Below, piece after piece: positions 1 through 64,000 of a stretch of DNA of 64,000 bases. Under the pieces are notes generated by a model. That model was given only the letters and a program-made list of their open reading frames with translations, was not told the DNA's origin and did no database searches. The stretch lies in IMG/VR virus record IMGVR_UViG_3300005253_000050, positions 1 through 64,000 of that record; one strand, written 5' to 3'. Origin of the DNA: a virus. The first letter of the stretch is position 1, and each line of letters opens with the position of its first letter. The position numbers and the translations under genes were made by a program.

Positions 1-21
1 ACCTCGGTGCTGGCCCCCTAG
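1..21 (+). CDS. 3' end of an upstream gene (partial)
   Basis: The first seven codons read T-S-V-L-A-P-stop. The same 15 bases recur at 467-481, where they encode the C-terminus N-T-S-V-L-A-stop of the next gene. The reading frame and the repeated ending suggest that a related gene ends at the window edge. Only seven codons are visible, so this is a weak call. Confidence 0.4.
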   Translation, partial: TSVLAP

Positions 22-24
22 TGC

Positions 25-52
25 TTGACACTGTTCACAGCCCATGTATTCT
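25..52 (+). promoter_or_regulatory. Candidate sigma70-type promoter
   Basis: A perfect TTGACA (25-30) is followed after 16 bases by TATTCT (47-52, 4 of 6 consensus). It lies just after the stop codon of the upstream gene and 45 bases before the next start, as expected for the promoter of the gene at 98. Confidence 0.45.
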
Positions 53-97
53 TCTTACGGGCAATACAGCCCACAAACAGACAGACAGGAGAAAGAC

Positions 98-484
98 ATG
101 TACGCGAAATTAATAGTTTGGGAAGAGGGCGATCCGGTTCTGGCGGACGGGGGCGACGCAGAAGTGGTCCCTCGACGACACGTCATCATCGAGGGCGACC
201 GCTTCGAATACCGCAAGTATTTGGGGCCGAACCTGAAGGCGATCCTAAAGACCAATGATATAAGCGGAGAAGTCTTGGGGCATGACTACACGGCCGCGTG
301 TCATCACCATTCGAGTGAGCCGCCTCGACCCTATGAGGTGATTCACTTGACTGCGTGGAAGCTGGGCGGAGGGGATCCCAAGTACTACATCGCCCCACTG
401 CATCAACTCTACGTCATGAACGACGCCGGGAAAACCATCGATTCGATGTGTTGTTTGATTAAAAACACCTCGGTGCTGGCCTAG
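98..484 (+). CDS. Hypothetical protein, 128 aa
   Basis: The start at 98 is chosen because AGGAGAAAG lies just before it; an in-frame ATG at 44 has no ribosome site and lies in the promoter. The protein (MYAKLIVWEE...) is acidic at the N-terminus, has a YIAPLHQLYV-like hydrophobic stretch in the middle and ends in NTSVLA, matching the end of the gene cut off at the window edge. I do not recognise the family. It may be the second copy of a tandem pair. Confidence 0.7.
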   Translation: MYAKLIVWEEGDPVLADGGDAEVVPRRHVIIEGDRFEYRKYLGPNLKAILKTNDISGEVLGHDYTAACHHHSSEPPRPYEVIHLTAWKLGGGDPKYYIAPLHQLYVMNDAGKTIDSMCCLIKNTSVLA

Positions 485-502
485 TTTGAACGGAGTGCGG
501 GA

Positions 503-886
503 ATGCCGAAACCGGAAGTAGCGCGAGCCAAGGGGGTGATGTGTCGCTGCGGTGGCTTTGGATCACCTGAAATAGTAGACCCGTGCATTCGCGAATTAGT
601 GGACTGCTTGAACCGTCACGGTGTCAGAACAACGTCGAGCTGCTGCGGGCACGGAGGTTCGGGCGATGTTGTTTTGTCTCTGGATTCGATCGAGCCAAAC
701 ATTGTTGCATCTGGAGAGCAAAAGGGATGGCAACTCCGTCTGGCGCCTAAGCCAGTGGTCCTTCCCTACGACGACGAGGCCATGGCGTGGATAGACGAGT
801 ACCCGACAGGTGGTAAGGGTGCGGATGAGATGTGCCCGATCGGAGCGATTGATCGGTGTCCTACCAGAAAAGCTACTTGTCTTTAG
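503..886 (+). CDS. Phage-type CCGHG-motif protein, 127 aa
   Basis: GGAG precedes the ATG by 7 bases. The segment DPCIRELVDCLN followed by TTSSCCGHGG resembles small phage proteins in which a hydrophobic helix leads into a C-C-G-H-G metal-binding-like loop; an N-terminal MCRCGG adds further cysteines. The role is unknown. A gene at 35058 has a similar ACCGHG loop, so the element may be widespread in this genome. The last 14 bases overlap the end of a minus-strand gene. Confidence 0.75.
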   Translation: MPKPEVARAKGVMCRCGGFGSPEIVDPCIRELVDCLNRHGVRTTSSCCGHGGSGDVVLSLDSIEPNIVASGEQKGWQLRLAPKPVVLPYDDEAMAWIDEYPTGGKGADEMCPIGAIDRCPTRKATCL

Positions 887-1022
887 CCTTACACTCGTTG
901 CATTGCTCTCGTCCCTTTGGGGGGCTGCTGCCCTTCTCCCACCCCTCAGCAGGATATTTGTTTTTGTCGCAGTTGCTGTGCCAGTGGTACCGGTTGTTGT
1001 CGCTGGTTTTCCAGTAGTACAT
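873..1022 (-). CDS. Small Cys/Trp-rich protein, 49 aa
   Basis: This short minus-strand frame starts with MYYWKTSDNNRYHWHSNC and ends CNECKAKDK, so it has the pattern C...CxxC with a YHW motif seen in small phage and bacterial zinc-binding proteins. AAGGAGA lies 6 bases before the ATG. It sits downstream of the membrane protein at 1082-1309 and converges with the 503-886 gene, overlapping it by 14 bases. The function is unknown; a metal-binding miniprotein is inferred from the residues. Confidence 0.7.
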   Translation of the reverse strand: MYYWKTSDNNRYHWHSNCDKNKYPAEGWEKGSSPPKGREQCNECKAKDK

Positions 1023-1081
1023 CGCGTCTCCTTGGTTCGGGGTTGAGGGAGCACGGTATGCGGACAGGATGTGCTTGTCAA

Positions 1082-1309
1082 TCAGGACGCTGGGCGCCCC
1101 CGCCGAGGCAGCGGGCCCTGGGGGGCCGCTGCTGGCGCGCCGGCCTTCACTTCGTCCAGGTGCCGGAGGTAGCGCAGCTCCTTCAGTATCTCTTCGGAGT
1201 GCTCTTTTATTTGGCAGACCCGTACGACCATACGGAGAAATCCAAGCAGCACGATCATGAAAATGATGAAGCCGACACCGAAAACCATCAATGCCAAGGT
1301 CGCGTCCAT
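1082..1309 (-). CDS. Small membrane protein with cytoplasmic tail, 75 aa
   Basis: Residues 5-28 form one long hydrophobic segment (MVFGVGFIIFMIVLLGFL), followed by a charged helix (EHSEEILKELRYLRHLDEVK) and a Pro/Ala tail. GGAGGA lies before the ATG on the minus strand. It belongs to the minus-strand operon with the lipoprotein upstream. One membrane span plus an amphipathic helix would fit a holin accessory or membrane anchor, but no family is recognised. Confidence 0.65.
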   Translation of the reverse strand: MDATLALMVFGVGFIIFMIVLLGFLRMVVRVCQIKEHSEEILKELRYLRHLDEVKAGAPAAAPQGPLPRRGRPAS

Positions 1310-1352
1310 GCCGTTCCTCCGTTAGTGCTGAGCAGCGTTATACGAGAAGAGG

Positions 1353-1622
1353 TCACTCACCAAGACACGCGTCGAACGAAGCTGCACGCTCGATTAGCTC
1401 ATCGATGGCATCCGCAATCTCCGTTGCATCAGATGCCTCTTCCAGCCACCCCACTCCACCAGAAAGAGAAATTCCAGCCTTGGTGCATGGGTTCGGCAAC
1501 TCACTGCACACTACGGCGTCTGGCTGAATGCACACTACAGCGGCGTCTGTTTTGTCACCGTAGGGCCCACCCATACACCCCCCCATCATCACCAAACACA
1601 TCGCAATAAAAAGTCCCCTCAT
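1353..1622 (-). CDS. Small lipoprotein, 89 aa
   Basis: The N-terminus MRGLFIAMCLVMMGGC is a lipoprotein signal with the lipobox M-G-G-C, so the mature protein should be lipid-anchored at Cys16. The rest contains cysteines and an acidic helix (EEASDATEIADAIDELIERA). GGAGGG stands before the start at 1622; a longer in-frame extension upstream is rejected because it removes the signal peptide. A prophage-encoded envelope lipoprotein of this size could be a superinfection-exclusion or host-conversion factor; that is inference. Confidence 0.7.
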   Translation of the reverse strand: MRGLFIAMCLVMMGGCMGGPYGDKTDAAVVCIQPDAVVCSELPNPCTKAGISLSGGVGWLEEASDATEIADAIDELIERAASFDACLGE

Positions 1623-1678
1623 GACAACCCTCCAGCCCCAAAAGAAAAGGGGCGATCGGCACGGGTTGTCAGTAGCCT

Positions 1679-1700
1679 CACGCCCCTCCGCTAGGGCGTG
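1679..1700. other. 7-bp inverted repeat (hairpin)
   Basis: CACGCCC (1679-1685) and GGGCGTG (1694-1700) form a perfect stem with an 8-base loop. It lies in the leader of the minus-strand lipoprotein gene, between its candidate promoter and ribosome site. No T-run follows, so a regulatory hairpin is more likely than a terminator. Confidence 0.4.
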
Positions 1701-1815
1701 ATGGGAACTACCCAACACGATAACGGTGAGCTCTAACAACCCTGATTTTTTTGCCACAGGTTGCTGCCTCGGGGTAGTTAGTCCGTCGTCAGCAGCAACA
1801 CCTATGGCCACGGCC

Positions 1816-1844
1816 AGAATATCTGACCGCCCCTCAGCACGCAA
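1816..1844 (-). promoter_or_regulatory. Candidate minus-strand promoter
   Basis: On the minus strand TTGCGT and TATTCT are separated by 17 bases. Transcription would start near 1809 and give the lipoprotein gene a leader of roughly 190 bases that contains the 1679-1700 hairpin. No convincing gene is visible in this leader. Confidence 0.35.
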
Positions 1845-1914
1845 CGATTTTTGGACCCCAATCCCCAGGAGCCCTGGATATAGTATGCCTGCGCACGATT
1901 GGGTATCCGTGAAA

Positions 1915-2055
1915 CTACGCATTGGATTTTGTGACTTTGGGGGCGGGGTGTTTTTCACGGCGCCGGTATCCCGTGCTGTGCCCGTAGTGATATGCCACCA
2001 GCACCGCCAGGGGCAGTATCACGAGCATCGACCAAAATAGATGTGAGTAGGTCAA
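1915..2055 (-). CDS. Single-span membrane peptide, 46 aa
   Basis: TTG is taken as the start because AGGAGA lies 6 bases before it and it overlaps the stop codon of the upstream RHH gene as TTGA, the coupling pattern used throughout this genome. Residues 9-25 (SMLVILPLAVLVAYHYG) form one membrane segment followed by a basic tail (RRREK). Function unknown. Confidence 0.55.
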   Translation of the reverse strand: MTYSHLFWSMLVILPLAVLVAYHYGHSTGYRRREKHPAPKVTKSNA

Positions 2056-2225
2056 CTGGCTTCTCCTGTTCCCGCCACCGCGTCCAGGACGTCGCGCACC
2101 CACGGTGTCAGCATTCTTCCTGACCGCCTAGCTGCGGCCTTATAGGCCTCGAACTGTTCGGGCGTAACCCGCACTCGCAGGCGCTTCGTGCGGGCTCCTG
2201 GTTTTCTGTATCCGACGTGCGTCAT
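2052..2225 (-). CDS. RHH-type DNA-binding protein, 57 aa
   Basis: The core KRLRVRVTPEQFEAYKAAAR followed by TPWVRDVLD has the strand-helix-helix arrangement of ribbon-helix-helix regulators (CopG/MobC-like). The start at 2225 is chosen because it lies five bases after a -10 element, so the mRNA is probably leaderless; an upstream ATG at 2243 would lie inside the promoter. It heads a minus-strand operon with a membrane peptide and is divergent from a transposase gene that has a near-identical promoter, so it could regulate both. Confidence 0.65.
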   Translation of the reverse strand: MTHVGYRKPGARTKRLRVRVTPEQFEAYKAAARRSGRMLTPWVRDVLDAVAGTGEAS

Positions 2226-2230
2226 ACTGC

Positions 2231-2259
2231 TTTGTAACACCATAGCACGGATGTGTCAA
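2231..2259 (-). promoter_or_regulatory. Promoter of the RHH gene, leaderless
   Basis: Minus-strand TTGACA and TACAAA are spaced by 17 bases, and the ATG at 2225 begins five bases after the -10. The spacer CATCCGTGCTATGGTGT is nearly the same as that of the opposing promoter at 2293-2321. Confidence 0.6.
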
Positions 2260-2292
2260 GCAGCCTTTCACAGAAAAACAAGGTGTTGCCGG

Positions 2293-2321
2293 TTGACACT
2301 TGCGTGCTTTGGTGGTACAAA
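2293..2321 (+). promoter_or_regulatory. Promoter of the transposase gene
   Basis: TTGACA (2293-2298) and TACAAA (2316-2321) with a 17-base spacer. The 29-base element is an imperfect inverted copy of the RHH promoter at 2231-2259, so the two divergent genes probably share a regulator. Unlike the RHH gene, this transcript has a leader with an AAGGAGGG ribosome site. Confidence 0.6.
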
Positions 2322-2354
2322 ACATATACAGGGGGAAAAAAGGAGGGCGGGAAG

Positions 2355-3170
2355 ATGGCTAACGTGGTGAAATTGAATACGAAAACAACAATCGTTCACA
2401 TGCTGGTCGAGGGGACATCGCTACGCAGCGCGTCGAGGCTGACGGGCGTTCACCGGGACACGATAGGGCGGTTGTTGCTCCGGGTGGGCGCGCACTGTCA
2501 GCGGTTGCTAGACACGTACTGTCAAGGCGTGCGGGCGAAGATAATCGAGTGCGATGAGTACTGGACGTTCATCAAAAAAAAGCAACAGCGGCTGACCGAG
2601 TCCGAGAGGCTCCTTGGCCTCTTCGGCGACTGGTGGGTCTACACGGCCCTGGACTGCAAATCGAGGCTGGTGATTTGCCACCTGGTGGGCCGTAGGGACG
2701 CGGCGACGGCGCGGGCCTTCATGGCCGATCTGAGAGCTCGCACGGTGGGCCGGCCGGAGCTGTACACCGATGGCCTCGAGGCCTACGTGGGGGCCGTTGA
2801 GGATGCTTTTGGGACCGACCTCAAGTGCCATGCGCAGCTGGTCAAAACCATGAGCGGGCATCGGCTCAAGAGCTTAGAGACGAGGGTCATCAGCGGCGCC
2901 CCGACGAGGGGCATCACGACGAGCTACGTGGAGAGGCACAACCTCACCGCCAGAACCAACTGCAAGCGGTTTGCGCGCAAAACTAACGCCCACTCAAAGA
3001 GACTCAAATTCTTGCAAGCGGCGACGGCCCTGCACTACGCTTGGTATAATTTCGTGCGCATCCACACTACGCTCGAAATCACCCCGGCGATGGCCGCAGG
3101 CATCACCACCGAGGTCTGGGACCTGGAGGAACTGCTGGCAGGCGAGGGGCCAGCGAGGAAAGCGGCATAG
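2355..3170 (+). CDS. IS1-family-like DDE transposase, 271 aa
   Basis: Start at 2355 follows AAGGAGGG. An N-terminal HTH (SLRSASRLTGVHRDTIGRLL) leads into a DDE core: the first acidic residue in IECDEYW, a second in LYTDGLEAY, and the conserved ISTSYVERHNLT-like block (here ITTSYVERHNLT) with IHTTLEITPAMAAG at the end. This order is typical of IS1-like transposases found as single-frame genes in many bacteria and phages. The length is close to full for that family. No obvious terminal inverted repeats or target duplication were found around it, so it may be a domesticated or immobile copy. Confidence 0.85.
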   Translation: MANVVKLNTKTTIVHMLVEGTSLRSASRLTGVHRDTIGRLLLRVGAHCQRLLDTYCQGVRAKIIECDEYWTFIKKKQQRLTESERLLGLFGDWWVYTALDCKSRLVICHLVGRRDAATARAFMADLRARTVGRPELYTDGLEAYVGAVEDAFGTDLKCHAQLVKTMSGHRLKSLETRVISGAPTRGITTSYVERHNLTARTNCKRFARKTNAHSKRLKFLQAATALHYAWYNFVRIHTTLEITPAMAAGITTEVWDLEELLAGEGPARKAA

Positions 3171-3176
3171 GAAACG

Positions 3177-3201
3177 CCCGGCCAGGCATCCCCTGGCCGG
3201 G
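3177..3201. terminator. Strong hairpin after the transposase gene
   Basis: CCCGGCCAGG (3177-3186) and CCTGGCCGGG (3192-3201) form a perfect 10-bp stem with a 5-base loop, six bases after the transposase stop codon. There is no U-tract, so termination would be Rho-assisted or the hairpin may stabilise the 3' end. Confidence 0.45.
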
Positions 3202-3378
3202 CTCATGGTTACTGAGTTGATACCTCGATAGCGACCATAAAGTCACCCATCCGAACGACTATCTGAATCAGCCGGTGGACGCGTCTTACTGCAATTTCAA
3301 ACTGCATTACGTCATCCTCTTGGACGCACGGGTAACGTCGTTTTTTTCAACGTGTCCCCTTGCGTCTAGCTGTAGAAT

Positions 3379-3478
3379 GCGCATGTTAAAGGCTGCCAGC
3401 CTTCTGCATGGCGCGGGTATAGAGCCGACGCACGCGGTCTTCACAACAACACGTAGCGTCGGCTCTGTCTTTTTTGGG
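3379..3478 (+). ncRNA. Candidate small RNA of about 95 nt
   Basis: A -10-like TAGAAT (3373-3378) precedes a short hairpin AAGGCT-GCC-AGCCTT, a single-stranded linker and a strong intrinsic terminator at 3421-3476. No good -35 is present at the usual distance, so the promoter is uncertain. The hairpin-linker-terminator layout is that of many bacterial and phage small RNAs. Confidence 0.35.
3421..3476 (+). terminator. Intrinsic terminator
   Basis: AGAGCCGACGC (3421-3431) pairs perfectly with GCGTCGGCTCT (3456-3466) and is followed by GTCTTTTTTGGG. The U-run on the plus strand sets the orientation. It ends the candidate small RNA or any read-through from the transposase gene. Confidence 0.75.
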
Positions 3479-4042
3479 ATTTTGATCGGCTGCTACCTCC
3501 TTGTTCGTCGGCCCACGTCTTGACGTCGGTTTGCGGGTGGTTACGTTAGCTGTACGTAGATCAGCATGGCGTAACCGACGCCAACCCGCCGCCGGGGCTC
3601 GAAAGGGCTCCGGCGGTGTTCTTCCCCCCTGCAAATCTGGTTTTTGAATGTGGTTGGACGCCTCGCTCGGGGCGCCTGGCCTAGTGTCCGACTCGCTGAT
3701 CGGGCTGGCCTTTAAGGCTCCGCTGGACGGGCCAGCGGGCAGAGGGCTTTCGCCCTGTCCTAATAAATAAGTCCGCCCGTGCCACCTGGCAACCAGCTCT
3801 TCGAAGAAAACACTATTAATTTGGATCATTTACAGCAGTGACCCGCCCGGCGCCCTCTCTCCTTGCACCTCCTCGCCCACCTCGGCTAAGCTATCCAAGC
3901 CGACCAGTGAGCCGTAGACGACGGGCCTGGCCATGCCCCGCGCGTTGCAAGCTGCCAGCCACCACTCAAAGCAAACTAGGCCAGCACCGCATGTTGTGGT
4001 ACGCTGGGGCCCTCGTTTGTTTCACCATCACAAGGAGACACG

Positions 4043-4597
4043 ATGCTTAAACTTCGATTGGCGGCCATCATGGCTGTCGCGCTCTGCATGTCCTGCGGAG
4101 CAACCCCATGGAAGCGGCTCGCCACCGGGTACAACATCGTGAGCCTGACCAAGACACTCGGCGAAAAGTTCGATGGGGCGGTCAAGAACTTCCTCACCGT
4201 CAAGCGCGCCGAGTGCAAGGCAAAGCACGCGATCAAGACCCCGGAGTTCGACAAGTGCGTGCTCCCGGCCGTGAGACTCTCCCGGGCGTGGACCGGAGAG
4301 AGGGCTGGCAAAAAGACAGGCAAGGGCGCGCTGTCCGTTCTCCAGGCCGCACAGAAGACCACCAAGCTCGCGCTCAACGGCGCCTACGACTACGTCAAGA
4401 GCAACGAGCAAGCGTGCAGTGGCGACAGCCCACCGAAGGACTGCCACGGCGATTGGAGTGTGACTCTCAAGCCCGGCGCGTGTGCGCTGTGGACCGTGGT
4501 CGACCTGGGCGTGAAGCTCGGCGCATTCGACGCAACCAACGACCCAACTTACAAACTGGTGGCCGCGTCTGTGGACGTGTTCGCCTGCGGGGGATAG
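4043..4597 (+). CDS. Phage lipoprotein, 184 aa
   Basis: AAGGAGACACG precedes the ATG. The N-terminus MLKLRLAAIMAVALCMSC is a lipoprotein signal ending in a cysteine lipobox (C-M-S-C). The mature part is basic with several cysteines (AECKAKHAIKTPEFDKC, ACSGDSPPKDC) that could form disulfides in the periplasm. The next gene starts two bases after the stop, so the two are co-translated. Function unknown; an envelope-associated role (exclusion or lysis) is inferred from location signals only. Confidence 0.75.
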   Translation: MLKLRLAAIMAVALCMSCGATPWKRLATGYNIVSLTKTLGEKFDGAVKNFLTVKRAECKAKHAIKTPEFDKCVLPAVRLSRAWTGERAGKKTGKGALSVLQAAQKTTKLALNGAYDYVKSNEQACSGDSPPKDCHGDWSVTLKPGACALWTVVDLGVKLGAFDATNDPTYKLVAASVDVFACGG

Positions 4598-4599
4598 CC

Positions 4600-4827
4600 A
4601 TGCCAATCGCAGCAGCAGCAGTCGCAGGACTCGTGATCGAGATTCTCATGAAGGCCTTTCCGCCCGTCTACAAATTCATCAAGGCGGAACTCGACGGCGG
4701 CGCGGACGCCCAGAAGCTCCGGGACACGCCGGTCAACTTCAGCATCTCCTTCGGGGGAGGCGAGGGGGACGCGGTGAAGATCCAGCGCGCCGTCGAAGAC
4801 GAGATGCTCGACCCCGACCAGGACTAA
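4600..4827 (+). CDS. Small hydrophobic-headed protein, 75 aa
   Basis: Starts two bases after the lipoprotein gene. The first 17 residues (MPIAAAAVAGLVIEILM) are hydrophobic, followed by an acidic tail ending MLDPDQD. It could be a short membrane-associated partner of the lipoprotein. No family is recognised. Confidence 0.6.
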   Translation: MPIAAAAVAGLVIEILMKAFPPVYKFIKAELDGGADAQKLRDTPVNFSISFGGGEGDAVKIQRAVEDEMLDPDQD

Positions 4828-4830
4828 AAC

Positions 4831-4867
4831 ACCACCAGCAAAAATCGGCCAGGGGTGGTTTCTTTCG
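4831..4867 (+). terminator. Possible intrinsic terminator
   Basis: ACCACC (4831-4836) pairs with GGTGGT (4854-4859) and is followed by the T-rich run TTCTTTCGTTT. The stem is short and the loop long, so the call is tentative, but it fits between an operon end and a new promoter. Confidence 0.4.
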
Positions 4868-4868
4868 T

Positions 4869-4897
4869 TTGACTCTTGCCGGGAACGTGGTTAGAAT
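4869..4897 (+). promoter_or_regulatory. Promoter of the recombination/replication operon
   Basis: TTGACT (4869-4874) and TAGAAT (4892-4897) are spaced by 17 bases, each 5 of 6 to consensus. The next start (4923) has AGGAGG at 4911-4916. A long co-directional gene run with 1-8 base overlaps follows. Confidence 0.65.
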
Positions 4898-4922
4898 CCA
4901 GGTTCCCAACAGGAGGCAACCA

Positions 4923-5219
4923 ATGGAATCCCAGACATCTGCGTTCGACGACTTCGTTTCTCTGGCCCAAAAGGCGGCCGAGAAACAGCCCACGGTCCTT
5001 CGCGAAAACTACAAGACGGCGGTCGACCGCCTGCTCACCGAAAAACCCAACATCACCGAAGCCGATCTCCTTCGTGGTGTGCTGCGCGCCCTCGGCGTAG
5101 AGAGCGAAGGTGCTGACGCAATGCCAGACGACGAGTTAATCCGAGTCGTTTTGGCTGGGCGCACGGTGCTTCGGCTCCACCGCAAGCACAAGAAAGACCA
5201 GGAGGACGCCAATGTTTAA
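4923..5219 (+). CDS. Small helical protein, 98 aa
   Basis: ATG at 4923 lies 6 bases after AGGAGG; upstream in-frame TTG codons lie in the promoter. The sequence is helical and charged, with a C-terminal basic stretch (LRLHRKHKKDQ). It is the first gene of the operon leading to RecE/RecT and overlaps the next gene by 8 bases. Function unknown; its position suggests an early role. Confidence 0.65.
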   Translation: MESQTSAFDDFVSLAQKAAEKQPTVLRENYKTAVDRLLTEKPNITEADLLRGVLRALGVESEGADAMPDDELIRVVLAGRTVLRLHRKHKKDQEDANV

Positions 5220-6330
5220 AGACCTTCAAAAAGCAATGGCGGACGCCAAGCTCCTCGGCGCGCTGGTGACCTGGGACCTCCACACGAGCGGCACCCTGCT
5301 CACCCGCTCCGCGCTCCGCGACGCGGCGGAGGAGCACGGCGTCCCGCTCGAGATCGAGGACCCGCGCCCGGAGGGCGTCTTCAAAAAGATCATGTCGGGG
5401 GTGCGCACGATCCAGAAGCCGCTGATCAGCCGCATCGTTCGGGAGGATGACGGCGTTATCGTCTGGGCGATTGTGGACACGTCGCTCGAGGGAGACGAGA
5501 AGATCGGCGACGAAGTGGGGAAGATGGTCAACCGCGCCGCCTTCCGCAAGGTCTCCGTGGCCGGGCAGCCGCTCTTTACCTTCCAGTTGGAAGACGATGT
5601 CGCGCTGGCCTGCACCGACAAGTTCGAATACCAGATGAACTACCTCGGGAACGACGACGTGCGAACAGCCCTCGGCGCAACGCTCCGCCTCTGGGGCGCC
5701 ATCCGAATCCACGCGCGGATGCATTTCATCGGTCGGAGCCAGGTGGAAAACGCCCAGCGAATGCAGCTCGCGCTGCAGCAGGTCGGCACCAGATTCTGGT
5801 TGATCCCGATCCCCGACCTGATGGACTCCACGGCGAGCATCGCCCACCATGCCCATGAGAGGTTCGCCCAGGAGCTGAAGGACCTGCGTAAGGAAGTGGA
5901 CCTGTGGGTGGGCGGAGAGCGCGCCCCGAGGACAACGACCCTGAAGGCCCGCCTCAAGTCCTACGAGCAGCTCCGGGGCGAGATCGACATCATCACGCAG
6001 GAGATGCATCTCGAGGCGGATGACCTGCTGGACGAGCTCGCCGGCCTGACCGCCGGTGTGGCGAAGCTGCTCGACCCTCCCAAGCCGAAGACCGACGCCG
6101 TCGAGGAGGAGGCACCCAAGCAGGAGGACGAAGAGGCCGCGACCGAGCCCGCCCCGGCGGCAGACCCGACGCCCCCGAGCCGCCCGGCAGGCCCGCCCAG
6201 CAAGGCCCTGGGCGCCCTCACCGTTCCTGAGCTGCGGGTGATGGCGCGCAACCTGAAGATCGTCCCGTTGCCCGGGACCAAGAAAAGGCTGGTGGCCGCC
6301 ATCCGGGCCAAGCGTGAGGATCCGGCATGA
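5212..6330 (+). CDS. DUF6744-like phage protein with SAP-type C-terminus, 372 aa
   Basis: The N-terminal 215 residues (ALVTWDLHTSGTLLTRSALR..., ending RFWLIPIPDLMD) resemble phage proteins that precede recombination genes, often annotated DUF6744; this match is from memory and not tested. A helical region (220-290) and an acidic Pro/Ala-rich linker (295-330) lead to a C-terminal SAP-like helix-hinge-helix (LTVPELRVMARNLKIVP..GTKKRLVAAI), a DNA-binding fold. A DNA-associated early protein is therefore likely. Confidence 0.6.
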   Translation: MFKDLQKAMADAKLLGALVTWDLHTSGTLLTRSALRDAAEEHGVPLEIEDPRPEGVFKKIMSGVRTIQKPLISRIVREDDGVIVWAIVDTSLEGDEKIGDEVGKMVNRAAFRKVSVAGQPLFTFQLEDDVALACTDKFEYQMNYLGNDDVRTALGATLRLWGAIRIHARMHFIGRSQVENAQRMQLALQQVGTRFWLIPIPDLMDSTASIAHHAHERFAQELKDLRKEVDLWVGGERAPRTTTLKARLKSYEQLRGEIDIITQEMHLEADDLLDELAGLTAGVAKLLDPPKPKTDAVEEEAPKQEDEEAATEPAPAADPTPPSRPAGPPSKALGALTVPELRVMARNLKIVPLPGTKKRLVAAIRAKREDPA

Positions 6331-6554
6331 CGACGCAGCGCACCCCAGACTCAGCCACAGGCAAGGTCATCCGCCGCAACATCGACACCATTCTGGCTGC
6401 CAAGGAAATGATGCCCAAGGAGCTTTACAGTGCGCTCGGCATGGCGGCCAGTTCCTACTCACTCATGTTCAAGAACGCGGGCGGCCCGAAAACTCGCGCG
6501 CTCATGCGAATCGCCAAGGCCCTGGGAGTGAGCATCGCGGAGCTCACGAAGTGA
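6327..6554 (+). CDS. HTH (XRE/Cro-like) DNA-binding protein, 75 aa
   Basis: ATG overlaps the previous stop by four bases. The segment MMPKELYSALGMAASSYSLM followed by RIAKALGVSIAEL has the helix-turn-helix and final hydrophobic helix of small Cro/C1-type regulators. Its position immediately before the nuclease gene suggests control of, or coupling to, the recombination module. Confidence 0.65.
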   Translation: MTTQRTPDSATGKVIRRNIDTILAAKEMMPKELYSALGMAASSYSLMFKNAGGPKTRALMRIAKALGVSIAELTK

Positions 6555-7354
6555 CCCCGAAGCCAGGCCTGCATTTCAACGTCCCATTTTTTGAGTACCT
6601 GACATGGGACGCCCTTTCCAACTCTGGGCTCAAGCACTTCGCCGAGTCCCCCGCGCAGTATCGGCACTGGCTTCTGATTCGAGACGACTTCGTTCCCACC
6701 GACCCCATGATCGTGGGCTCGGCCGTGGACATCCTGATCTTCGATGGGCTCGAGGCCTTCCACTCCAAGTTTTTCAAGCTGCCAGCGCATGTCCAGCGCC
6801 GGGCCGGGACGATGAAGTTCAACATCGAGCTGCTGCGGAACGGCGACAAGATCCCGCTCCCAGCGGAGATGTGGGCCAGGGTCTTTGCCATCGCCGACGC
6901 GGTCCAGTCCGACCCCGAAGTGGCGCCTATACTCGAGCGGGGAAGGTTCCAGGTGTCGTGGGTCTGGCGTGAGCCGAGGACAAAGGTGCTGCTGAAGGGC
7001 CGCCTGGATGTCTGGGATCCGCCCTGGATCGGAGACCTAAAGGTCACCGCCGACATCACACCCCGAGGATGGAAGAGGCAGATCCGCCGGCTCCGCCACG
7101 ACTGGCAGGGCGCCCTCTATTGTGAGGCCATGACCGCGCTCTCCGGCGAACTCCACAACCAGTGGAGTTGGCTCACCGTCCGGGACAAGCCCGTCCACGG
7201 CCTTGAGATATACGACCTGGAGCAGAAGGACCTGATCGACTCGTGGGTCGAGATATACGAGCACCTGCAGACCTACGAAGTCTGCAACGACAACAACCAC
7301 TGGCCCGCCTCCAGCGGGCTCCGACAATCAATTTCAGTGAGGAGCAATTTCTGA
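6551..7354 (+). CDS. RecE-like PD-(D/E)XK exonuclease, 267 aa
   Basis: GTG start overlaps the HTH stop as GTGA. The protein has the layout of phage RecE/DUF3799 nucleases: TWDALSNSGLKHFAESPAQY at the N-terminus, GSAVDILIFDG, then KGRLDVW..WIGDLKVTADI with the D..D-x-K nuclease residues, and a downstream HDWQGALYCEAM (Q-x-x-x-Y) helix. It would degrade 5' strands to make 3' overhangs for the annealase encoded by the next gene, whose ATG overlaps this stop by one base. Confidence 0.8.
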   Translation: MTPKPGLHFNVPFFEYLTWDALSNSGLKHFAESPAQYRHWLLIRDDFVPTDPMIVGSAVDILIFDGLEAFHSKFFKLPAHVQRRAGTMKFNIELLRNGDKIPLPAEMWARVFAIADAVQSDPEVAPILERGRFQVSWVWREPRTKVLLKGRLDVWDPPWIGDLKVTADITPRGWKRQIRRLRHDWQGALYCEAMTALSGELHNQWSWLTVRDKPVHGLEIYDLEQKDLIDSWVEIYEHLQTYEVCNDNNHWPASSGLRQSISVRSNF

Positions 7355-8871
7355 TGTCCACCACCTCGATCGAAGTCATCGAAAAATCACACCGGCCGCC
7401 GTCCAACTTCGGCAGCTTTCTGGAGGTCGTGCAGCCACGTCTCCAGACGGTGCTTCCGGCTCACATCAACGCCGAGACGCTTATCCGCGTCGTCCAGGCA
7501 TCCGGCAACCAGAACGAGCAGCTGCTGAAGTGCACGGAGTCGAGCCTGCTCACGAGCCTGATGCTCTGCTCCCAGCTCGGGCTCCCGCCCAACACGCCGC
7601 AAGGATTCTCCTGGCTCATCCCGTTCTGGAATGGCCGCCAGAAATTGCTCGAGTGCAAGGTCATGTTTGGGAAGAACGGCCTCGCCCAGCTCGTCCGCAA
7701 CAGCGGCGAGGTTCACCGCATGAATTCAGGTGTCGTCTATAAGCACGAGGCGATCTCCGGAGCCTTCACGCACACCAACGAACCGCCGACGATCAACCAC
7801 CGCAGCGACATACTCGCGGACCCAGCACTCTACGCGGACAAGAACCTGGTCGCTGCCTACGCCTTGATCGTGACCAAGGACGGCGCGCAGATTTTGCGAG
7901 TGCTCCGTCGGGACGAAGTCCTGAAGCGCCGCGATTCATCACAGGCTGTGAAGGCGGCCAAGAAAAAAGGATACAGCACGCCCTGGGACGATTGGGAAGC
8001 GCCGATGTGGGTCAAGACCGCGATCCGGGCCCTCTGCGGAATGCCCGAGGTGCCGACGTCCACCGATCTGGTGACCGCCCTGGAGAAGGACATCGACTCT
8101 CCCGACTTTGCCGAGCTCCAGCAGGTCACCACGCCGGGCGACGGGTTCAGGCAACAGGCGGCCCTTGGCGCCACGACTGTGATCGATACCCCCGCCTTGC
8201 CCGCAGGAGACACCACCCCGGCGCCTGCTGCGGCGACGGAGCCCGAGCCCGAGAAGCCCCAGGGCGATGGGGCCACCAAACCGAAGAAGGCCACCAAGGT
8301 GCAGACAGGCCGCCTGTGGGGAAGGTGGGCAAAGATCACCGACTGCGATCCGAAGGCCCCCGCCGACGTGGACAAGGAGTCTTTCCGGGGGTTCGTGGCG
8401 CACCGCATCGGGGAGGACAAGGCCAAGGACTCCTCGAGCTGGACGGTCGACGACTGCAAGGTTATCGGCAAGGGCCTGGACGACTTGCGGGACGGGAAGC
8501 CCGCCGGCCCCCCGGCGGACAAGAAAGAGCCCCCGGCCCCAGCTGAGTCGGCGCCCGAGCCCGCCGCCGAGCCAGCGCCGACGACCGAGGAGGATCCCCC
8601 GAAGCCCGAGATCAGCAAGTCGGACGCTCTGAAGCAGCTGAAAGACCTGAAGAAAGTGCTCAGCATGGAATGGGATGAGGTGCGCGATCTCGCCGGAGGG
8701 GTCGGGGTGACGTTCAAGAACTCCTCGAAGTGGACCGTCCCGGAGTGCCTCGAGGTGATCGAGGCCATGAAGGCGACCATTGCCGACGACCCCACCGAGG
8801 ATCCTCCGCCGGCCGCCAATGGTGAGCAGCCGGAAACCTCCAGTGATCCCGAGGGTAACGAAGTCGACTGA
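7354..8871 (+). CDS. recT: RecT-family annealase with extended C-terminus, 505 aa
   Basis: The first 290 residues are RecT-like: LLKCTESSLLTSLMLCSQLG, PNTPQGFSWLIPFW, VMFGKNGLAQLVRNSGEV and SPMW-type KTAIRAL near residue 225 (here EAPMWVKTAIRAL). GAGGAG stands before the ATG. A Pro/Ala/Glu linker then joins two similar C-terminal segments, each containing S-W-T-V-D/P-x-C (near 375 and 460), unlike the usual RecT of about 270-330 aa. The extension may be a protein-binding tail, inferred from the repeated motif. Confidence 0.85.
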   Translation: MSTTSIEVIEKSHRPPSNFGSFLEVVQPRLQTVLPAHINAETLIRVVQASGNQNEQLLKCTESSLLTSLMLCSQLGLPPNTPQGFSWLIPFWNGRQKLLECKVMFGKNGLAQLVRNSGEVHRMNSGVVYKHEAISGAFTHTNEPPTINHRSDILADPALYADKNLVAAYALIVTKDGAQILRVLRRDEVLKRRDSSQAVKAAKKKGYSTPWDDWEAPMWVKTAIRALCGMPEVPTSTDLVTALEKDIDSPDFAELQQVTTPGDGFRQQAALGATTVIDTPALPAGDTTPAPAAATEPEPEKPQGDGATKPKKATKVQTGRLWGRWAKITDCDPKAPADVDKESFRGFVAHRIGEDKAKDSSSWTVDDCKVIGKGLDDLRDGKPAGPPADKKEPPAPAESAPEPAAEPAPTTEEDPPKPEISKSDALKQLKDLKKVLSMEWDEVRDLAGGVGVTFKNSSKWTVPECLEVIEAMKATIADDPTEDPPPAANGEQPETSSDPEGNEVD

Positions 8872-8913
8872 GAAAAAGTTGGACATGTACGGGACGAAAG
8901 TGTAGCTTGGGAA

Positions 8914-8988
8914 TTGCGATGCCACCCAGAACCACAAAAATCTAAGGCTTGACCCTCCCGGCCACCTCGCGGCGCCCTGGCATCGCAA
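8914..8988. repeat. 11-bp inverted repeat with 53-base spacer
   Basis: TTGCGATGCCA (8914-8924) and TGGCATCGCAA (8978-8988) are perfect inverted copies in the 156-base gap between RecT and the replication initiator genes. No gene fits here. Such a pair next to an initiator gene could be a binding site or an RNA hairpin. Confidence 0.5.
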
Positions 8989-9027
8989 CCTTGGGCACGC
9001 GAGGACCGGGGGGGCCGAGATATTGTA

Positions 9028-9792
9028 TTGCCAAAGGACGAACGCAACCGCGTCAAGCTGAGCTTCAGTGACGACGAGCTCAAGGCCATTGACAGGCTTT
9101 GTAGGTCGTACTCAAGGTGGGGAAAGAGAGCCTCTTCGCTGCACCACATCCTCATGGAACTGGCTGAAACCACAGATACAAATCGAGAAGCGGGCACCCG
9201 TGGGCACCTCATGGCCCCAACTGGGGCACCGTGGGCACCGGCGGGTCCCAGCGGGGCACCCGAGGTTCCATGCCCTAGCCCCGCGCGCGTGCGTAAATCT
9301 TCTCCTACTCCGGATCCAGAGAAGAAGAAGACAGAAAAGAAAAGAGGGGGGAGTGAGAGGGGGGGGGGGCAGGCCACCCTGCTCGGTACCGAGCCCGAGC
9401 CCACATCCGAACCGTTCGTGCAGGAGGTTGTGGGCCATCTCAACGAGGCCTGCGGCACCGTCTTCCCGCTGACAGACCCGAAGATCCGGGAGTTGGTGGC
9501 CAAGCTGCTGGCCGCGAAGTACACGATTGAGGACATGAAGACCGTCAATACCTGGGCCAACGAGAACTGGTCCCGGGTTAATCCAGGAGAAAAGGACTGG
9601 CGGGCCACATTTCTAGTTCCGTCGAGGCTCTACGGCGAGAAGTTCGCCGAGCATCTCGGCGTAGCCAAGGGCGCGATCAAGCGCCCCGTGGCCAACTCGG
9701 CCGGCATCCCGCTGGATCAGATGATTGGTACCCCGGAATACAATGCCCGGATGGGCTACACCGACAAGCCAAAGGGCCCGGAGTCGAAATGA
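9028..9792 (+). CDS. DnaD-like replication initiator (Phg_2220_C type), 254 aa
   Basis: TTG at 9028 is the best start; no ATG occurs before conserved sequence. The N-terminus is basic and helical (VKLSFSDDELKAIDRLCRSY), the middle is low-complexity with a lysine/glutamate-rich run, and residues about 130-215 (VVGHLNEACGTVFPLTDPKI ... ENWSRVNP..KDWRATFLVPSRLYG) match the conserved C-terminal domain of phage replication organisers. Directly upstream of the helicase gene, it probably loads DnaB at the phage origin. Confidence 0.75.
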   Translation: MPKDERNRVKLSFSDDELKAIDRLCRSYSRWGKRASSLHHILMELAETTDTNREAGTRGHLMAPTGAPWAPAGPSGAPEVPCPSPARVRKSSPTPDPEKKKTEKKRGGSERGGGQATLLGTEPEPTSEPFVQEVVGHLNEACGTVFPLTDPKIRELVAKLLAAKYTIEDMKTVNTWANENWSRVNPGEKDWRATFLVPSRLYGEKFAEHLGVAKGAIKRPVANSAGIPLDQMIGTPEYNARMGYTDKPKGPESK

Positions 9793-11099
9793 GCGAAGAG
9801 GGAATCAGAAGAGAACCGGCTCACGAGCAAGCCCAGCGCGCCGTCATTGGCGCCCTGCTGATCCGCCCGTCCGAATTCCACTCCCTGCAGCTGGAGATAT
9901 CCGATCTAACCCTCCCGGATTGCCGCCGAGCCTTCGAGGCCATCACCGAACTTTGGGACGAGGGAATCACCCCCGATGCCCTCTCGATCGTTGATTGGAC
10001 CGAGGCCAACCGGGGTCGCACTCTGGACCTCGGTGAAATAGCTCACCTCTCGAGCTTCTCATCGCTTGCCTGGGAGACCCCGCGGTCCGCGGCCATCGTC
10101 CGCGACGCCGCCCAGGACAGGCAGGTCCGTCTCATCGCCGAGGGGCTCATGAAGTCCGACCGCCGCGGGTCGAAGCTCCTTGCCGAGGCGATGACCGCGT
10201 TCAATAAGATAGGGGACACCAGAAAAAAGGGGGCTGTTCTTCTCACCGATGCCGTCGCTGCGATTCTTACTGAGGCCGATCGACGCCAGAAGGGTGATAC
10301 GGGATCGCAAATTCTTACCGGCGTGCCTGCCATTGACGATCACCAACTCCTAGATCGCGGCGGGGTCCTGACCATCGCTGGCGCCACGTCGATGGGCAAG
10401 TCTGCGTGGGTACAGTATCTTGAGGAACTCTGGGCCACGCAAGGTGAACGCATCCTGCACTTCTCAACGGAGACTCAGACCCCAAGGGTGGCCCGGAGGT
10501 TCCTCGCCAAGGCCGGCGGACTGAACAGCAGAGACTTCGGGTACGGAAAAGACAACTCAGAGACGTGGAGGGCAATGACTCTCGGTGCCCAAAAGATTCA
10601 CGGGCACTCGATCTGGATTGACGACGAGAGCGACCGCGCACCCGACATGGCCAAGGCGATCCGCCGCCACCGCCAGCAGGACGGAATCACCATCGTGGTG
10701 GTCGACCACCTGCAGGAATGCATCGAGAACGAGGACCCGCGAAACGAGATGAACCGGCTGATCGCTTCGCTCCGATCGGCCTGCCGCGAGGAGCCTAAGA
10801 TCGCCCTCGTATTTATCTCGCAACTGACAAGAGGGTTGGACAACCGCCCCGACAGAAAGCCGCGCCTCTCGGATTTGAAGGAGTCCGGGTCAATAGAAAA
10901 TGCATCGGACGGGATCCATTTCGTATTCCGAGAGTACTACTACCGCGAGCAGGTGCCGATGTACAAAGAAGCGAGCCCGGGGGAGATGCTGATCAACAAG
11001 GCGAAGACCAGGGACGGACCCACGGGGTGGTTTGGTGTGAGTTGGGATCACAGCCGCGGCCAGGTGCGCGGGTTGCTAGCAGGAGACTTCGATGAATGA
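9789..11099 (+). CDS. dnaB: Replicative DNA helicase, DnaB-like, 436 aa
   Basis: ATG overlaps the upstream stop by 4 bases. The N-terminal domain (EQAQRAVIGALLIRPSEF) is the DnaB primase-binding domain; the C-terminal RecA-like ATPase has Walker A GATSMGKSA (near residue 200), Walker B TIVVVDHLQ, and SQLTRGLDNRPDRKPRLSDL with the sensor residues of DnaB. All core motifs are present, so it should be an active hexameric 5'-3' helicase at the fork. Confidence 0.92.
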   Translation: MSEEGIRREPAHEQAQRAVIGALLIRPSEFHSLQLEISDLTLPDCRRAFEAITELWDEGITPDALSIVDWTEANRGRTLDLGEIAHLSSFSSLAWETPRSAAIVRDAAQDRQVRLIAEGLMKSDRRGSKLLAEAMTAFNKIGDTRKKGAVLLTDAVAAILTEADRRQKGDTGSQILTGVPAIDDHQLLDRGGVLTIAGATSMGKSAWVQYLEELWATQGERILHFSTETQTPRVARRFLAKAGGLNSRDFGYGKDNSETWRAMTLGAQKIHGHSIWIDDESDRAPDMAKAIRRHRQQDGITIVVVDHLQECIENEDPRNEMNRLIASLRSACREEPKIALVFISQLTRGLDNRPDRKPRLSDLKESGSIENASDGIHFVFREYYYREQVPMYKEASPGEMLINKAKTRDGPTGWFGVSWDHSRGQVRGLLAGDFDE

Positions 11100-11787
11100 C
11101 CATGAGAAAGTGGACATGAAAATCCAGCGGCCCCTAATTCTAGTCGGAGTTGACCCTGGCCGGACATCCGGGTACGGCATCCACTGCGATGACCTCAAGC
11201 GGGACTTCGCTCGGGGTTACGCCGTCCCGCACGACTGGCACTGGGGTCAGTGCAAAGGCGTGAACGGCCGGGACCTCCAGACTGAGTTCGGGTCGATCCT
11301 AGTTTTGATCTCCGCGTACTACTCCGCCGAGTGGACGATCGGAGATGAGTCCTCGGGCGAGCCCCTGATGGTGCTGAGAGGCACGGGTAAGGGCGAGCAG
11401 TGGTTCGCCTGCCCGGAGTTCCATTTCTACATCGAGGACCAGTTCATCATCGACGATCGCAAGGTCGCCAAGAGGGAGAGGATGGCAAAGCAGCGGGACG
11501 CCCTCGGGGTTGCCACGTCAAAGGGCCGCTGGCTGGCCATCGCTGAGACGTTCGGATTCCAGACCCATCAGGTGAATCCGACTGTGTGGCGCGAGGCCCA
11601 GCTCGGCAGGGGCTGGGGCAGTGTGCCCCGCAAACAGGTGAAGCGCCACGCCGTCGACCTAGCGAACAACATCTGGGGGCTCGGCCTGAAGAACAACCAG
11701 GACCACGGCGCCGAGGCGAGGTTCATCACCGAGTACGGGTGGATCGAGCAGAGCCAAATACGCCGCATGGCGAGGGCCGGCCGGTGA
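11092..11787 (+). CDS. RuvC-like Holliday junction resolvase, 231 aa
   Basis: RNase H-fold signature LVGVDPGRTSGYGI gives the first catalytic Asp (D21), IEDQF the Glu in the middle, and DHGAEARFITEYG the C-terminal D-H/E set. This is the usual residue order for phage RuvC-type crossover junction nucleases. It overlaps the helicase gene by 8 bases and would resolve branched DNA before packaging. Confidence 0.8.
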   Translation: MNDHEKVDMKIQRPLILVGVDPGRTSGYGIHCDDLKRDFARGYAVPHDWHWGQCKGVNGRDLQTEFGSILVLISAYYSAEWTIGDESSGEPLMVLRGTGKGEQWFACPEFHFYIEDQFIIDDRKVAKRERMAKQRDALGVATSKGRWLAIAETFGFQTHQVNPTVWREAQLGRGWGSVPRKQVKRHAVDLANNIWGLGLKNNQDHGAEARFITEYGWIEQSQIRRMARAGR

Positions 11788-12146
11788 CGAAGGCTGAGGC
11801 AGAGAGGATCCTCGAGTCCATTGAGACCACGTGCGACGATCTGATCGCCGAGCTCACCGGGTCCGTCAGCGCCGCCGTGCAGTCCCAGTGTGTTGGCATG
11901 ACGATGCTCAAGGAGCACCTCATGAAGGCGATGGACTTCCGCGGCTTCGCCTCCGACGAGGCCCAGGTGGACACCGCCCAGCTGCGGGGTCTGGTCGACA
12001 AATACTGCAGAGGGTTTTGTCCCTCGTCCCGAGCGGGGCCTCCAGGCCATGCCTCGCCTTGCCAGAGATGCCCCATTCGATACATCACCCTGGACCCATT
12101 GCTGCGGCAAGTACACCGCGCCGGAGAAACAGAACCACATGCCTGA
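11784..12146 (+). CDS. Hypothetical protein, 120 aa
   Basis: GTG start overlaps the resolvase stop (GTGA). The N-terminal half is helical (EAERILESIETTCDDLIAEL), the C-terminal half contains Cys residues (CRGFCPSS, CQRCPIRY). No family recognised. The following gene starts within its last eight bases. Confidence 0.55.
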   Translation: MTKAEAERILESIETTCDDLIAELTGSVSAAVQSQCVGMTMLKEHLMKAMDFRGFASDEAQVDTAQLRGLVDKYCRGFCPSSRAGPPGHASPCQRCPIRYITLDPLLRQVHRAGETEPHA

Positions 12147-12513
12147 ACGAGAACGGCTCCCAGCGGAGCGCAAGGCTATTAACGCTCGCCTGACCATCAT
12201 GGCCGGCAGCGATGAGTTCGAATACGATCTCACCGTCGGGTACTATCCGGACGGGCGGATCGCGGAAATTTTCATACGCACCCAGGACCCCGCGGCCGCG
12301 GTCTACGACGCCCTCGCGTGCACGATTTCCATTGCGCTCCAGCACGGATCTCCATTCGACTCCATCCGGAAGCACCTTGAGTTCCAGGGGAACGCCGGCC
12401 CGTCGGGCATGGCATGCGACGAGGCCGCCTGGAAGTCTAAGGTGAGCTCGCCGCTGGACATGATCGCGAAGTGGGTCGGGGACCACCAACAACTCGGAGG
12501 GGAAGATGCCTGA
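12139..12513 (+). CDS. TSCPD-domain protein, 124 aa
   Basis: The segment FEYDLTVGYYPDGRIAEIFI followed by ISIALQHGSPFDSIRKHLEF has the strand-turn-strand and following helices of the TSCPD domain found at the end of class II ribonucleotide reductases and as free phage proteins. A role in nucleotide metabolism or reductase regulation is inferred from the family only; no reductase is in this window. Confidence 0.65.
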   Translation: MPERERLPAERKAINARLTIMAGSDEFEYDLTVGYYPDGRIAEIFIRTQDPAAAVYDALACTISIALQHGSPFDSIRKHLEFQGNAGPSGMACDEAAWKSKVSSPLDMIAKWVGDHQQLGGEDA

Positions 12514-13225
12514 CGTGAAAGAGCACCCGCAACTATTCAAGGCCGAGATGATTCTGGCGATCCTCGCCGGGCTGAAAACCATGACCCGGCGCGCGGTCAC
12601 CCAGAACAATAGTTTGATCGACGGGTCGGGCAAGGGGATCCGAGCGCACTGGCCCAAGCTGCAGTGGGACCGGGCGTGGCCCGACAGCGGGCCAACCGTG
12701 CGTCCTGGCCGCAGTCCCAGCTGGCGCGTCCCGTGTCTGCTACATGGTGGAATATCTCATCGCATCACCCCGCGTGTGAAAGCGGGACACTCACTCTGGT
12801 GCAAGGAGACGTGGAAGCTCCCCGCCTGGGACGGAGATCGCCAGGCCATTGGGGTTTGCTACCGGGCCACAGGTGACAAGACGCACTGGATAGAACGCGC
12901 TGATCACCTGGAGTTGGCAACGCGGTTGCTGGGTCGCAAGTGGCGGTCCCCGCTCCACATGCGCCGCGCCTTCGCGCGCCTCGTGCTCCCGGTGGTTCGC
13001 GTCGGCGCCGAGCGCCTGCAGGAGATCTCAGAGGCGGACGCGCTGGCCGACGGCGGCTGGGAATACGGAGCGTGTCCGATTCACAAGTCGCCGGTGAGCA
13101 GTTTCGAGATGCTCTGGAATTCCATAAATGGAGACCGCCCTGGGCTCGCCTGGAAAGACAACGTCCCGCTCTGGATCTACGAGTGGGAGAAAAAACAAGG
13201 AGATCGACCATGCACATCCCAATAG
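12506..13225 (+). CDS. ASCH-domain phage protein, 239 aa
   Basis: Residues KAEMILAILAGLKTMTRRAV, VKAGHSLWCKETW, LPVVRVGAERLQEISEADAL and FEMLWNSINGDRPGLAWKDN are the ordered conserved blocks of the phage ASCH-like family, a PUA-like fold thought to bind RNA or modified nucleic acid. GGAGGGGAAG stands before the start. The family is common in phage early regions; a precise role is unknown. Confidence 0.75.
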   Translation: MPDVKEHPQLFKAEMILAILAGLKTMTRRAVTQNNSLIDGSGKGIRAHWPKLQWDRAWPDSGPTVRPGRSPSWRVPCLLHGGISHRITPRVKAGHSLWCKETWKLPAWDGDRQAIGVCYRATGDKTHWIERADHLELATRLLGRKWRSPLHMRRAFARLVLPVVRVGAERLQEISEADALADGGWEYGACPIHKSPVSSFEMLWNSINGDRPGLAWKDNVPLWIYEWEKKQGDRPCTSQ

Positions 13226-13494
13226 CCCACTGCTCTCAGTGCGGAACCGAGATCGTCGGTGAAGCTGAGGGGCATGTGTACTTCAGCCCCCTCTGTTCTG
13301 AGTGCGCGAGGTTCCTGGTTCCTCTGTACGGCGACCTCCCACGCGGCCACGCTTTCCTCGGCCCCTGGGAGGTTTCCAACATCAAGGAAAAAGCCAGGAA
13401 GAGAGCTGCAGACTGGCACAGGGCCAACCCTGGCAATATGCCTGCAAGCAAGACCAGGTCGTGGGCCGCTCGGATTTACGGAGTGGGCGAGTGA
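13210..13494 (+). CDS. Small zinc-ribbon protein, 94 aa
   Basis: AAGGAGATCGACC precedes the ATG. CSQCGTE (near residue 8) and CSECARF (near 31) form a four-cysteine zinc site. The rest is basic (KEKARKRAADWHR). It overlaps the methyltransferase start as GTGA. Function unknown. Confidence 0.65.
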   Translation: MHIPIAHCSQCGTEIVGEAEGHVYFSPLCSECARFLVPLYGDLPRGHAFLGPWEVSNIKEKARKRAADWHRANPGNMPASKTRSWAARIYGVGE

Positions 13495-13640
13495 TCTACC
13501 GCGGTGAAGGATGGGAGATCCGGACAGGACCCTGGGAGAACTCCCCCCCGCCCGAGGTCGACGTTTGCATCACTGATCCCCCCTTCGACATCGCCACCCA
13601 CGTCGGCCATGACTCGAGAACCGAAACCGGGCCGCGGTGA
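13491..13640 (+). CDS. DNA methyltransferase, N-terminal part (split gene), 49 aa
   Basis: GTG start overlaps the previous stop. The short frame contains the catalytic motif IV D-P-P-F (ITDPPFDIATHVGHD) and stops at 13638-13640. The rest of the enzyme continues at once in the -1 frame from 13637. Related phage enzymes carry both parts in one chain, so this is either a split or frameshifted gene, a programmed -1 shift, or a sequence error. Confidence 0.6.
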   Translation: MIYRGEGWEIRTGPWENSPPPEVDVCITDPPFDIATHVGHDSRTETGPR

Positions 13641-14236
13641 AGTTCGACCCCATCGATCCGTTCGTCGTCGCCCCCGCGCTTCTCGCTGTGACCCGCAGGT
13701 GGGTCGTGGCCTTCTGCTCCTTCGCCCAGCTCGGGCAGTACCAGGAGGCCGCCGGCGGAATGCGCAAGGCCGGTGGGAACTACGTCCGCGACGGCGCCTG
13801 GAAGAAGACGAACCCAGCGCCGCAGATGTCCGGGGATCGTCCCGCCACCTGGGGCGAGGCCATCGCCATCATGCACCCCCGGGCCCGGGCCATGCAGTGG
13901 AACGGCGGCGGACACGCAGCCTTCTGGGAGTCGCCGACGGCCCGCGGCAAGGAGAGACTCTCGCAGACCCCGAAGCCCGTCGCCCTCATGTGCCAGCTCG
14001 TCGAGGCCTTCACGCTGCCCGGGGAGATCGTCTGGGACGCGTACATGGGGTCCGGCACCACGGGCGTCGCGTGTCTCGAGCTGGGCCGGCGCTTCCTCGG
14101 GCACGAACTGGACCCGGCCCTGGCCGAGCTCGCAGCGCGCCGGCTCCAGGGCCTCGACGTCAAACCGCTCGCGCCGCCGCCCAACCCACAGACGAACATT
14201 TTCGCCAGCGCGGAAGATACCAAGGAGCACCTATGA
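13637..14236 (+). CDS. DNA methyltransferase, C-terminal part (split gene), 199 aa
   Basis: GTG start overlaps the stop of the DPPF fragment (GTGA). It continues the expected enzyme sequence: FDPIDPFVVAPALLAVTRRW, WNGGGHAAFWESP, PKPVALM and the AdoMet-binding motif DAYMGSGTTGVACLELG. Motif IV before motif I marks the beta class of N4/N6 methyltransferases. Without the upstream 49 residues the catalytic DPPF would be missing, so activity depends on association or frameshifting. Confidence 0.7.
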   Translation: MKFDPIDPFVVAPALLAVTRRWVVAFCSFAQLGQYQEAAGGMRKAGGNYVRDGAWKKTNPAPQMSGDRPATWGEAIAIMHPRARAMQWNGGGHAAFWESPTARGKERLSQTPKPVALMCQLVEAFTLPGEIVWDAYMGSGTTGVACLELGRRFLGHELDPALAELAARRLQGLDVKPLAPPPNPQTNIFASAEDTKEHL

Positions 14237-14466
14237 CCGGCAACACCGATAAGCCCATGTACTCCCTGGAGTGTGCCGAGTGCGCCGCCGCCGTGTTTGA
14301 GCGAGATGAGGACGCCTACGGGGAGGGGGAGAGTTGCATCTGTCCGGAGTGCGATGGCCATTGCTTTGTCAGCGTAGACGACGCGGAGGACCCCCCGGTC
14401 GCATGGTGCGACACCATCATCCCGCCCCCGCTCCCCGCCGCCGATAAGGAGCACACGCATGGATAG
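14233..14466 (+). CDS. Small Cys-rich protein, 77 aa
   Basis: Overlaps the methyltransferase stop as ATGA. ECAECAA and CICPEC form a four-cysteine zinc-ribbon-like pair around an acidic loop. Function unknown. Confidence 0.6.
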   Translation: MTGNTDKPMYSLECAECAAAVFERDEDAYGEGESCICPECDGHCFVSVDDAEDPPVAWCDTIIPPPLPAADKEHTHG

Positions 14467-14764
14467 GCCTCCGCCGCTGAGCGTGCTTGAAGGCGAGAAT
14501 CGTCGTGCCCATCGGCTGCCCAATGGGGCCACAATCATGATCAAAGGGGTTGGCATCTACAGGGGCGACGACCCACTTGGGCGCCACATAGCACCATCTC
14601 TGGTCCTGTACGGCTGGCCCCCTGGCAGTGACCCCGGTACAGACCCGTACACATACCAGCGGTGTTGGGATATCAAGACCCGTCGTCCGTGGTCTGATTG
14701 GAAGGAATTCAGATTCACCAGGGGTCGTGGCACCCTGGCCAACCTCGCCGCCGAGAAGGAGTAG
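14459..14764 (+). CDS. Hypothetical protein, 101 aa
   Basis: Overlaps the previous gene by 8 bases, with AAGGAG upstream. Rich in Gly, Pro, Tyr and Trp (YGWPPGSDPGTDPYTYQRCW), suggesting a small beta fold. No family recognised. Confidence 0.6.
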   Translation: MDRPPPLSVLEGENRRAHRLPNGATIMIKGVGIYRGDDPLGRHIAPSLVLYGWPPGSDPGTDPYTYQRCWDIKTRRPWSDWKEFRFTRGRGTLANLAAEKE

Positions 14765-14766
14765 AA

Positions 14767-15045
14767 ATGCACTGCGGAATTTGCGGAGCCCAGGAAAGCA
14801 TCGAGCAAAAGAGCGTCGACGCAGAGGACACCACCACTCGGATGGAGTTCCAGATGCGCGTGGTCTTCTGCGTGGAGTGCGGGATATTCGGCATCGGCTT
14901 TGACCCCGTATCCGCGATGCTGGACTTCGGAAAACCTCGGGGGAAAAGCCTCGCGCCCGACTGGGTGCTGCCGCCCGAGTGGCTCCTGCCCAAGGACGGG
15001 AAGTACTCAGAGGCAGCGCGCCGTGTGATCGGAAGAGTGGACTGA
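14767..15045 (+). CDS. Small zinc-ribbon-like protein, 92 aa
   Basis: GAAGGAG lies before the ATG. MHCGICGA and FCVECGIFG make two CxxC pairs about 30 residues apart, a typical zinc-ribbon spacing. The remainder is unrecognised. Its stop overlaps the next ATG. Confidence 0.6.
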   Translation: MHCGICGAQESIEQKSVDAEDTTTRMEFQMRVVFCVECGIFGIGFDPVSAMLDFGKPRGKSLAPDWVLPPEWLLPKDGKYSEAARRVIGRVD

Positions 15046-15389
15046 TGGCTGACGACGAAAAACCAATGGCCGCAGTCATTGACTTTGCTACCGCTGGGGT
15101 GCGCGCCAAAGACGGACCACCGCTCACCACCACGTACTCGCTGGGATGCAGGCACAAGCACTCGGTGATCGACAAGCGCGCTAGGTCGGTGGAGTGCCGC
15201 GACTGCGAAGCGAGCCTCGATCCAATCGAGGTGCTCTGGTATTTGGCGAACCACTACGCGCGGTACCATTACGCCCTCGACCAGGCCATAAGGGAGGTCA
15301 GAAAAATGGAGGCCCGGTTGAAAGAACTGAAGCGCGAGGAGCGAAACACCAAGGCTCGAATCGCTAGGGCCAAGCGCAAGGAGCACTGA
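15045..15389 (+). CDS. Hypothetical Cys/coiled-coil protein, 114 aa
   Basis: C-x6-H...C-x2-C residues (LGCRHKHSVID..VECRDCEASL) suggest a small metal site, followed by a charged coiled-coil-like helix (REVRKMEARLKELKREERN). The phrase DPIEVLWYLANHYARY resembles a segment seen in other phage proteins of this type. Function unknown. Confidence 0.6.
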   Translation: MADDEKPMAAVIDFATAGVRAKDGPPLTTTYSLGCRHKHSVIDKRARSVECRDCEASLDPIEVLWYLANHYARYHYALDQAIREVRKMEARLKELKREERNTKARIARAKRKEH

Positions 15390-15754
15390 TGCCCGAGGTG
15401 ATCCCCATGGACATGCTGTGCGAGTACATCGGCGCGGTTCCATACGACATCCAGACCGAGGCCCTCCTGCAGCGCGGCATCTCCAACCAACTGATCCGGG
15501 TCGGGATCGAGCACAAGCGGGAGGTCCGCCTGTCGCCCACCGACCGGATCGACTTCATGGTCGGTCTCATCGGGGTGGAAGTGAAAACCAAAGGCAGCCG
15601 CGCCGCACTGATCCGCCAACTCCACCGCTACGCTCAGTCGGGCCTGGTGGACGAGCTGCTAGTGGTGACCACTGTCCCATCCCTCACCCGGGTACCCCGC
15701 GAGCTATGCGGTGTTCCCATCCGCACGCTCGTTCTGTCCGCGTGCCTGCTGTGA
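15389..15754 (+). CDS. PD-(D/E)XK nuclease-like protein, 121 aa
   Basis: The order E..R followed by TDRIDFMVGLIGVEVKTKGS gives the D...E-x-K catalytic core of PD-(D/E)XK nucleases, and RAALIRQLHRYAQSGLVDEL the following helix of VRR/Hjr-type folds. It directly precedes and overlaps the SNF2 helicase gene, so the two may act together on branched DNA; that pairing is inferred from context. Confidence 0.7.
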   Translation: MPEVIPMDMLCEYIGAVPYDIQTEALLQRGISNQLIRVGIEHKREVRLSPTDRIDFMVGLIGVEVKTKGSRAALIRQLHRYAQSGLVDELLVVTTVPSLTRVPRELCGVPIRTLVLSACLL

Positions 15755-18618
15755 AAGCAAGCTACGGACAGATCGAGCTCGCCGGGAAGTTCTGGGTCAT
15801 CCAATGCGAGGCCCACGTCCGGATCCGTTTGAAGCGAGTCTTCGGCGGCGTTCGGAAAAGCGCCTACGACGAAGTCAAGCTGGCCGACTCTCCCGAGACC
15901 TGCCGTGAGCTGCTCTGGTTCTGCGACCGGTACCCCATGGAGATCACCCCGCGCGACTACATGCAGGAGCAGTCGGATCGCCACGAGCGCGAGGAGCAGA
16001 TGGTGTTCGAGATGGTGAGCGGGCACGTGCCGCCGGCGGAGTTCGACCTGGCGCTGCCACTGCGCGACTACCAGCGGATCGCCACCGACCTTGCGCTGAA
16101 GACCGGCGGCCTGCTGGTGGCGGACGACGTCGGTCTCGGAAAGACGGCTTGTGCAATCGGCGTCTTCACGGACCTGCGCACCCTGCCGGCGCTGGTGGTG
16201 ACGCTCACGCACCTCCCGATCCAGTGGCAGCGCGAGCTGAATCGTTTCGCCCCGAAGCTCTCCACCCACATCGTCAAGAAGGGAACGCCGTACGACATCA
16301 AAGGCGGCTGGCCCGACGTCCTGATCATGAACTACCACAAGCTCGCGGGCTGGGCCGACGTGCTAGCAAACCGAGTCCGCTCCGTGGTGTTCGATGAGAT
16401 CCAGGAGCTACGCACCGGTGCCGAGAAAAGCGCCAAGGGTGCGGCGGCCAATCACATCGCTAAGAGCGTCGGGTTCAGGATGGGGCTGAGCGCGACGCCG
16501 ATCTACAACCACGGCTTCGAGATGTTCAACGTGATGGAGTGCGTGCGCCCCGGCGCCCTCGGCCCCGAGCACGAGTTCCGTAATGAGTGGGTGGACAACT
16601 ACGGCCGGGTCAAGGATCCGCAGGCGTTCGGGACCTATCTCCGCGACGCGGGGATGATGCTGCGCCGCACCCGCGAGGACGTCCAGCGGGAGCTGCGGCC
16701 GCTGACCAAGGTGCCGCATTGGATCAGTGCCGACTTCGACGCGATGGACAAGGTCGCGCGCTCCGCGGATGAGCTGGCGCTGGCCATCGTGAACCCGGCG
16801 GATCTGAATCAGAAGGATCAGTTCGGCGCCGAGCGAGAGTTCAACTCGCTGCTGCGCCAGGCGACCGGCGTGGCGAAGGCTCCCTACGTCGCCGAGTTCG
16901 TCCGCATGCTTCTTGACCGCGGCGAGCAGGTGGTTCTGTACGGGTGGCACCGAGTGGTCTACAGCCTATGGCTCGACCGGCTGAAGGACTACCGGCCCGC
17001 GATGTACACCGGCTCGGAGTCTCCGAAGCAAAAGGACGAGGCGATCCAGCGGTTCATGGATCGGGATGCTCGAGTACTCCTGATCTCCCTCCGCTCCGGC
17101 GCGGGGCTCGACGGCCTCCAGCACCACACCCGCACTGTCGTCTTCGGCGAGCTGGACTGGAGCCCCGGCGTACACGAACAGTGTCTGTCCGATGACACCG
17201 AGGTACTTACTCGCAGTGGGTTCTGTGGAAGAGATGACGTTGAAGTCGGAGACGAGATTGCGGCCTTCGACTTGGCCGACAGCAGTATTCGATGGACCCC
17301 GGCGCAGAGCAAGACGGACCGCCCCATGTATGCCGGCGAACGGATGTATGCTGCCGTCACAGAAAAGACAGCGCTGCGGGTAACGGGCGAGCACCGACTT
17401 GTTGTCCGGCGAAGCACTCGCACAACAGAGGGGCGCGGGCGATCACCGTGGGAGATTGTTTTGGCGCAGAGCGTAGCAGGTGCTACGCGGCGATTCATTC
17501 CCACATGTGGATTTGAGGATGCACCAGGAGTAGATCTGACCGACTATGAGCTTCGGCTGATTGGTTGGTTCGTCACCGATGGCAGTTTCAATGGTAGGTT
17601 TGTGACTATTTTTCAGGCGGCCCATCAGCCATGGAACGAAGACCTTGTTGAGGTGCTGGACGGCTGCGACCTCACATGGCACCGCTACACACGACAGAAT
17701 CCAAGCGGTCCAATGAACCTCTACTGCATACCCAAAGGGACGCTTCATCGGTGGTCTAGAAATGAGGTCGACCGACTGCGAGAGATGCTGCGAAACGGGC
17801 TTGGATACAAGGATGTCTCGACTGCGCTGAATCGATCCGCGGCGGCGGTGGGAAAAAAAGCAAGGAAGCTGGAGTCCCATGGAGAGGGGATGCCAGTCGC
17901 CAAGCGAACCGTTCGCGGCTGGTTGCATCTACACGACTACTTGGACAAGGACCTGAGCCCATTATTGGAGCAGATAACTCGCAAGCAACTCATACAACTG
18001 CTGCGTGGAATATACATGGGGGACGGAGCCAAGAGCCCGAAGCTCAAGAACGTCACCCGGATCACTAGCGTCAACAAGCTGTTCATGGACAGACTGCAGT
18101 CGCTCTGTGTCCGGCGTGGATTCTCTGCGACGATATCCCGCCGGAAAGCAAAAACGAGCGCCGGAAATACGGCCTACGATATTTTCATTTCGGAGGCGGC
18201 GGACGCCAGCCTTCCTGGTGCAAACAAACGCAATGGATTTGCTGAATCACCCCGGACTGATCGCGAACGCGTCTGGTGTGTGACGAACGAAATGGGCACT
18301 CTGATCACTCGCCGCAACGGCAAAGTTGCAATCGTAGGAAATTGCATCGGGCGGGTCCACCGCGACGGCCAGCTGGACCCTGTTACTGCCTACTACCTGC
18401 TCGCCGAGGTGGGGGTCGACCCGTTCATGAGCAAGGTCCTCGGAATCAAGCGGACGCAGATCGAGGGCATCAAAGATCCGACGGGCGCAGCCCAGCCCAA
18501 CTACGACGTCGCTGGCGACAGCATCAAGCAGCTGGCCCGGGATTATCTGGAGCAACGCAAGAAGACGAAAGGAACGGAGCATGCAGGCAACTTCGATCGA
18601 GTGGTGTATTTCGACTGA
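15751..18618 (+). CDS. SNF2-family helicase precursor with intein, 955 aa
   Basis: GTG start overlaps the nuclease stop as GTGA; a far upstream in-frame extension is rejected because it runs through that gene in another frame. Helicase motifs: I DDVGLGKTA (residues 125-133), II DEIQE (near 215), III MGLSATPIYN, V LLISLRSGAGLDG, and VI IGRVHRDGQ. Motif VI is interrupted by a 387-aa intein inserted before the cysteine of QCIGR (17182-18342). After splicing the helicase would be 568 aa, a DNA translocase probably used in replication or recombination. Confidence 0.9.
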   Translation: MKASYGQIELAGKFWVIQCEAHVRIRLKRVFGGVRKSAYDEVKLADSPETCRELLWFCDRYPMEITPRDYMQEQSDRHEREEQMVFEMVSGHVPPAEFDLALPLRDYQRIATDLALKTGGLLVADDVGLGKTACAIGVFTDLRTLPALVVTLTHLPIQWQRELNRFAPKLSTHIVKKGTPYDIKGGWPDVLIMNYHKLAGWADVLANRVRSVVFDEIQELRTGAEKSAKGAAANHIAKSVGFRMGLSATPIYNHGFEMFNVMECVRPGALGPEHEFRNEWVDNYGRVKDPQAFGTYLRDAGMMLRRTREDVQRELRPLTKVPHWISADFDAMDKVARSADELALAIVNPADLNQKDQFGAEREFNSLLRQATGVAKAPYVAEFVRMLLDRGEQVVLYGWHRVVYSLWLDRLKDYRPAMYTGSESPKQKDEAIQRFMDRDARVLLISLRSGAGLDGLQHHTRTVVFGELDWSPGVHEQCLSDDTEVLTRSGFCGRDDVEVGDEIAAFDLADSSIRWTPAQSKTDRPMYAGERMYAAVTEKTALRVTGEHRLVVRRSTRTTEGRGRSPWEIVLAQSVAGATRRFIPTCGFEDAPGVDLTDYELRLIGWFVTDGSFNGRFVTIFQAAHQPWNEDLVEVLDGCDLTWHRYTRQNPSGPMNLYCIPKGTLHRWSRNEVDRLREMLRNGLGYKDVSTALNRSAAAVGKKARKLESHGEGMPVAKRTVRGWLHLHDYLDKDLSPLLEQITRKQLIQLLRGIYMGDGAKSPKLKNVTRITSVNKLFMDRLQSLCVRRGFSATISRRKAKTSAGNTAYDIFISEAADASLPGANKRNGFAESPRTDRERVWCVTNEMGTLITRRNGKVAIVGNCIGRVHRDGQLDPVTAYYLLAEVGVDPFMSKVLGIKRTQIEGIKDPTGAAQPNYDVAGDSIKQLARDYLEQRKKTKGTEHAGNFDRVVYFD
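17182..18342 (+). other. Intein with LAGLIDADG homing endonuclease, 387 aa
   Basis: The element begins with Cys in CLSDDTEVLTRSG (block A), has TGEH (block B, residues 68-71) and ends VAIVGN before an extein Cys, the three splice signals. Two endonuclease motifs occur at 126-134 (LIGWFVTDG) and 273-282 (LLRGIYMGDG). Between them lies an HTH-like segment (GYKDVSTALNRSAAAVGKKA) that may bind DNA. The usual penultimate His is Gly here, which occurs in some inteins. Both splicing and homing look intact by sequence. Confidence 0.9.
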
Positions 18619-19327
18619 TGGATCCAAGGGGTTTACCTGGTCGCCGTCGACCGGGTGCCTCGGCCCGGGCGGGACGCTCGAACAGCCGCGGCGTTGTCCG
18701 GGCTGCTACGCTGCGGTCATCGCCGCGCGCTGGGGAAAGACCGACGTGACCAAAGGCTTCCTCCCAGAGTTCCACGAGCGCCGCCTCACGGAGCCAGCCA
18801 AGCGGAAGAAGCCGACCACCATCTTCGTCTGCTCGATGGCGGATCTCTGGGGCGACTGGGTTCCGGACGAGTGGATTCGGAAGGTGCTGAAGGTCGCCCT
18901 CGAGTGCTCGCGCCACACCTTCATCTTCCTCACGAAGAACCCGAAGCGGTATCGGGAGTTCGATCCGTACCCTCACAACGTCTGGCTCGGGGCGACGACG
19001 CGGACCAGGCCCGAGTACGTCCGCGCCGCCCACGCGCTGGACCAGGTGGCCGCGGCGGTCAGGTTCGTTTCGGTGGAGCCTATGCTCGGCCCAGTGCATC
19101 TTGACTCCAGTGGCTTCTGGAAGCCCGACTGGATCATCATCGGCGACCTCAACCGCAGCGGCAGGCCCACCGGCACAACCCAGGCCGAGTGGGTGACCGC
19201 ATTGACAGCGGACGCTAGGCGTCATAAAATTCCGGTGTTTCATAAAGACTCACTGGCGGCCCGCGGCTTCACGTCGCGAGAACTACCTGGAGGACATTAT
19301 GCCCGAGAGCAACAGCAACTCATCTAG
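18581..19327 (+). CDS. Gp37/Gp68 (DUF5131) family protein, 248 aa
   Basis: Blocks IEWCISTDGSKGFTWSPSTG, CPGCYA, IFVCSMADLWGDWVP, FIFLTKNPKRY, VWLGATT and RFVSVEPMLGP, then WIIIGD, match the phage Gp37/Gp68 family in order. The cysteine cluster C..C..C near the N-terminus is reminiscent of radical-SAM-like proteins. Its role is not established. It overlaps the helicase gene by 38 bases. Confidence 0.85.
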   Translation: MQATSIEWCISTDGSKGFTWSPSTGCLGPGGTLEQPRRCPGCYAAVIAARWGKTDVTKGFLPEFHERRLTEPAKRKKPTTIFVCSMADLWGDWVPDEWIRKVLKVALECSRHTFIFLTKNPKRYREFDPYPHNVWLGATTRTRPEYVRAAHALDQVAAAVRFVSVEPMLGPVHLDSSGFWKPDWIIIGDLNRSGRPTGTTQAEWVTALTADARRHKIPVFHKDSLAARGFTSRELPGGHYAREQQQLI

Positions 19328-19565
19328 CCCGGTGCCGAGCAACCCGCCTCCGCCGATTCCACCTCGAGCCCGTTCATTCCTGGCCTGGGCTTCCTGGATC
19401 CTGCTGCTCGGCGGCCCGAGCTTCGGCGGCGCCATCGCACTCCTGCTCGACGGGACTCCGGCCAAGGCCTGCACCATCCTCCTGGGCTTCATGGTCTCGG
19501 CCGCCGCCGGCATCAAGGGCGGCCTGGCCGTCCCGTGGAAGGCCCCCCCGGAGGCGAAGCCATGA
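19299..19565 (+). CDS. Holin-like membrane protein, 88 aa
   Basis: GGAGGACATT precedes the ATG. After a Pro/Ser-rich N-terminus there are two hydrophobic segments, about residues 27-47 and 56-74, joined by a short turn, with few charges. Size, two spans and position right before two cell-wall hydrolases fit a phage holin. This is by context and topology; no specific holin family is recognised. Confidence 0.6.
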   Translation: MPESNSNSSSPVPSNPPPPIPPRARSFLAWASWILLLGGPSFGGAIALLLDGTPAKACTILLGFMVSAAAGIKGGLAVPWKAPPEAKP

Positions 19566-20233
19566 ACATGATCGCCCACCAGGCCGTGCAGTTGGACCCG
19601 TGCAAGGGCTTCGACTATGCCGGCCACCTCACCGAGAAGAACGTCGACGACTTCGTTGCGGACGACCACCAGTTCGGCATCCGGTACGTGGCCCGGAAGC
19701 TCTGGGTCCACGATAAACCGAAGGCGTACTACGGCGGCTGGCTCTACGGGCTGAGCACCCAAGAGGCCAACATCGCCATGGCCGGCAGGCTGGCCATCGG
19801 CGTGGTGCAGTCGTTCAGCCACAGCACCGCGGCCACCTATGAGAACGGATTCCTCATGGGGACAATCGCCGCGGCGAACCTGCTGGGGATCGGGGTCCGC
19901 GCGCGCATCCATCTGTTCTGCGACCTCGAGCACGCCCGAGTCCCGGACGCCGACATGATCGCCTACCTCAACGGGTGGAGCATGGCGGTGATCCCGTACT
20001 TCCGCTGCGGGCTCTACGTGGGCTATCACTACCTCAACGGCCGGCAGCTCTACGGGCTCCCTCGGTTCGACTGCTACTGGTCCAGCGCCATGGCTCACAT
20101 GGGCGACCCGCAGCCCAGGGGCTTCGCGATGAAGCAGGGCTACCCGACCCGACTCCACGGGTGCCACATCGATCCCGACGAGCTCACCGGAGACAACTTC
20201 GGCAAGGGTCCGTACTTCCTCAAGGCAGCCTAG
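19562..20233 (+). CDS. Endolysin, DUF1906/GH25-like glycoside hydrolase, 223 aa
   Basis: The start GFDYAGHLTEKNVDDF, then IRYVARK, ARIHLFCDLEH, VIPYFRCGLYVGYHYLNG and FDCYWSSAMA trace the beta-strands of the Rv2525c-like glycoside hydrolase-like fold used by lysins. ATG overlaps the holin stop by four bases. No signal peptide, so export would need the holin. Expected to cleave peptidoglycan glycan strands at lysis. Confidence 0.7.
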   Translation: MNMIAHQAVQLDPCKGFDYAGHLTEKNVDDFVADDHQFGIRYVARKLWVHDKPKAYYGGWLYGLSTQEANIAMAGRLAIGVVQSFSHSTAATYENGFLMGTIAAANLLGIGVRARIHLFCDLEHARVPDADMIAYLNGWSMAVIPYFRCGLYVGYHYLNGRQLYGLPRFDCYWSSAMAHMGDPQPRGFAMKQGYPTRLHGCHIDPDELTGDNFGKGPYFLKAA

Positions 20234-20274
20234 CTGTCCTCAATTCTGACCGACAAACCCAAAGGATATTAGAC

Positions 20275-20859
20275 ATGTCACTAATTCTGGCTCTAGTTTT
20301 GTCCACCTCGTTGACCGGCGCGCCGTGCACCCCGACCCTGAAAAATGATAAGGCCACGAAGCTGGCCGCCCTCATCGTCAAGACCAGCCCTCGCGCCAAG
20401 CCGTATTCCCTGCGGCTTGCTCGGGCAATCATCCGGGAGGCCAAGCGGCACCGCATCCCGGTGGACGTGCTCGCCGCCGTCGGCTGGGCTGAGAGCTGGT
20501 ACAGGTCCCACCTGTTCGGAGCCGACGGCGAGGTCGGGCTGTGGCAGCTCGTCCCGCGCCTGGATTATCACCGCGAGTCCTGGGACGAATACACCCAGCT
20601 GACTCACGGCAAGACCGGATTTCCGAACCTCATTTGGGAGCGGATGCCGAAACTACAAAGGGCGCTCGCGCTGGCAGACCTCGACGTGGGGACGTACATG
20701 GCTGCGCACCTACTCGCGTACCATCTGCGCCGTTGTGGACGTCCCAGTCCGCGCTGCGCAGCGAGATACAACAGCGGGTTTGCTCCAGTCCGCCCGGGCT
20801 ACAGGAACGCAATCAAACGATATTCAAGGCGAATTCGCCGGGCCTTGGCTGCTCCATGA
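20275..20859 (+). CDS. Lytic transglycosylase (SLT fold) with signal peptide, 194 aa
   Basis: The first 16 residues (MSLILALVLSTSLTGA) look like an export signal. The catalytic region contains VDVLAAVGWAESWYRSHLFG with Glu of A-E-S, GLWQLVP for the usual GLMQ, and CAARYNSGFAP for the AYNAG motif. All three goose-type/SLT landmarks are present. With the preceding gene it gives the phage two different wall hydrolases; this one could also act in DNA entry. Confidence 0.8.
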   Translation: MSLILALVLSTSLTGAPCTPTLKNDKATKLAALIVKTSPRAKPYSLRLARAIIREAKRHRIPVDVLAAVGWAESWYRSHLFGADGEVGLWQLVPRLDYHRESWDEYTQLTHGKTGFPNLIWERMPKLQRALALADLDVGTYMAAHLLAYHLRRCGRPSPRCAARYNSGFAPVRPGYRNAIKRYSRRIRRALAAP

Positions 20860-21068
20860 CCTCCCTCCTGGGCGACGACGACAGCCCTCGCCCCCCGACG
20901 CACACCCCGATTCCCCTCTCGAGCGACCACCGCATCGACGAGCTCGCCGATGAGCTGGCCGAGTGCCGCCCCGACCTCACCGCCGAGCAGCGACACATGC
21001 TCGCCCGCCAGATCGCCTATCGCTGCAGGTCCTTCCGCCGCGGCCACGCGACGCTTGCAAAACAATAA
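20856..21068 (+). CDS. Hypothetical protein, 70 aa
   Basis: Overlaps the transglycosylase stop as ATGA. The N-terminus is Pro/Asp-rich, the C-terminus is helical (DELADELAECRPDLTAEQRH). The -35 of the next promoter lies within its last codons. No family recognised. Confidence 0.55.
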   Translation: MTSLLGDDDSPRPPTHTPIPLSSDHRIDELADELAECRPDLTAEQRHMLARQIAYRCRSFRRGHATLAKQ

Positions 21069-21083
21069 CGTCTGTGCTAAAAC
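21055..21083 (+). promoter_or_regulatory. Promoter giving a leaderless mRNA
   Basis: TTGCAA (21055-21060), 17-base spacer, TAAAAC (21078-21083). The next ATG at 21091 lies seven bases after the -10, where transcription should start, and there is no ribosome site in between. Confidence 0.5.
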
Positions 21084-21090
21084 CCACAGA

Positions 21091-21417
21091 ATGGTAGCCA
21101 AGAAAAAGAGCCCATCCCTCCCCGTGATGGCCAGCCTGAAGCGCGCGTTCAAGGTCCGCTGCCAGGCGCACAACATCTATATGTCGGAGGCGCTCGTTGG
21201 GCTGATAGACGGTTGGCTCCGGAACGAATACCAGGTGGTCCTGCCAGCCGACCCGCGGCCGCAGAACATCTACGTTCCGGTCGATGCCTGGGAAAAGCTC
21301 CGGCATGCCTGCAGCCCTGAGGGCCGCAACGTCCCTCGGCGAGCCGTGCTCGAGGCGCTGATCACCGGGTGGATCGAGGGCCGCTTTGTGTGGCCCCCAC
21401 GGGGTGTCGACGAATGA
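21091..21417 (+). CDS. Double RHH-like regulator, 108 aa
   Basis: Two successive strand-helix-helix units are visible: MASLKRAFKVRCQAHNIYMS then ALVGLIDGWL, and IYVPVDAWEKLRHAC then RRAVLEALITGWIEG. A tandem ribbon-helix-helix would bind DNA as an intramolecular dimer. It has no Shine-Dalgarno site and probably a leaderless message, like the RHH gene at 2225. It is followed by overlapping gene 21414 and a terminator, forming a two-gene unit. Confidence 0.55.
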   Translation: MVAKKKSPSLPVMASLKRAFKVRCQAHNIYMSEALVGLIDGWLRNEYQVVLPADPRPQNIYVPVDAWEKLRHACSPEGRNVPRRAVLEALITGWIEGRFVWPPRGVDE

Positions 21418-21743
21418 AATTAGAAGACGTCGTGTGCCCCTGCGGCGAGCCGGTGGAGCCGGTCCAGGATGACCTCGGGGTATTTCTCCGGTGCCGCGCA
21501 CGCTGCCCATTGGTCAGCGCCACCCCCGCCCCGAACGTCATGGCCGCCATCGAAGAGTGGCAGGCCGCGCTTCCCATTCCATCCATCGAGACCGCCCTCG
21601 AAGCCTACGCCTACAACAGCGCTAGTGCCCTGGCGTACGCCCAGACTCCACCGGAGCTGGTCGCCCTCGCGCCGCTGGCCCAGGTGCTGATTTCCTTCCT
21701 GCAGTTCCAATCCCACCGTCCCGCGGGAGACGACTCCAAGTAG
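21414..21743 (+). CDS. Hypothetical protein, 109 aa
   Basis: Overlaps the RHH gene as ATGA. An N-terminal CPCGEPVEP...CRARCP gives a four-cysteine zinc-ribbon-like site; the rest is helical and Ala-rich. The same start pattern (zinc site, then helices) occurs in phage proteins annotated Lar-like, but no firm match. Its stop codon lies in the loop of the terminator. Confidence 0.6.
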   Translation: MKLEDVVCPCGEPVEPVQDDLGVFLRCRARCPLVSATPAPNVMAAIEEWQAALPIPSIETALEAYAYNSASALAYAQTPPELVALAPLAQVLISFLQFQSHRPAGDDSK

Positions 21744-21782
21744 TCACCCAACAGTCTCCCGCGGGACGGCCTTCCTTTTTCC
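21716..21782 (+). terminator. Strong intrinsic terminator
   Basis: A perfect 16-bp stem, CCGTCCCGCGGGAGAC (21716-21731) with GTCTCCCGCGGGACGG (21754-21769), is followed by CCTTCCTTTTTCC. The gene's stop codon is in the 22-base loop. This closes the operon. Confidence 0.85.
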
Positions 21783-21811
21783 TTGCATCCTTGGCACATC
21801 TCTGTTACTTA
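21776..21811 (+). promoter_or_regulatory. Possible promoter after terminator
   Basis: TTTTTCCTTGCATC (21776-21789) is shared exactly with 39027-39040, where it also follows a hairpin and precedes a new operon. TTGCAT is a -35-like hexamer; the -10 17 bases on (TACTTA) is poor. Followed by 138 bases in which I see no convincing gene. Confidence 0.35.
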
Positions 21812-21949
21812 TCCAACAGACGATTTGACCATGCTGACTCACGGAGGACCCAACGCACACGCACGCTTTTCACCCGCGCCGACTTCGGGCGCTGCTGAAG
21901 GCCACCACCAAGGTGAGTGATACTCGCGTTCGCTAGATCGGCCCAGCCA

Positions 21950-22474
21950 ATGAAACACTACGTCATCCTGCACCGCCAGTCCGCGAGCAACACCACCGTG
22001 ATCGGGGTGTTCCACGAGCCATCCGAGCCCATCTCATTGGTCCGGGTCGCCGCGGTTGCTGAGTGCACAAACCCTGAATGCTACGAGGAAAAAGTCGCGG
22101 CCGGCAAGGAAGTCTTCCGGGCCACCTACGGGATCGAGGGCGAGTGCTTTCTCGTAGAGAAGATTCCGTCCCGGTTGTATGTGCCGTTTGAAGGTGCGAC
22201 GGCGCCCGCCCCCAAGTCACCAGCGAAGCTCCGGGTGTGGTTGTCCGAGGCCCTCGAGGGCCTCCTCGGAAAAGACTGGGAGCTCGTCGACGCGATGACC
22301 GAGCGTGACCACATCGTCCGTGAAGCCGAGGGCTCGCCGTTCCTCGGGAAGTTCCCCGGGCCAAACCTATTCTTTTCTCTGCACCTGAGAATGACCGAGG
22401 CGGCCCGGGCGTTGCTCAACGTCACCGACGACGACCGCGCGCGCGTGCGCGCGTCATTAAAGGATCAGGGCTGA
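21950..22474 (+). CDS. Hypothetical protein, 174 aa
   Basis: The sequence opens MKHYVILHRQSASNTTVIGV and is a mixed alpha/beta protein without signal or membrane segments. There is no clear ribosome site before the ATG (only CCAGCCA), so translation may be weak or start elsewhere. The next gene's ATG overlaps its stop. No family recognised. Confidence 0.6.
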   Translation: MKHYVILHRQSASNTTVIGVFHEPSEPISLVRVAAVAECTNPECYEEKVAAGKEVFRATYGIEGECFLVEKIPSRLYVPFEGATAPAPKSPAKLRVWLSEALEGLLGKDWELVDAMTERDHIVREAEGSPFLGKFPGPNLFFSLHLRMTEAARALLNVTDDDRARVRASLKDQG

Positions 22475-22725
22475 TGCGGATTACCCACGAGCAGGCCCAA
22501 CAGATTTACGAGGACATGCATCCGATCGCATGGGAGGAACTCGGCAGGCTCCACGTTCGCGCCCCCCTCGGGCTCACGCTCAACGGCCACGCGACGGCGA
22601 CGCTGGTACACCTGAAGCTCGCCGAGCCGATCGGCCGGCAGAACCTCGAGCACACCATCACCGAGCTGGGCGCTGCCATCTGGGAGAACCATCGGCCGCC
22701 CTCATACCACAGGAGGCAGCGTTGA
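22474..22725 (+). CDS. Hypothetical protein, 83 aa
   Basis: TGATG junction with the previous gene and AAAGGATCAGGG upstream. Helical protein (THEQAQQIYEDMHPIAWEEL). No family recognised. Confidence 0.6.
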   Translation: MRITHEQAQQIYEDMHPIAWEELGRLHVRAPLGLTLNGHATATLVHLKLAEPIGRQNLEHTITELGAAIWENHRPPSYHRRQR

Positions 22726-22925
22726 GACAGGGATCGAAGCACCGGAGGGCGGCGCGGGTGAAGCGCAGGAAGAAGCAGCTGGCGCAGCTGGTGGGGGCGG
22801 ACGTCGCCCTCTCCATATTCTGGGGAGACATCACGGCTGCCGACGGGGTCAAAGGCTTGGCCCCCGCGGACCGCGCCCGGGCACTGGTGCTGGTGGAGCA
22901 GCTGCAGGCGGAGACCAGCCGATGA
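22722..22925 (+). CDS. Small basic protein, 67 aa
   Basis: TTG start overlaps the previous stop as TTGA and has AGGAGGCAGCG upstream. The N-terminus is very basic (KHRRAARVKRRKKQLAQL), suggesting nucleic acid binding. Unrecognised. Confidence 0.6.
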   Translation: MRQGSKHRRAARVKRRKKQLAQLVGADVALSIFWGDITAADGVKGLAPADRARALVLVEQLQAETSR

Positions 22926-23056
22926 TCCCCGGCGGCATGGTCTTCAACAACACCCCCGGCGTCGAGCCGCCCCAGCCTAAGGCGTCGAGGCTTCTCACCC
23001 TGCTGGTGGTGGTGCCCTGGGCCGTCGCCGCCGCGCTGATCGTGAGGTATATGTGA
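22922..23056 (+). CDS. Single-span membrane peptide, 44 aa
   Basis: ATG overlaps the previous stop as ATGA. Residues 23-41 (RLLTLLVVVPWAVAAALIV) form one membrane segment, N-terminus Pro/Gly-rich. It ends six bases before the tRNA gene. Confidence 0.55.
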   Translation: MIPGGMVFNNTPGVEPPQPKASRLLTLLVVVPWAVAAALIVRYM

Positions 23057-23061
23057 AAAAC

Positions 23062-23134
23062 GGGCCCATAGCTCAACTGGCAGAGCGCCGGACTCATAAT
23101 CCGTTGGCTGCAGGATCGTACCCTGCTGGGCCCA
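23062..23134 (+). tRNA. tRNA with CAT anticodon (Met or Ile2)
   Basis: Acceptor GGGCCCA pairs with TGGGCCC; D-arm AGCTCAACTGGCAGAGC; anticodon arm CGGA-CTCATAA-TCCG with anticodon CAT at 23095-23097; T-arm GCAGG-ATCGTAC-CCTGC, discriminator A, CCA not encoded. The anticodon loop CTCATAA is shared by elongator tRNA-Met and by tRNA-Ile2 that is modified to read AUA. The T-loop ATCGTAC differs from the usual TTCGAAT pattern. Identity between the two is unresolved. Confidence 0.88.
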
Positions 23135-23213
23135 TGCCGGGCACCTTGATCCGAGACGACCGCAGGGCGGCAATCGGTGCCAGGTGTCACCGCCCTGCAC
23201 AAAGGAAACGAAG

Positions 23214-23606
23214 ATGAACGGGATAGCAAAGGTGATCGTGGTCGGCAACCTCGGGCGGCGGCCAGCACTTCGGCACACGACCAGCGGCAAGGCGGTTGGT
23301 GACTTCTCGGTCGCCGTGAATTCTGGCCGCGACGACGATCCCACAGAGTGGATCAAGGTGGTGGTCTGGGAGAAGACCGCCGAGGCCTGCGAGAAGTACC
23401 TCGACAAGGGCTCGCAGGTCTACGTCGAGGGCCGGTGGCACACCAATAAGTGGACCGACAAAGATGGCAACGAGCGGAGCATGGCCGAGGTCATCGCGCA
23501 CAAGGTCCTCTTCATTGGCAAGCCGGGTGCTGGTGCCCAGGGCGGGGGGGAGCGCCCAGCCGAGGGGCAGGGCGACAGCACCGGCGACGATCCCATACCG
23601 TTCTGA
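23214..23606 (+). CDS. ssb: Single-stranded DNA-binding protein, 130 aa
   Basis: AAAGGAAACGAAG precedes the ATG. OB-fold strands VIVVGNLGRRPALRHTTSGK, AVGDFSVAVNSGRDDDPTEW, IKVVVWEKTAEACEKYLDKG and VYVEGRWHTNKW match bacterial/phage SSB, and the tail ends D-D-P-I-P-F, the conserved C-terminal tip that recruits partner proteins. Complete. It protects ssDNA made by the RecE-like nuclease and the helicases. Confidence 0.95.
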   Translation: MNGIAKVIVVGNLGRRPALRHTTSGKAVGDFSVAVNSGRDDDPTEWIKVVVWEKTAEACEKYLDKGSQVYVEGRWHTNKWTDKDGNERSMAEVIAHKVLFIGKPGAGAQGGGERPAEGQGDSTGDDPIPF

Positions 23607-23615
23607 GATAAGACC

Positions 23616-23747
23616 ATGGAATTATACTGGCTTCTATTAATCTGCGGTTGCACCATCGCCCTCACCGGCGGCGTGGTCATCGGGTATCTGATCGGTCGCC
23701 GCCGAGGCGCCGTCTACTACTGGTGGCGACGGAGGACAGGTCCATGA
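23616..23747 (+). CDS. Single-span membrane peptide, 43 aa
   Basis: MELYWLLLICGCTIALTGGV continues to an 18-25-residue membrane segment followed by RRRGAVYYWWRRR, a basic aromatic tail, so the C-terminus should stay in the cytoplasm. No strong ribosome site. The stop overlaps the next ATG. Confidence 0.5.
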   Translation: MELYWLLLICGCTIALTGGVVIGYLIGRRRGAVYYWWRRRTGP

Positions 23748-24214
23748 ACGGATACGGAATTCAGCTCAGCCCGGCCGAGTTCGCCGGGCTGGACCCGCAA
23801 CCCCTGCGCGAGATACGCCGAACCCTCGATCCCCAGCCCGAGCTCAGCGACGGCGTCTGGTATTGGCGAGGGACCTTCTTCGACTGGGAGGCGTTCAACG
23901 TGGGCAACAGCACCATGCGCTGCCCCTTCGCCGAGCCCGGCCGCCTGCTGCGGGTGCTCGAGGAGTGGTGGGCCGACGACGAGAATGGTTGCTACTACAA
24001 AGCAGGCGATTTCCCAGGCACCTGGTGGGAGCGCGTCGACCTGCGATGTATGGAGACTCCTGGCGGCATGGAGCTCGCCGTTGATGGTGAGTGGAACCCA
24101 CCCGAGACGATGCCGCCCTGGGCGTCGCGGTATGTGCTGAAAATCATTAGCGTCGGGATCGAGTTGCACGATGGAGAGTGGAGCTGGGTCATCGAAGTCA
24201 GGAGCGAGGGATGA
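23744..24214 (+). CDS. Hypothetical Trp-rich protein, 156 aa
   Basis: GGAGGACAGGTCC lies before the ATG. It has many Trp/Gly residues (VWYWRGTFFDWEAF, LRVLEEWWADDENG) suggesting a beta-rich soluble fold. No family recognised. Confidence 0.65.
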   Translation: MNGYGIQLSPAEFAGLDPQPLREIRRTLDPQPELSDGVWYWRGTFFDWEAFNVGNSTMRCPFAEPGRLLRVLEEWWADDENGCYYKAGDFPGTWWERVDLRCMETPGGMELAVDGEWNPPETMPPWASRYVLKIISVGIELHDGEWSWVIEVRSEG

Positions 24215-24636
24215 AGACGACGGAGAAACTGAGGGGCGAGGCCTACGTCGCGCATGAGTTAGAGATGGCGATCCGGCGCGAGAGGAGCTTCTGGCAGCTG
24301 GTCGTGATCCTCATGACAGTCTTCGGGGTCGTGGGGGGCGGGCTCGGGGTTAGGTGCGGGCTGGACCAGACCCCGAACGCCACGCTCATCTCGGACGCTG
24401 TCATGGTGCCCAAGCTCAAGGCCGAGATGGAACAACTGCGCGGCGAATGCGCGCTCCCGGTTATCGCCGCCCTGTGTCCGGCCGACCCGCTCGGCAGACA
24501 CTGCGCGGTTTCCTGGCAGACGATCCGGGCCTCGACGAATTCCCCCTGGACGTTTGTCGGTTGCGACGACGGCCAGCGATGGCGGGTCCACTGGGTCACG
24601 ATGGACCAGGTCAACCCGGAGGATCCCGCACCATGA
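24211..24636 (+). CDS. Membrane-anchored protein, 141 aa
   Basis: After an N-terminal helix, residues 28-47 (WQLVVILMTVFGVVGGGLGV) span the membrane; the rest contains five cysteines (CGLDQ, CALP, LCPADP, HCAV, GCDDG) and would be periplasmic, so disulfides are possible. No signal peptidase site. Function unknown. Confidence 0.65.
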   Translation: MKTTEKLRGEAYVAHELEMAIRRERSFWQLVVILMTVFGVVGGGLGVRCGLDQTPNATLISDAVMVPKLKAEMEQLRGECALPVIAALCPADPLGRHCAVSWQTIRASTNSPWTFVGCDDGQRWRVHWVTMDQVNPEDPAP

Positions 24637-24995
24637 GCAACCACAAACCCAAGGAGCAGGCCCGGTGTAGCTGCGGCGCCAAGACGGAGTGGATCTGGGA
24701 GCCCGTGTGTGAGTGCTGGGAGGATGCGCTGTGCGGGCCCTGCGGTGAGCAACTTCGAATGCAGTCCGAGTCGGAGCCGGGCGGAAAGCTCACCAAGGAG
24801 AACTCGGAGAAGTTCATTGAGCTGGTCGTCGAGCAGGCCTCGGCCTGCCACGGGGTCCACATCACAATCTTCCGCTGGCCGTTCCCGTGGCTGAAGCCCT
24901 GGAGCTGGCCGGCCTGGCTGGTGTGGCGCTGGCACCGTGGAAGGAAGACGGAGCGGTTCATGGTCCCGACGTTCGGCCCGAAAGAGAAGCCGTGA
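24633..24995 (+). CDS. Zinc-binding-like protein with hydrophobic C-terminus, 120 aa
   Basis: CSCGAK, CECWEDALCGPCG supply a cysteine-rich site at residues 12-37; the C-terminal third is aromatic (RWPFPWLKPWSWPAWLVWRW), which may associate with membrane. Overlaps the previous stop as ATGA. Confidence 0.6.
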   Translation: MSNHKPKEQARCSCGAKTEWIWEPVCECWEDALCGPCGEQLRMQSESEPGGKLTKENSEKFIELVVEQASACHGVHITIFRWPFPWLKPWSWPAWLVWRWHRGRKTERFMVPTFGPKEKP

Positions 24996-25339
24996 TCGAG
25001 TGTCCCCAATGCCACTCACCGCTGAAGCGGACTGCCGCGGGCGCGAAGACCGGCGGCCGGGTTTGTATCAACCCCGACTGCGAGCACGTCGTCCGGGTAG
25101 GACCAGCCTGCTGGGACTGCGGCCAGCACACCAGCCCGGTGGTCCGGCCCAACAGAGCCGCCTGGCCTGCGCCGCGGCCCGCCGCCGGGTGGCCGAGGAG
25201 TTCCGGATGGACGAGGACGAGCTGGTGCTGCCAGTCCTGTCGATTCGCTGCTGCGAGCTCGTGGTGGACCTGCCGGACGAGTACTTGGCTGCGTTCGGGT
25301 CCTTCATGCCCCCGCGGATCACGCTCGAGGACGCGATGA
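24992..25339 (+). CDS. Zinc-ribbon protein, possibly frameshifted, 115 aa as read
   Basis: GTG start overlaps the previous stop (GTGA). The N-terminal half is a clear zinc-ribbon: IECPQCHSPLKRTA, VCINPDCEH, CWDCGQHTSP. The second half is Ser/Trp/Arg-rich and looks out of frame, while the -1 frame carries good protein sequence from about 25190 on. The true product may end by frameshift into the gene at 25207. Confidence 0.55.
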   Translation: MIECPQCHSPLKRTAAGAKTGGRVCINPDCEHVVRVGPACWDCGQHTSPVVRPNRAAWPAPRPAAGWPRSSGWTRTSWCCQSCRFAAASSWWTCRTSTWLRSGPSCPRGSRSRTR

Positions 25340-25404
25340 AGTACATCGAGCTGCCCAATATCAACGTGTCCATATGGAACGAGGAGCCCGACGATGGCGT
25401 ATGA
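25207..25404 (+). CDS. Hypothetical protein, 65 aa (or C-terminal half of 24992 gene)
   Basis: GAGGAG lies seven bases before the ATG at 25207. The product (MDEDELVLPVLSIRCCELVV...) is protein-like and overlaps 133 bases of the preceding frame. Either it is a separate gene or the continuation of the zinc-ribbon gene after a -1 shift. Confidence 0.55.
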   Translation: MDEDELVLPVLSIRCCELVVDLPDEYLAAFGSFMPPRITLEDAMKYIELPNINVSIWNEEPDDGV

Positions 25405-25861
25405 CGCACCGAAGAACCCCGACCCCGTCGAGTGGAAGGGCAACCTCGACACCCTCAAGGGCATCGCTGCCTTCGCCCGGGACCGCGCGAAGAGGGCCGA
25501 GTGTGGGGTCGCCAGCGGCTGGATCTCGATGCAGCTCCTGCAGCTCGAGCACCGCATCCTCGCCTGCGACGAGGCGCTCACCGGACTCATAGGCCGCAAG
25601 GTTCTGGACGTCATCTTCGACCAGGCCCGCATCGCTTACGAGATCAGCCAGGAGAGAAACGCGGCGCGGGAGCAGCTGGCGGTGCACGGCCGCGCCTTCA
25701 AGCTCATCCTCGAGCGCGTCCAGCGGCTCGCCGAAGAGACGAACGAGCGCGACTCCCTCAACACCGCCGTCATCATCGAGCACATCATCGAGGCCACCGA
25801 TGGAGACGAAGGCGCCATCGCCTCCATCCGAGTGCTCGGGATCGAGTGGCCTGAGTCCTAA
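25394..25861 (+). CDS. Hypothetical helical protein, 155 aa
   Basis: Overlaps the previous gene by 11 bases. Long amphipathic helices with heptad-like leucines (LQLEHRILACDEALTGLI, AREQLAVHGRAFKLILERVQ) suggest a coiled-coil or four-helix protein. No family recognised. Confidence 0.65.
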   Translation: MAYDAPKNPDPVEWKGNLDTLKGIAAFARDRAKRAECGVASGWISMQLLQLEHRILACDEALTGLIGRKVLDVIFDQARIAYEISQERNAAREQLAVHGRAFKLILERVQRLAEETNERDSLNTAVIIEHIIEATDGDEGAIASIRVLGIEWPES

Positions 25862-26025
25862 TGCTCTGGGCCATTTACCTATTTTTCGTTGACCTCGCGG
25901 ACCGCAGTCGAGCCAACTGCATCCCTTGGTCGACATCCCCCGCCCGGGAAGGAGGAGAACTATCGGTGCCTCCGGACGGGCACCTCCATCACTGCCAGCT
26001 CTGGCGGCTGGTAATTCCTACATGA
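25861..26025 (+). CDS. Possible small protein, 54 aa
   Basis: TAATG junction with the previous gene. Begins MLWAIYLFFVDLADRSRANC, then becomes Pro/His-rich. No ribosome site of its own; the DNA after it is strongly structured, so this may be a chance frame. Confidence 0.3.
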   Translation: MLWAIYLFFVDLADRSRANCIPWSTSPAREGGELSVPPDGHLHHCQLWRLVIPT

Positions 26026-26034
26026 CCGCGGCAC

Positions 26035-26183
26035 GCAGCGTGCGCCAGTGCCCGGGTGGCAACCGGGCGGCAAGACAAAAGGTTCAGGCGCCCCGCCCCC
26101 AGGGAAACCTGCTGTGAACAAGCACCGGGGCGGGGCGCGTTTGGGCCGAGTGGTTTCGGCGGGTTCGATTCCCGGACGGCCCA
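26035..26183 (+). ncRNA. Structured tRNA-like element
   Basis: Four stems in a row: GCCCGG/CCGGGC (26050-26068), a perfect 12-bp GCGCCCCGCCCC/GGGGCGGGGCGC (26088-26138) enclosing CAGG-GAAA-CCTG, then a tRNA-like end with TGGGCCG (26142-26148) pairing CGGCCCA (26177-26183), a class II D-arm-like GCCGAGTGGTTTCGGC (26145-26160) and a canonical T-arm CGGGTTCGATTCCCG (26160-26174). There is no anticodon arm. It may be a tRNA relic, a tRNA-like RNA or a recombination site. Confidence 0.5.
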
Positions 26184-26202
26184 TAGAGAAGGAGGAAATA
26201 CC

Positions 26203-26538
26203 ATGGATGAACCCAAGCCCCAGGCCGAGACGGTGGAGCAGATCGTGCAGGACATGAAGGGTGCTGCATGGGCCGCCGGGCTGGTGCCGGACGCTTTGCT
26301 CAAGGCATCGCTGGAGGCGTTCGTGGACCGCCTCGAGGCCAGCAGGGTGGCGAACTCGCTGCCCGAGAAGGTCTGGGTGAAGTGCTCCGGCGGCCTGCCT
26401 TACGCTGTGTACGTGCCTGGGTCAGACGCCCACCTCAAGGCGTCGGCGGACGAAGACCGCTTCGGGGTGGCCCACCTGGTCACCCTCCACGGGGCCGCCA
26501 AGGCAAGCACACCCCAGCAGGAGGAGGACGATGTCTGA
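26203..26538 (+). CDS. Hypothetical protein, 111 aa
   Basis: AAGGAGGAAATACC precedes the ATG. Acidic helical N-terminus (ETVEQIVQDMKGAAWAAGLV) and a small beta-rich C-terminus (VWVKCSGGLPYAVYVPGSD). No family recognised. Confidence 0.65.
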   Translation: MDEPKPQAETVEQIVQDMKGAAWAAGLVPDALLKASLEAFVDRLEASRVANSLPEKVWVKCSGGLPYAVYVPGSDAHLKASADEDRFGVAHLVTLHGAAKASTPQQEEDDV

Positions 26539-26854
26539 GACATCTCGCCGCCCCCGCATCGGCCGGCCACCTGGGGTGAGGAAGCCAGTGCTCAAGCGCC
26601 ACTGGATCCCCGGCAACCCGTACTGCCCGAAGTGCTGGCGCGGGCTCAACGCCAACAATCGCAGCGGGCTGTGCTATGGCTGCGCGCCCCATCACCCCGT
26701 GCTCCCGACGAAGAAGTGCTTCGAGGCCCGCGGCCACCGCTGGCGGACCATCAGAAATACCAAGGGCTACTGGGCTAAGGCGTGCATCCACTGCGAGATC
26801 GAACGGCCGTTCACCGATGCGGAAATTGCAGTGCAAAATCAAGGAGGTTCGTGA
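26531..26854 (+). CDS. Zinc-finger-like protein, 107 aa
   Basis: AGGAGGAGGACG precedes the ATG. Basic N-terminus, then YCPKCWRGLNANNRSGLCYG with C-x2-C..C-x2-C, followed by a second Cys/His cluster (CFEARGHRW, ACIHCEIERPF). Probably a zinc-binding DNA- or RNA-associated protein. Confidence 0.65.
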   Translation: MSETSRRPRIGRPPGVRKPVLKRHWIPGNPYCPKCWRGLNANNRSGLCYGCAPHHPVLPTKKCFEARGHRWRTIRNTKGYWAKACIHCEIERPFTDAEIAVQNQGGS

Positions 26855-27249
26855 TGGCTGAGACCACGAGAGAAGAGCTGGGCGTAGTGATTCGGTCCCA
26901 CCTCGAGATGCTTCGCAGCGACAGAACCACGGCAATCGCACTCGAAGACGTCGTCGCCGTGGCCAGGTGCAATGCGAAGATCCAAGTCCTCGAGGATGTC
27001 AGCGCCGAGGCCAGCGGCGCGGACGCCGATCCCCTGATGGTGATGGCCTACGGCGCCCCGCCCATCGACGAGCGCGTGGACGAGCGGTACAAGATCGCCG
27101 GGTGGCTCCGCGGTTTCGATGCCCTCGCCCGGGCGGCCCGACGCACGGTGTCGGTGGTCACTGTCGAGGAGGTGCTGACCGCCATCGCCGCCGCCATTGA
27201 GGCGGGCGAGTACAAAAAGATGGGCCTGAAATACGAGGACACGAAATGA
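26854..27249 (+). CDS. Hypothetical helical protein, 131 aa
   Basis: TGATG junction and AAGGAGG upstream. Mostly helix-forming, Ala/Val/Glu-rich, no cysteines of note. Unrecognised. Confidence 0.65.
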   Translation: MAETTREELGVVIRSHLEMLRSDRTTAIALEDVVAVARCNAKIQVLEDVSAEASGADADPLMVMAYGAPPIDERVDERYKIAGWLRGFDALARAARRTVSVVTVEEVLTAIAAAIEAGEYKKMGLKYEDTK

Positions 27250-27524
27250 CCCTGCCCGACGGCAAGATCAAATCCAACTGCCCGGCCTGCCTCGAGCCCG
27301 ACGTGCTGTCGCTCTCGAATTGGCCGCGAGGCTACTGCACCATCCGCTGCCGATGTGGTCTCGTCGTGAGCGTCCCCGCCGGCCCCAACCCAGCGCAGTC
27401 GGTCGCCCTCGAAATCATCGGGGCCAACGAGCTGGGAGAGAAGCAGGAAGGCGACCAGCGCCTCATCGTCCACGAGGGAGAAGCCCTGGACGTGATACCT
27501 GCAGATGAAAGGGAAATTCCATGA
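27246..27524 (+). CDS. Small zinc-ribbon-like protein, 92 aa
   Basis: NCPACLEPDVLSL and CTIRCRCGLVV provide two cysteine pairs about 20 residues apart. The rest is an acidic beta-rich tail. ATGA-overlap with its neighbours. Function unknown. Confidence 0.6.
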   Translation: MTLPDGKIKSNCPACLEPDVLSLSNWPRGYCTIRCRCGLVVSVPAGPNPAQSVALEIIGANELGEKQEGDQRLIVHEGEALDVIPADEREIP

Positions 27525-28108
27525 ACAGCGCAGATATTGAAGCCGCCCGGCGGATCGTCGACAGGATGAGCGAGGTGGCTGAGGAGAGCCTGGGCGGGGG
27601 CCCTTACACCCCTCCGGCGCTTATCAAAGACTGGGCAGACAGGCTGATGCATATTTTGGGGCGGCGGGCACCGGCCATCACTGCCTTCCTGGATACCCCG
27701 GACGAAGAGGCTCGGAAGATGACCGCACCACGCGACCCATCGCTGGTCGCGCGCAACGCCGAGCGCGCCGCCCATCCGCTTGTGCAGCGGCTCACTGCCC
27801 GCCGCAAGCGGGCGATCACCGCCATGCTGACAGCGTTGGGCGGCGTAATAAAGCGCGCCGCCGAGCACGCGGCGGTGGCCGACGACATGATGCACCTCTG
27901 GCCGACCTCGTTTTTCAAGGTCGCGGCGCAGCAGGGAGTCACGATCGACACGCGGATCCACTTCTCACGGGCCTGGGACCCGGCCTGCTTCGAGCTGAAC
28001 GCCGGGTTGAAGTGCCAGATGACACTCGACCGAGAAGACTTCGCCGGCTGCGAACCGCTGCCGCTCGGGGTTGAGTTGCGGAACGACATCCCGTCGGAGG
28101 AACCATGA
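27521..28108 (+). CDS. Hypothetical protein, 195 aa
   Basis: AAAGGGAAATTCC precedes the ATG. Helical N-terminal 115 residues with a basic segment (VQRLTARRKRAITAMLTALG), then a beta-rich C-terminus. No family recognised. Confidence 0.65.
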   Translation: MNSADIEAARRIVDRMSEVAEESLGGGPYTPPALIKDWADRLMHILGRRAPAITAFLDTPDEEARKMTAPRDPSLVARNAERAAHPLVQRLTARRKRAITAMLTALGGVIKRAAEHAAVADDMMHLWPTSFFKVAAQQGVTIDTRIHFSRAWDPACFELNAGLKCQMTLDREDFAGCEPLPLGVELRNDIPSEEP

Positions 28109-28422
28109 CGCTGAAAAAATGTCCCCGGCCGGAGTGCAACGGAGAAGGAACTGGCGAGGCCTGGCCTGATTCCTACGTCAGTTGCACCAACCAGATCTGC
28201 TGGTTCTACCACAACGAGTCACCCCGCTCGGTCTGGCAGGCGCTGCTGCGCACACCCGAGCCAGGCATCAGCCGAGAGGACATCGACGGGGAGGACGTCT
28301 TCACCGTCGGTACCTGCAGGTTGGTTGGGTGTGGTGGGTCGCGCGCGATGCGGGGTGACTCCGGCGTTTCGCATTGCGTGGAGTGCGGCGACTCGTATTA
28401 CCCCGAGAGCAAAGCGAAATGA
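28105..28422 (+). CDS. Zinc-ribbon protein, 105 aa
   Basis: GGAGGAACC lies before the ATG. CPRPECNGEG..CTNQICWFY at the N-terminus and GTCRLVGCGG..HCVECGDSYY at the C-terminus give two metal sites; the first resembles Lar/restriction-alleviation-type small phage proteins. Function not established. Confidence 0.6.
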   Translation: MTLKKCPRPECNGEGTGEAWPDSYVSCTNQICWFYHNESPRSVWQALLRTPEPGISREDIDGEDVFTVGTCRLVGCGGSRAMRGDSGVSHCVECGDSYYPESKAK

Positions 28423-28967
28423 CCACCGAGGAGTACATCGACCTGAAGCAGCGCGTCGGCGAGGCGGGCTACTGGCACGAGATTGACTGGTCGGAGAACC
28501 TGCAGCGGTGCCAGGCCCCGTGCCATTTCATCCGGGACTACATCTTCGTGGTGTGCAACTCCGGCATGAAGGCCCAGATAGCTCGGGTCATCTTCAACAA
28601 GGTCATGCAGGCCGTGACGCGCGGCTACTCGGCCAGCCTGGAGTTTGGTCACCCAGGCAAGTCCGCCGCCATCGACCGCGCCCTCGTCGAGGGGACCGAG
28701 TGGTTCGACTTCTACCAGACGCTTGGAACGGACGGCCTGCGATTGCAGTACCTCGAGTCCCTCCCGTGGATAGGCCCCATCACCAAATGGCACCTGGCCA
28801 AGAACCTCGGGATGGACTGCGCCAAGCCCGACCGCCACCTCGTACGCATCGCCGGCAGCGCCGAGCTCGCCCATGAACTCTGCCGCAGCCTGTCCGAGGC
28901 CACTGGCGACCGAATACCCACGGTCGACCTCGTCATCTGGCGGGCCGCCAATCTCGGGTGGATGTGA
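28419..28967 (+). CDS. HhH-GPD DNA glycosylase-like protein, 182 aa
   Basis: The helix-hairpin-helix LESLPWIGPITKWHLAKNLG is followed by CAKPDRHLVRIAG, where the Asp matches the catalytic position of HhH-GPD base-excision glycosylases. The N-terminal part is helical (SGMKAQIARVIFNKVMQAV). Such genes occur in phages beside DNA-modification genes. Base specificity cannot be read from the sequence. Confidence 0.65.
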   Translation: MTTEEYIDLKQRVGEAGYWHEIDWSENLQRCQAPCHFIRDYIFVVCNSGMKAQIARVIFNKVMQAVTRGYSASLEFGHPGKSAAIDRALVEGTEWFDFYQTLGTDGLRLQYLESLPWIGPITKWHLAKNLGMDCAKPDRHLVRIAGSAELAHELCRSLSEATGDRIPTVDLVIWRAANLGWM

Positions 28968-29176
28968 TGACATCCTTCGGCGTCGCCAAAAAGATAGGGC
29001 CCAACCGGTATCGGGTCGTCCACTCGAAGCCAAAGGAACAGCACCACACCGGAACGCCCTGTGGATTCTGCGGCAACGGCCGGCGCTCCGACGCCCGCGG
29101 TCTGCTCTGCTCTCGCTGCCGACTCTACGCCAAGCCGAAGGCGTGGGAAAAGAAACAACGCGCCCGCAAAGGGTGA
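28967..29176 (+). CDS. Small basic zinc-ribbon protein, 69 aa
   Basis: TGATG junction with the glycosylase-like gene. CGFCGNG and CSRCRLY form a four-cysteine site in a basic protein ending WEKKQRARKG. Probably nucleic-acid binding; unrecognised. Confidence 0.6.
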   Translation: MTSFGVAKKIGPNRYRVVHSKPKEQHHTGTPCGFCGNGRRSDARGLLCSRCRLYAKPKAWEKKQRARKG

Positions 29177-29189
29177 GGGGAGATTCAGG

Positions 29190-30143
29190 ATGACCACAGA
29201 CAAAACCATCGACATCCAAGACGCCTGGAGGCAGGCACTCGAACACCACGAGCGGCTCGTGCTTGAGGTACCCCGGGGTCACGGGGCCACCACGTTCCTG
29301 CTGGAAACACTGAAGTACCACCGAGGTTACCGCCGGCTATTGATGCCAACCGAGGCCAAAACAGAGAATGCTCGGCGGCGGGGTTTGTCCCACGGGGGCG
29401 TCGAGTGCATCACCACCGCTCCACCCGAAGGAATGCGGCGCCTCAACCTCCTCATGGTCGACCAGCCCGTGTATTTCTCCGACCCGTCCAGGCCCCCGGG
29501 CCTCTCGGCAGTCAAGGATGGTTGGGCGTGCTGGGCCGAGACCAACCCCACCCCCCAGCAAGTGGTCGTCATGGCTACGGTGACCCAATTAAATAGGGCC
29601 GCCCTCGCCGAACTCTTCCCGCCGGAGATATACCACCGCATTCGCTTCGCCTACACCGAGGATCTTGAGGGACTGATTCAGGATGACGGGCGGGTCGCTC
29701 CGTTCACGTCGGAGCTGTGGACGGAAGAGAAGCTCGCCAAGCGCCGGGAGGAATTGGGCGCGCGGATATTTGGCCGCGCCTTCCATGTGATCGGCACCAA
29801 GGATGTTCGCCTCTGCGAGCAATGCAAGCGTGAGCTCGAGCCCGTCCATGTGGCCACAGAACTCAAAGTTGACACCGCGGTGCTCTACGCTGACAACCTC
29901 TGGGCCATCGACGCCATGGTCGGGGACATGACCAGAGCGTGGGTGTGCCGGAGCACCCACGGTGAACCCATCCCCGTCGACAATACTTTGGAGGCGCTGG
30001 AGGAGTGGATGGCGGCAAACCTTGAGGCGACGACGTGGCTCGGGACTCGGCCGGAGAGGATACCACCTGTCTATCCGGGCGGAGTGAAGCGGGTCAATGC
30101 CGCCTTGGATCGGTTGAAGATTGCGGCGAAGGGAGAGGGCTGA
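29190..30143 (+). CDS. P-loop-like protein of unknown function, 317 aa
   Basis: AGGGGAGATTCAGG precedes the ATG. The segment LVLEVPRGHGATTFLLETL (residues 23-41) resembles a terminase/AAA Walker A (PRGHGKT) but has Ala-Thr in place of Lys-Thr, so ATP hydrolysis is doubtful; LLMVDQP could be the Walker B strand. A CEQCKRE cysteine pair lies in the C-terminal half. It may be a degenerate ATPase used as an adaptor. It overlaps the next gene by one base. Confidence 0.6.
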   Translation: MTTDKTIDIQDAWRQALEHHERLVLEVPRGHGATTFLLETLKYHRGYRRLLMPTEAKTENARRRGLSHGGVECITTAPPEGMRRLNLLMVDQPVYFSDPSRPPGLSAVKDGWACWAETNPTPQQVVVMATVTQLNRAALAELFPPEIYHRIRFAYTEDLEGLIQDDGRVAPFTSELWTEEKLAKRREELGARIFGRAFHVIGTKDVRLCEQCKRELEPVHVATELKVDTAVLYADNLWAIDAMVGDMTRAWVCRSTHGEPIPVDNTLEALEEWMAANLEATTWLGTRPERIPPVYPGGVKRVNAALDRLKIAAKGEG

Positions 30144-32818
30144 TGGCCAAGGATAAGAAGAAGACCAAGCGGGTGAAGCTGGGCGAGGGAATGAGCAAGC
30201 TGCGGAAGGGCGGGGTGAACTCCTCGCCGCCGGATGGAGCGGAGCCACCTCCGCCGCCGCCAGCGCAGCGGCGCCCACTGACCCGGGTCGACCCAGACAC
30301 GGCCGCGGCCATCAGTGAGCTAGTCGACTACGTGGCAGCTCCGGATGACGACGACGCCCGCGACCGCCTCATCCCTGGCCAGCCCACGGCGCCGTTCACC
30401 ATCGAGACGCTGGTGGGCATCGGCGAGGAGATCGAGAACGGCGTCGAGTACGTGGATGACCCGGGGTCGTGCTGCGGCAACTGCGAGTTGAGCGCCCTAT
30501 CCCATGATGGCTGTTGGCGCGACCTCTGCGACGCAACAGAGTGCAAGGACTTTGAGCCAAAGCAGCAGGAAACCTGCGATTGTCGCGACGGCTCGCCGAC
30601 ACAGGACAGCGGGGAGTGGCCTCGTCCGACCGAAGCAGACCTGAAGACCATCGCAAGGCGGGCCTGTAAACGATATGGCCACCCCTCCAAGTTCAATTCC
30701 GCTGGGTTCTCGCAGGCGTTCTCGGAACACCTTGGGCTGGCAAAGAAGGGCTTTGACGGTGGCTGGGTTTGGGCGATGCTGGACGGGCGTCCGTGGGTCA
30801 AGGGCCTGCCTGGTGAGTGTCATTGGCAACTGGTCGACGCACCTCCCAGCGCACCGGAACGCCCGTCCACCATCACGTCAGAGGACGTCAAAGAGGGCTT
30901 GGCACAGGGTGTGAAGGGTGCCGAGTACATGCGGGCCGAGCGCGGGCTAGCACCTCCCAGCGCACCGCAGACAACGCCTGCCGTGAACGAGGAGGGGCCA
31001 GCCGAAGACCCGGAACCGGTATGCAGCTTGTGTGGACGCAAGGGGAATCTATCCATGATGGGCAGTAAGTGGGTGTGCCTCTCGGCTGCGGTATGCGGTA
31101 CGGAGACGACACGGCTGCGCTGCAAGCCCGCCCCGCCCGTAGACGACAGCGGGACGGGGGAGAATTGCGAGGATTGCGGGTCCACAACAGGGCAGCACTT
31201 CACGCTCCATTGCAAGCCCACCCCGCCCGCGGTCGATCCCGTCGCGAAGGTCGACTACGTCCAGGTCGTCGATGTCTGCCCGGACTGCTCGGGGACTCTC
31301 GGCTGGTCGGACGATTTCCAGTATTGGTTGTGTGCCGACTGCCCCCGCAAGGGCACCCGTGAGGATCTTCATCCCACCAGCTGGATCACCTACTCCAAGC
31401 CCGTCCCTGGGGAGGAGGCGACCACCACCACCACGACGGTGGCCGACCTCAAGCCGTGCTGCCGAGCCCACCTTGAGGAGCAGGTCATGGACGCGGCCTT
31501 CTTCGCGCCGCTGAAGAAACAGACGCCGGCCCACGTCCGGGTGGGGGAGCTAAGGGAAGAAGTGGTGAAACTGAACATCATGCTCGAGCGCGGTGAGCGC
31601 ATCGAGGCGCAGTGCGCTGAGTTGGCTGCAAAGCTCACGGCAGCCAACGCGCAGACCGAGGCATCCAAGGCCGAGGTGGTCGGGGCGAGAGATAAATTAG
31701 CCCATGCGGAGGCCCTGCTGTATGCGGAGTCGGCGGGGCGGAACCGAGCCATCGACCAGGCTGATCAGCTCCGCACGTACGGCGCTGGCCAGCACGCCAA
31801 GGTGGACGAGCTGAAAGACCGTCTTCGCCTGGAGTACAATCGAGCCAACAGGCACTGGGACAAACAGTGCAAGGTGGAGCAGCAGGCCCGCCGCGCATCC
31901 GTGACGCTCGGCGCAGAGGTCCTCCGGTGGAAGAACAACACCGACACGGAGAGAGGGCGGCGGGTCGACGTCGAACATAGGGTCGAAACCGCCATCCAGT
32001 TCCTCATCAAGCAGATTGGAATTGTCGGCGGCGCGGAGGGAGTGGAGGCCGTCGCAGGCCGAGCGGCCATCGCGCTCAGTGCCAGGCAGCAACGAATCGG
32101 GGAGCTTCAGGACCAGGTGAACCGGCTGACCAATGATGTTGGAGCAATCCTCGACGAACGTACGGCGGACCTAGATGTGCAGATCGTGCGCATGACCCAG
32201 GCCCACGAGGAGGTTATCTCGGAACTCGGTGTCTCCCAGCAGGAAGTCGCAGACCTCCAGGGCTTGCTTGCGAACCACAACGAAGAGCGGGAGGGTCAAC
32301 TGGCTCTCGTTGAATCGCTTATGAGGCAACTCGATCGGTCGGTCCTTCGATCGGAGTGGACCTGTCCCCAGTGTGAGCAACCGTGCACGTGGGAGGATGA
32401 CCGCTGGCTCTGCAGCTCGGAGATGTGCGGGGCAAGCGGGACGCGGCCGAAGGACGACGAGGAGCAGCCAGTGTTCCACGGGAAGGGTTCGATCCCCTGC
32501 TCCAAGTGTGGGGCAACCTCTGCCGAGGCGACCCTGAGAAGCATCGGAAGGGTATGGTCCTGCTCGGACGAGAAGGCATGCATGGGGAGGTGGACGAGGA
32601 AGGACCAGCGTCCACCCGACATCCTCGACTGCTTCATGGCGAAGGGTGGCACCCCTGCATCCAGCGCCCGAGATTATCTCGTTGCCGTCCTCGAATCAGT
32701 CCGAGACATCGACGACGACGGCGCAGCGGAGTTCCTCGTCAAGGCCGTGACCAAGCTCGAGGAGCGGGTGGTCGAGCTGGAGAAGTATCGGACGGCTAAA
32801 AGAGGAGAACGACCATGA
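30143..32818 (+). CDS. Multi-zinc-ribbon and coiled-coil protein, 891 aa
   Basis: Residues 1-80 are basic then Pro/Asp-rich. A cysteine cluster at 110-147 (CCGNC, CWRDLCDATEC), two ribbons at 294-327, one at 342-357, another at 379-400 (CPDCSGTLG..CADC) and two more near 741-762 and 786-813 flank a long helical, heptad-rich region at about 465-735. Internal 18-bp repeats at 30839 and 30950 encode PPSAP twice. No enzymatic motif is visible; a scaffold or multi-partner zinc protein is the best description. It is the second largest protein of the window and has no family I know. Confidence 0.7.
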   Translation: MAKDKKKTKRVKLGEGMSKLRKGGVNSSPPDGAEPPPPPPAQRRPLTRVDPDTAAAISELVDYVAAPDDDDARDRLIPGQPTAPFTIETLVGIGEEIENGVEYVDDPGSCCGNCELSALSHDGCWRDLCDATECKDFEPKQQETCDCRDGSPTQDSGEWPRPTEADLKTIARRACKRYGHPSKFNSAGFSQAFSEHLGLAKKGFDGGWVWAMLDGRPWVKGLPGECHWQLVDAPPSAPERPSTITSEDVKEGLAQGVKGAEYMRAERGLAPPSAPQTTPAVNEEGPAEDPEPVCSLCGRKGNLSMMGSKWVCLSAAVCGTETTRLRCKPAPPVDDSGTGENCEDCGSTTGQHFTLHCKPTPPAVDPVAKVDYVQVVDVCPDCSGTLGWSDDFQYWLCADCPRKGTREDLHPTSWITYSKPVPGEEATTTTTTVADLKPCCRAHLEEQVMDAAFFAPLKKQTPAHVRVGELREEVVKLNIMLERGERIEAQCAELAAKLTAANAQTEASKAEVVGARDKLAHAEALLYAESAGRNRAIDQADQLRTYGAGQHAKVDELKDRLRLEYNRANRHWDKQCKVEQQARRASVTLGAEVLRWKNNTDTERGRRVDVEHRVETAIQFLIKQIGIVGGAEGVEAVAGRAAIALSARQQRIGELQDQVNRLTNDVGAILDERTADLDVQIVRMTQAHEEVISELGVSQQEVADLQGLLANHNEEREGQLALVESLMRQLDRSVLRSEWTCPQCEQPCTWEDDRWLCSSEMCGASGTRPKDDEEQPVFHGKGSIPCSKCGATSAEATLRSIGRVWSCSDEKACMGRWTRKDQRPPDILDCFMAKGGTPASSARDYLVAVLESVRDIDDDGAAEFLVKAVTKLEERVVELEKYRTAKRGERP

Positions 32819-33333
32819 GTAGAAAGCACGACCTGCTCAAGCAGTTTGAGAGGGCCCTCCATGAAATCGACCCGTCCGCCAGGGTCATGGTGATGGAGGT
32901 GCTGCCGGGCTGGAATCTGGACGACAAGGAGAAGTCCGAGCCCGTCCACTTCAACCCGACCCAGTTGCAGCGCGTCAACGATTTCCTCGGGCCGAAGTAT
33001 GGAGTCGTGGAGACGTCCGAGACCCATCTCGCCAACCTGGCACAACGCAGCACGTCGCCGGGTAAGCTCACCCTCGCCACGATTCCGGTGTGTCCGGTGT
33101 GCGTGGTGGAGCTGGATGAAAACCAGGCATCATCCACCTGCCCGAAGTGCGGCGAGAGGCTGTCGAGCGGAGCAGGGGAGTTCGGCCACGCCTACGACTC
33201 CTCCAGCATCACGGGAGTGGCCGACGCACTGAAGGCGGCCGCCGAGCCAGACCACGGCAACTGCGGCGACTGGGTTAGAGTCAGCCGGTTCTGGTTGCGT
33301 AGACTCGCCGACAATCTGAAAGGGAAGCCATGA
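32815..33333 (+). CDS. Zinc-ribbon protein, 172 aa
   Basis: AGAGGAGAACGACC precedes the ATG. The C-terminal half has ATIPVCPVCVVELDE and TCPKCGERLS, then a helical tail. This half resembles the gene at 33737 (SKLTRATVPMCGKC ... helical tail ending RLEGK), so the two are paralogs. The N-terminal 80 residues are unique. Confidence 0.65.
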   Translation: MSRKHDLLKQFERALHEIDPSARVMVMEVLPGWNLDDKEKSEPVHFNPTQLQRVNDFLGPKYGVVETSETHLANLAQRSTSPGKLTLATIPVCPVCVVELDENQASSTCPKCGERLSSGAGEFGHAYDSSSITGVADALKAAAEPDHGNCGDWVRVSRFWLRRLADNLKGKP

Positions 33334-33740
33334 ACGACTCACCCGCCACCCACACCGGCACCATGACCTGGCCCCTGGATTCGATGAACGGCCCAGAGGG
33401 CGAGCGCCTAATCCAGCTGCGTGAGTGCGAGTACGGTTGGATGGGCGACGGCTTCCGATGGAAGGCGGACGGCAGCGCTCCGCGGGCGCTCGTCACCGAC
33501 GGCAAGTGGATCGAAACCTACTTTGGGCTGAGAGTGAATTCTATCCGACCCCGACCGGTTGAAGAGCTGAGGGAGTTTTATCAGAGGGCGGTGGACCACT
33601 CGGCAACGCAACTGGGGCAACTAGGCCAGGAGCAGGCCTCGCTCAACCGGGTGCTCGCCATCGTCCACAAGGAGCAGGTCTTGGCCCTCGCTGCGCTGGG
33701 AGCATTTGACGAGGAGCACGGCACAGGAGGAGAAACATGA
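33330..33740 (+). CDS. Hypothetical protein, 136 aa
   Basis: ATGA overlap with previous gene. N-terminal half contains CEYGWMGDGFRWKADG and LRVNSIRP; C-terminal half is helical. Lies between two zinc-ribbon paralogs. Unrecognised. Confidence 0.6.
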   Translation: MNDSPATHTGTMTWPLDSMNGPEGERLIQLRECEYGWMGDGFRWKADGSAPRALVTDGKWIETYFGLRVNSIRPRPVEELREFYQRAVDHSATQLGQLGQEQASLNRVLAIVHKEQVLALAALGAFDEEHGTGGET

Positions 33741-34045
33741 GCAAGCTCACGCGGGCAACGGTGCCGATGTGTGGTAAGTGCGAAGGCGAAATGATCGAAA
33801 ACGTCGCCAAACGAGGCTCGTTTGTATATCGGTGCCTAGTCTGTGGAGATAACACCTATGGCCCTCGTTACTGGGGCTACTACCCGGTCGACGTCGCGGG
33901 AGTGGTGACCGACCTCAGATTCATCGCGAAATCGTGGCGGGAGATGGGGCAGGAGGACACGGCAGACCACTACGACGGCATGGCCGACCGGCTTGAAGGC
34001 AAGGATGCGGAGGCAAACCATGAACGACCTCAGCCAACTTCGTAA
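33737..34045 (+). CDS. Zinc-ribbon protein, paralog of 32815 gene, 102 aa
   Basis: AGGAGGAGAAAC precedes the ATG. MCGKCEGEM and RCLVCGDNTYG form the zinc site; the helix VTDLRFIAKSWREMGQED matches the tail of the 32815 product. Unknown role. Confidence 0.65.
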   Translation: MSKLTRATVPMCGKCEGEMIENVAKRGSFVYRCLVCGDNTYGPRYWGYYPVDVAGVVTDLRFIAKSWREMGQEDTADHYDGMADRLEGKDAEANHERPQPTS

Positions 34046-34391
34046 AGTCGCGCCGCGGATACTAGGCCCGGACTGGGAGGAGATTATCCCGTGTCCCACC
34101 GTCGGCGCCATGGCCTGGAGCTGTGCGAACGGGCTGGTCGTTATCGCCTCGGTTGGAATCGAGTCCGACGGGCACAGCTGGTTCCATGTGAGCACGTCCA
34201 GAGCGGGTAGGCTCCCCAATTGGAGGGACCTCCAGTATGTGAAGGACACCTTCATCGGCCGCGACCGAAAAGCTATCCAAATCCTACCGGCGTCGGCCGA
34301 GCACGTAAATCTCCACCCGTTCTGCCTCCACCTCTGGTGTTGCTTGGACGGGGACGTGCTGCCGGACTTCCGGGTGGACGGGGATATTTAG
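34020..34391 (+). CDS. Phage protein of the HVS..LPNW..YVKDTFIG type, 123 aa
   Basis: Overlaps the previous gene by 26 bases, with a GGAGGC ribosome site. The block FHVSTSRAGRLPNWRDLQYV, KDTFIGRDRKAIQILP and VNLHPFCLHLWCCLDG is a pattern I associate with a conserved phage family (annotated DUF7694 in recent releases, from memory). A small soluble alpha/beta protein; function unknown. Confidence 0.65.
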   Translation: MNDLSQLRKVAPRILGPDWEEIIPCPTVGAMAWSCANGLVVIASVGIESDGHSWFHVSTSRAGRLPNWRDLQYVKDTFIGRDRKAIQILPASAEHVNLHPFCLHLWCCLDGDVLPDFRVDGDI

Positions 34392-34393
34392 CG

Positions 34394-34726
34394 ATGGCGA
34401 AGATGAGTAGCAAGAACGTCCCACCAACGAACTACGAGCCCCGCCCAATTTGTTGTGAGCGGCACTGCGACGGGCGACAACTCGAGCCCGACTCCTGGGA
34501 GGTGGTGAAAAACTCGGTGGCGGACGCAGTCCTCCAGGTTAACCTCGCCGAGCCGAAGTCTGGTTATAAGGTCCGGGCCTACGCTCCTTTTCCAGTGCCT
34601 GTCTGGGTCTGCACGAAGTGCGGGAGAGTTGAGAAACCCACCGATGCGTTGGCCTGGGCCGCCGCTTTTGTCGCCCAAGGCGGCCGGAGCCCACGCCCTG
34701 GTCACTCCCACCAGGAGGACAAATGA
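34394..34726 (+). CDS. Hypothetical zinc-binding-like protein, 110 aa
   Basis: CCERHCDGRQ and VCTKCGRVEK give two cysteine pairs. Starts two bases after the previous stop. Unrecognised. Confidence 0.55.
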   Translation: MAKMSSKNVPPTNYEPRPICCERHCDGRQLEPDSWEVVKNSVADAVLQVNLAEPKSGYKVRAYAPFPVPVWVCTKCGRVEKPTDALAWAAAFVAQGGRSPRPGHSHQEDK

Positions 34727-35061
34727 CCATCCTCGTCGAAACAACCCCAGCCGAACGTGAATCTTGGGCCGCACTCGATTCGGTCCCAGATGAAGATGGG
34801 CTGCAGCGACTAATCAGCGATGCAGCTCGAGCTGCGGAGTTCGAGGGTGTTATGAATCGGGTGCGGGGCTTGTTAGATAACGCTGGGAATGAGTCCCTCG
34901 TCGGGCGCCGCAGTTCCACAGCCCGCCAGTGTTCCAGGTGCGGGGCATCCGGGGCCGGTTCACAGTTTGTGTGGAGCAGGTACCCGGACGAGCCACACTT
35001 CGCCTGGCACTGCGAGGACGAGAGCGGCTGTGCAGGCCGGGCCAAGAAGGAGACGGGATGA
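34723..35061 (+). CDS. Hypothetical protein, 112 aa
   Basis: Helical N-terminus (ERESWAALDSVPDEDGLQRL), then CSRCGASG..HCEDESGCAG, a zinc-ribbon-like end. AGGAGGACAA precedes the ATG. Confidence 0.6.
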   Translation: MTILVETTPAERESWAALDSVPDEDGLQRLISDAARAAEFEGVMNRVRGLLDNAGNESLVGRRSSTARQCSRCGASGAGSQFVWSRYPDEPHFAWHCEDESGCAGRAKKETG

Positions 35062-35357
35062 GTGCGCGGAGTTACTTCAGGGGCCACCCGATCATCCGTC
35101 TCTTCGGGCGCTGGGTCTATGAGGACAACGGTGCCTCTTTGCCGGCTGATGGCGGAGACACCCGCCCGTGTGCTCGGTGTGGCCAGCAGACGCCCCTCGG
35201 CGAGGGTGAGGTGGATCCATGCCTTGGGGCCCTCCCTGGAGTAGATAACGCTTGCTGTGGGCATGGCGTGCCCAGTGAGGCTTACATCCGCTTCACGAAC
35301 GGAGTGGTCGTCAGGGGCTTCACCGTGGAGTACGGGGAAGCGACGGAGCCAGAATGA
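35058..35357 (+). CDS. CCGHG-motif phage protein, 99 aa
   Basis: CARCGQQTP leads to DPCLGALPGVDNACCGHG and RFTNGVVVRGFTV. The GVDNACCGHG-then-NGVVxRG arrangement is typical of a small phage protein family; an A/S-C-C-G-H-G loop also occurs in the product at 503. Function unknown, possibly metal binding. Confidence 0.7.
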   Translation: MSARSYFRGHPIIRLFGRWVYEDNGASLPADGGDTRPCARCGQQTPLGEGEVDPCLGALPGVDNACCGHGVPSEAYIRFTNGVVVRGFTVEYGEATEPE

Positions 35358-36916
35358 TTCTCCAGGGCGACTCCACCTCCCTCCCACTCGCAGACTCATC
35401 TGTGGACGCCGTCGTAACTGACCCGCCGTACGGTCTAGAGTTCATGGGAAAGGACTGGGACCGAGCGGTGCCACCCGTCGCCATCTGGAAAGAAGTCCTC
35501 CGCGTCATGAAGCCAGGCGCCTTCGCCGCCATCCTATGCTCGCCCCGCCAGGACCTACAGTCCCGGATGATAGTGAATTTCGAAGGCGCGGGCTTTTGTA
35601 CCGGGTTCACCTCAATCATGTGGACCTACGCAACAGGCTTTCCGAAGGCTGGAAATTTGTCCAAGCTCGCAGACCGACGTCGGAGAGACGATGTAAGGCC
35701 AGTCTGTAGATTCCTGCGTCGGCGAATCGAGGAACTCGGCGTGCACATCAAGACGATTGCGGCCGAGTTCGGGTTTCATCCCCGCATGGTTGAGCACTGG
35801 GCAGCAAGAGACACCGACAGCCAGCCAACGGTGCCCACCTGGGACCAGTGGCTGCAGCTCAAGGGACTACTCGGGTTCGGGGACAAGATGGACGACGAGG
35901 TCGCACGGCTGAACCACCGCAAGGGCACCCTCGGTGACGCGTGGCACGAGAGAGAGGTGATAGGTGAGCGTGCACCAACGGGCCCTTCTTGGTTCGCCGA
36001 GAATGACCAGCGGATCACCGCCCCATCCACCCCCGAAGCTAGGGAGCTCGAAGGCGCCTACGCCGGCTTTCAGCCCAAGCCCGCGTTTGAACCCGTGCTG
36101 ATCGTCATGAAGCCGCTTACAGAAAAGACCTATCTCGATCAAGCGCTGGCCAATGGCAAGGGTTGTTCTTGGCTCGACGACGCGCGGATCCCGACTGATA
36201 CACTCGCAAGCGGCGGCAAGCCGACGGCAACCAATAATCCATGCTTCGCGAGCAAGGGCAACAATCCATGCACGACACGCGCTGCGCCGCACGACGCCGG
36301 CCGCTTCCCCGCCAACGTCCTATGCTGCGACGACGCGCTCAACGATGGGAGGGTGAGCGGTGGTGGGCAGCGTATTGTCGGCGGAACCAATCGCACTGTT
36401 ACAAAACACATTGGACAAATGAGCGAACAGCCACGGACTGACGCGGTGGTGAATATCGGCGACGCCGGCTCATACTCCCGGTACTTCGACCTGGATCAGT
36501 GGTGGGTAGACAGGATCGCGCGGCTGCCCGAATCGGTGCAGCGCGTGTTCCCGTGGCTCATTGTGCCGAAGCCTAGCAAGAGGGAGAAAAACGCGGGGCT
36601 GGAAGAGCAGGGGAATCATCACGTCTCGGTCAAGCCCGTCCGACTCATGTCTTACCTGGTCACGTTGTTTTCACGAGTGGGCGAGGTCGTGCTCGACCCG
36701 TTCGTTGGGAGCGGGTCCACAGGGGTGGCTGCTGAAATCATGGCCCGGCGGTTTGTTGGCGTAGAGCTCGACCATGAGTACGCCGAGCTGGCTGAGAGGC
36801 GTGAGCGCTTCGCAGCGGCAAGGGACTGCGGGACCATGGCGTTCGAGCTGCAGCCATTGGCGACGGCGGGAGCGCCGGACCCAAACCAGGGCGACTTGTT
36901 CGGGGAGGATAGCTGA
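35354..36916 (+). CDS. Beta-class DNA methyltransferase, 520 aa
   Basis: Motif IV DPPY at about residue 23 (VVTDPPYGLEFMGKDW) precedes the AdoMet motif I near the C-terminus (LDPFVGSGSTGVAAEIMARR), the beta-class order of N4-cytosine/N6-adenine enzymes. The central 120-230 region, with HTH-like IKTIAAEFGFHPRMVEHWAA, may read the target sequence. It is much larger than the split enzyme at 13491-14236 and no restriction endonuclease is next to it, so self-protection against host restriction is likely. Confidence 0.85.
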   Translation: MILQGDSTSLPLADSSVDAVVTDPPYGLEFMGKDWDRAVPPVAIWKEVLRVMKPGAFAAILCSPRQDLQSRMIVNFEGAGFCTGFTSIMWTYATGFPKAGNLSKLADRRRRDDVRPVCRFLRRRIEELGVHIKTIAAEFGFHPRMVEHWAARDTDSQPTVPTWDQWLQLKGLLGFGDKMDDEVARLNHRKGTLGDAWHEREVIGERAPTGPSWFAENDQRITAPSTPEARELEGAYAGFQPKPAFEPVLIVMKPLTEKTYLDQALANGKGCSWLDDARIPTDTLASGGKPTATNNPCFASKGNNPCTTRAAPHDAGRFPANVLCCDDALNDGRVSGGGQRIVGGTNRTVTKHIGQMSEQPRTDAVVNIGDAGSYSRYFDLDQWWVDRIARLPESVQRVFPWLIVPKPSKREKNAGLEEQGNHHVSVKPVRLMSYLVTLFSRVGEVVLDPFVGSGSTGVAAEIMARRFVGVELDHEYAELAERRERFAAARDCGTMAFELQPLATAGAPDPNQGDLFGEDS

Positions 36917-37041
36917 TGATTCCTTGGGGATTACAATTGAGCCGGGCGGAAACCCGAAGTATGTCCAGTCACTTGGAACCAATTGTAAAAGAATGTCAGA
37001 GATTGTGGCGAATTGTCGCCAATTGTAAAAACACTGGTTGA
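36916..37041 (+). CDS. Possible small protein, 41 aa
   Basis: TGATG junction with the methyltransferase; product MIPWGLQLSRAETRSMSS... is basic. The DNA carries a 12-bp direct repeat CCAATTGTAAAA (36979-36990 and 37019-37030) and GGCGA-ATTG-TCGCC, so the stretch may be regulatory rather than coding. Confidence 0.35.
   Translation: MIPWGLQLSRAETRSMSSHLEPIVKECQRLWRIVANCKNTG
36979..37030. repeat. 12-bp direct repeat with short palindrome
   Basis: CCAATTGTAAAA occurs at 36979-36990 and 37019-37030, with AATTGT also at 37011-37016 inside GGCGA-ATTG-TCGCC. The repeats are 40 bases apart centre to centre, about four helical turns, which suits cooperative protein binding. Confidence 0.45.
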
Positions 37042-37058
37042 ACCAGGGAAAAACTAGG

Positions 37059-37442
37059 ATGCTCTCGTACCTCATCGGCGCCGGCCAGAAGACCCACATC
37101 ATCGACGAAACCACCCGCGGTGGTGAACTCGGCCCAGGGACTACCCTGTGCGGCCGGCCGGTGCGCGGTGGGTCCGTCGAGGAGTCCGAGCGGATCCCGG
37201 GCTGCTCCATCTGCGCTCGGGTGCTCCGGAAGATGCAACGGGAGTTCGACGCCAGGTCCGAGCCCCTCAAGTCGGCCCCGATGCCGCTGGTGAACGACCG
37301 CGACTTCCTGTGCCCGATATGCCGGGAGCCGCTGAGGCTTGCTGCCAAGAGGCACTCATTCCCAACGCAGCGCGTCAACACCGTCCGGGTGACGATGATG
37401 CTCATCTGCAACAACGAGCCCGGGCACGGAGAAGAGCCATGA
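37059..37442 (+). CDS. Cys-rich protein, 127 aa
   Basis: ATG at 37059; a TTG at 37038 that overlaps the small upstream frame is an alternative start. CGRPV..CSICARVLRKM and FLCPICREPLRL give zinc-type sites, then VRVTMMLICNNEPGHGEEP. Unrecognised, probably metal binding. Confidence 0.6.
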   Translation: MLSYLIGAGQKTHIIDETTRGGELGPGTTLCGRPVRGGSVEESERIPGCSICARVLRKMQREFDARSEPLKSAPMPLVNDRDFLCPICREPLRLAAKRHSFPTQRVNTVRVTMMLICNNEPGHGEEP

Positions 37443-37750
37443 CGGATTTCGAGGCGCTCGGGACCAAGCTCGGGAGGCTGGTCACGAAGAAGCGGGCCGC
37501 GTACGGCAACAGCCATGAGAAGAGCGGTGAGGTGCTCGCCATCCTCTACCCCGGTGGTGTGCAGCCGGACCAGTACGGCGACATGCTCACGGTAGCCAGG
37601 GTGCTTGACAAGCTGTTCAGGGTGGCCACTGACCGGGGCGCCTATGGCGAGAGCCCGTGGAAGGATGTCGCTGGCTATGGCCTCCTTGGGTGGGCCGCTG
37701 CAGAACGCCGGGTCGTGAAGTGTGGTGATGGGGCCGGGAGCCAGCGGTGA
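37439..37750 (+). CDS. MazG-like/DUF1599-type nucleotide hydrolase-like protein, 103 aa
   Basis: The pattern TKLGRLVTKKRAAYGNSHEK, LAILYPGGVQPDQYGDML, VARVLDKLFRVATDRGAYGE and SPWKDVAGYGLLGWAAAE is a common phage family related to all-alpha NTP pyrophosphatases. It would adjust nucleotide pools or degrade a signalling nucleotide; that activity is inferred from the fold. Confidence 0.65.
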   Translation: MTDFEALGTKLGRLVTKKRAAYGNSHEKSGEVLAILYPGGVQPDQYGDMLTVARVLDKLFRVATDRGAYGESPWKDVAGYGLLGWAAAERRVVKCGDGAGSQR

Positions 37751-37855
37751 TGGGGGTAGGCTGCAAGAACTCGGTGACGGTGGCATCGGTGGTCGCAGAA
37801 ACCGCCCTCGTCGCTTACAGTGCGAATGACGGCGATCTAGCCAAAGGAGAAGGCA

Positions 37856-37903
37856 ATGGGCACGACACGAGACGAGATCGAGCGACCGAGGGGCCAAAGA
37901 TGA
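37856..37903 (+). CDS. Possible 15-codon leader peptide
   Basis: AAAGGAGAAGGCA is one of the strongest ribosome sites in the region but opens only MGTTRDEIERPRGQR-stop. Its stop overlaps a following ATG (ATGA). Downstream the DNA has CCTCTT/AAGAGG and two AAGATCTT palindromes (37948-37955, 38009-38016). This layout suggests translational control of the next frame. Confidence 0.4.
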   Translation: MGTTRDEIERPRGQR

Positions 37904-38115
37904 GTCGCTCGGAAGCCTCGCGGGCGCGCGCGCGGTTTGTTAATATCAAGATCTTCCTTCTCTCTTGCTCCCCTCTTACTCTTCTCAAGAGGCTTGTGAG
38001 GGATAAGAAAGATCTTACGTGCATGCGCGCAGGCCCGCATACGAGGGGCCACCTCTTTTTTCTCCTCCGCCTTCCCCTCTTGTCCGCCTCCGAGGTGATC
38101 CATGCCGGCTCCTAG
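37900..38115 (+). CDS. Possible small protein, 71 aa
   Basis: ATG overlaps the leader stop. Product MSRSEASRARARFVNIKIFL... is basic then hydrophobic, but the DNA is pyrimidine-rich and the frame may be non-coding. It overlaps the start of the 38102 gene. Confidence 0.25.
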   Translation: MSRSEASRARARFVNIKIFLLSCSPLTLLKRLVRDKKDLTCMRAGPHTRGHLFFLLRLPLLSASEVIHAGS

Positions 38116-38941
38116 ACTCGACCAGGCAACCATCGAGAGAATGCTGCTCGCCTACATCAAGGACCCCAACACGACCTATGTCGCCAAGGCCTGCAACGTC
38201 TCCTGGGAGACCGCGAAGAAGTACATCCAGCACGGTGCCCCCACGCTCGGCATCGGACCCTTCGCCACCGAGGCCCGTCGCATCCTGCGCAACGGCGACA
38301 AGATCGTGCGGCTCACCGAGGTCACCAAGGAGATCCGCTACAAGGTTGAGGAGCGGGACCTCGCCGGGCTCCAGGATATGCTCTTCGAGTTCGAGGCCAC
38401 CATCCACGAGTGCATCGGCCTGGTCAAAGCCCGAGCCACCCGAGAGAAGGAATACTTCGCCAAGTGCGACGATATGCGCGCCAACGAGACGCCCGAGGAC
38501 ATGATCGCCAAGGTGAAAGTGCCTAGGGCGATGAACATGAATGATCTTCGTGGCTTGGCCCAGGCCCTCCACGAGCTCGACGGGATGAAAAGGCAGTTCT
38601 GGGACCGCCTGGAAATCGTCCGGCGCACTACGGTGGAGTCCACGGTGTCGGCCGGCGACGGCCCGGTCGCCGAGGGCATTGCTGTCGCCTCCCCTCCACC
38701 GCTGGACCTCTCCGCCTGGCAACCATATGAAATCGCTGCTTATGTTGACTCCATCGATGAGGGACTTGACCCCGTCTATCCAGCGTGGATGACCGTCGTC
38801 GGCCCCGGAGTCCAGCTGGAACGCGTGCACAACGGCGCAAACGTTATTCCGGACAAGAAGGGTCTGGATAATAGTGGACAAGATCGCTCCGTAATGTTCC
38901 CTCCGGCCGCCGATGATCCAAAATCTGACGAGGGTGATTGA
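38102..38941 (+). CDS. HTH protein, possible small terminase subunit, 279 aa
   Basis: GAGGTGATCC precedes the ATG. An N-terminal HTH (YIKDPNTTYVAKACNVSWET, AKKYIQHG) is followed by a helical, charged central part (100-190) and a Pro/Asp tail. This HTH-plus-helices plan fits small terminase subunits or other phage DNA-recognition proteins, but the large subunit is 13 kb away, so the assignment is tentative. Confidence 0.5.
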   Translation: MPAPRLDQATIERMLLAYIKDPNTTYVAKACNVSWETAKKYIQHGAPTLGIGPFATEARRILRNGDKIVRLTEVTKEIRYKVEERDLAGLQDMLFEFEATIHECIGLVKARATREKEYFAKCDDMRANETPEDMIAKVKVPRAMNMNDLRGLAQALHELDGMKRQFWDRLEIVRRTTVESTVSAGDGPVAEGIAVASPPPLDLSAWQPYEIAAYVDSIDEGLDPVYPAWMTVVGPGVQLERVHNGANVIPDKKGLDNSGQDRSVMFPPAADDPKSDEGD

Positions 38942-38971
38942 TAGAGGTTGATGACATCGTTCATTTATTCC

Positions 38972-39031
38972 TGTTACCAGGGTGTGGGCTGGTAACAAAA
39001 GACCTCGGCCGGACTCCTGGCGGCACTTTTT
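38972..39031 (+). terminator. Double hairpin, possible terminator
   Basis: TGTTACCAG/CTGGTAACA (38972-38997) forms a 9-bp stem; a second stem GCCGG-ACTC-CTGGC (39008-39021) is followed by GGCACTTTTTCC. It closes the 38102 gene and precedes a new promoter-like element. Confidence 0.45.
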
Positions 39032-39062
39032 CCTTGCATCGCGCTGGCTTCTGTGGCAAAGA
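39027..39062 (+). promoter_or_regulatory. Possible promoter of the recombinase operon
   Basis: TTTTTCCTTGCATC (39027-39040) is identical to 21776-21789. The 17-base-spaced -10 (CAAAGA) is weak; GATAAC at 39061 is an alternative. Conservation of the block at two operon heads suggests a phage-specific control element. Confidence 0.35.
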
Positions 39063-39086
39063 TAACAGACACACGAGGACGCCGCC

Positions 39087-39251
39087 ATGGGAGCCAAGAG
39101 AATGATGGGTGATTACACGGACTTGTACGCTGCTGGTGTTGCTGGTGGACCCGGGGGAGGGGGGTTAACGTTTCCGACCTTCTTCGTCTGGAAAGCATGC
39201 CTAGCAGGGTGCGGTATAGGTACACAATATATAAAAAGGTCGAGGCCTTGA
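39087..39251 (+). CDS. Small Gly-rich protein, 54 aa
   Basis: GAGGACGCCGCC precedes the ATG. Product MGAKRMMGDYTDLYAAGVAG contains a Gly/Pro turn region. Its stop overlaps the TTG start of the recombinase (TTGA), which suggests translational coupling. Confidence 0.4.
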   Translation: MGAKRMMGDYTDLYAAGVAGGPGGGGLTFPTFFVWKACLAGCGIGTQYIKRSRP

Positions 39252-40033
39252 AGGTTGTCGGATACATTAGGGTCTCGACAGAAGACCAAGCCAGAGAGGG
39301 AGTCTCACTCGAAAACCAGATTTCGAGGCTCCGCTCATACTGCAGCCTCCACGGCCATGAGCTCGTCGCCGTCTATGAGGACCGCGGCGCCTCTGGCAAG
39401 GATCTCTCCCGCTTGGGAGCCCAGGCCGCCTTTGCCGCTCTCGAGCGCGGCGACGCCGAGGGGCTGTTGGTCACTCACCTCGACCGCCTCTCCCGCAGCC
39501 TCCGCGACTTCCTTTATTTGGTCGACACCCATTTCGGCCCCGGGTGCAGGTTCTCGCTGCTCTGCATCGACAACCAGCTGGACACGAGCACGCCCACCGG
39601 CCGGATGATCGCCTCGGTGCTGGCGACCGTGGCCCAGTGGCAGCGCGAGGAGGACGTGGAGCGCGTCAGGCGGGCTATGGCTCACAAGAAGGCCAAGGGC
39701 GAGCGCGTGGGTTCCGTGCCCTGGGGGTACCGTCTCGCCGGCGACGGCCGCACCCTCACCCCGCACTCGGAGGAGCTGCGGGTCATGATGACGGCCCTCG
39801 ACATGCGTCGTCGTGGGATGACCCTCCGAGCCATCGCCGACAAGCTCAAGGAGCTCGGCCACCGCAACCGGCGCCGCTCGACCACGTGGAACGCGAAGAC
39901 CATCTCTCGCATCATCAAGGCCGCCGAGGCATACGAGGCATCCCCCGAGAGGCAGTGGGTGGACGAGGACGCCGCGCTGGCCGCGGAGGCCGCCGCCGGC
40001 CTCCGCCCCGACGACAAGGAGCAAAAACCGTGA
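39248..40033 (+). CDS. Serine recombinase (resolvase/invertase type), 261 aa
   Basis: TTG start chosen because it yields MKVVGYIRVSTEDQ, the normal start of the catalytic domain with Ser10; an ATG at 39197 would add 17 atypical residues. Other landmarks are YEDRGASGKDLSRLG and LLVTHLDRLSRSLRDFLYLV, GRMIASVLATVAQWQREEDV. A short C-terminal DNA-binding part (LRAIADKLKELGHRNRRRST, AKTISRIIKA) ends the protein. At 261 aa it is the small resolvase-sized type, not the large phage integrase. It could drive integration, dimer resolution or inversion. Confidence 0.85.
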   Translation: MKVVGYIRVSTEDQAREGVSLENQISRLRSYCSLHGHELVAVYEDRGASGKDLSRLGAQAAFAALERGDAEGLLVTHLDRLSRSLRDFLYLVDTHFGPGCRFSLLCIDNQLDTSTPTGRMIASVLATVAQWQREEDVERVRRAMAHKKAKGERVGSVPWGYRLAGDGRTLTPHSEELRVMMTALDMRRRGMTLRAIADKLKELGHRNRRRSTTWNAKTISRIIKAAEAYEASPERQWVDEDAALAAEAAAGLRPDDKEQKP

Positions 40034-40293
40034 CAGATACCTGCAAGCAACTGAATCACAAGGGCACACGCTGCGTGCTTAGGCATCCCCACGGAGGCCC
40101 GTGCGACTTTCGCCTCGGCGGCTCCCAGGGGCACGCATGGAAAACGGTGCAGCGGTGCGGGTGCTATTACGACGCCGAGAAGTTTCTCCAGGCAGACATG
40201 TTTGCCGGGCTCCCAACAAAAATCCGGGCCATGGCAGACGGCACCTTCAAGGCCCAGGTGGGCAAGCCGCTCGCCACCACGAAGGAGGACTGA
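40030..40293 (+). CDS. Small Cys/His protein, 87 aa
   Basis: GTG start overlaps the recombinase stop. CKQLNHKGTRCVLRHPHGGP followed by C (residue 25) resembles small zinc knuckles. The remainder is unrecognised. Confidence 0.55.
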   Translation: MTDTCKQLNHKGTRCVLRHPHGGPCDFRLGGSQGHAWKTVQRCGCYYDAEKFLQADMFAGLPTKIRAMADGTFKAQVGKPLATTKED

Positions 40294-40294
40294 G

Positions 40295-40459
40295 ATGGAC
40301 GTTGTCGTGACCGTACCCAAGTCCTTCGGCTTGGCCCACTGGGTGGCCGAGGGCGACGCTGCTGGGGAGCCCGAGAGCGGCGAGCAATTCCCCGGGCACG
40401 ACAAAGAGGCCACAGATCGATCTCAGGTGAGCCCCGGCCGCTGGGGAGAACACCGATGA
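40295..40459 (+). CDS. Small phage protein, 54 aa
   Basis: AAGGAGG stands 8 bases before the ATG. The start VVVTVPKSFGLAHWVAEGDA followed by GEPESGEQF is the conserved signature of small phage proteins of unknown role. Complete. Confidence 0.65.
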   Translation: MDVVVTVPKSFGLAHWVAEGDAAGEPESGEQFPGHDKEATDRSQVSPGRWGEHR

Positions 40460-40782
40460 TGACGTTCGCCGAAATTGACTGGCGCCGGCAGCATCACCAC
40501 GCGACGAGAATCCGAAACCTGAGCGATATCGAGGGCAACGTGGACCTCCAGGCCGACTTCGATTATCCCGGGCCGTACCCAGCCCCTCCCGAGCCACGGA
40601 CTGCGCTCGAGTCCATGGCGCAGGCGTGGATGGTGTTGCGCGCGATCAAGCTCGACATCGAGCCGTGCCCGGCCTGCGGTTCGGCCCGCCACCAGCTCGG
40701 CTACTTCGAGGACGGCCGCTGCACCGCCTGGTGCGACAAATGCGAGGCGTGGACGGCTGCGCCTGCGAAGGAGACCCAATGA
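40456..40782 (+). CDS. Zinc-ribbon protein, 108 aa
   Basis: ATGA junction. C-terminal PCPACGSARHQLGYFEDGRC, then WCDKCEAW, is a classic zinc-ribbon. N-terminal part is acidic and aromatic. Unrecognised. Confidence 0.6.
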   Translation: MMTFAEIDWRRQHHHATRIRNLSDIEGNVDLQADFDYPGPYPAPPEPRTALESMAQAWMVLRAIKLDIEPCPACGSARHQLGYFEDGRCTAWCDKCEAWTAAPAKETQ

Positions 40783-41255
40783 AGACCGAACCCAAGCTAT
40801 GCCCTGAGTGCGGGAAGCCCCTGCTGCCCTGCCGAGAGCTGCATCTATTGGACTTCAGGGACTATCAGCTGGTGATGTATCCTGACGGCCTATGCAGGGT
40901 TGCCGCGAGATCCCGGCCGACACCCGCCTGGGGCTGCCGGGATGGATGCTTTACGGAGGCGGTGGACTCGAGCGGGGAAGCAGAGTGGTTCCGGGCCCGC
41001 GTGCGGGCAGTTGCGACCACCGGCAAGGTGCCGTACCCAGAGACCCCTGAAGAAGGGGAGATGAAGACGCGCGAAGAAATAGAGGCTGAACTGGCTGAGA
41101 TCGAGTCGGACGAGCGGCTCGGATACGATCTGGCCACGATCGAGGTCAATGCCCTACTGGCGCTGAAGCAGCTCGTTGCCAAGACCAAGGCCGGGGTGTT
41201 GCGCTGGGTGCTGGGGCTACCGTACCTCCAATACCACGGCCAGGACGAGGAGTAG
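40779..41255 (+). CDS. Zinc-ribbon and helical protein, 158 aa
   Basis: AAGGAGACCC precedes the ATG. CPECGKPLLPC at the N-terminus and a later CRDGCF give cysteine sites; residues 95-140 are helical and acidic (KTREEIEAELAEIESDE). Unrecognised. Confidence 0.6.
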   Translation: MKTEPKLCPECGKPLLPCRELHLLDFRDYQLVMYPDGLCRVAARSRPTPAWGCRDGCFTEAVDSSGEAEWFRARVRAVATTGKVPYPETPEEGEMKTREEIEAELAEIESDERLGYDLATIEVNALLALKQLVAKTKAGVLRWVLGLPYLQYHGQDEE

Positions 41256-41259
41256 AGCG

Positions 41260-41367
41260 ATGCCCCAATATATTCTGCACAAAGACGGCGCCTACAACAT
41301 CTACTCGACGATCGTTGATGCGCCTCTCTTCAAGGAGGCCGCACCCCACTACGAGGAGCCGAAATAA
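41260..41367 (+). CDS. Short protein, 35 aa
   Basis: ACGAGGAGTAGAGCG precedes the ATG. The product MPQYILHKDGAYNIYSTIVD with an acidic tail looks like a small beta-hairpin protein and resembles short phage proteins that start M-P-x-Y-I-L. Its stop overlaps the next ATG (TAATG). Confidence 0.55.
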   Translation: MPQYILHKDGAYNIYSTIVDAPLFKEAAPHYEEPK

Positions 41368-41606
41368 TGCCCTACGATGAAGATTTAGAGTGTTGCGTCC
41401 CGGCATATTTGCTGTCGTTTCGGTGTGCCTGCGGTAAGCGCTGGGCGATGGAGGTGGAAATCCCTGTCGAAGACTGGCCGCCGGCGAAAAGCGATCCCAC
41501 CCGCCACGGGGCTCGTTGTGCATGCGGTCGGTGGATGGAGTGGAAGGGCGGAAAATTCACCGTGAGTGATGAGCCGACCGATGCATGGGGCAGACCCAAT
41601 GCCTGA
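41367..41606 (+). CDS. Small zinc-ribbon-like protein, 79 aa
   Basis: FRCACGKRW and RCACGRWMEW form two CxC-type pairs. Beta-rich, overlaps the next gene by 8 bases. Confidence 0.6.
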   Translation: MPYDEDLECCVPAYLLSFRCACGKRWAMEVEIPVEDWPPAKSDPTRHGARCACGRWMEWKGGKFTVSDEPTDAWGRPNA

Positions 41607-41937
41607 TCCCGACGCGGTGAAACTCCAAACGGCCCTGCAGCTTTTGGCGACTCTTCGGCAGGTGCGGTTTTTCGTTACGCCCGATGCGGAGGGAGTTACG
41701 ATTCCATCCCACCTGAAAGAGGAGGAGCTGGTGATGCTGGACTTCGGTCGTCGGGCTCCGATTCCGATTGAGGATTTGAAGTGCGACCGAGATGGCATCA
41801 GCGGGACGCTGAAATTCGGGCCGGAGTACTTCTGGTGCTCGGTGCCATGGCTGGCTGTGGTTGGCATCCAGAAGTTCGGACCTACGCCTGCGCAGCGGGC
41901 TTGGGTGCCGATGGTGCTGACCGAGGGGAAGAACTGA
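41599..41937 (+). CDS. SspB-like ClpXP adaptor, 112 aa
   Basis: The sequence VRFFVTPDAEGVTIPSHL, VMLDFGRRAPIPIEDLKCDR, GISGTLKF and FWCSVPWLAVVGI follows the strand order and key positions of SspB, the adaptor that delivers ssrA-tagged proteins to ClpXP: V-x-V-P-x-x-L, then P-I-x-D-L, G-I-x-A/G-T-L-x-F, C-x-V-P-W. There is no visible C-terminal ClpX-docking peptide of the host type beyond a short basic end. A phage copy could redirect or block host proteolysis; that role is inferred. Confidence 0.6.
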   Translation: MPDPDAVKLQTALQLLATLRQVRFFVTPDAEGVTIPSHLKEEELVMLDFGRRAPIPIEDLKCDRDGISGTLKFGPEYFWCSVPWLAVVGIQKFGPTPAQRAWVPMVLTEGKN

Positions 41938-42128
41938 TGCGGGTCTGTGATGTTGAAATGATCAAGGGCGTGCGGCGCGTGCGGGAAACTGGGCATCCGT
42001 ACGTCATCGACGTCTACGTGTCGCCCTGGTGGATGTGGTCGAAGAAGCGCCGAACTCGCCTCGAAGAACACCTCGATTTTACGAAGCCGGCACACGTGCA
42101 CCTCAGGCTCAAGACGTGGTGGTGGTAG
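41937..42128 (+). CDS. Small basic aromatic protein, 63 aa
   Basis: TGATG junction with the SspB-like gene. Product ends LHRLKTWWW-like (HLRLKTWWW), with VSPWWMWSKKRRTRL in the middle. Unrecognised; it may be a partner of the SspB-like protein, judged by coupling only. Confidence 0.55.
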   Translation: MRVCDVEMIKGVRRVRETGHPYVIDVYVSPWWMWSKKRRTRLEEHLDFTKPAHVHLRLKTWWW

Positions 42129-42130
42129 CG

Positions 42131-42424
42131 ATGAGCAGCCCCCCAGTGACACGAATGTTCCGGAGATCCGCGCTGGACGACATGATGATGGCCGCGGAGA
42201 AGATGGCCATGGCCGCCACGAAGTGGGGCGCCATCGACGAATTTTCTCTGGTGGGAAAATGTGTCGATCTCGCCGAGGTTATCCGAAAGGCCACCGCGGC
42301 CCCCGCCGCAATATTCCACGACATCCCGATTCTGAAAAGCGAGGACGTTCCGGAGTGCCCAGGCTGCGGGAAGCAGGTGCGGCGGACGTTCGACACGGCG
42401 AAAGTCGGGGAGGACCTAGACTAA
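42131..42424 (+). CDS. Hypothetical protein with C-terminal Cys pair, 97 aa
   Basis: Starts two bases after the previous stop. Met-rich helix (ALDDMMMAAEKMAMAATKW), then ECPGCGKQVRRTFDTAKV. Last gene before a new promoter. Confidence 0.6.
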   Translation: MSSPPVTRMFRRSALDDMMMAAEKMAMAATKWGAIDEFSLVGKCVDLAEVIRKATAAPAAIFHDIPILKSEDVPECPGCGKQVRRTFDTAKVGEDLD

Positions 42425-42459
42425 GAACGTCGTGATCCTGTTGGGTTGTGGATAAGGTG

Positions 42460-42493
42460 TTGCATAGTATGTACAATGCTGTATAAAACAAAC
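42460..42493 (+). promoter_or_regulatory. Leaderless promoter, MDATTN cassette copy C
   Basis: TTGCAT (42460-42465), 16-base spacer, TATAAA (42482-42487, 5 of 6), then six bases and ATG. The following codons ATGGACGCAACGACAAA are shared with the minus-strand genes at 54949 and 56322. Confidence 0.65.
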
Positions 42494-42718
42494 ATGGACG
42501 CAACGACAAACACAAACACGACGGAGCACGGCATGAATACCATCAAAGCACGCGGATACATCCTCACCAGCGAAGACATTTTTGCCCGTCTGTACGAGCC
42601 CTACACCGACCATGTCCAAGCGTACTACAATTACATCAACGCATGTCCCGAGTGTGGCCAGCCTGCCAGTAATCACTCTGGCGACAAAAGCCATTGCGCC
42701 TGCGGGATGTCCTGGTAG
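42494..42718 (+). CDS. MDATTN-headed zinc-ribbon protein, 74 aa
   Basis: Start at 42494 is six bases after the -10, so the mRNA is probably leaderless; an internal ATG at 42533 with GGAGCACGGC before it is an alternative giving 61 aa. The mature part has ILTSEDIFARLYEP and a C-terminal CPECGQPASNHSGDKSHCAC site. First gene of the AT-richer island. Confidence 0.6.
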   Translation: MDATTNTNTTEHGMNTIKARGYILTSEDIFARLYEPYTDHVQAYYNYINACPECGQPASNHSGDKSHCACGMSW

Positions 42719-42721
42719 ACC

Positions 42722-43081
42722 ATGCGGGCCGCCCTGAGATTGGAAGACATTAATACCAAAGATGCCAAGATGGTCAATGCTATGTGTCGCCAGATGGGAG
42801 AGCGGCCCGCGTGTCCGTCCCGTGCATGGGTGGCGCGGGTACGCATTAACGCCAACGGCTACGTTGATCGTGACTTCCTGCGCGCCGATGCAGTGGACTA
42901 CTCCGATGCCAATGGCGCTGGGTCTCGCGGTATCTTCAAGTGCTACTGGTTAGATGAGCGAGCCTACTACGAGGTGTCAGCGCCGCAGTCGTGGCGAGGT
43001 ACTGATCGGTACTTTTGCGAGACCATCAACGGCGAAATCATTCGCATGACCAAGGAAGAGGTGCAGGATGCCCAGTTATAA
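42722..43081 (+). CDS. Hypothetical protein, 119 aa, paralog of 43296 gene
   Basis: Contains RAWVARVRI, AVDYSDANG, KCYWLDERAYYEVSAPQSW and GTDRYFCE, matching RAWVADV, AVDYSTINV, NYWLIDGHEYEVSEPTSW and GVDRYRC in the product of 43296. The two flank the 43068 gene. No ribosome site stands out. Function unknown. Confidence 0.6.
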   Translation: MRAALRLEDINTKDAKMVNAMCRQMGERPACPSRAWVARVRINANGYVDRDFLRADAVDYSDANGAGSRGIFKCYWLDERAYYEVSAPQSWRGTDRYFCETINGEIIRMTKEEVQDAQL

Positions 43082-43295
43082 CGAAATGAATGTAGCTGAA
43101 TTGTTCCCCAAAACCGTCTATCGCGCGATTGCCTCCTGTTCTTGTCTAGGAGAAAGAATCACACATGCAGACGCGAAGAGAGCGGCGAACAATGCAATTA
43201 TGGATGGCGGCCTTGAGTTCCCTCCAAGGGACCTGCTGCTGGCAATCACCAACCATGTACTCCAAGAGGTCTACATTGGCGCAATGGTTTCTTAG
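43068..43295 (+). CDS. Hypothetical protein, 75 aa
   Basis: GAAGAGGTGCAGG precedes the ATG. Helical with ASCSCLGERITHADAKRAAN. AT-richer than its surroundings. Unrecognised. Confidence 0.6.
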   Translation: MPSYNEMNVAELFPKTVYRAIASCSCLGERITHADAKRAANNAIMDGGLEFPPRDLLLAITNHVLQEVYIGAMVS

Positions 43296-43634
43296 ATGAG
43301 GTATGCCCTGAAGTTGACAGACTTCGCAGGCTATCCACCCGCCACCAATACCGGGTATGCCATACGAAGGACATTGCGAAGGCTAACCGGATCTCCTCTA
43401 TTGCACAGCCGGTCCAGGGCTTGGGTGGCCGACGTCACTGGTGGCACATGGGCATTTGTTAGGCCGGCAGTTGATTATTCGACGATCAACGTTGATGCCG
43501 GGCAAAACGCAGACAAAAACTACTGGCTAATTGATGGCCATGAATACGAGGTGTCAGAACCTACATCATGGAGTGGCGTCGATCGTTATCGGTGCAGGAT
43601 AGAAGACGGAAGGATGGTGAAGATAGATGCCTAA
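43296..43634 (+). CDS. Hypothetical protein, 112 aa, paralog of 42722 gene
   Basis: Starts directly after the previous stop. Shares the RAWV..AVDY..YWL..YEVS..SW..VDRYRC pattern with the 42722 product. Overlaps the PAPS-reductase-like gene by 8 bases, so it is likely part of the same transfer unit. Confidence 0.6.
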   Translation: MRYALKLTDFAGYPPATNTGYAIRRTLRRLTGSPLLHSRSRAWVADVTGGTWAFVRPAVDYSTINVDAGQNADKNYWLIDGHEYEVSEPTSWSGVDRYRCRIEDGRMVKIDA

Positions 43635-44832
43635 GTTAGGATTGGGAATAGACGTCCTAACGGCAGCTCGCGAGCGCACCGCCTGGACGTTCGATACCTT
43701 CCAACGAGTATGCGTGAGCTTCAGCGGCGGCAAGGACTCCTCTGTCATGCTGCACCTTGCGATGGATGAGGCGATCAGGCGAGGGCGTCGGGTGGGCGTG
43801 CTGTTCATCGACCTGGAAGGACAGTACCAACTCACCATCGAGCACATCCAGGAGTGCATGGGCCTTTACGCAGACCACATTGACCCCTACTGGATAGCGC
43901 TCCCGTTGTCCCTCAGAAACGCGGTAAGTGTCTATGAGCCCAAGTGGCAATGCTGGGATCCGGATCGCCGTATCGACTGGATTAGGGAGCCTCCCGCCAA
44001 TGCCGTGACGGATGCTGATAGGTGGCCCTGGTTTGAGCGTGAAATGGAGTTCGAGGAGTTCGTCCCGCTGTTCAACAAGGAGTACTCCCAGGACCAGCTT
44101 ACGGCGTGCCTGGTGGGCATCAGGACGGACGAAAGCCTGAACCGATACAGGACCATCGCCAGCACCAAAAAGCAGAAGTTCGAGGGGCGACAGTGGACCA
44201 CCTACACAGGGGGCACCACCTACAACGTCTACCCGATTTACGACTGGCGAACAGAAGACATCTGGACGTACAACAGCAAGTTCGGCAAGTGCTACAATCG
44301 GCTGTACGACCGGATGCATCAGGCGGGGCTTGGTATTCACCAACAACGTATCTGCCAACCGTACGGGGATGACCAGCGCAAGGGGCTCTGGTTGTTCCAT
44401 ATCATCGAGCCCAAGACGTGGTCGCGTATTGTAGCCAGGGTCAACGGCGCCAACGGCGGTGCCTTATACTCCAAGGACAGCGGCAACATCCAGGGCATGC
44501 GAAAAATTACCTTGCCGCCCGGGCACACGTGGGAATCGTTCGCGAAGATGCTTCTGGCGTCCATGCCCGACAAGACCCGCGACCACTTTGAGGACAAGAT
44601 TGCCGTGTTTCTCCGGTGGTGGCAGTCCCGTGGATACGAGGCAATCCCAGACGAAGCGGACCGTAAACTGGAGTCAAAAAAAGAGGTGCCATCGTGGCGA
44701 AGGATTTGCAAGGCTCTTTTGAGAAACGACTACTGGTGCAAGGGGCTGAGCTTTGGGCAGACGAAGGCCCCGGCATACGAGAACTACAAGCGCATCATGA
44801 AAAAGAGGCGGGCAGCATGGGGGCTGATATGA
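43627..44832 (+). CDS. IbrA-like PAPS-reductase-family protein, 401 aa
   Basis: The ATP-pyrophosphatase loop SGGKDSS (residues 33-39) and VLFIDLEGQYQLTIEHI match the phosphoadenosine-phosphosulfate reductase/DUF3440 group; IYDWRTEDIWTYN and YNRLYDRMHQAGL, RICQPYGDDQR are conserved in IbrA. The next gene encodes an IbrB/ParB-like protein, the usual partner. In known prophages this pair regulates surface-protein genes; here its substrate is unknown. Confidence 0.75.
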   Translation: MPKLGLGIDVLTAARERTAWTFDTFQRVCVSFSGGKDSSVMLHLAMDEAIRRGRRVGVLFIDLEGQYQLTIEHIQECMGLYADHIDPYWIALPLSLRNAVSVYEPKWQCWDPDRRIDWIREPPANAVTDADRWPWFEREMEFEEFVPLFNKEYSQDQLTACLVGIRTDESLNRYRTIASTKKQKFEGRQWTTYTGGTTYNVYPIYDWRTEDIWTYNSKFGKCYNRLYDRMHQAGLGIHQQRICQPYGDDQRKGLWLFHIIEPKTWSRIVARVNGANGGALYSKDSGNIQGMRKITLPPGHTWESFAKMLLASMPDKTRDHFEDKIAVFLRWWQSRGYEAIPDEADRKLESKKEVPSWRRICKALLRNDYWCKGLSFGQTKAPAYENYKRIMKKRRAAWGLI

Positions 44833-45332
44833 GTTGGATGGATGATCACCCTGTATCTCGAGTGCGCTGGGTGCGGGTGGAGTTGATTTCAGCCAACAAC
44901 TACAACCCCAACGCAGTAGCGCCCCCAGAGATGATCTTGCTGCAACACAGTATCGAGTGCGACGGCTACACTCAGCCCATCGTGGTCTGTGAGACAGAGG
45001 ATGGATTCGAGGTGGTGGACGGTTTCCATCGCTACCTTGTTGGAATCAAGCTAGGACTGTCGCATCTGCCCGTGGTGGTAATCAACGGCGGGCGGGCTAG
45101 CAGGGAAGATCGGATCGCCTCGACCATCCGCCATAACCGCGCCCGCGGAAAGCACCAGGTGGGAGCTATGTCGGACATCGTTCAAGAGCTCACCAAGCGC
45201 AACTGGAGCGAGAAGAAAATAGGCAAAGAGTTGGGGATGGAACCAGACGAAGTACTGCGACTGAAGCAAATCAGCGGACTGGCTGAACTGTTCGCGGATC
45301 GAGATTTCAGCGAGGCATGGGAAGCGGAATAG
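44829..45332 (+). CDS. IbrB-like ParB/Srx-fold protein, 167 aa
   Basis: ATGA overlap with the IbrA-like gene fixes the start. The ParB-type segment LISANNYNPNAVAPPEMILL, DGYTQPIVVCETEDGFEVVD and DGFHRYLVG is followed by HNRARGKHQVGAMSDIVQEL and an HTH-like GKELGMEPDEVLRL. Typical IbrB layout. Acts with IbrA, inferred from the conserved pairing. Confidence 0.75.
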   Translation: MSWMDDHPVSRVRWVRVELISANNYNPNAVAPPEMILLQHSIECDGYTQPIVVCETEDGFEVVDGFHRYLVGIKLGLSHLPVVVINGGRASREDRIASTIRHNRARGKHQVGAMSDIVQELTKRNWSEKKIGKELGMEPDEVLRLKQISGLAELFADRDFSEAWEAE

Positions 45333-45358
45333 TTGACCAGAACACAGGAGGCAGGACG

Positions 45359-45535
45359 ATGAAACCAGGCGACACGGTGACGATCTATGAGGACCCAATG
45401 ACACAACGAGTTCCCGAGGGTGAGGCCAAGCTGATCAAAAAAATCAGCACCTCCATGGGTGGCGAGCGCTGGATCGTACGCTTCGACGACGGCGACTACG
45501 AGCGGTTCATTTTCCTACAGGAGGCAGGACAGTGA
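45359..45535 (+). CDS. Small beta-barrel-like protein, 58 aa
   Basis: The ribosome region CAGGAGGCAGGACGATGA is shared exactly with the minus-strand genes at 54352 and 54576. MKPGDTVTIYEDPMTQ and GGERWIVRFDDGDYERFI have the spacing of a small SH3/KOW-like barrel. Function unknown. Confidence 0.6.
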   Translation: MKPGDTVTIYEDPMTQRVPEGEAKLIKKISTSMGGERWIVRFDDGDYERFIFLQEAGQ

Positions 45536-45735
45536 AGGCACTGATGGACAAACTTGACGCGTTGATCGCGAAGCCACGTCCCGCGCCCTGTCCGTGTTTT
45601 TCGTGCGACGGCCGGCGGGCCAAGTTCCCGCGCGACAACCCAAGGTTCTGCACCCAACGGTGCGCGGTAGATTGGGCGCTGGGCATGACGGAATCGTATT
45701 ACTACGATCACTCGGTTCCCGAATGGACCGAGTAA
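45532..45735 (+). CDS. Small zinc-finger-like protein, 67 aa
   Basis: GTG start overlaps the previous stop. PCPCFSCDGRRAKFP and RFCTQRCAVDW give a C4-type zinc site like those that follow MYND/FCS-type short fingers. Unrecognised. Confidence 0.55.
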   Translation: MKALMDKLDALIAKPRPAPCPCFSCDGRRAKFPRDNPRFCTQRCAVDWALGMTESYYYDHSVPEWTE

Positions 45736-45744
45736 GGAGCTCCC

Positions 45745-45903
45745 ATGCCGAAGACGGCGATCACGGTCCGCATGGACGACGAAATTCTGGCGGACCTGAG
45801 GAAATGGATGGCTGCACAGCCCGCCCAGCCCTCGCTGACCAGCGCGATTGAGGCGGCGGTGGACGAGCTGCTGGCGGCTCACCCGGTGGACGATGATGGC
45901 TGA
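45745..45903 (+). CDS. RHH DNA-binding protein (CopG/ParD-like), 52 aa
   Basis: AAGGAGCTCCC precedes the ATG. TAITVRMDDEILADLRKWMA, then TSAIEAAVDELLAAHP, is a complete ribbon-helix-helix. Too short to be listed by ordinary length filters. It could be an antitoxin, but no toxin gene lies next to it. Confidence 0.65.
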   Translation: MPKTAITVRMDDEILADLRKWMAAQPAQPSLTSAIEAAVDELLAAHPVDDDG

Positions 45904-45945
45904 CAACGACGCAATCACCAGTGGTACCCAGAGGAGACGAGTGCG

Positions 45946-46161
45946 ATGAATTGGACCGACAACGAAAGAGAAGACCTCGAGACGGCGACGATCCTCATTA
46001 GCGAATTCGCCCAGGAAATTCTGGCTGATCTCACACTCGGCGTGATAGTGGCCGGCTGCGGAGCGTTCTACCTCCCGGCCGTTGTCCTGGGCCACGTCCG
46101 TCGAGGCCTGCGGGACTTCCGCTCGGAGCTCAAAAAATGGAAGGAGCCGACTGATGGGTAG
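45946..46161 (+). CDS. Membrane-associated protein, 71 aa
   Basis: GAGGAGACGAGTGCG precedes the ATG. Residues 27-48 (LADLTLGVIVAGCGAFYLPAVV) form a hydrophobic segment; the tail is basic (RRGLRDFRSELKKWK). Unrecognised. Confidence 0.6.
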   Translation: MNWTDNEREDLETATILISEFAQEILADLTLGVIVAGCGAFYLPAVVLGHVRRGLRDFRSELKKWKEPTDG

Positions 46162-46603
46162 AGAAATCAGGATGGTGCCCAGGGGATGGGAGCATCCCAA
46201 GAATCGCGCCGGCGGCTACAGGTCACTTTTCAACAGCACCTACAAGGCCGCAGCCCAGGAGTGGTGGGATTGCGCGGAAGCGTACCACGCCAGGGATCTG
46301 GAAAGATTGCGCGAATTGGACGTCTATATGGGCGCTGATCCGGAGGAAGCGTTCGCCGAGCATCCATGGTACTGGGAATGGACCGACCGGCCGCCCAACC
46401 CCGAACATTACCGCCCCGAGTTTGACTCACCGGCTGATCATTTCCAGGTGTATGAGAACACCACCGAGGGCACACCCATCAGCCCTGTACTCGAAACCAA
46501 GGGTGACGTCGGTCAGTGGCTGATGGGTAACTGGGGATATTCCGAGGAAGAAGCCTTTGCGATCTGTGAAACTGGGTGGACGGCGAAGGGCCGCCGACTC
46601 TAA
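46154..46603 (+). CDS. Conserved phage protein of the WEHP..YRPEF type, 149 aa
   Basis: Segments MVPRGWEHPKNRAGGYRSLF, PPNPEHYRPEF, ADHFQVYENTTEGTPISPVL and GYSEEEAFAIC are conserved in many phage genomes as a protein of unknown function. Complete here. Confidence 0.7.
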   Translation: MGREIRMVPRGWEHPKNRAGGYRSLFNSTYKAAAQEWWDCAEAYHARDLERLRELDVYMGADPEEAFAEHPWYWEWTDRPPNPEHYRPEFDSPADHFQVYENTTEGTPISPVLETKGDVGQWLMGNWGYSEEEAFAICETGWTAKGRRL

Positions 46604-46617
46604 AAAAGGAGGAACCC

Positions 46618-46854
46618 ATGGGTGAGAAAACAATCGAGCCGAACGCGGACGGAGTGCTCTTGGTCAAGTGCGAGTGCGGCGCCACCATCGCTAGGCACGT
46701 GCACCAGACGCCTCCAAGATCTGGTGAGTTTTTCGAGGTGCTCTGTGTGTGCTGTAAGAAGCGCCGCCACGTCTTTATGACCAGGGACGGGAAGGTGTTC
46801 TACAACTCCAGCCCGTCCGAGCCCATCAACATGGGCGGAGGGTTTGAGGGATGA
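46618..46854 (+). CDS. Small zinc-binding-like protein, 78 aa
   Basis: AAAAAGGAGGAACCC is a very strong ribosome site. VKCECGATIARH and VLCVCCKKRRH give two cysteine pairs. Unrecognised. Confidence 0.6.
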   Translation: MGEKTIEPNADGVLLVKCECGATIARHVHQTPPRSGEFFEVLCVCCKKRRHVFMTRDGKVFYNSSPSEPINMGGGFEG

Positions 46855-47075
46855 GCGGCTCCGACCTTCGCCGCCTTCGGTGGGGCTTCGCGATGGACAG
46901 CGCCAGGAAGCTCGCCCGCCGTCTCGGCATCGCCCACTCCACCGTATACCGCAACGAGCAGCGCGCCCGAGTCACCGATTACGTTTCGGCCCGGGTCGCT
47001 GCGAACCCCCTCGCCTCCGCGTTCCTTCTCGGCATGACCGGGGATGCAGAGGCGGAACAACTGGAGTTGACCTGA
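46851..47075 (+). CDS. HTH protein, 74 aa
   Basis: ATGA overlap. SARKLARRLGIAHSTVYRNE is a good helix-turn-helix. The rest is helical and short. Probably a phage regulator. Confidence 0.55.
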   Translation: MSGSDLRRLRWGFAMDSARKLARRLGIAHSTVYRNEQRARVTDYVSARVAANPLASAFLLGMTGDAEAEQLELT

Positions 47076-47386
47076 TGTCCAGCCGCTCACTGGAAGAAAC
47101 GGTCGAGCTGATCAATGCCTGCTACGAGCAACACCGTGAAAATGAGGCGCGCTGGGAGAAAGAGGACCGCATGGACGAAGCCGAACTGCATTATTATCGG
47201 GCAGTTCAATGCATGAACTCGGCCATCGGATCCCTCCGTAGTTCAGCCAAGTGGTGGAGCGATATTGACCAGCTGCTGATGGCTAAGTTCTGTGAAGAAA
47301 AAGCCGTCTCGCTGGAAAACGGCAAGCCGCCGATGCGAGTTGAGTTTGTGCTGGCGGCCGAACTTCTCAAGGAGCAGACCCCATGA
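47075..47386 (+). CDS. Hypothetical helical protein, 103 aa
   Basis: TGATG junction. Charged helices (EETVELINACYEQHRENEAR) throughout. Overlaps the DHH gene as ATGA. Unrecognised. Confidence 0.6.
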   Translation: MSSRSLEETVELINACYEQHRENEARWEKEDRMDEAELHYYRAVQCMNSAIGSLRSSAKWWSDIDQLLMAKFCEEKAVSLENGKPPMRVEFVLAAELLKEQTP

Positions 47387-48288
47387 AAGACACCCGGAGC
47401 AGCAGAGAACCTCTGATCATCCACCACGCGGGGTGCGCGGACGGAATATGCGGCGCGTTGGTTTTGTGGCTCGGGCTGGGCCGTCGCGGGGCACTCCTGC
47501 CGGTTCAGTACGGGGACGCGCCGCCGGACATCAAGACCATCGAGGGCCGCGAGGTGTGGATCGTGGACTTCAGTTATCCACGGGGAATCCTCGAGGACAT
47601 GAACGCCGAGGCGTCGAACATCATGGTGCTTGATCACCACAAAACCGCGGCCGAGAACTGCGAAGGGCTGGACTTCTGCACGTTCGATTCGACCAGGAGC
47701 GGCGCGAAGATCGCCTATGATCTAATGCTTGGGTTGGGGCGTTTGCGTGGAGAGCCTCCCGACCTGGTGGACGTCCTCGGTGTCTTGGTGGCCTACGTGC
47801 AGGATCGGGACCTCTGGACCTGGGAGCTGAAAAACAGCAAGGAGATCTCGGCCTGGCTGGCGAGTTGGCCGCGGACGCTTGAGAGCTGGTACGAGCTGCT
47901 GTGCCGGGTGACCCACCTTGGTTTCGGGCGGATGGTGGGCGAAGGCCAGGCGCTCCTGCGGAACAACGACAACCTGATCAGCTCCATGGCGAAGCAGGCC
48001 GAGGCGGTGGACTGGATCCCGGAGTCCTGCCCGCCGCTGCGGGTGCTGCTGGTCAACAGCCCGGTGCTCCACTCCGAGCTCGCCGCGAAGCTCCTGGCCG
48101 CCCGCGAGTGCGACTTCGTGTGCGTCTGGCGGCGGACCAAGGACAAGTTCGTCTACAACCTGCGCTCGACCACGGTGGACGTGAGCCAGATCGCGCGGGC
48201 ACTCGGTGGGGGCGGGCACGCCAAGGCGGCCGGGTTCTCGAGCCCGTCCCGGCCCGCGCGGTTTTTCGTCACGGCGGAGAAGAGCTAG
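47383..48288 (+). CDS. DHH-family phosphoesterase, 301 aa
   Basis: Motif I HHAGCADGICGA (residues 14-25), IVDFSYPRGI, motif III LDHHKTA (DHH at 84-86) and the C-terminal DHHA1 glycine motif GGGGHAKAAGF are all present. The metal ligands are intact, so a Mn-dependent phosphodiesterase acting on short oligonucleotides or cyclic dinucleotides is expected. A second DHH domain occurs inside the 60048 fusion. Confidence 0.85.
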   Translation: MKDTRSSREPLIIHHAGCADGICGALVLWLGLGRRGALLPVQYGDAPPDIKTIEGREVWIVDFSYPRGILEDMNAEASNIMVLDHHKTAAENCEGLDFCTFDSTRSGAKIAYDLMLGLGRLRGEPPDLVDVLGVLVAYVQDRDLWTWELKNSKEISAWLASWPRTLESWYELLCRVTHLGFGRMVGEGQALLRNNDNLISSMAKQAEAVDWIPESCPPLRVLLVNSPVLHSELAAKLLAARECDFVCVWRRTKDKFVYNLRSTTVDVSQIARALGGGGHAKAAGFSSPSRPARFFVTAEKS

Positions 48289-48290
48289 CC

Positions 48291-48494
48291 ATGAAACTCA
48301 CACCGGAAAACAAGAAGCACATCGATGGGCCGGGCCAAGTCGATCTGCTCCGAAAGTGGCGGTTCGCGCCGTCTGGTGATCCATGGTTCCAGGGCGAGAC
48401 CGGGGACTACTGGGGAGAGCGGATCACTGAGCTCCGGGCCAAGAGCCCGGGCGGATACGTGGCCGCCTCGAAGCGGATCGGGTGGAGTTCATGA
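48291..48494 (+). CDS. Hypothetical protein, 67 aa
   Basis: GGCGGAGAAGAGC lies before the ATG. Contains DGPGQVDLLRKWRFAPSGDP, a pattern seen in short phage proteins next to nucleotide enzymes. Unrecognised. Confidence 0.6.
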   Translation: MKLTPENKKHIDGPGQVDLLRKWRFAPSGDPWFQGETGDYWGERITELRAKSPGGYVAASKRIGWSS

Positions 48495-48946
48495 CGACCT
48501 GCACCTACTGCGGAGGGCCCGGCGCCCCGAACCCCAGGGTGATGTGCTCGGCCTGCATTGACAGATTCATGGCCGCGACTGCCTCGCCCCCGCTGTCAGA
48601 AGAGAGTGCAGCCAAGCTCAACAAGTTTTTAGAGGACACCATGCCACGATCCAAAGACGCCATCATGATCTACGACGACCTCGAGGCCGACTGTCCGGTG
48701 GAGCCCGGGATGCGCGAGAAGATGCTGGAGCACTACGATTCCATCATGGCCACCGTTCCACCTGGCGCCGTCCAGGTGTTTGTGTGCGGCCCGAGCACCA
48801 GCCCGTGCGGCCCCAACCGCGACGACCACGTCTGGGACGACGAGGTGGAGTTCACCGACAGCGCGGGCAAGAATTGCGGCGGCTCGGTGGCGTGCTCGAG
48901 GTGCGGGTTGCCCGCGATGGACTACGACATCTGGAACGCCCCATGA
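48491..48946 (+). CDS. Zinc-ribbon protein, 151 aa
   Basis: TCTYCGGPGAPNPRVMCSAC at the N-terminus is a zinc-ribbon; a second C-terminal set (NCGGSVACSRCGLPAMDY) resembles phage proteins ending in a similar CSRCG-x-x-A-x-D block. Function unknown. Confidence 0.65.
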   Translation: MTTCTYCGGPGAPNPRVMCSACIDRFMAATASPPLSEESAAKLNKFLEDTMPRSKDAIMIYDDLEADCPVEPGMREKMLEHYDSIMATVPPGAVQVFVCGPSTSPCGPNRDDHVWDDEVEFTDSAGKNCGGSVACSRCGLPAMDYDIWNAP

Positions 48947-49179
48947 AAAAGCCTCGCCCACCCCGCCCCGGGCAGGTCTACTGGAACGAGCGCAACAAGA
49001 GCATGGCAACCATCTACGAGGTGAGCGACGGGATGATCCGTGCGACCGTCTCCCAGGTTGATGACCAGGCCCGACCGCGTATCAAGCCCCCTCGCCGGTT
49101 CTTTTCCATCGCCTGGCGGCAGGGCGTCCCGGAGCACTGCACGCTGCAATACGATCCGCCCAAGAGGAACGGCGAATGA
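48943..49179 (+). CDS. Small basic protein, 78 aa
   Basis: ATGA overlap. Begins KKPRPPRPGQVYWNERNKSM and is beta-rich and basic. Unrecognised. Confidence 0.55.
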   Translation: MKKPRPPRPGQVYWNERNKSMATIYEVSDGMIRATVSQVDDQARPRIKPPRRFFSIAWRQGVPEHCTLQYDPPKRNGE

Positions 49180-49694
49180 CGACGGCCCTCGCGATCCGAC
49201 CGACCCCGCCCGTGATCGAGTTCCGTCGTTGCACCGGGCACTGCTGCGATCCGGTCACCATCCAAGCCGGGCCCTACTACCACCTCCGCCGCGTCTTTGA
49301 TGGAATGGTCGGTGACGTGGAGTGGATTGCAGACAACCTGATTTATGTCGGGTGGCGTTCGCCGGCGAACGGAGGGTGGGTCGAGCGCGGGAATCACGAA
49401 TACAGCTGCCCTCACTTTGACAAGCGCGACCGCCGGTGTCTCATCTACGGCCAAGGCAAGCGCTCGTTGATGTGCCGCACTCACCCCAATTATGGGCGCG
49501 GGCCGTGGAAGGTGTGCCTGCACGAAGGCTGCACCCGGCGGACGATGGTGCTCGACATGAACACCCGGGGCATGCCTCGCTGGCTGTTCCCCGACCTTTG
49601 GAACGAGGACTGGGACCGCTGGGTGGCCTTCGAGGAGGACGTCTGCCGGCCCGAGTGGGGCGCCGACGCAATGCCGCCGGGCCATGACGAATAG
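49176..49694 (+). CDS. CxGxCC-type metal-binding protein, 172 aa
   Basis: CTGHCCDP near the N-terminus, then SCPHFDKRDRRCLIYG and RSLMCRTHPNYG, follow the cysteine pattern of YkgJ/UPF0153 zinc- or iron-chelating proteins. Further CLHEGCTRR cysteines follow. A metal-binding enzyme accessory role is inferred from that resemblance. Confidence 0.6.
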   Translation: MTTALAIRPTPPVIEFRRCTGHCCDPVTIQAGPYYHLRRVFDGMVGDVEWIADNLIYVGWRSPANGGWVERGNHEYSCPHFDKRDRRCLIYGQGKRSLMCRTHPNYGRGPWKVCLHEGCTRRTMVLDMNTRGMPRWLFPDLWNEDWDRWVAFEEDVCRPEWGADAMPPGHDE

Positions 49695-49703
49695 AGGAGA
49701 ACG

Positions 49704-49988
49704 ATGACAAGAAGCTGGATCAACGCCGTCCGCAGGTTATTGAAGTGCAGGAAGCTCAAGCCAGGCGAGAAGATAGGCGCGCGCCTCCGCATCCCGGATC
49801 CACCCCCGCCGAAACAGCGCCCCCCAGAGTACTGGCAGCCCGCGCCCGACGGAACAAAGGTCGAGGAGACCACGACCGTCGAGCATGAGGGTGGACGCGT
49901 TCGCGTCACCACTGGGCAGATAATCACGACACCCGACGGGGAACGATTCCCCGGGCGGGTGGACGTCGAAGAGGGAACGGAGCACTAG
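49704..49988 (+). CDS. Hypothetical protein, 94 aa
   Basis: AGAGGAGAACG precedes the ATG. Basic N-terminus, Pro-rich middle (RIPDPPPPKQRPPEYWQP), beta-rich end. Unrecognised. Confidence 0.55.
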   Translation: MTRSWINAVRRLLKCRKLKPGEKIGARLRIPDPPPPKQRPPEYWQPAPDGTKVEETTTVEHEGGRVRVTTGQIITTPDGERFPGRVDVEEGTEH

Positions 49989-50306
49989 ATGCCTATCGAC
50001 TTCGATTCCATCGACTACAAGATCAATAGCTTCCTGGACTTCTGGGAAAAGTCCGGGCGGGATCCGGACGAGCTGCGCGTCGACAATTGGCAGATCCACA
50101 CCCCGGGTTGCGCGGGCGACTTCGGGTGCTGCTCGAAAAGCTACGACCTGGCCACGCTGGTCGACGCGCTCTACGAATTGACCGGGCGGAAAGAGCCGCC
50201 ATTCAAAAAGAAGGAGAGAAGAGATGCCGAAACTGACCCGGATTCGAACTGCCAAGCTGACGCTGTCGAAACACCGCCGGATGGTGATGTGCCGGCGGGT
50301 GCTTGA
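49989..50306 (+). CDS. Hypothetical protein, 105 aa
   Basis: Starts directly after the previous stop. Acidic, with CAGDFGCCSK cysteines. Its last 83 bases overlap the next gene in another frame; beyond KKKERR the tail is acidic and unlike the rest. Unrecognised. Confidence 0.55.
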   Translation: MPIDFDSIDYKINSFLDFWEKSGRDPDELRVDNWQIHTPGCAGDFGCCSKSYDLATLVDALYELTGRKEPPFKKKERRDAETDPDSNCQADAVETPPDGDVPAGA

Positions 50307-50487
50307 GAAGGTGGCCGCCGGTTTTTCCTACATGGACGCCCTCGCCAAGGTGATCTCGAAGCACAAGATCCTGGGCGGCGACATGCTGGCGCTGACCAAG
50401 GACGTCTTCCGCTTGGCTGTGCGCCGCCGGCAGCTGACCAAGAAAAAGTCGCGCGCGATCATGGCTGAGGTCCTGGGGACAGGATGA
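50224..50487 (+). CDS. Small basic helical protein, 87 aa
   Basis: AAGAAGGAGAGAAG precedes the ATG, which lies 83 bases inside the previous gene. The product is strongly basic and helical (KLTLSKHRRMVMCRRVLEKV). Nucleic-acid binding is possible. Unrecognised. Confidence 0.6.
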   Translation: MPKLTRIRTAKLTLSKHRRMVMCRRVLEKVAAGFSYMDALAKVISKHKILGGDMLALTKDVFRLAVRRRQLTKKKSRAIMAEVLGTG

Positions 50488-50753
50488 AGTGCCCTCGGTG
50501 CAAACTCTATCACTCCTGGGCGTGGACCAGGGATGGACGACTGGGGGATCCACCGTTTGAGGAAGAGTGCAACGACGACGAAGGCGGCGGTCACTTTGAG
50601 TTGGTGGATCACGACCTGTTCCACATCGACGGCGTGAAGATGTTTCGCTGCGTGTCTTGCGGATCCACCACCTTCACCGCTGGCCAGGCGGCCTACCAGA
50701 CGGTCCTGAAATGCGTTCGTTGCGGATGGGAGGCGACGGTCCACGACGGTTGA
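50484..50753 (+). CDS. Zinc-ribbon protein, 89 aa
   Basis: KCPRCKLYHSW at the start and FRCVSCGSTTF..KCVRCGWEATV later give two to three cysteine pairs. Its stop codon overlaps the -35 of the next promoter. Unrecognised. Confidence 0.6.
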   Translation: MKCPRCKLYHSWAWTRDGRLGDPPFEEECNDDEGGGHFELVDHDLFHIDGVKMFRCVSCGSTTFTAGQAAYQTVLKCVRCGWEATVHDG

Positions 50754-50777
50754 CACCGCCGCCCGATCTCCCATACT
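50750..50777 (+). promoter_or_regulatory. Promoter of the packaging operon, leaderless
   Basis: A perfect TTGACA (50750-50755), 16-base spacer and CATACT (50772-50777, 4 of 6). The next ATG begins six bases after the -10 without a ribosome site. Confidence 0.5.
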
Positions 50778-50783
50778 CGGCCG

Positions 50784-50963
50784 ATGTCGTTCTCTCAATA
50801 CAGAATAATTTACAAAGTCGGATCTCTCGAGTTCACATGGATTCGATCTGGGACGTCCAGGGATCGGGTCGTCGAGCTCGCAGAACGCGCGCTTAAAGAC
50901 GCGCATCACGGCAACGCGGAGCTGGTCTCCGTGGAGCGCCTGGAGGCACATAATGGCAGATGA
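50784..50963 (+). CDS. Small protein, 59 aa
   Basis: Leaderless start at 50784. Product MSFSQYRIIYKVGSLEFTWI then RDRVVELAERALKDAHHGNA has a beta-hairpin and helix. First gene of the packaging operon; overlaps the next by 11 bases. Too short for ordinary length filters. Unrecognised. Confidence 0.55.
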   Translation: MSFSQYRIIYKVGSLEFTWIRSGTSRDRVVELAERALKDAHHGNAELVSVERLEAHNGR

Positions 50964-51273
50964 AAAAGAAACAGACACCACCGAGCCGGTGGACGAACTA
51001 CAGGCGCTCGAGGATATCGAATCTCGATTGGCCGACGTGCAAACCCGCCTCGCCACCCTGCTGCAGCAGTTGGCCGACGGAAAATCCATCGGTGGCGCCC
51101 TCGTTGGCTACCCTGGGCCATGGACGGCCGAGCGGCGGCAGGAGTTCGAGGCGATCGTAAAGAGCCACGACAAGACCACAGGGTCGCTGTGGGAGGCCCT
51201 CAGCGAGGCGGGCTACGAGGTGATCGAGCTGCCCGAGGCCGTTTACGGCGCGCTGAGCCCAGAAACCAGATGA
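50953..51273 (+). CDS. Hypothetical protein, 106 aa
   Basis: GGAGGCACATA precedes the ATG. Acidic coiled-coil-like N-terminus (ELQALEDIESRLADVQTRLA), then WTAERRQEFEAIVKSHD. Unrecognised; could be a terminase accessory by position. Confidence 0.55.
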   Translation: MADEKETDTTEPVDELQALEDIESRLADVQTRLATLLQQLADGKSIGGALVGYPGPWTAERRQEFEAIVKSHDKTTGSLWEALSEAGYEVIELPEAVYGALSPETR

Positions 51274-51509
51274 CTCCCGCGGAGCACATCCATGGATCCC
51301 TGACCGCGGCCCTGGCCCTCAGGCTCGCCGGCAAGCCTGGCCGTTCGGCCGCCTTCGTGCTCGCTGCCGCCGTCCCGGTGCTCACGGGCCGGATCGATTG
51401 GGCTGGGGTCCAGGTGGTGGCCTCGGGGTGGCTATCCATGGCCACAGAAAACGTGATAACCTCGGGGCATGCCCAGGCCCCGATCAAAGACCCCCCGCGG
51501 CCACGCTGA
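51270..51509 (+). CDS. Small hydrophobic protein, 79 aa
   Basis: ATGA overlap. Hydrophobic segments SLTAALALRLAG and AAFVLAAAVPVLTG suggest weak membrane association. Its last 41 bases overlap the terminase start. Unrecognised. Confidence 0.5.
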   Translation: MTPAEHIHGSLTAALALRLAGKPGRSAAFVLAAAVPVLTGRIDWAGVQVVASGWLSMATENVITSGHAQAPIKDPPRPR

Positions 51510-53169
51510 TATTTCCCTGCCGACCGTCCCCCCGCCCCAGCTCGCGGACGCCAAGAAGCTGAAAGAGCAGCACGTCGAGGCGGCGCGGGAGGACATCAAC
51601 GCCTTCATCGAGTACGTCTTCGAGCACTACGACAAGAACACGAAAAAGACACGGCCGTTTGTCCAGGGGTGGATGCATAAGCAGTGGCAGGCACTGATGT
51701 CTAACCACTCGAGATTGTTGATAATTGCGCCGAGGAGCCACGGGAAAACCTCGCAATGTATCGCCCGGGCCCTCTACGAGCTCGGTCGCGATCCCAACCA
51801 CCTGATCAAAATCATTTCGCAGAGTGATGCCAAGGCCGTCAAGCGCCTCTCGATGATCCGCGCGCATATGAAGGACAACAAGCGGCTGCACGACGTGTTC
51901 CCGCACCTGAAGCTCGACGAGCTCACCGAGGCCAACAAGCACCAGGTCACCGTGAAGAGATCCGCGCGGATGGCCGACCCGTCCATCGAGGCCCTCGGAA
52001 TCACGAGCAGCGCCTCCGGCGACCGAGCCACGATCCTCCTGGCCGACGACGTGGTGGACCGGCGCAACTCGATCACATTGCCGAAAGTTCGCCAGCAGAT
52101 CAAGGACGCCTGGGACGACTGGGTCAACTTATTGGGAGGCGACGGCGGACAGATTTGGTACATCGCCACCCTCTGGCACCAGGCCGCGCTGACCCACGAC
52201 CTCATGGCCAATCCCGAGTGGGCGGTGGCGTGGTACGAGATTACTAAGGCGATGGGGTGCTACGTCAAGATCCCCGACGGGCGCGAGCACAAGGCCGACT
52301 ATCCGCTCTGGGGGTGGGATCCACAGTGCAAGGTGCACCCGAGCCCCGATGAGTCCGTCCCGGTCGAACCGCCCCCCGAGCCAGCGATGAACAGCGTGAC
52401 GTGCCACTGCGGCCCGTGGACGACGCGCAAGCTGCAGCGTCGCCGCCGCGAGCTGGGCCCGCGGAAGTTCGCCCGCGGGTTTTCCAACCGGCCGATGTCT
52501 GAGGGCGAGTTGAAGATCGACCCTGACTGGATTCGTACCTACACCGAAGAGCCAGGCGACGACTGGTTCTGGTACGTCAGCCTCGACACCGCGGAATCCC
52601 AGGGCCAGCAGGCCGCTTGGACGGGGGTCGTGATTGCGGCAGTGAACCCGGCGAACGGGCACCTGAGAATTTGGGACGCGTTCCACGTCAAGATGAAGTT
52701 TCCCGACCGAGTGAAGCTGGTGATCGATCTCTACAACGAGCACCTTCCGGAGCTGGTCATAATCGAGCGCGCCGGCGGCGGCATCTCGTTGTCGGAGCAT
52801 CTCATCGAAAACACCTCGATCCCGATCTTCGGGATGCCGACGAAGACCAAAGGCGGCCACTCGAAAGATGAGCGCCTGGAGTCGACCACGCCCAGGTTGG
52901 CCAACGGGCAGATCACATTCGCCCCCGAGCTGGATCCCACGGAGGGCCTCGTCGGCCTCGACCGCGGCGACCTGCTCTCGGAGCTGCTCGAGTGGGGATC
53001 CTACCCCACGAAGGACATCGCGGACGCGTTCGCGCATTTGGCGCGCTACTGTGCTATCAAACACCCATGCGCGTGGGACGAGGGCCCCGACGGAGTGCAC
53101 GCCGGGATGAGCCTGGCGAGCCGGCGGGCGCGCGATGACGACTGCATGACCGTTACCCTGATTGGCTGA
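51469..53169 (+). CDS. terL: Terminase large subunit, 566 aa
   Basis: ATPase: Walker A APRSHGKT (87-94), Walker B ILLADDVVD (189-197). Nuclease: YVSLDTAESQG (first Asp near 360), LVIIERAGGGISL and GRDLLSEL-type residues near DRGDLLSELLEW, followed by DIADAFAHLARY with the final Asp. All are in order for a full-length packaging motor, which cuts concatemers and pumps DNA through the portal. Confidence 0.93.
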   Translation: MPRPRSKTPRGHADISLPTVPPPQLADAKKLKEQHVEAAREDINAFIEYVFEHYDKNTKKTRPFVQGWMHKQWQALMSNHSRLLIIAPRSHGKTSQCIARALYELGRDPNHLIKIISQSDAKAVKRLSMIRAHMKDNKRLHDVFPHLKLDELTEANKHQVTVKRSARMADPSIEALGITSSASGDRATILLADDVVDRRNSITLPKVRQQIKDAWDDWVNLLGGDGGQIWYIATLWHQAALTHDLMANPEWAVAWYEITKAMGCYVKIPDGREHKADYPLWGWDPQCKVHPSPDESVPVEPPPEPAMNSVTCHCGPWTTRKLQRRRRELGPRKFARGFSNRPMSEGELKIDPDWIRTYTEEPGDDWFWYVSLDTAESQGQQAAWTGVVIAAVNPANGHLRIWDAFHVKMKFPDRVKLVIDLYNEHLPELVIIERAGGGISLSEHLIENTSIPIFGMPTKTKGGHSKDERLESTTPRLANGQITFAPELDPTEGLVGLDRGDLLSELLEWGSYPTKDIADAFAHLARYCAIKHPCAWDEGPDGVHAGMSLASRRARDDDCMTVTLIG

Positions 53170-53172
53170 ACA

Positions 53173-53508
53173 ATGAACCCCTGGATCCCCATTGCCGTCT
53201 CCATCTCCTCCTCTGTCATCATGGCGCTGATCGGCTTCATCGTGAAACGAGAACTGGGTCGCGTCGCATCCGACACTGCCGATCTCAAGAAGGCCAACGC
53301 GGCCGAGGCGAAGGAGCGGAAGGAGGCGTTGGAAAAGATGGCGGCCGACACCAAGGCCTTCACGCAGGCCTGCGACGACAAATACCTGAGCAAGGAGCTC
53401 TTTAACAGCCTGGAGGTATCTCGCAAAGAAGTTGACCAACTTCGGCGCGAGGCCGACGGGCGACTGGAGGGCCTGATTAAAGACCTCATTTCAAGGCACG
53501 GAGGGTAA
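53173..53508 (+). CDS. Membrane-anchored coiled-coil protein, 111 aa
   Basis: One N-terminal span (residues 4-25, WIPIAVSISSSVIMALIGFI) then a long charged coiled coil (30-108). This is the layout of inner-membrane spanins or holin-associated proteins, but it sits in the packaging operon. Function undecided. Confidence 0.55.
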   Translation: MNPWIPIAVSISSSVIMALIGFIVKRELGRVASDTADLKKANAAEAKERKEALEKMAADTKAFTQACDDKYLSKELFNSLEVSRKEVDQLRREADGRLEGLIKDLISRHGG

Positions 53509-53509
53509 G

Positions 53510-53995
53510 GTGGAGCACAGCGTGACAGGAAAGATAAACCTCCTGGCGACCATAGCGCCGTCGTCGGTGAGGGAGATCAGGGCGACCAGACGGATGAACC
53601 AGCTGAAGGGCCAGGCGAGCGATACGCTCGAGGGGCTGCTCCGGCCGCTGGTGCTGGTGGTGGACGACGACAAGGAGTTCCGCGGCATCCTTCATGCCCA
53701 CCTCCAGGCATCGGAGCTATGCAGGGCGGTGGCGGTCGCGTCGGCGACAGAGGCGCTGGGCGTGCTCACGCGCGACCCGGTGCAGCTGGTGGTGACCGAC
53801 TTCCACATGCCGGTGATGGATGGGGTGGCGCTCCTGCGCGTGGTCAAGAAACGGTGGCCGGGGGTGATCCGGGTGCTGATGTCTGGGAGTCACGCCTCGG
53901 CGGTCCCAAGGAACGAGCTGATGGCGAAGTTCCTCCGGAAGCACGAGAGCCTGATGGTGATGACGGACGCCTTGCTAGGGCTGATCCCGATCTGA
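53510..53995 (+). CDS. CheY-like receiver-domain protein, 161 aa
   Basis: GTG start. After about 45 basic residues a receiver domain follows: LVLVVDDDKEFRGILHAHLQ (acid pocket), VVTDFHMPVMDG (phosphoacceptor Asp of VTD), VLMSGS (Ser in place of the usual Thr/Ser) and a KFL Lys. All catalytic positions of a response regulator appear present, with no output domain. It lies between the terminase and portal genes, an unusual place. Whether it is phosphorylated by a host kinase is unknown. Confidence 0.75.
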   Translation: MEHSVTGKINLLATIAPSSVREIRATRRMNQLKGQASDTLEGLLRPLVLVVDDDKEFRGILHAHLQASELCRAVAVASATEALGVLTRDPVQLVVTDFHMPVMDGVALLRVVKKRWPGVIRVLMSGSHASAVPRNELMAKFLRKHESLMVMTDALLGLIPI

Positions 53996-54352
53996 CCCGA
54001 CGTCCAGCGCATCCATCATGGCATTGAGTCGGGTTTCGCAGCCCGGGCAGTAGCCGTGAGAAATTCCGGGCCCGCTGTGTTCTGCGGTCGGGCCGATAGA
54101 GCCTCCGCACTCCGCGCAGAGCCTCGCGCCTATGAAGTGGCCCACCACCAGCTCGAGGTAGGCGCGGCAGCGCGCGGTGTCTCCTATGGCGCACATCTGC
54201 CCCGCGTGCACGTGCACGGCCGCGCGTAGAACTCTGAGCCGGTCCATCTCCGCCTCGGGCACGTCGGCGAGCTCGTCTTGAATCCACTCCATCATCCGCG
54301 GGTCGAGATTGAAGTCGAAGGTGAAGCCCGTCTTGGGGTCCTTGGATTTCAT
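53975..54352 (-). CDS. Zinc-ribbon-type protein, 125 aa
   Basis: The ribosome region is AGGAGGCAGGACG, identical to those at 45359 and 54576. Helical N-terminus (MMEWIQDELADVPEAEMDRL) and a C-terminal zinc site, LCAECGGSIGP..YCPGCETRLN. Last gene of a minus-strand block that interrupts the head operon; converges with the receiver gene, overlapping it by 21 bases. Confidence 0.65.
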   Translation of the reverse strand: MKSKDPKTGFTFDFNLDPRMMEWIQDELADVPEAEMDRLRVLRAAVHVHAGQMCAIGDTARCRAYLELVVGHFIGARLCAECGGSIGPTAEHSGPGISHGYCPGCETRLNAMMDALDVGSDRDQP

Positions 54353-54576
54353 CGTCCTGCCTCCTGCGTTGTGGTGTCGATTATATTCTCGGGATCAGTT
54401 GCTCCACGCTTGCGCAACTCGGATCTGCACCATTTGACCACCTCGGCTTGGGTGTCGAATTCTGGGCTCAAGTCACGCATGCCGAATCGGTTGGTTTCGT
54501 CCATGTAGATCACACCGATCCAGCAGTCGACGTTTTCCAGGGTGCATTTTTGGGCGTTGTGAAATTTGGCGATCAT
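54349..54576 (-). CDS. Hypothetical protein, 75 aa
   Basis: The start at 54576 is set by CAGGAGGCAGGACG; an upstream in-frame extension is rejected. MIAKFHNAQKCTLENVDCWI and a helical C-terminus (TQAEVVKWCRSELRKRG). Overlaps the next minus-strand gene by four bases. Confidence 0.6.
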   Translation of the reverse strand: MIAKFHNAQKCTLENVDCWIGVIYMDETNRFGMRDLSPEFDTQAEVVKWCRSELRKRGATDPENIIDTTTQEAGR

Positions 54577-54640
54577 CGTCCTGCCTCCTGTGGTTCCCGC
54601 CGTTGCTTTGATGCTACGCCCGTGGCGCGGCGGGATATTG

Positions 54641-54949
54641 CTACGCCTGCCAGGAACCGTACCACGTGCCGCTGCCCCCGTGCACCGTGTCAGCGACTCC
54701 CCATCGTGCGCCGCCGTCTCTGGTGGACTCATGCTCGGCAATGTCGATCAATAGGCCCATATCGCCATCAAGCACATCGTCTGCAATGTCTGCGGCCGAC
54801 ATGCGACCGTGCTCCTGCAAATACGCATTGACGCGGTTGGTCGGGCGCTTGGCGGCCGCCTCTGCAAGGGCGGGAAACGAAAAGGACTCGGTCGGCCTGA
54901 TAGTATTGGCGGTCATGATGCTTGCTCCGTTGTTTGTTGTTGCGTCCAT
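54641..54949 (-). CDS. MDATTN-headed protein B, 102 aa
   Basis: Start ATG follows a TAATAA element by six bases; a second ATG (MTANTIRPTES) with GGAGCAAGC before it is an alternative start. The rest (ALAEAAAKRPTNRVNAYLQE, then DIADDVLDGDMGLLIDIAEHE) looks helical. The N-terminal codons are shared with 42494 and 56322 but the bodies are unrelated. Confidence 0.6.
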   Translation of the reverse strand: MDATTNNGASIMTANTIRPTESFSFPALAEAAAKRPTNRVNAYLQEHGRMSAADIADDVLDGDMGLLIDIAEHESTRDGGARWGVADTVHGGSGTWYGSWQA

Positions 54950-54955
54950 GATTAT

Positions 54956-55009
54956 TTATTACACATTATGCGAAGTATGCAAGGGCTTAATCGCATAAAG
55001 TGCGATTAA
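54956..55009 (-). promoter_or_regulatory. Promoter and operator of MDATTN gene B
   Basis: Minus-strand TTGCAT (54977-54982) and TAATAA (54956-54961) with a 15-base spacer. Upstream lies a perfect 9-bp inverted repeat TTAATCGCA-N5-TGCGATTAA (54987-55009), a likely operator. The same arrangement occurs at 56329-56379. Confidence 0.6.
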
Positions 55010-55070
55010 TATCAGGCCCCACCACAAAAGATCCAAGATAACGGCATCTTGCAACCGAAGAAAAAAACGA

Positions 55071-55382
55071 TCAGCTCGCGCGAAACACCCGAATCATCTC
55101 GGCAATCCCGAGCAGAGCAGGCGCCTGCGGGCCCTTGGCGGGTTTGTCTTTGGCACCGTAAGCCAGCGCCGCCAGGCGCTGGAGCACCGCCGGCCGTACC
55201 CAGAGGAATTGTGTGCGCGCGCCGGCGGTGTCCGCTGGCCACCCCTTGGCAATGGCGGCCAGCGCCGCCTCATCGCCGTCCAGGGCGGCCGCCAGCAGGT
55301 CGGTGGGGCGACGCGCCCGGGTGACCCACCGAGCCTCGTCAAGCGCCGCTGCGCATGCTTCGGTCAGTGAGATTCTAGACAT
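55071..55382 (-). CDS. Hypothetical protein, 103 aa
   Basis: GGGGAGAAAAAGCG precedes the ATG. Ala/Leu-rich helices (DLLAAALDGDEAALAAIAKG) and a basic end. Unrecognised. Confidence 0.55.
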   Translation of the reverse strand: MSRISLTEACAAALDEARWVTRARRPTDLLAAALDGDEAALAAIAKGWPADTAGARTQFLWVRPAVLQRLAALAYGAKDKPAKGPQAPALLGIAEMIRVFRAS

Positions 55383-55620
55383 CGCTTTTTCTCCCCGCGG
55401 CCGCAGCCGCGTTTTTGAGGCAGTCCATAGCCTGCTCGGCCCATTCTCTGCCTCGCTTTATTCGTCGCTGGTCACGGTTGAGGTATCTGACCACCACCAC
55501 CGCCGCCTCGTAGGCCCTCCGCCATCCGTCCGCGTCGCGAGCTCGGCGATAGGCCTGGTTGGCGTCGTCGCAAAGGAATGTCTCGGCGTCCCCGGTTCGG
55601 CGGTCGATGCAGTCGTTCAT
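55375..55620 (-). CDS. Hypothetical protein, 81 aa
   Basis: GGGAGCACCTC precedes the ATG. Helical and charged (QAYRRARDADGWRRAYEAAV, then LNRDQRRIKRGREWAEQAMD). Overlaps both neighbours by 4-8 bases. Confidence 0.55.
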   Translation of the reverse strand: MNDCIDRRTGDAETFLCDDANQAYRRARDADGWRRAYEAAVVVVRYLNRDQRRIKRGREWAEQAMDCLKNAAAAAGRKSDV

Positions 55621-55988
55621 GAGGTGCTCCCGCTGTTGTATTCACGCAGCGCCGCTGAGATGCTGGCGGCGTCCGAGCCCTCGGTGTGACACACGGAGCA
55701 GCTGATCCACCAGACATTTCGCTTGTCAGACAGCTTGCGTGTTCCGCAGGTCAAGTCCTGAGATCCACAGTCGGGGCAGTGATACTGGGACGCCTGCAGC
55801 CCATCAAACAGCCTGTCGGCCGCGATGTCCCGGCCCTCGGCCGCCCGACCCCACTGGGCGTTTGCGGTGGTGACTCGCGCCCTTGAGCTACCAGGGGACA
55901 ACTCGGATCGTCGCTGGGCGGCCTTGCTCGAGCCGACCACTGCCTGGTGATATTCCCGGAGCAGTGAAATGATCTGTGAAGCTGGCAT
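55617..55988 (-). CDS. Zinc-ribbon protein, 123 aa
   Basis: AAGGAGAGCCCC marks the start at 55988; an upstream extension is rejected. N-terminal helix then a C-terminal ribbon (HCPDCGSQDLTCGTRKL, then WISCSVCHTEG). Probably nucleic-acid binding. Confidence 0.6.
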   Translation of the reverse strand: MPASQIISLLREYHQAVVGSSKAAQRRSELSPGSSRARVTTANAQWGRAAEGRDIAADRLFDGLQASQYHCPDCGSQDLTCGTRKLSDKRNVWWISCSVCHTEGSDAASISAALREYNSGSTS

Positions 55989-56028
55989 GGGGCTCTCCTT
56001 GTTTTTCGTGATCCCGCGCCCCGAGGGG

Positions 56029-56322
56029 CTAGTTGGTCTTCTTGATCCACCCAGCGACCGTGCCCTTGACCCGGCCGGTGGCGATGCGGTGGCGGACCTG
56101 GCCGTCAAGGCTGGCCCACATGGTGACCTGGTCGCAGCGGCCGGTGTTGAGGTCCATGGGGCCGGCTGTCATTCCGTCGGGGCGCGTGACGTGGACGTGC
56201 GAACCGATGTGAGCCAGGGCGGCGCCCAGGTCGGCGGTGTGAATCGTGGTGCTGGTCAGGCTGTTGTGGGCGGTGTAGTTGGTCATGTTGCGCTCCGTCG
56301 TGTTATTTGTCGTTGCGTCCAT
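56029..56322 (-). CDS. MDATTN-headed protein A, 97 aa
   Basis: Start ATG follows TAATAA by six bases, so the mRNA is probably leaderless; a second ATG (MTNYTAHNSL) after GGAGCGCAAC is an alternative. Body contains GAALAHIGSHVHVTRPDGMT, GRCDQVTMWASLDGQVRHRI, a beta-rich fold. First gene of the minus-strand block. Confidence 0.6.
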   Translation of the reverse strand: MDATTNNTTERNMTNYTAHNSLTSTTIHTADLGAALAHIGSHVHVTRPDGMTAGPMDLNTGRCDQVTMWASLDGQVRHRIATGRVKGTVAGWIKKTN

Positions 56323-56328
56323 GATTAT

Positions 56329-56379
56329 TTATTACACATCCTGCGAAGTATGCAACCCCTTAATCGCACTTTGTGCGAT
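56329..56379 (-). promoter_or_regulatory. Promoter and operator of MDATTN gene A
   Basis: Minus-strand TTGCAT (56350-56355) and TAATAA (56329-56334), 15-base spacer, with the palindrome ATCGCAC-TTT-GTGCGAT (56363-56379) upstream. It faces away from the portal promoter. Confidence 0.6.
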
Positions 56380-56422
56380 ATTTCTTCGACGAGCCCGAAC
56401 TTCTTCAAAGGAAACGCGGCGA

Positions 56423-56450
56423 TTGACGCAGAGAAAAAAAAGAAGATAAT
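56423..56450 (+). promoter_or_regulatory. Promoter of the head operon
   Basis: TTGACG (56423-56428), 16-base A-rich spacer and GATAAT (56445-56450, 5 of 6). It lies 85 bases before the portal start. Confidence 0.65.
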
Positions 56451-56534
56451 AGGAACTGCGCCCGAAACTCACCCGCTCCCGCCGCTGAATGCGCGCGAAA
56501 AAGCCACGGCGCCCCAAACCGGAGGCCCGCATCA

Positions 56535-58337
56535 ATGGCCGCTCAGACGCCCGCACCGCCCGAATCAACAGAACTCACCGTGACGGTGATCAAGGCCGCC
56601 CCGAAGATCGATGTTGACTTCGGTCGGGCCCGGGAGGACGCCGACGAGGTGCAATGGGGACTGAGTTTCCCGCTCCCGCGTCCCTTAGATGTAGATAAAC
56701 TCCTGCTGCTCTTCTCGGTTTCGGATACGCTCCAGCAATGCGTCGACGCAATGGTGTCAAATATTGACGCCAGGGGATGGGCTCCCGAGCCTGTCCTGGA
56801 CCTCGATGCAGACGATGCCGCGGAGCAGGTAGCGACGGCGATGTATCTGGAGCGCCGGTCTCGATCCCCGGCCGCCTCAATGCCGACAGCAGAGGAGGTG
56901 GAGGAGACGCTGAAGGAGTGGCGGCGCGAGGCCCGTCTGGAGAAGGCGCTGCTCAAGCTGCGCGTCAAGGCCCTGTGCTACGAGAGCTCTTTCTCGGAGC
57001 TCCGCCAGCAGAAGCGTCGAGACCGAGAGGTGATCGGGTGGGGGGCCTGGGAAATAATCCGCAGCGACAGCGGCGATATCGTCCGCGCGAAGCACGTCCC
57101 GTCGCGCACACTCTGGCTGACTACGATCGATGACGAGGTCACCGCGACGCCGGCCTGGCTCCCGACGAGCGATGTCAGCCGCGAGGCCGTTATCGTCGAC
57201 CGGCGCTTCCGGCGGGTGATCCAGATCGACAGCGCTGGCGCCTATACCTATTTCAAGTGGTTCGGTGATCCGCGGATCATCTCGGCCAAAAGCGGGAAGC
57301 CCTACGACTCTGAGAAGGACCTCCTCGAGGCTGATGGAGAAGACCACGAGGCCGGCGAGGTCAAGGGTGAGCCCCCGAAGCCGGCGACGGAGATCTTGTG
57401 GTTCGGGACGTACTACCCGGAGGGCGCCTACCCGCAGCCACGGTGGCACGGGCTGATCCCGAACATCGTCGGCAGCCGCGAGGCGTCAGAGGACAACGCC
57501 CGGTACCTGTCGAACTCCGCCATCCCCCAGGGGCTGCTCCTGGTCTCGGACGGGCGGGTCGGCCCCTCGTCGAAGGGCAGCCTGTCGACGTTCTTCGAAT
57601 CGAACGAGGGGAATGCGCGGCAGAAGATCGCCGTGGTGGAGGCCACCACCCCGCGCGAAAACGCGATCCTTCCTGGGTCCGGCCGCGTGCAGCTCGAGTG
57701 GGTGTCGCTGCGGCAGGCCCAGCAGGACGACCTCACCTTCAGCCAGTACATCATGATGACCTCCGACCAGGTGGGCGAGGCCTTCCGCCTGCCGTCGCTG
57801 CTGCGCGGCCGGGTGAAGGACCTGAATAAAGCCAACGCCGTCGCCGTGCTGGAGTTCGCCGAAGACCAGGTGTTCGCCCCGGAGCGCCAGTCCTTCGACG
57901 ACCTCATCAATGACACCCTGGTCGCCAACTGGGGGATCCGGTTCTGGCGCTTCAAGTCCCTCGGCTCTCGCAAGCGGGATCCGGAGTCCATCGCCAAAAT
58001 CGCCGAGGCGTTCCTCCGCGCCGGCGTGGTCACCCCCGCCGAGCTGCGGGATCTTGCCGAGCAGCTGCTGGGTGTCGACCTCCCGAGCTCGGCCAGCGAC
58101 TGGCAGCACATCACTCAGCTGATGGTCACCGCCGGCCACATCCCCCCCTCGGCCAAGCCGCCGGAAACGGTGAGCCAGCCAGTCGGGCCGCCGGCGGATC
58201 CGGATGAATTGCAGGAGCCGCCGACCGGGTCCGCCGAGGACATCGCGAAACGGATCCTCAAGATGGAGGCCTTCCTTGCCACTGCCCGCCAGGCGGAGGC
58301 GATGGCCACGATGCCGGAGCCCGATGGAACTTCTTGA
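56535..58337 (+). CDS. Phage portal protein, 600 aa
   Basis: GGAGG precedes the ATG by 11 bases. Typical portal segments: LLLLFSVSDTLQQCVDAMVS, YLSNSAIPQGLLLVSDG, ALWFGTYYPEG-like TEILWFGTYYPEG, TTPRENAILPGSGRVQLEWV and QLMVTSDQVGEAFRLP-like MTSDQVGEAFRLP, AVAVLEFAEDQVFAPERQSF. The order is that of HK97/PBSX-type portals. The dodecamer forms the DNA gate of the capsid, with the terminase docking on it. Confidence 0.88.
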   Translation: MAAQTPAPPESTELTVTVIKAAPKIDVDFGRAREDADEVQWGLSFPLPRPLDVDKLLLLFSVSDTLQQCVDAMVSNIDARGWAPEPVLDLDADDAAEQVATAMYLERRSRSPAASMPTAEEVEETLKEWRREARLEKALLKLRVKALCYESSFSELRQQKRRDREVIGWGAWEIIRSDSGDIVRAKHVPSRTLWLTTIDDEVTATPAWLPTSDVSREAVIVDRRFRRVIQIDSAGAYTYFKWFGDPRIISAKSGKPYDSEKDLLEADGEDHEAGEVKGEPPKPATEILWFGTYYPEGAYPQPRWHGLIPNIVGSREASEDNARYLSNSAIPQGLLLVSDGRVGPSSKGSLSTFFESNEGNARQKIAVVEATTPRENAILPGSGRVQLEWVSLRQAQQDDLTFSQYIMMTSDQVGEAFRLPSLLRGRVKDLNKANAVAVLEFAEDQVFAPERQSFDDLINDTLVANWGIRFWRFKSLGSRKRDPESIAKIAEAFLRAGVVTPAELRDLAEQLLGVDLPSSASDWQHITQLMVTAGHIPPSAKPPETVSQPVGPPADPDELQEPPTGSAEDIAKRILKMEAFLATARQAEAMATMPEPDGTS

Positions 58338-59667
58338 GCTCCCCAGCCGCGAGGTGCTGGTGCAGCGAGGGCCAAGCGTTGGCTTCGTCGGCCCGTCCAT
58401 GGCCCGCGTCCGCATCCCCAAGGCATCCCAGGCCCAGGGTTACGTGCTGCTCCACCGCGGCGCTCACGGCGCCTGGCAGACGTTCCGCCTGACGTCGCGG
58501 AAGGAGACAGCCGCCAGGAAGCGGGCCGCCCGGGTGGCGCGGCTCATTGGCCGAAAGATTATTCTCGGTGAGCTCGTCCAGGTGGCCGGGGAGACGCAGG
58601 TGATCCGATCCATCGCCACCTACGAAACGATGTCCAAGGCCGAGCTATTCGCCCGAGCTGCAGCTGCGGCCGGCGAGGTGGCGGACATCTACAAGGCCAA
58701 GGATCCGGACCCGTACAACCCCCGGCAGTTCGACAAGATGACGGACGCCCTCGCGCGCGACCTTAACAGGGTGGCCAAGCCGGCGTTTGTAGCCACGGTC
58801 GAGAAGGCCGTGACGTCGTCCAAGATCGACTGGGCCACGGCCACCGAGAAGCAGATGGAGGCCTTCAGCAAAAAGCTCGCCGCAACTCTTGGCGTCTCTG
58901 CCGCTGCGGTCTGGAAATCGATCCGCCCCACGGTGGTTGACTCCTCCGTGACGATGGCCACCGAATCCCGCGCAGCCTTCGTGAAATCGAACAATCTCAC
59001 GGTGGACAGGGTCATCTCGCTCCAGGACAAGGCGGCCGTGACCAGGTCGGCGATGACGAACGCGCACTACGTGCGAGAGTTCGCGACCGGGCAGATGAGC
59101 CCGAGCCTGAGTTCGCAGGCCCGGGTGATCGTCCAGTCTGGAATTAGCAAAGGCGAGAGTTCCCGGATGATCGGGAAGGAGCTCCACCGGGTTCTCGGCC
59201 GGGCGGCCGGCGGCCAGACCGAGGCCTACTTCCGAATGGCTGCGAGCGCGATCAACGCCAGGTCCCGGGAGTTCTCGTCGTTGCGATCCATGCAGGACGC
59301 GGGGATCGATAAATACGAATGGAGCTCGGTGCTCGATGAGATGACCACGGAGACCTGCCGCTTCCTCGACGGCCAGGTATTCTCTGTTCAGGGCGCACTC
59401 GACCGATACAAAGCCGCCGACGCTCTAGAAGACCCCACAGACATCAAATACGAGATGCCGTGGTTCTATGACAAGCCGATCCGCGGCGGCGAGCACGACG
59501 GCAAGATGGGAATCTTTATGAACCAGCGCGGGGGGATGCAGCGTGTCGCTGTGGTTGAAAAAGGTGGCTTCGGGAAACGGGACGCGATCGGCACCTACTC
59601 CAACACCAAAAGCTCAAAGGCGTTGGAGGGAATGGGGATGCCTGCATGTCCAGGGCACAGTTTGTGA
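58324..59667 (+). CDS. MuF-type head morphogenesis protein, 447 aa
   Basis: Overlaps the portal gene by 14 bases. The C-terminal MuF (SPP1 gp7-like) domain shows TEAYFRMAASAINARSREFS, GIDKYEWSSVLDEMTTETCR, FLDGQVF and an end C-P-G-H-S-L. The N-terminal 120 residues (LPSREVLVQRGPSVGFV) are unlike standard MuF proteins. MuF proteins ride in the capsid and are injected; the extra N-terminus may be cargo. Confidence 0.8.
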   Translation: MELLELPSREVLVQRGPSVGFVGPSMARVRIPKASQAQGYVLLHRGAHGAWQTFRLTSRKETAARKRAARVARLIGRKIILGELVQVAGETQVIRSIATYETMSKAELFARAAAAAGEVADIYKAKDPDPYNPRQFDKMTDALARDLNRVAKPAFVATVEKAVTSSKIDWATATEKQMEAFSKKLAATLGVSAAAVWKSIRPTVVDSSVTMATESRAAFVKSNNLTVDRVISLQDKAAVTRSAMTNAHYVREFATGQMSPSLSSQARVIVQSGISKGESSRMIGKELHRVLGRAAGGQTEAYFRMAASAINARSREFSSLRSMQDAGIDKYEWSSVLDEMTTETCRFLDGQVFSVQGALDRYKAADALEDPTDIKYEMPWFYDKPIRGGEHDGKMGIFMNQRGGMQRVAVVEKGGFGKRDAIGTYSNTKSSKALEGMGMPACPGHSL

Positions 59668-59680
59668 CGCAGCACTACCA

Positions 59681-59700
59681 TCCCGGTAGATTAACCGGGA
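59681..59700 (+). other. Hairpin before a ribosome site
   Basis: TCCCGGT-AGATTA-ACCGGGA, a perfect 7-bp stem, sits 12 bases before the 59713 start codon and just before its GAGGAAGACG site. It could hide or expose the ribosome site; it has no U-run. Confidence 0.45.
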
Positions 59701-59712
59701 CAGAGGAAGACG

Positions 59713-60051
59713 ATGAGCAACATAATCCAGCCCGGACTCTCGCACCTGATCAGCACCATGGATCTCGCCCGCATCGAGGACGCTGTCCACAAGGCGGTGA
59801 TGCGCTCGGCCGAACTGCGTGGACAAAAGATGTACACCGAGGGCAAGATCTCGCACAGCGAGTACGACCGCCGCGCGAAGTACTGCATCGAGCTCGCGCT
59901 GCGCTGGCGCAAGGAGCGTCGGTTCGCGCTCGAGCAAATCGGCGACGCGCTCAAGACCGCCCTGATCAGCTGGATCGACGGCGATGAATACGAGCCCCGC
60001 GACGGAATGTGGGCCGACCCCGACCAGAACAACCCGGCAGGTACATTATGA
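59713..60051 (+). CDS. Hypothetical head-operon protein, 112 aa
   Basis: Helical and charged (RIEDAVHKAVMRSAELRGQK), lies between MuF and the protease fusion. Unrecognised; a minor capsid or scaffolding-related role is suggested by position only. Confidence 0.6.
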   Translation: MSNIIQPGLSHLISTMDLARIEDAVHKAVMRSAELRGQKMYTEGKISHSEYDRRAKYCIELALRWRKERRFALEQIGDALKTALISWIDGDEYEPRDGMWADPDQNNPAGTL

Positions 60052-63000
60052 GAATCCTGAAGTCCCTCGACCCCCACTACCTGGTGCATCGGCTCGCCTC
60101 CGATCAGATCGTTGGCGTGCTCGCTGACCGCGACCTCGGCGCCCTGGCCGATGACGACATGATGCTGGCAGACGGTGAGGTGGACCCCGACTGTGAGCCT
60201 CTCGCCCATGGCGTGGTGCGGCTCCGGAAGGGCGTGCGGTTTGCCTCTGGCGAGGCGGCCGTCGCCAAGCTCGGCGAGAAGCTCGACCCGTTCATGGCCC
60301 GGACTTTCGGTGCGTCCGCTGACCCGGTGTGGTTCCACCCGCTCAAGTCCGTGGACGCCTGGGAAGAGGCCGCCGTGGTGAAGGGGCTGGAGGTGCCAGT
60401 TCGAATCCTGAAGGCCGCCGAGGTGATTCCGGATGAGGGCGCGCTGAGCGAGCTGAGTTCTGCTGGCCTTGGCGAGGTGGCGAAGCTACTGGACTCGAAT
60501 CCAGAGAGTGAGGGCGCCGAGGAGTTGGCGGTGATCGTGAAGGCCGAGTACGATCGCCGCGGACTCGAGCCCGATGAGTCGCTGCTGATCTTCAAGGGCC
60601 TCTGGGGTTACCCCGCTGGGAAAGCCAGACTGTCGAAGCGATTGGTTGAGATGATGCCAACGCACAAGGTCTACGTTGAACCATTTGTCGGGAGTGGCGC
60701 GGTGCTATTCGCGAAAGAGAAAGTAGGCACCGAGGTTGTGAACGACACCGACCCAGCTGTGGCCGAGGCCTGGCAGGTTCTTTCTGAGTTGACCGCGCAA
60801 GATCTAAAGCGCCTCTGTGGGATGAACTGGACCGGCGATCGTGACACCTTCACGAGAATGAAAAAAGAGACCGGCGGTGACGACGTAGTCAAGCTACATC
60901 GGTTTTTCTATCTCTCTAAATTTGCTTATGGTCGGTGGCGAGGGACTGGATTTTCTCCTGAAATGCAAGGACATACGGTCACAATGGCCCGAATGCTGGA
61001 AAAGAACGCTCCCCGTGCCCAAGGCGTGGTCGCTCTTCATGGTGACTACGAGGCCGTGTGTCGTAAATACGACGGCCCAGACACGTTACACTTCCTCGAT
61101 CCTCCGTACGCTGGATATGCCTCCGCTGTGGGAGAAAAGAACTTCGACGAGGAGCGTTTTTTTAAGATGCTCAAGGAACTCAAAGGGAAGTGGATCGTCA
61201 CATACGGGGTCAAGGGCAAGCTACCCAAGATGCTCCGTGATTCCGGATTTACTGTAAAGAAGGTCACCACCCATCGTTCGATCCGGACGAGCGTCGCCTC
61301 CACGAATCCGTCTGCGGTGCTTGATCAACTGATCGCATACAACTTCGATCCGAATGCCAAGGCCGAAGACCCAGCGCTTGCCCCGACAGAAGAGCCAGCC
61401 GAGGCGCCTGTCGAAGCGGAAAAAAAAAACCTAAATTCCCCGGACGCTGAGAAGCAGGAGGGCTCGCCGGTCCTCTGTTTCTATCACGGCGATCTGGACG
61501 GCGTGGCGTCCGCCGCGGTTGTTCTTCAGGCCCACCCGGCCGCCGAGCTGGCGAGCATCAACTACGGGCAGGAGTTCCCATGGGACACCATCAAGGACCG
61601 CGAGACGGTCTACATGGTGGACTTCGGGATGCAGCCGTTCGAGGAGATGGTCAAGCTCAAGGCCGAACTCGACGAGATGGGGACCAGGTTCGTGTGGATC
61701 GACCACCACATCACCGCGCTCGAGGCCGCAGAGAAGGCGGGCTTCGAGGTCGACGGTCTCCGCGAGATCGGCCAGGCCGGCTGCGAGCTGACATGGAAGT
61801 TCATCCACCCCGACGACCCCATGCCGGAGGTGGTTCGCCTCGCTGGTCGATTCGACGTCTGGGACCACGAGGACCCGAACGTCCTGCCGGTGCACTACGC
61901 GATGGAGGCAATCCCCGAAGCCAACGACCCGAGCAGCGAGTGGTGGGCCGAGTGGCTCAAGAAGGGCGAGGGGGACTTCGCTGAGCTCGTCGCCCAGGGC
62001 AAGGCGATCCAGGGCTGGCTCGAAGAGTTCAGCGCCGGCCGGATGAGGTTCTCGTCCTTCGATGTGGACTTCGCTGGGCTCAAATGCGTGGCGGCCTGCA
62101 CCTCTCTCCCTGGGTCCATTCAATTCGAGTCGGTTGGCAAGGAGCACGACGCCGCGATCTCGTTCTGCTTTTCGCCGAGAAACCAGTGGAACGTCTCGAT
62201 GTATTCCATCAAGGAAGGCGTCGACGTCGGGAAGGTCTGCATGGACAACGGCGGCGGTGGTCACGCTGGCGCCGGCGGGTTCCAGTGCACGGAGCTGCCG
62301 TTCGACCTCCCGGCCTCCACCAAGAAGGCTTACGACCTCCGCGAGCCCCTCGCCGCCTACGCTCACGACGCCTGGTCTCGGTGGATGGATCATCTCTTCG
62401 AGCAGGCATCTCCCGACGGGACGATGGCGCCCGAAGACGTGGAGCGATGGAAGCGCCTGATCACGACCAAGTACGCCGACCTCACCGAGGATGAAAAGGA
62501 GTCCGATCGCCTCGAGGCGGACCGGTTGCTGGCGGTGATGAGCGGGCGGGACGACGAGGTCGAGAAGGCCGCAGTGGCACCGCTTGCCCCGGCCCCGGCG
62601 CTCGCCGTTTTCAAGCCGACCGAGGAGAACTCCTTCGACGACGTGAAGGAGCTGCTCGAGAAGTTCGGGACGGACGAATCACTCGGCGCCGGTGTCGGGG
62701 TCGGGCCGAAGTGGAACGGCCAGCTCGCCATCGTTCACAGCGTACCTGACGGCGTGTCGATCCACTACGAAGGCAACCCCACCGAGCAGGCTCCGAACCT
62801 CAAGGCCATCGCCGCGTCGGCCGCCAAATTCGACGACGGGTATGCTCTCATCGGCGAGGTGGTGGAGGCTGACATCGGCGCGGTGTTCATGGCGCGCGAC
62901 GTGCTCCACTGGGCGGGTGTCGACCACTCGGCCGAGCCGTGGTCTGCGCGACAGAAGATCCTAGACCAGGCGGTCCCGCAGGCGACCGCCGCCATCGCCC

Positions 63001-63905
63001 CCGCCCCCGCTCGGCTGGTTCATTCAGCCGACACTTTGAAGGCCGCGATCACCTGGGCGGCCGAGGTTCCGGGATCCGTCGGGGCGGTGATCACCCCCGC
63101 TGATTCAGTCGCGACGCCAGGTGGATCCGCACCTCAGATTGCCGAGGTTCGGACCCCTCGGATCGTCAACGCGATGGTGGTCGGAGCGGATTCGAATCCG
63201 GATGGATCCAACGTCTATCAGTGCGCCGTCGGGCCGCTTTCGGATTCGGAGTCAGATCGTCTTAAAGAGGTGGTCGAGGTCGGTGGGCGGAACTATGCAA
63301 TCGTCGGATCTGTGTGTACACCTTCTGTGAATGCCTCTGTGGGCGATACACTAAGAGTGGAAGTGGGCGAAATATTGGTGGTTGACAGCGAAGATTCGGC
63401 CGCGATAGGATGGGACTCATCAAAGGTACTCGAGCGGGTGCACGTAAAACCCGCGACGGTATCCGAAGTTCGAGCACTGGCGCGACCACATGAGATCCAG
63501 AAACTCTGCAAAATCCTCAAGCGCGATTCGGAGCGGCATTACATCCTCAGTGTTGTGCTCGAGCCGAACGATGGCAAGGGCGAAGCACCACTGGATCCCG
63601 ACGCCCACAACGATATTTACTCCGACGACGAGATCTGGGATGCCTGCGTGTATTGGTACGAGCAGGGCGCCGGCCTTGGCGTCATGCATGAGCGCGGAGC
63701 GACCACCTCAGAGCTGCTCCCGGTCCACAATATCATCGCCCCGGTCGACATGGAGATCGGCGGCGAGTTTGTGCGGGCTGGTTCGTGGCTCATTGGATCT
63801 CTCGTCCTATCTGCCGACCTCTGGCAGCGGATTGAATCTGGGGAGCTCAACGCGTGGAGCGTTGATGGACGAGCGCTTCGGCGCCCCGAGGCAATAGCAG
63901 CTTGA
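60048..63905 (+). CDS. Giant polyvalent protein: methylase, DHH esterase, ligase-like, XkdF protease, 1285 aa
   Basis: ATGA overlap sets the start. Four modules follow an N-terminal region (1-180): (i) Dam-like adenine methylase at 180-430 with FVGSGAVLFAK (213-223) and DPPY (351-354), GYPAGKARLSKRL; (ii) DHH phosphoesterase at 475-775 with HGDLDG (480-485), DHH (552-554) and GGGGHAGAGGF; (iii) ATP-ligase-like part at 855-1135, GPKWNGQLAIVH (K888) and LIGEVVEADI (E937), then an OB-like strand set; (iv) XkdF-type (S78-like) prohead protease at 1140-1280, with GVMHERG (His1214) and NAWSVDGRA (Ser1271). The whole frame is uninterrupted. Being attached to a head protease, the enzymes would be cut free or packaged in the head. 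Confidence 0.85.
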   Translation: MRILKSLDPHYLVHRLASDQIVGVLADRDLGALADDDMMLADGEVDPDCEPLAHGVVRLRKGVRFASGEAAVAKLGEKLDPFMARTFGASADPVWFHPLKSVDAWEEAAVVKGLEVPVRILKAAEVIPDEGALSELSSAGLGEVAKLLDSNPESEGAEELAVIVKAEYDRRGLEPDESLLIFKGLWGYPAGKARLSKRLVEMMPTHKVYVEPFVGSGAVLFAKEKVGTEVVNDTDPAVAEAWQVLSELTAQDLKRLCGMNWTGDRDTFTRMKKETGGDDVVKLHRFFYLSKFAYGRWRGTGFSPEMQGHTVTMARMLEKNAPRAQGVVALHGDYEAVCRKYDGPDTLHFLDPPYAGYASAVGEKNFDEERFFKMLKELKGKWIVTYGVKGKLPKMLRDSGFTVKKVTTHRSIRTSVASTNPSAVLDQLIAYNFDPNAKAEDPALAPTEEPAEAPVEAEKKNLNSPDAEKQEGSPVLCFYHGDLDGVASAAVVLQAHPAAELASINYGQEFPWDTIKDRETVYMVDFGMQPFEEMVKLKAELDEMGTRFVWIDHHITALEAAEKAGFEVDGLREIGQAGCELTWKFIHPDDPMPEVVRLAGRFDVWDHEDPNVLPVHYAMEAIPEANDPSSEWWAEWLKKGEGDFAELVAQGKAIQGWLEEFSAGRMRFSSFDVDFAGLKCVAACTSLPGSIQFESVGKEHDAAISFCFSPRNQWNVSMYSIKEGVDVGKVCMDNGGGGHAGAGGFQCTELPFDLPASTKKAYDLREPLAAYAHDAWSRWMDHLFEQASPDGTMAPEDVERWKRLITTKYADLTEDEKESDRLEADRLLAVMSGRDDEVEKAAVAPLAPAPALAVFKPTEENSFDDVKELLEKFGTDESLGAGVGVGPKWNGQLAIVHSVPDGVSIHYEGNPTEQAPNLKAIAASAAKFDDGYALIGEVVEADIGAVFMARDVLHWAGVDHSAEPWSARQKILDQAVPQATAAIAPAPARLVHSADTLKAAITWAAEVPGSVGAVITPADSVATPGGSAPQIAEVRTPRIVNAMVVGADSNPDGSNVYQCAVGPLSDSESDRLKEVVEVGGRNYAIVGSVCTPSVNASVGDTLRVEVGEILVVDSEDSAAIGWDSSKVLERVHVKPATVSEVRALARPHEIQKLCKILKRDSERHYILSVVLEPNDGKGEAPLDPDAHNDIYSDDEIWDACVYWYEQGAGLGVMHERGATTSELLPVHNIIAPVDMEIGGEFVRAGSWLIGSLVLSADLWQRIESGELNAWSVDGRALRRPEAIAA

Positions 63906-64000
63906 CTTCGTTCAGTAACTTTTTTCTCAGCGCCGCACAGAAAGCCAAAGACCCGGATGAGAAAGACAAGATCTTCAGGCTGCGACGGATTGCCATTGAT
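63902..64000 (+). CDS. Start of a gene, cut by the window edge
   Basis: TTG overlaps the stop of the fusion as TTGA and opens MTSFSNFFLSAAQKAKDPDE; the frame stays open for the remaining 33 codons. By gene order, scaffold or major capsid protein would be expected next, but the visible part does not decide. Confidence 0.4.
   Translation, partial: MTSFSNFFLSAAQKAKDPDEKDKIFRLRRIAID

Follow-up and report, generated by a model that had tools for sequence, protein, structure and literature searches.

One of the questions raised by this viral locus is why a phage helicase of the SNF2 type carries 387 extra residues within motif VI, and whether they stay in the mature protein. The window, which is the whole stretch of DNA that was analysed, is 64 kb long and belongs to a viral record of 93.6 kb, and the helicase gene lies at 15751-18618 on the plus strand. 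Its start is best placed at the GTG at 15751, which overlaps the stop of the upstream gene, and the precursor of 955 residues is read without a stop or a change of frame throughout. The N-extein (15751..17181, plus strand, 477 amino acids) holds helicase motifs I-V and was recognised in profile searches by the SNF2-related domain PF00176 (E 7e-15) and the phrog_62 DNA helicase (E 1e-77), while the C-extein (18343..18618, plus strand) begins with CIGRVHRDGQ and carries the remainder of motif VI to the stop. SF2 helicases require motif VI to hydrolyse ATP. A sequence-only reading had proposed an intein with a homing endonuclease at 17182-18342, directly before the cysteine of this motif, and by codon mapping the placement is correct to the base: the insertion is in frame between Q and CIGR, the Cys1 codon TGT occupies 17182-17184, the last codon, AAT for Asn387, has 18342 as its final base, and TGC, the codon of the +1 Cys, starts at 18343. 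Around the helicase we find a small upstream gene (15389-15754, phrog_5928), whose counterparts at this position in relatives are annotated as Cas4-family exonuclease or endonuclease, a DUF5131 protein (18581-19327; PF07505, E 2e-42) that overlaps the helicase end, and a DNA methyltransferase-like gene (13637-14236; phrog_67, E 3e-27).

If the segment is mobile, helicases without it should exist among the relatives, and this was a check that the sequence-only reading had named. A single-sequence search of viral contigs with the window N-extein gave no relatives because its patterns were too specific; a search with the family alignment gave 467. The helicases of LR745208.1 (54% identical to the window N-extein), Tunturi_5, Pseudomonas phage E220, DrYang, Dfl-JY45, Pyei1 and Ruegeria phage 45A6 are gap-free across the site, and most of the 80 viral loci obtained from the family alignment are likewise uninterrupted there. 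In total, 74 distinct uninterrupted alleles were found, in which the two exteins are contiguous and of which 52 already code for the +1 Cys. The segment is thus not a domain conserved in all such helicases, the finding that would have spoken against an intein, because 74 distinct alleles run through the site. A pair of occupied and empty alleles more than 90% identical, a sign of recent homing, was not found among these relatives.

Anatomy of the insert

The intein (17182..18342, plus strand, as are all its parts) begins with the N-terminal Hint splicing region (17182..17505), which includes block A, CLSDDTEVLT, with Cys1 and block B, TGEH, with T68 and H71. This region is all-beta in the AlphaFold2 model (pLDDT 92-98) and is matched by Hint and Hint_2 profiles. 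It is followed by a first LAGLIDADG half-domain (17542..17739), recognised by alignment and by the predicted helix 121-133, with the sequence ELRLIGWFVTDGS at residues 123-135 and the acid D133. The second half-domain (17905..18216), which matches PF14528 above the cut-off, has a predicted helix at 267-281 and the sequence LLRGIYMGDGA at residues 273-283 with the acid D281. Both LAGLIDADG motifs that the first reading had pointed out are present with their acids, as are the splice-site residues that it had mentioned, here Cys1, the C-terminal VGN and the +1 Cys. The C-terminal Hint splicing region (18241..18342) contains blocks F and G, VWCVTNEMGTLITRRNGKVAIVGN, and is devoid of histidine.

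The AlphaFold2 model of the intein, built from an alignment of 21 members, has a pLDDT of 92.3 and a pTM of 0.84 and combines a Hint fold with a LAGLIDADG endonuclease. In Foldseek its best solved match is the TliVMA intein (E 2e-13), followed by PI-SceI, PhoVMA and PI-PfuI, and the endonuclease part also matches I-DmoI. In Pfam, LAGLIDADG_3 is found above the cut-off and the Hint match, from residue 1, below it; this is the sole LAGLIDADG_3 match in the 93.6-kb record. The Hint fold expected of a class 1 intein is thus seen in both the model and the structural search, together with Cys1, the block B TxxH, Asn387 with Cys+1 and contiguous insert-free homologues, and the two helices with D133 and D281 are those of a LAGLIDADG homing endonuclease. 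Class 3 was also considered, as block F has a cysteine, and was rejected: Cys1 is present, no Trp follows the block B His and Val stands at G5, so that the block F Cys is all that the window intein has of the Trp-Cys-Thr triad. Chance can be excluded because an open insertion of 387 residues with exact splice-site residues lies where 74 distinct relatives read on without a break. We conclude that the segment is almost certainly an intein of class 1, carrying a LAGLIDADG homing endonuclease that looks intact and an added helix-turn-helix (HTH) module.

The extra HTH segment, also noticed from the sequence, is borne out by three predicted helices (193-204, 209-216 and 220-232) at about residues 187-241 (17740..17904), which the model places between the LAGLIDADG helices 121-133 and 267-281. 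Matches to HTH-family profiles are weak (best E about 0.002), so the call rests mainly on the model. Six inteins carry the HTH and it is cleanly absent from L098, L099, L116, L118, L119, L120 and the related methylase inteins; as read from these sequences, it is a removable module. A single origin of the HTH-bearing inteins is not rejected (clade test, p-AU 0.22). The module likely contacts DNA and tunes target recognition. In TliVMA, an HTH-like domain is reported to make cleavage less specific, by which new sites may become accessible (PMC8966425).

The intein has a G+C content of 56.0% (GC3 60.5) against 65.1% (GC3 87.4) in the N-extein. Such a difference could be taken for recent acquisition, an interpretation that we did not adopt, since the intein is lower in G+C than the N-extein in all 12 helicase inteins examined, in L092 only slightly. 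Low G+C may therefore be a habit of the lineage.

Occupied sites and the question of homing

Another question is whether the intein moves or is simply inherited with the helicase. A 391-amino acid intein at the identical position, ending in VGN|CIGR, is found in L020 and is 52% identical to that of the window. Inteins at the Q|C position were also found in L091, L092, L113 (a contig of a Phycisphaerae MAG), L114 and L118. The same intein lineage occurs two residues upstream, as WSPAIH|C...TGN|SQCETR, in L098, L099/L112 and L115-L117 (at 4001 in L098, L099 and L116), and L124 and L127 are empty alleles that match this upstream site, WSPAIHSQCETR (WSPAIH/SQCETR). L119, another SF2 helicase, has its intein (at 4001) at Y|CQMIGR, which by alignment corresponds to this upstream site with respect to motif VI, and in L120 an intein of the lineage lies ~20 residues past the motif. 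The L099 record (G007) shows, ~19 kb away, a second and partial intein-profile match (72457-72837, E 5e-7). The Pinkcreek match was discarded, being a protein among tail genes and no helicase.

One possible option is that splicing is kept, the endonuclease is inactive and degenerating, and the intein descends vertically with its helicase. The window and L020, the closest by extein, have exteins 62% and inteins 52% identical, as expected for old co-descent; the intein and extein trees both pair the window with L020 and L092 with L113, and shared descent of inteins and helicases is not formally rejected (p-AU 0.073). Against this, the inteins are distributed sporadically, both catalytic acids are kept in 12 of 12 helicase inteins, with D281 in all 21 members of the lineage, and pN in the endonuclease is 0.09-0.17 between related pairs against a pS of 0.66-0.79, and therefore the endonuclease is under purifying selection. 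Moreover, the L098 group and the window share 51% identity in their inteins but only ~30% in their helicases, which suggests, on sequence comparison, lateral transfer between divergent helicases with a shifted insertion point; for L118 the values are 41% for the inteins and 44% for the exteins. Based on these data we regard a degenerating endonuclease as unlikely, although it keeps some small chance.

The mechanism that we prefer is that of a working homing intein. The endonuclease would cleave helicase genes that lack the insert at the junction encoding VHEQCIGR, in DNA CACGAACAG/TGCATCGGG, and repair from the occupied allele would copy the intein into the cut gene. A broader and tentative scenario, which we put forward as a possibility only, joins these observations: the lineage may jump between divergent helicases and re-insert within a few codons of motif VI (at Q|C, or two codons upstream at H|SQC or Y|CQM), with the insertion point sliding to an available Cys or Ser, gain or loss of the HTH altering how the target is read, and splicing relying on a C-terminal active site that is devoid of histidine and peculiar to the lineage.

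Proposed splicing without the usual histidines

In the splicing route that we propose, the Hint fold would excise the intein after translation. Cys1, helped by T68 and H71, would take the N-extein as a thioester, Cys+1 would then accept it, and cyclisation of Asn387 would release the intein and leave the helicase rejoined as VHEQ-CIGRVHR. The last step would have to take place without a penultimate His or a conserved block F His, and Cys366 and Arg377 may stand in for them. In the lineage alignment, whose 21 members come from helicases and DNA methylases, Cys1, T68 and H71 are kept in all members, and so are the block F VWC and the terminal GN. None of the members shares a conserved histidine in the last 25 residues (blocks F-G), and 18 of the 21 lack any His there; in the VWC...RR...GN block, Cys366 and Arg377 are invariant and are candidate substitutes.

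The glycine in the penultimate place had been singled out from the sequence as notable. It is present, but it is no local oddity: it occurs in 21 of 21 members where His is usual, and is thus a property of the lineage. As this His is usual and not obligatory, its absence is no bar to class 1 membership; mycobacteriophage class 1 inteins are reported to have Gly, Lys or Ser in this place, and the Bethlehem RDF intein, in which it is Gly, was shown to splice to completion, whereas mutation to His makes it slow (Kelley et al., PMC5050341). With a lineage-wide distribution and a published, splicing-competent precedent, the glycine does not mark the intein as weak or dying. Yet, efficient splicing in a test host is not to be assumed, because the C-terminal block lacks both of the usual histidines.

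This leads to the idea that splicing is slow or conditional and that the intein is a post-translational switch on the helicase. The precursor should indeed be inactive because an essential motif is interrupted, and conditional splicing has been reported for mycobacterial DnaB inteins (PMC6195587, PMC7360933). However, in the sole phage intein with this glycine that has been tested, splicing goes to completion and is quicker than in its His variant, and the same trait is found in methylase inteins, in a different host protein, so we hold a switch to be improbable. That the insert is a helicase domain, for example a regulatory or nuclease one, which is retained without splicing is very improbable: it is in frame, under purifying selection and without the canonical C-terminal histidines, but it splits motif VI, is absent from 74 relatives, and all the occupied helicases that were examined retain Cys1, TxxH, Asn and a +1 Cys or Ser. 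The class 1 homing intein accounts for the insert-free alleles, the same-site intein of L020, the predicted fold, the kept acids and the purifying selection, and the first reading of the segment, with splicing and cutting still as expected activities, stands.

Comparison with known inteins

Relative to the open-licence literature, motif VI is a new intein site in this helicase family, and so are the insertion of this lineage two codons further upstream in helicases that are divergent and the Walker A and motif III inteins of relatives. The latter are unrelated to the window lineage. In L092, the same helicase has a second intein (6771-7832, minus strand), placed in Walker A as GVGK|Q...LTHN|T, where Gln1 gives no N-terminal nucleophile. 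It matches mycobacterial DnaB inteins of known structure (6rix, 6bs8), of which 6rix, by our reading, belongs to a class 3 study (PMC7664689); the L092 sequence can be read as containing a Trp-Cys-Thr triad, which makes this intein a class 3 candidate. L091 has a second intein (6697-8043) in motif III, GL|S...VHN|SATPFYNYG, with Ser1 and LAGLIDADG, and L126, intein-free at motif VI, has a Walker A intein within 3001-5376, GMG|C...VHN|CGKT, whose endonuclease looks HNH-type. Several inteins in one helicase are also known from haloarchaeal MCM (PMC10643990). Inteins have thus entered the family independently at Walker A, motif III and motif VI, and motif VI of these phage SNF2-type helicases joins the catalytic sites colonised by inteins. 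The lineage offers a natural series, with and without the HTH and with insertion points that differ by two codons, in which accessory domains can be related to homing specificity, and its C-terminal block, being free of histidine, lends itself to the study of how Asn cyclisation works without the usual histidines.

Among the solved homing-endonuclease inteins (TliVMA, PI-SceI, PhoVMA, PI-PfuI and PI-TkoII; PMC8966425), TliVMA and PI-TkoII also carry HTH-like accessory domains. The accessory domain of TliVMA and PhoVMA lies between the endonuclease and the Hint C-terminal part (PMC8966425), whereas the HTH of the window lies between the LAGLIDADG halves, and that of PI-SceI is, unlike here, an insertion within Hint. 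The Salinibacter phage M8CC-19 helicase intein (AUO78955.1) is 33% identical over the C-terminal 40% and has a comparable end, VWCVT...VTGN, but it sits in another SF2 helicase, near motif V, with a +1 Thr and a shorter region between the LAGLIDADG halves. The Bethlehem gp51 RDF intein (PMC5050341), compared by its published description, is likewise of class 1, comes from a phage and has Gly in the penultimate place, and was shown to splice; its host protein and site differ. The mycobacteriophage DNA methylase inteins (DNMT-1/2, PMC5050341; PMC9957025) are homologous over the full length at about 23-28% identity and share class 1, Cys1, the VWC block F, the penultimate Gly and the LAGLIDADG endonuclease, but differ in their DNA methylase host, the site G|SGFPK, the lack of an HTH and a first acid that is mostly Glu. 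The element is therefore of a known kind, a phage-borne intein with a homing endonuclease, and its unusual splice chemistry is common to the whole lineage.

Follow-up and report, generated by a model that had tools for sequence, protein, structure and literature searches.

A phage prohead protease fused to methylase, DHH and RyR domains: a virus that may load anti-immune tools into its own particle

What might a single chain of 1285 residues, in which a prohead protease is preceded by several domains of enzyme families, be doing among the head genes of a phage? This question is raised by a gene near the end of the window, i.e. the whole 64,000-nucleotide stretch of DNA that was analysed (Table 1). 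The open reading frame is real: the original prediction of an uninterrupted frame is borne out by the lack of an internal stop codon, by conserved gene overlaps at both borders and by a homologue of 1354 aa (68% identity) on a separate metagenomic phage contig, IMGVR_UViG_3300009488_001899 (hereafter L001). The homologue covers residues 1-1285 in the identical domain order, namely an N-terminal region followed by a D12 adenine methylase, a DHH/DHHA1 phosphoesterase, a RyR/R12 domain, a degenerate ligase-like region and an XkdF protease. As this independent contig spans the entire chain in the same order, the fusion is not an assembly chimera. At its ATG start the gene shares an ATGA with the 112-aa gene before it, and at its end a TTGA with the gene that begins at 63902, which supports both borders; L001 has both overlaps as well, each as ATGA. 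Between the two phages, dN/dS is 0.16-0.22 for the methylase, DHH and protease segments and the N-terminal region, with purifying selection on the methylase, DHH and protease. The N-terminal 180 residues had no match in PHROGs. The linkers at residues 442-470 and 839-859 are rich in Ala and Pro, and the former is 48% identical to its counterpart in L001.

Table 1. Coordinates of the fusion gene, its segments and the neighboring head genes in the window
Feature	Residues	Position	Strand	Evidence or remark
Terminase large subunit		51469..53169	+	phrog_38 E=2.2e-67
Portal protein		56535..58337	+	phrog_12 E=1.2e-19; Pfam Phage_portal 8e-7
MuF-type minor head protein		58204..59667	+	Phage_Mu_F 2.6e-6; phrog_13868 4e-33
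112-aa gene, no assigned function		59713..60051	+	ATGA overlap with fusion gene, kept in L001
Giant fusion gene	1-1285	60048..63905	+	single open frame, ATG start, without internal stop
N-terminal region	1-180	60048..60587	+	without family match; 73% identity to L001
D12-class N6-adenine DNA methylase	181-441	60588..61370	+	Pfam 1.1e-15, phrog_13242, PDB 7m6b 2.4e-13
DHH-DHHA1 phosphoesterase	471-753	61458..62306	+	phrog_4771 9.6e-36, Pfam DHH/DHHA1, motif alignment
RyR/R12 (ryanodine-receptor-like) domain	~754-838	62307..62561	+	37-member profile, AlphaFold model
Degenerate ATP-dependent-ligase nucleotidyltransferase region	860-1010	62625..63077	+	hhalign; weak Pfam DNA_ligase_A_M
Tail of the ligase homology (eroded motifs IV/V) plus putative OB-like region	1011-1140	63078..63467	+	
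XkdF (S78_2) prohead protease	1141-1285	63468..63902	+	Pfam 1.2e-16, phrog_3017, alignment
Next gene, 274 aa, likely scaffold-like		63902..64000, on to ~64726	+	phrog_13975 3.7e-4

The fusion gene had been placed directly downstream of the portal and MuF genes; the head-gene cluster was recovered as described, but the 112-aa gene sits between the MuF gene (whose true start is probably near 58324) and the fusion. Beyond the 274-aa gene, outside the window, follows a major-head-protein-like gene (phrog_1623, 5e-57). The C-terminal domain recovered Peptidase_S78_2 with 61.3 bits against a cut-off of 24 (58.3 bits in L001), and its catalytic residues H1214 and S1271, with D1185, are invariant in nine XkdF sequences. 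The catalytic residues, and the placement of the gene after portal/MuF and ahead of the scaffold and major capsid genes, are shared with PBSX XkdF and the versions from Pakpunavirus and Dulem virus 37, whereas these known proteins comprise 150-410 aa and lack an enzyme cargo. No second XkdF/S78 protease was detected in the 93.6-kb record, and the fusion, cargo included, would thus probably enter procapsids. Several known XkdF proteins are labelled 'DNA methyltransferase' though they are too short for one.

The protease might alternatively be made as a separate protein of ~155 aa by internal initiation at an in-frame GTG at 63438, leaving the long chain mainly as an effector that is only partially a head fusion. 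The GTG is shared by the two phages and lies at the border of the domain, there is a promoter-like match at 63382-63411, and stand-alone XkdF proteins of 156-178 aa are known in Pakpunavirus. Against this, the GTG has no clear ribosome-binding site, the promoter-like matches are near chance (3 vs 1.1, sd 1.0), and synonymous conservation shows no significant excess, with the best 20-codon window (19/20) lying elsewhere and being equalled in 438 of 2000 shuffles. Internal initiation is hence quite improbable.

The two enzymatic domains recognized alongside the protease in the original prediction, the methylase and the DHH phosphoesterase, likewise show profile matches and intact active-site motifs. 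The methylase matches MethyltransfD12 with 58.5 bits (cut-off 22; E 1.1e-15), and alignment to PDB 7m6b shows that both its SAM-binding EPFVGSGAV and its catalytic LDPPY motifs are preserved. In the DHH domain the metal/substrate motifs HxDxDG, D, DHH and GGGGH, with H480, D484, D525, D552-H553-H554 and GGGGH739, are intact and conserved across four sequences; the single-sequence Pfam DHH score in the window (1.1e-5, 26.2 bits) is below the cut-off of 28.1, while that of L001 reaches 29.0. Phage DHH phosphodiesterases have been proposed to counter nucleotide-signal immunity (PMC7824862). A second, stand-alone DHH gene is present in the record at 47383-48288.

The list of four enzymes in the original prediction held for methylase, DHH and protease, but it overlooked the RyR domain at residues ~754-838 and counted a ligase that is degenerate. 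With single sequences Pfam PF02026 gave only 19.5 bits in the window and 24.2 in L001 (cut-off 27.4). A profile of 37 relatives, 25 of which match Pfam RyR and in all of which H773, W776, W779 and D820 are invariant, recovered ryanodine receptors and solved R12 domains in the PDB, the best being 6uhi (4.9e-9), followed by 6uag (1e-4) and 3nrt (2e-4). The AlphaFold model (pLDDT 86.5) found only ryanodine receptors among its top 28 Foldseek matches (prob <=0.98, E-values 0.2-2). Distant phage R12 proteins, the RyDEPs, hydrolyse or sequester the cADPR signals of Thoeris (PMC13232231, a 2026 preprint), and the presence of this fold lends some support to the earlier guess at NAD- or cyclic-nucleotide-based defence as the target. 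By motif spacing, H75, W78 and D117 of RyDEP map to H773, W776 and D820, whereas the position of H100, a phosphate contact, is taken by R803, a point against the counter-defence reading set out below. Among eight tested RyDEP homologues six bound the signal and none hydrolysed it (PMC13232231). RyDEP is described as a stand-alone early gene in a NARP1 operon, while the RyR domain of the window belongs to a distant subfamily and is embedded in a structural fusion; members from cultured phages were found only in Microcystis phages, besides one faecal contig.

On the hhalign comparison, the ligase-like region is a true ATP-ligase homologue: against seven bacterial ligases it gave a probability of 94.4 (E 8.6e-8, 188 columns), with four unrelated alignments remaining below 0.4. 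The prediction of a ligase-like region stands as regards homology, but not as regards strand sealing, since most catalytic residues are lost. K888 is kept in both phages, but KxDGxR and DGE are eroded to KWNGQL/KWSGEV and IGE/VGD, EG..K to VGAVIT/EGAVIT, and the Lys of motif V is absent. The region also is the fastest-evolving part of the chain (44% identity, dN/dS 0.53). It most likely no longer seals DNA, judging by these motifs, and may serve in nucleotide or DNA binding or as a structural spacer. An AlphaFold model of the region (pLDDT 33, from only two sequences) was discarded as evidence, as were its Foldseek matches, which were headed by T4 RNA ligase (prob 0.72).

The kept K888 and the genuine ligase homology, together with the fact that three modules come from families able to act on nucleic acid, could also point to a DNA-metabolism unit aiding genome maturation in the head, wherein the methylase would mark DNA during packaging, the DHH domain would trim or scavenge short oligonucleotides in the manner of RecJ or NrnA, and the ligase-like part would recognise nicks or ends. 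This appears improbable, given the eroded motifs and rapid divergence of the ligase-like region, the lack of a known nucleic-acid role for RyR domains, whose best-studied phage relatives bind cADPR, and the stand-alone DHH gene, which could cover housekeeping roles.

The novelty of the combination was overstated in part. By profile comparison PHROG 13242 (450 positions, function unannotated) is itself a D12 methylase-XkdF fusion, matching the methylase at positions 24-283 and XkdF at 308-430, in the order seen in the chain and with 349.8 bits in all, and the methylase-XkdF core is therefore already known. Judged from its profile, PHROG 13242 has no room for the DHH, RyR and ligase-like modules or the 180-aa N-terminal region, and the DHH-RyR-pseudoligase insert was found only in the phage of the window and L001. 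When two phyla were searched with PHROG 13242 (397 and 399 genomes), mostly ordinary Dam-type genes were recovered, besides a single protease fragment where a contig breaks off. A joined methylase and protease query was run over 50,697 phage records and 72,556 plasmid records and found none with >=80% coverage. Genes of Pakpunavirus and a Rhizobium phage annotated as 'DNA methyltransferase' or 'DNA methyltransferase/prohead protease' were rejected as prior fusions, their ORFs being ~155-210 aa. For full-length relatives, domain-specific and hand-made patterns over viral contigs returned L001 only, and no genuine relative emerged when genome contigs were scanned with the hand-made pattern.

The family is very rare, IMG/VR having yielded just one further member. 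This rarity and the clear degeneracy of the ligase-like region would fit a neutral accretion in which decaying genes came together without any coordinated role besides that of the protease; but the motifs of methylase, DHH and protease are intact at dN/dS 0.16-0.21 and the whole architecture is conserved at 68% identity, which makes neutral accretion very improbable.

The chain unites several functionally different domains and its gene lies among virion genes, as is the case in polyvalent proteins (Iyer et al. 2017, PMC5512222), which it resembles as a large multi-enzyme chain encoded among portal/MuF genes, in its DNA adenine methylase module and in the nucleotide-signal phosphoesterases proposed for them. 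It differs in that the methylases described there are paired with SWI2/SNF2, with MPTase, MuF and ART as hubs, and text searches of that paper turned up no fusion with a DHH domain, a DNA ligase or an S78/XkdF prohead protease.

Taken together, these architectural and contextual observations lead to the tentative reading, held with slightly less than even confidence, that the gene encodes the protease for head maturation, preceded in the same chain by counter-defence cargo, by which the virus may load anti-immune tools into its own particle. Late in infection, the XkdF domain would bring the ~140-kDa chain into the procapsid core, and maturation proteolysis would free the modules, perhaps at the two Ala/Pro-rich linkers. 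Some freed modules would remain in the mature head and reach the next host along with the DNA; virion retention, injection and all enzyme activities of the fusion are here inferred. In the new host the methylase would shield the incoming DNA against restriction. The cyclic-ADP-ribose immune signals of Thoeris would be bound or hydrolysed by the RyR domain, while signals made of cyclic or short oligonucleotides, or the products of these, would be cut by the DHH domain. The proposed route of core entry, cleavage, injection and action at entry resembles that of T4 Alt and the internal proteins such as IPI, which are core-targeted, cleaved and retained (PMC9026906), and of the virion-borne effectors typified by P1 DarB and polyvalent proteins (PMC5512222); T4 Alt, IPI and DarB, in contrast, bring targeting segments of their own and are encoded apart from the protease, whereas in the fusion the protease domain would do the targeting. 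In T4 the protease itself decreases from 72 copies to 3 as the head matures (PMC9026906), so that cargo linked to a protease need not be retained. That the head protease delivers RyR, DHH and methylase with the DNA, such that restriction and nucleotide-signal immunity are neutralised before phage gene expression, is somewhat doubtful. Two further observations count against counter-defence cargo: the RyR segment has a dN/dS of 0.51, and the genome shows no avoidance of GATC (670 sites vs 683 expected), so that Dam-type restriction pressure is not visible.

The chain might instead be a polyprotein without virion delivery, which either XkdF or a protease of the host would cut in the infected cell, with the XkdF protease going to the head and the methylase, DHH and RyR parts to the cytoplasm of the same cell, where, for example, progeny DNA would be methylated before packaging and immune signals cleared late in infection. 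Flexible Ala/Pro-rich linkers, one of them poorly conserved, agree with this, as do phage genes that encode RyR domains of this subfamily on their own, by which RyR activity does not need packaging, and the RyDEP signal cleavage, seen as early as 1.5 h post infection, which places expression in the early-to-mid phase (PMC13232231). However, enzymes needed early are poorly placed in a late structural gene, cytoplasmic action needs no fusion to a head-core protein, and the arrangement is kept in two diverged phages. The polyprotein is rather unlikely on this balance.

If the preferred reading of a protease with cargo is right and the cargo stays in the head and is injected, phages would bring along pre-made immune-signal-degrading domains, ready before the first transcript. 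This would link head maturation with anti-Thoeris and anti-restriction biology, and would represent a natural way of loading proteins into capsids via the protease. The RyR subfamily itself is large and mostly environmental, with 60 phage contigs that form a ready set for sorting cADPR-cleaving from sequestering R12 proteins.

The fusion gene is a single open frame that overlaps both of its neighbors, by ATGA on the 5' side and TTGA on the 3' side. Its 1354-aa homolog in L001 (IMGVR_UViG_3300009488_001899, a separate metagenomic phage contig) aligns with it end to end at 68% identity and again displays both overlaps, each as ATGA. The overlaps and this full-length homolog rule out chance, frameshift or chimeric assembly as the origin of the frame. 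The sole large difference between the two is a segment of ~60 residues between the methylase and DHH domains; the extra segment in L001 (2249-2540, WSTAFQNDLPDSSFLYIEPGG...IARIPQS) has a best family match of only E 0.025. The gene does lie in a head operon, but it is not directly downstream of MuF, as originally stated (see table).

Domains of the fusion and genes of the surrounding head operon
Feature	Location	Details
Fusion gene	60048-63905 (+)	1285 codons
D12 methylase	residues 181-441	Pfam D12 1.1e-15; PHROG 56 and 13242; PDB 7m6b
DHH-DHHA1	residues 471-753	phrog_4771 9.6e-36
RyR	residues 760-832	weak Pfam RyR match, E 0.086 (whole fusion chain); 9.5e-4 in L001
XkdF protease	residues 1141-1285	S78_2 1.2e-16
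Terminase large subunit	51469-53169	head operon
Portal	56535-58337	head operon
MuF	58204-59667	head operon
112-aa gene	59713-60051	between MuF and fusion
Scaffold-like gene, 274 aa	starts 63902	directly after fusion
Major-head-protein-like gene	past window end, after scaffold-like gene	phrog_1623, 5e-57

The original prediction of four enzymes is confirmed as an observation, with a ryanodine-receptor-like (RyR) domain added and sealing activity withdrawn. The methylase, DHH and XkdF segments each combine profile matches with intact motifs: EPFVGSGAV and LDPPY in the methylase; H480, D484, D525, DHH552-554 and GGGGH739, conserved in the four sequences compared, in the DHH domain; and H1214, S1271 and D1185, invariant among nine XkdF proteins, in the protease. 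These three domains and the N-terminal region show dN/dS of 0.16-0.22 against L001. The 93.6-kb record, possibly a fragment, contains no other S78_2 match and no S78 match; a separate protease arising by internal initiation was searched for and is not supported, and is an unlikely alternative. A stand-alone DHH-DHHA1 protein (47383-48288 (+), 301 aa, phrog_4771 E 4e-61) is also present, a second enzyme of this family in the same phage.

The ligase-like segment is truly homologous to ATP-dependent ligases by sequence comparison: single-sequence Pfam matches fall below threshold (0.03 in the window, 0.0016 in L001), but in profile-profile alignment the probability of a match to seven bacterial ATP-dependent ligases is 94.4% (E 8.6e-8, 188 columns), against probabilities <0.4% for four unrelated control alignments. 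However, the predicted strand sealing does not stand, as the catalytic motifs are eroded: motif I (KxDGxR) is KWNGQL in the window and KWSGEV in L001, motif III (DGE) IGE and VGD, motif IV (EG..K) VGAVIT and EGAVIT, and the motif V lysine is absent. This is also the fastest-evolving part of the fusion (44% identity, dN/dS 0.53). We read it as a ligase-derived domain that probably lacks sealing activity.

The RyR domain was missing from the original list. A 37-sequence profile, with H773, W776, W779, L812 and D820 invariant, recovered ryanodine receptors (RyR1, 2 and 3) from the PDB (6uhi 4.9e-9, 6uag 1e-4, 3nrt 2e-4); its match to the window (6.4e-29) is expected, the window being a profile member. 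An AlphaFold model (35 sequences, pLDDT 86.5) has four helices, and its top 28 Foldseek hits in the PDB are all ryanodine receptors, although with E-values of 0.2-2 for this small domain. Relatives occur at 61 loci in viral contigs, namely L001 and 60 other phage contigs (L102-L161), where most form an ORF on their own, about 75-210 aa long; the partner regions of two long members, L112 (502 aa) and L120 (442 aa), have no assignment. In the cultured-phage collection the subfamily is confined to Microcystis phages and one fecal contig. In L093 (MT835687) a 92-aa member (1465-1743) lies directly 3' of a caspase-like protein (381-1463; PADLOC caspase 1.3e-17), possibly a cellular defense context.

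Phage R12 (RyR-like) proteins hydrolyze (RyDEP) or sequester 2'/3'-cADPR, defeating Thoeris (May 2026 preprint, PMC13232231). By motif spacing, RyDEP H75, W78 and D117 correspond to H773, W776 and D820 of the fusion, whereas the H100 position is R803; further, the fusion's subfamily is distant from the R12 proteins tested there. Because of this mapping and distance, cADPR binding is a good guess for the domain, and hydrolysis a weaker one.

The combination, unfamiliar to the original prediction, has a known core: of the 450 positions of PHROG 13242, 24-283 align with the methylase and 308-430 with the protease, so that this family is already a methylase-XkdF fusion. The insertion of DHH, RyR and pseudo-ligase between them was found only in the window and L001. 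No phage or plasmid record searched covered a joined methylase and protease query, and a text search of the polyvalent-protein paper (PMC5512222) found no DHH, DNA-ligase or prohead-protease fusion. The fusion would be a variant of the virion-associated multidomain effectors. Methylase-XkdF fusions suggested by GenBank names in Pakpunavirus and Rhizobium phages proved to be label errors: the XkdF proteases of Pakpunavirus CAb02 (L008) and of the Rhizobium phages RHph_I4 (L011) and RHph_TM16 (L012) are short (about 155-210 aa), and their names, 'DNA methyltransferase' or 'DNA methyltransferase/prohead protease' (given to the CAb02 protein in the RefSeq copy NC_042113), were probably carried over from PHROG 1530.

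The architecture, conservation, operon position and intact motifs of the fusion are established, and a mechanism may be proposed. Head proteases go into procapsid cores. The protease domain could bring the fused enzymes into the head, where processing would release them and some might be injected; the methylase would then counter restriction, and RyR and DHH nucleotide-signal immunity. In T4, Alt and IPI share the procapsid core and are cleaved and kept at full copy number, while only 3 of the protease's 72 copies remain (PMC9026906). The main rival is that the modules are released and act inside the producing cell. The most interesting, still hypothetical reading of the fusion is a virion-borne anti-Thoeris domain joined to a head protease.

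Elsewhere in the window, a SNF2-type helicase (15418-18618 (+)) appears to be split by an intein that has a LAGLIDADG motif, begins CLSDDTEVLTRSGF and ends AIVGN ahead of C, and 43627-44832 (+) encodes a PAPS-reductase and DUF3440 protein with weak DndC-like similarity.
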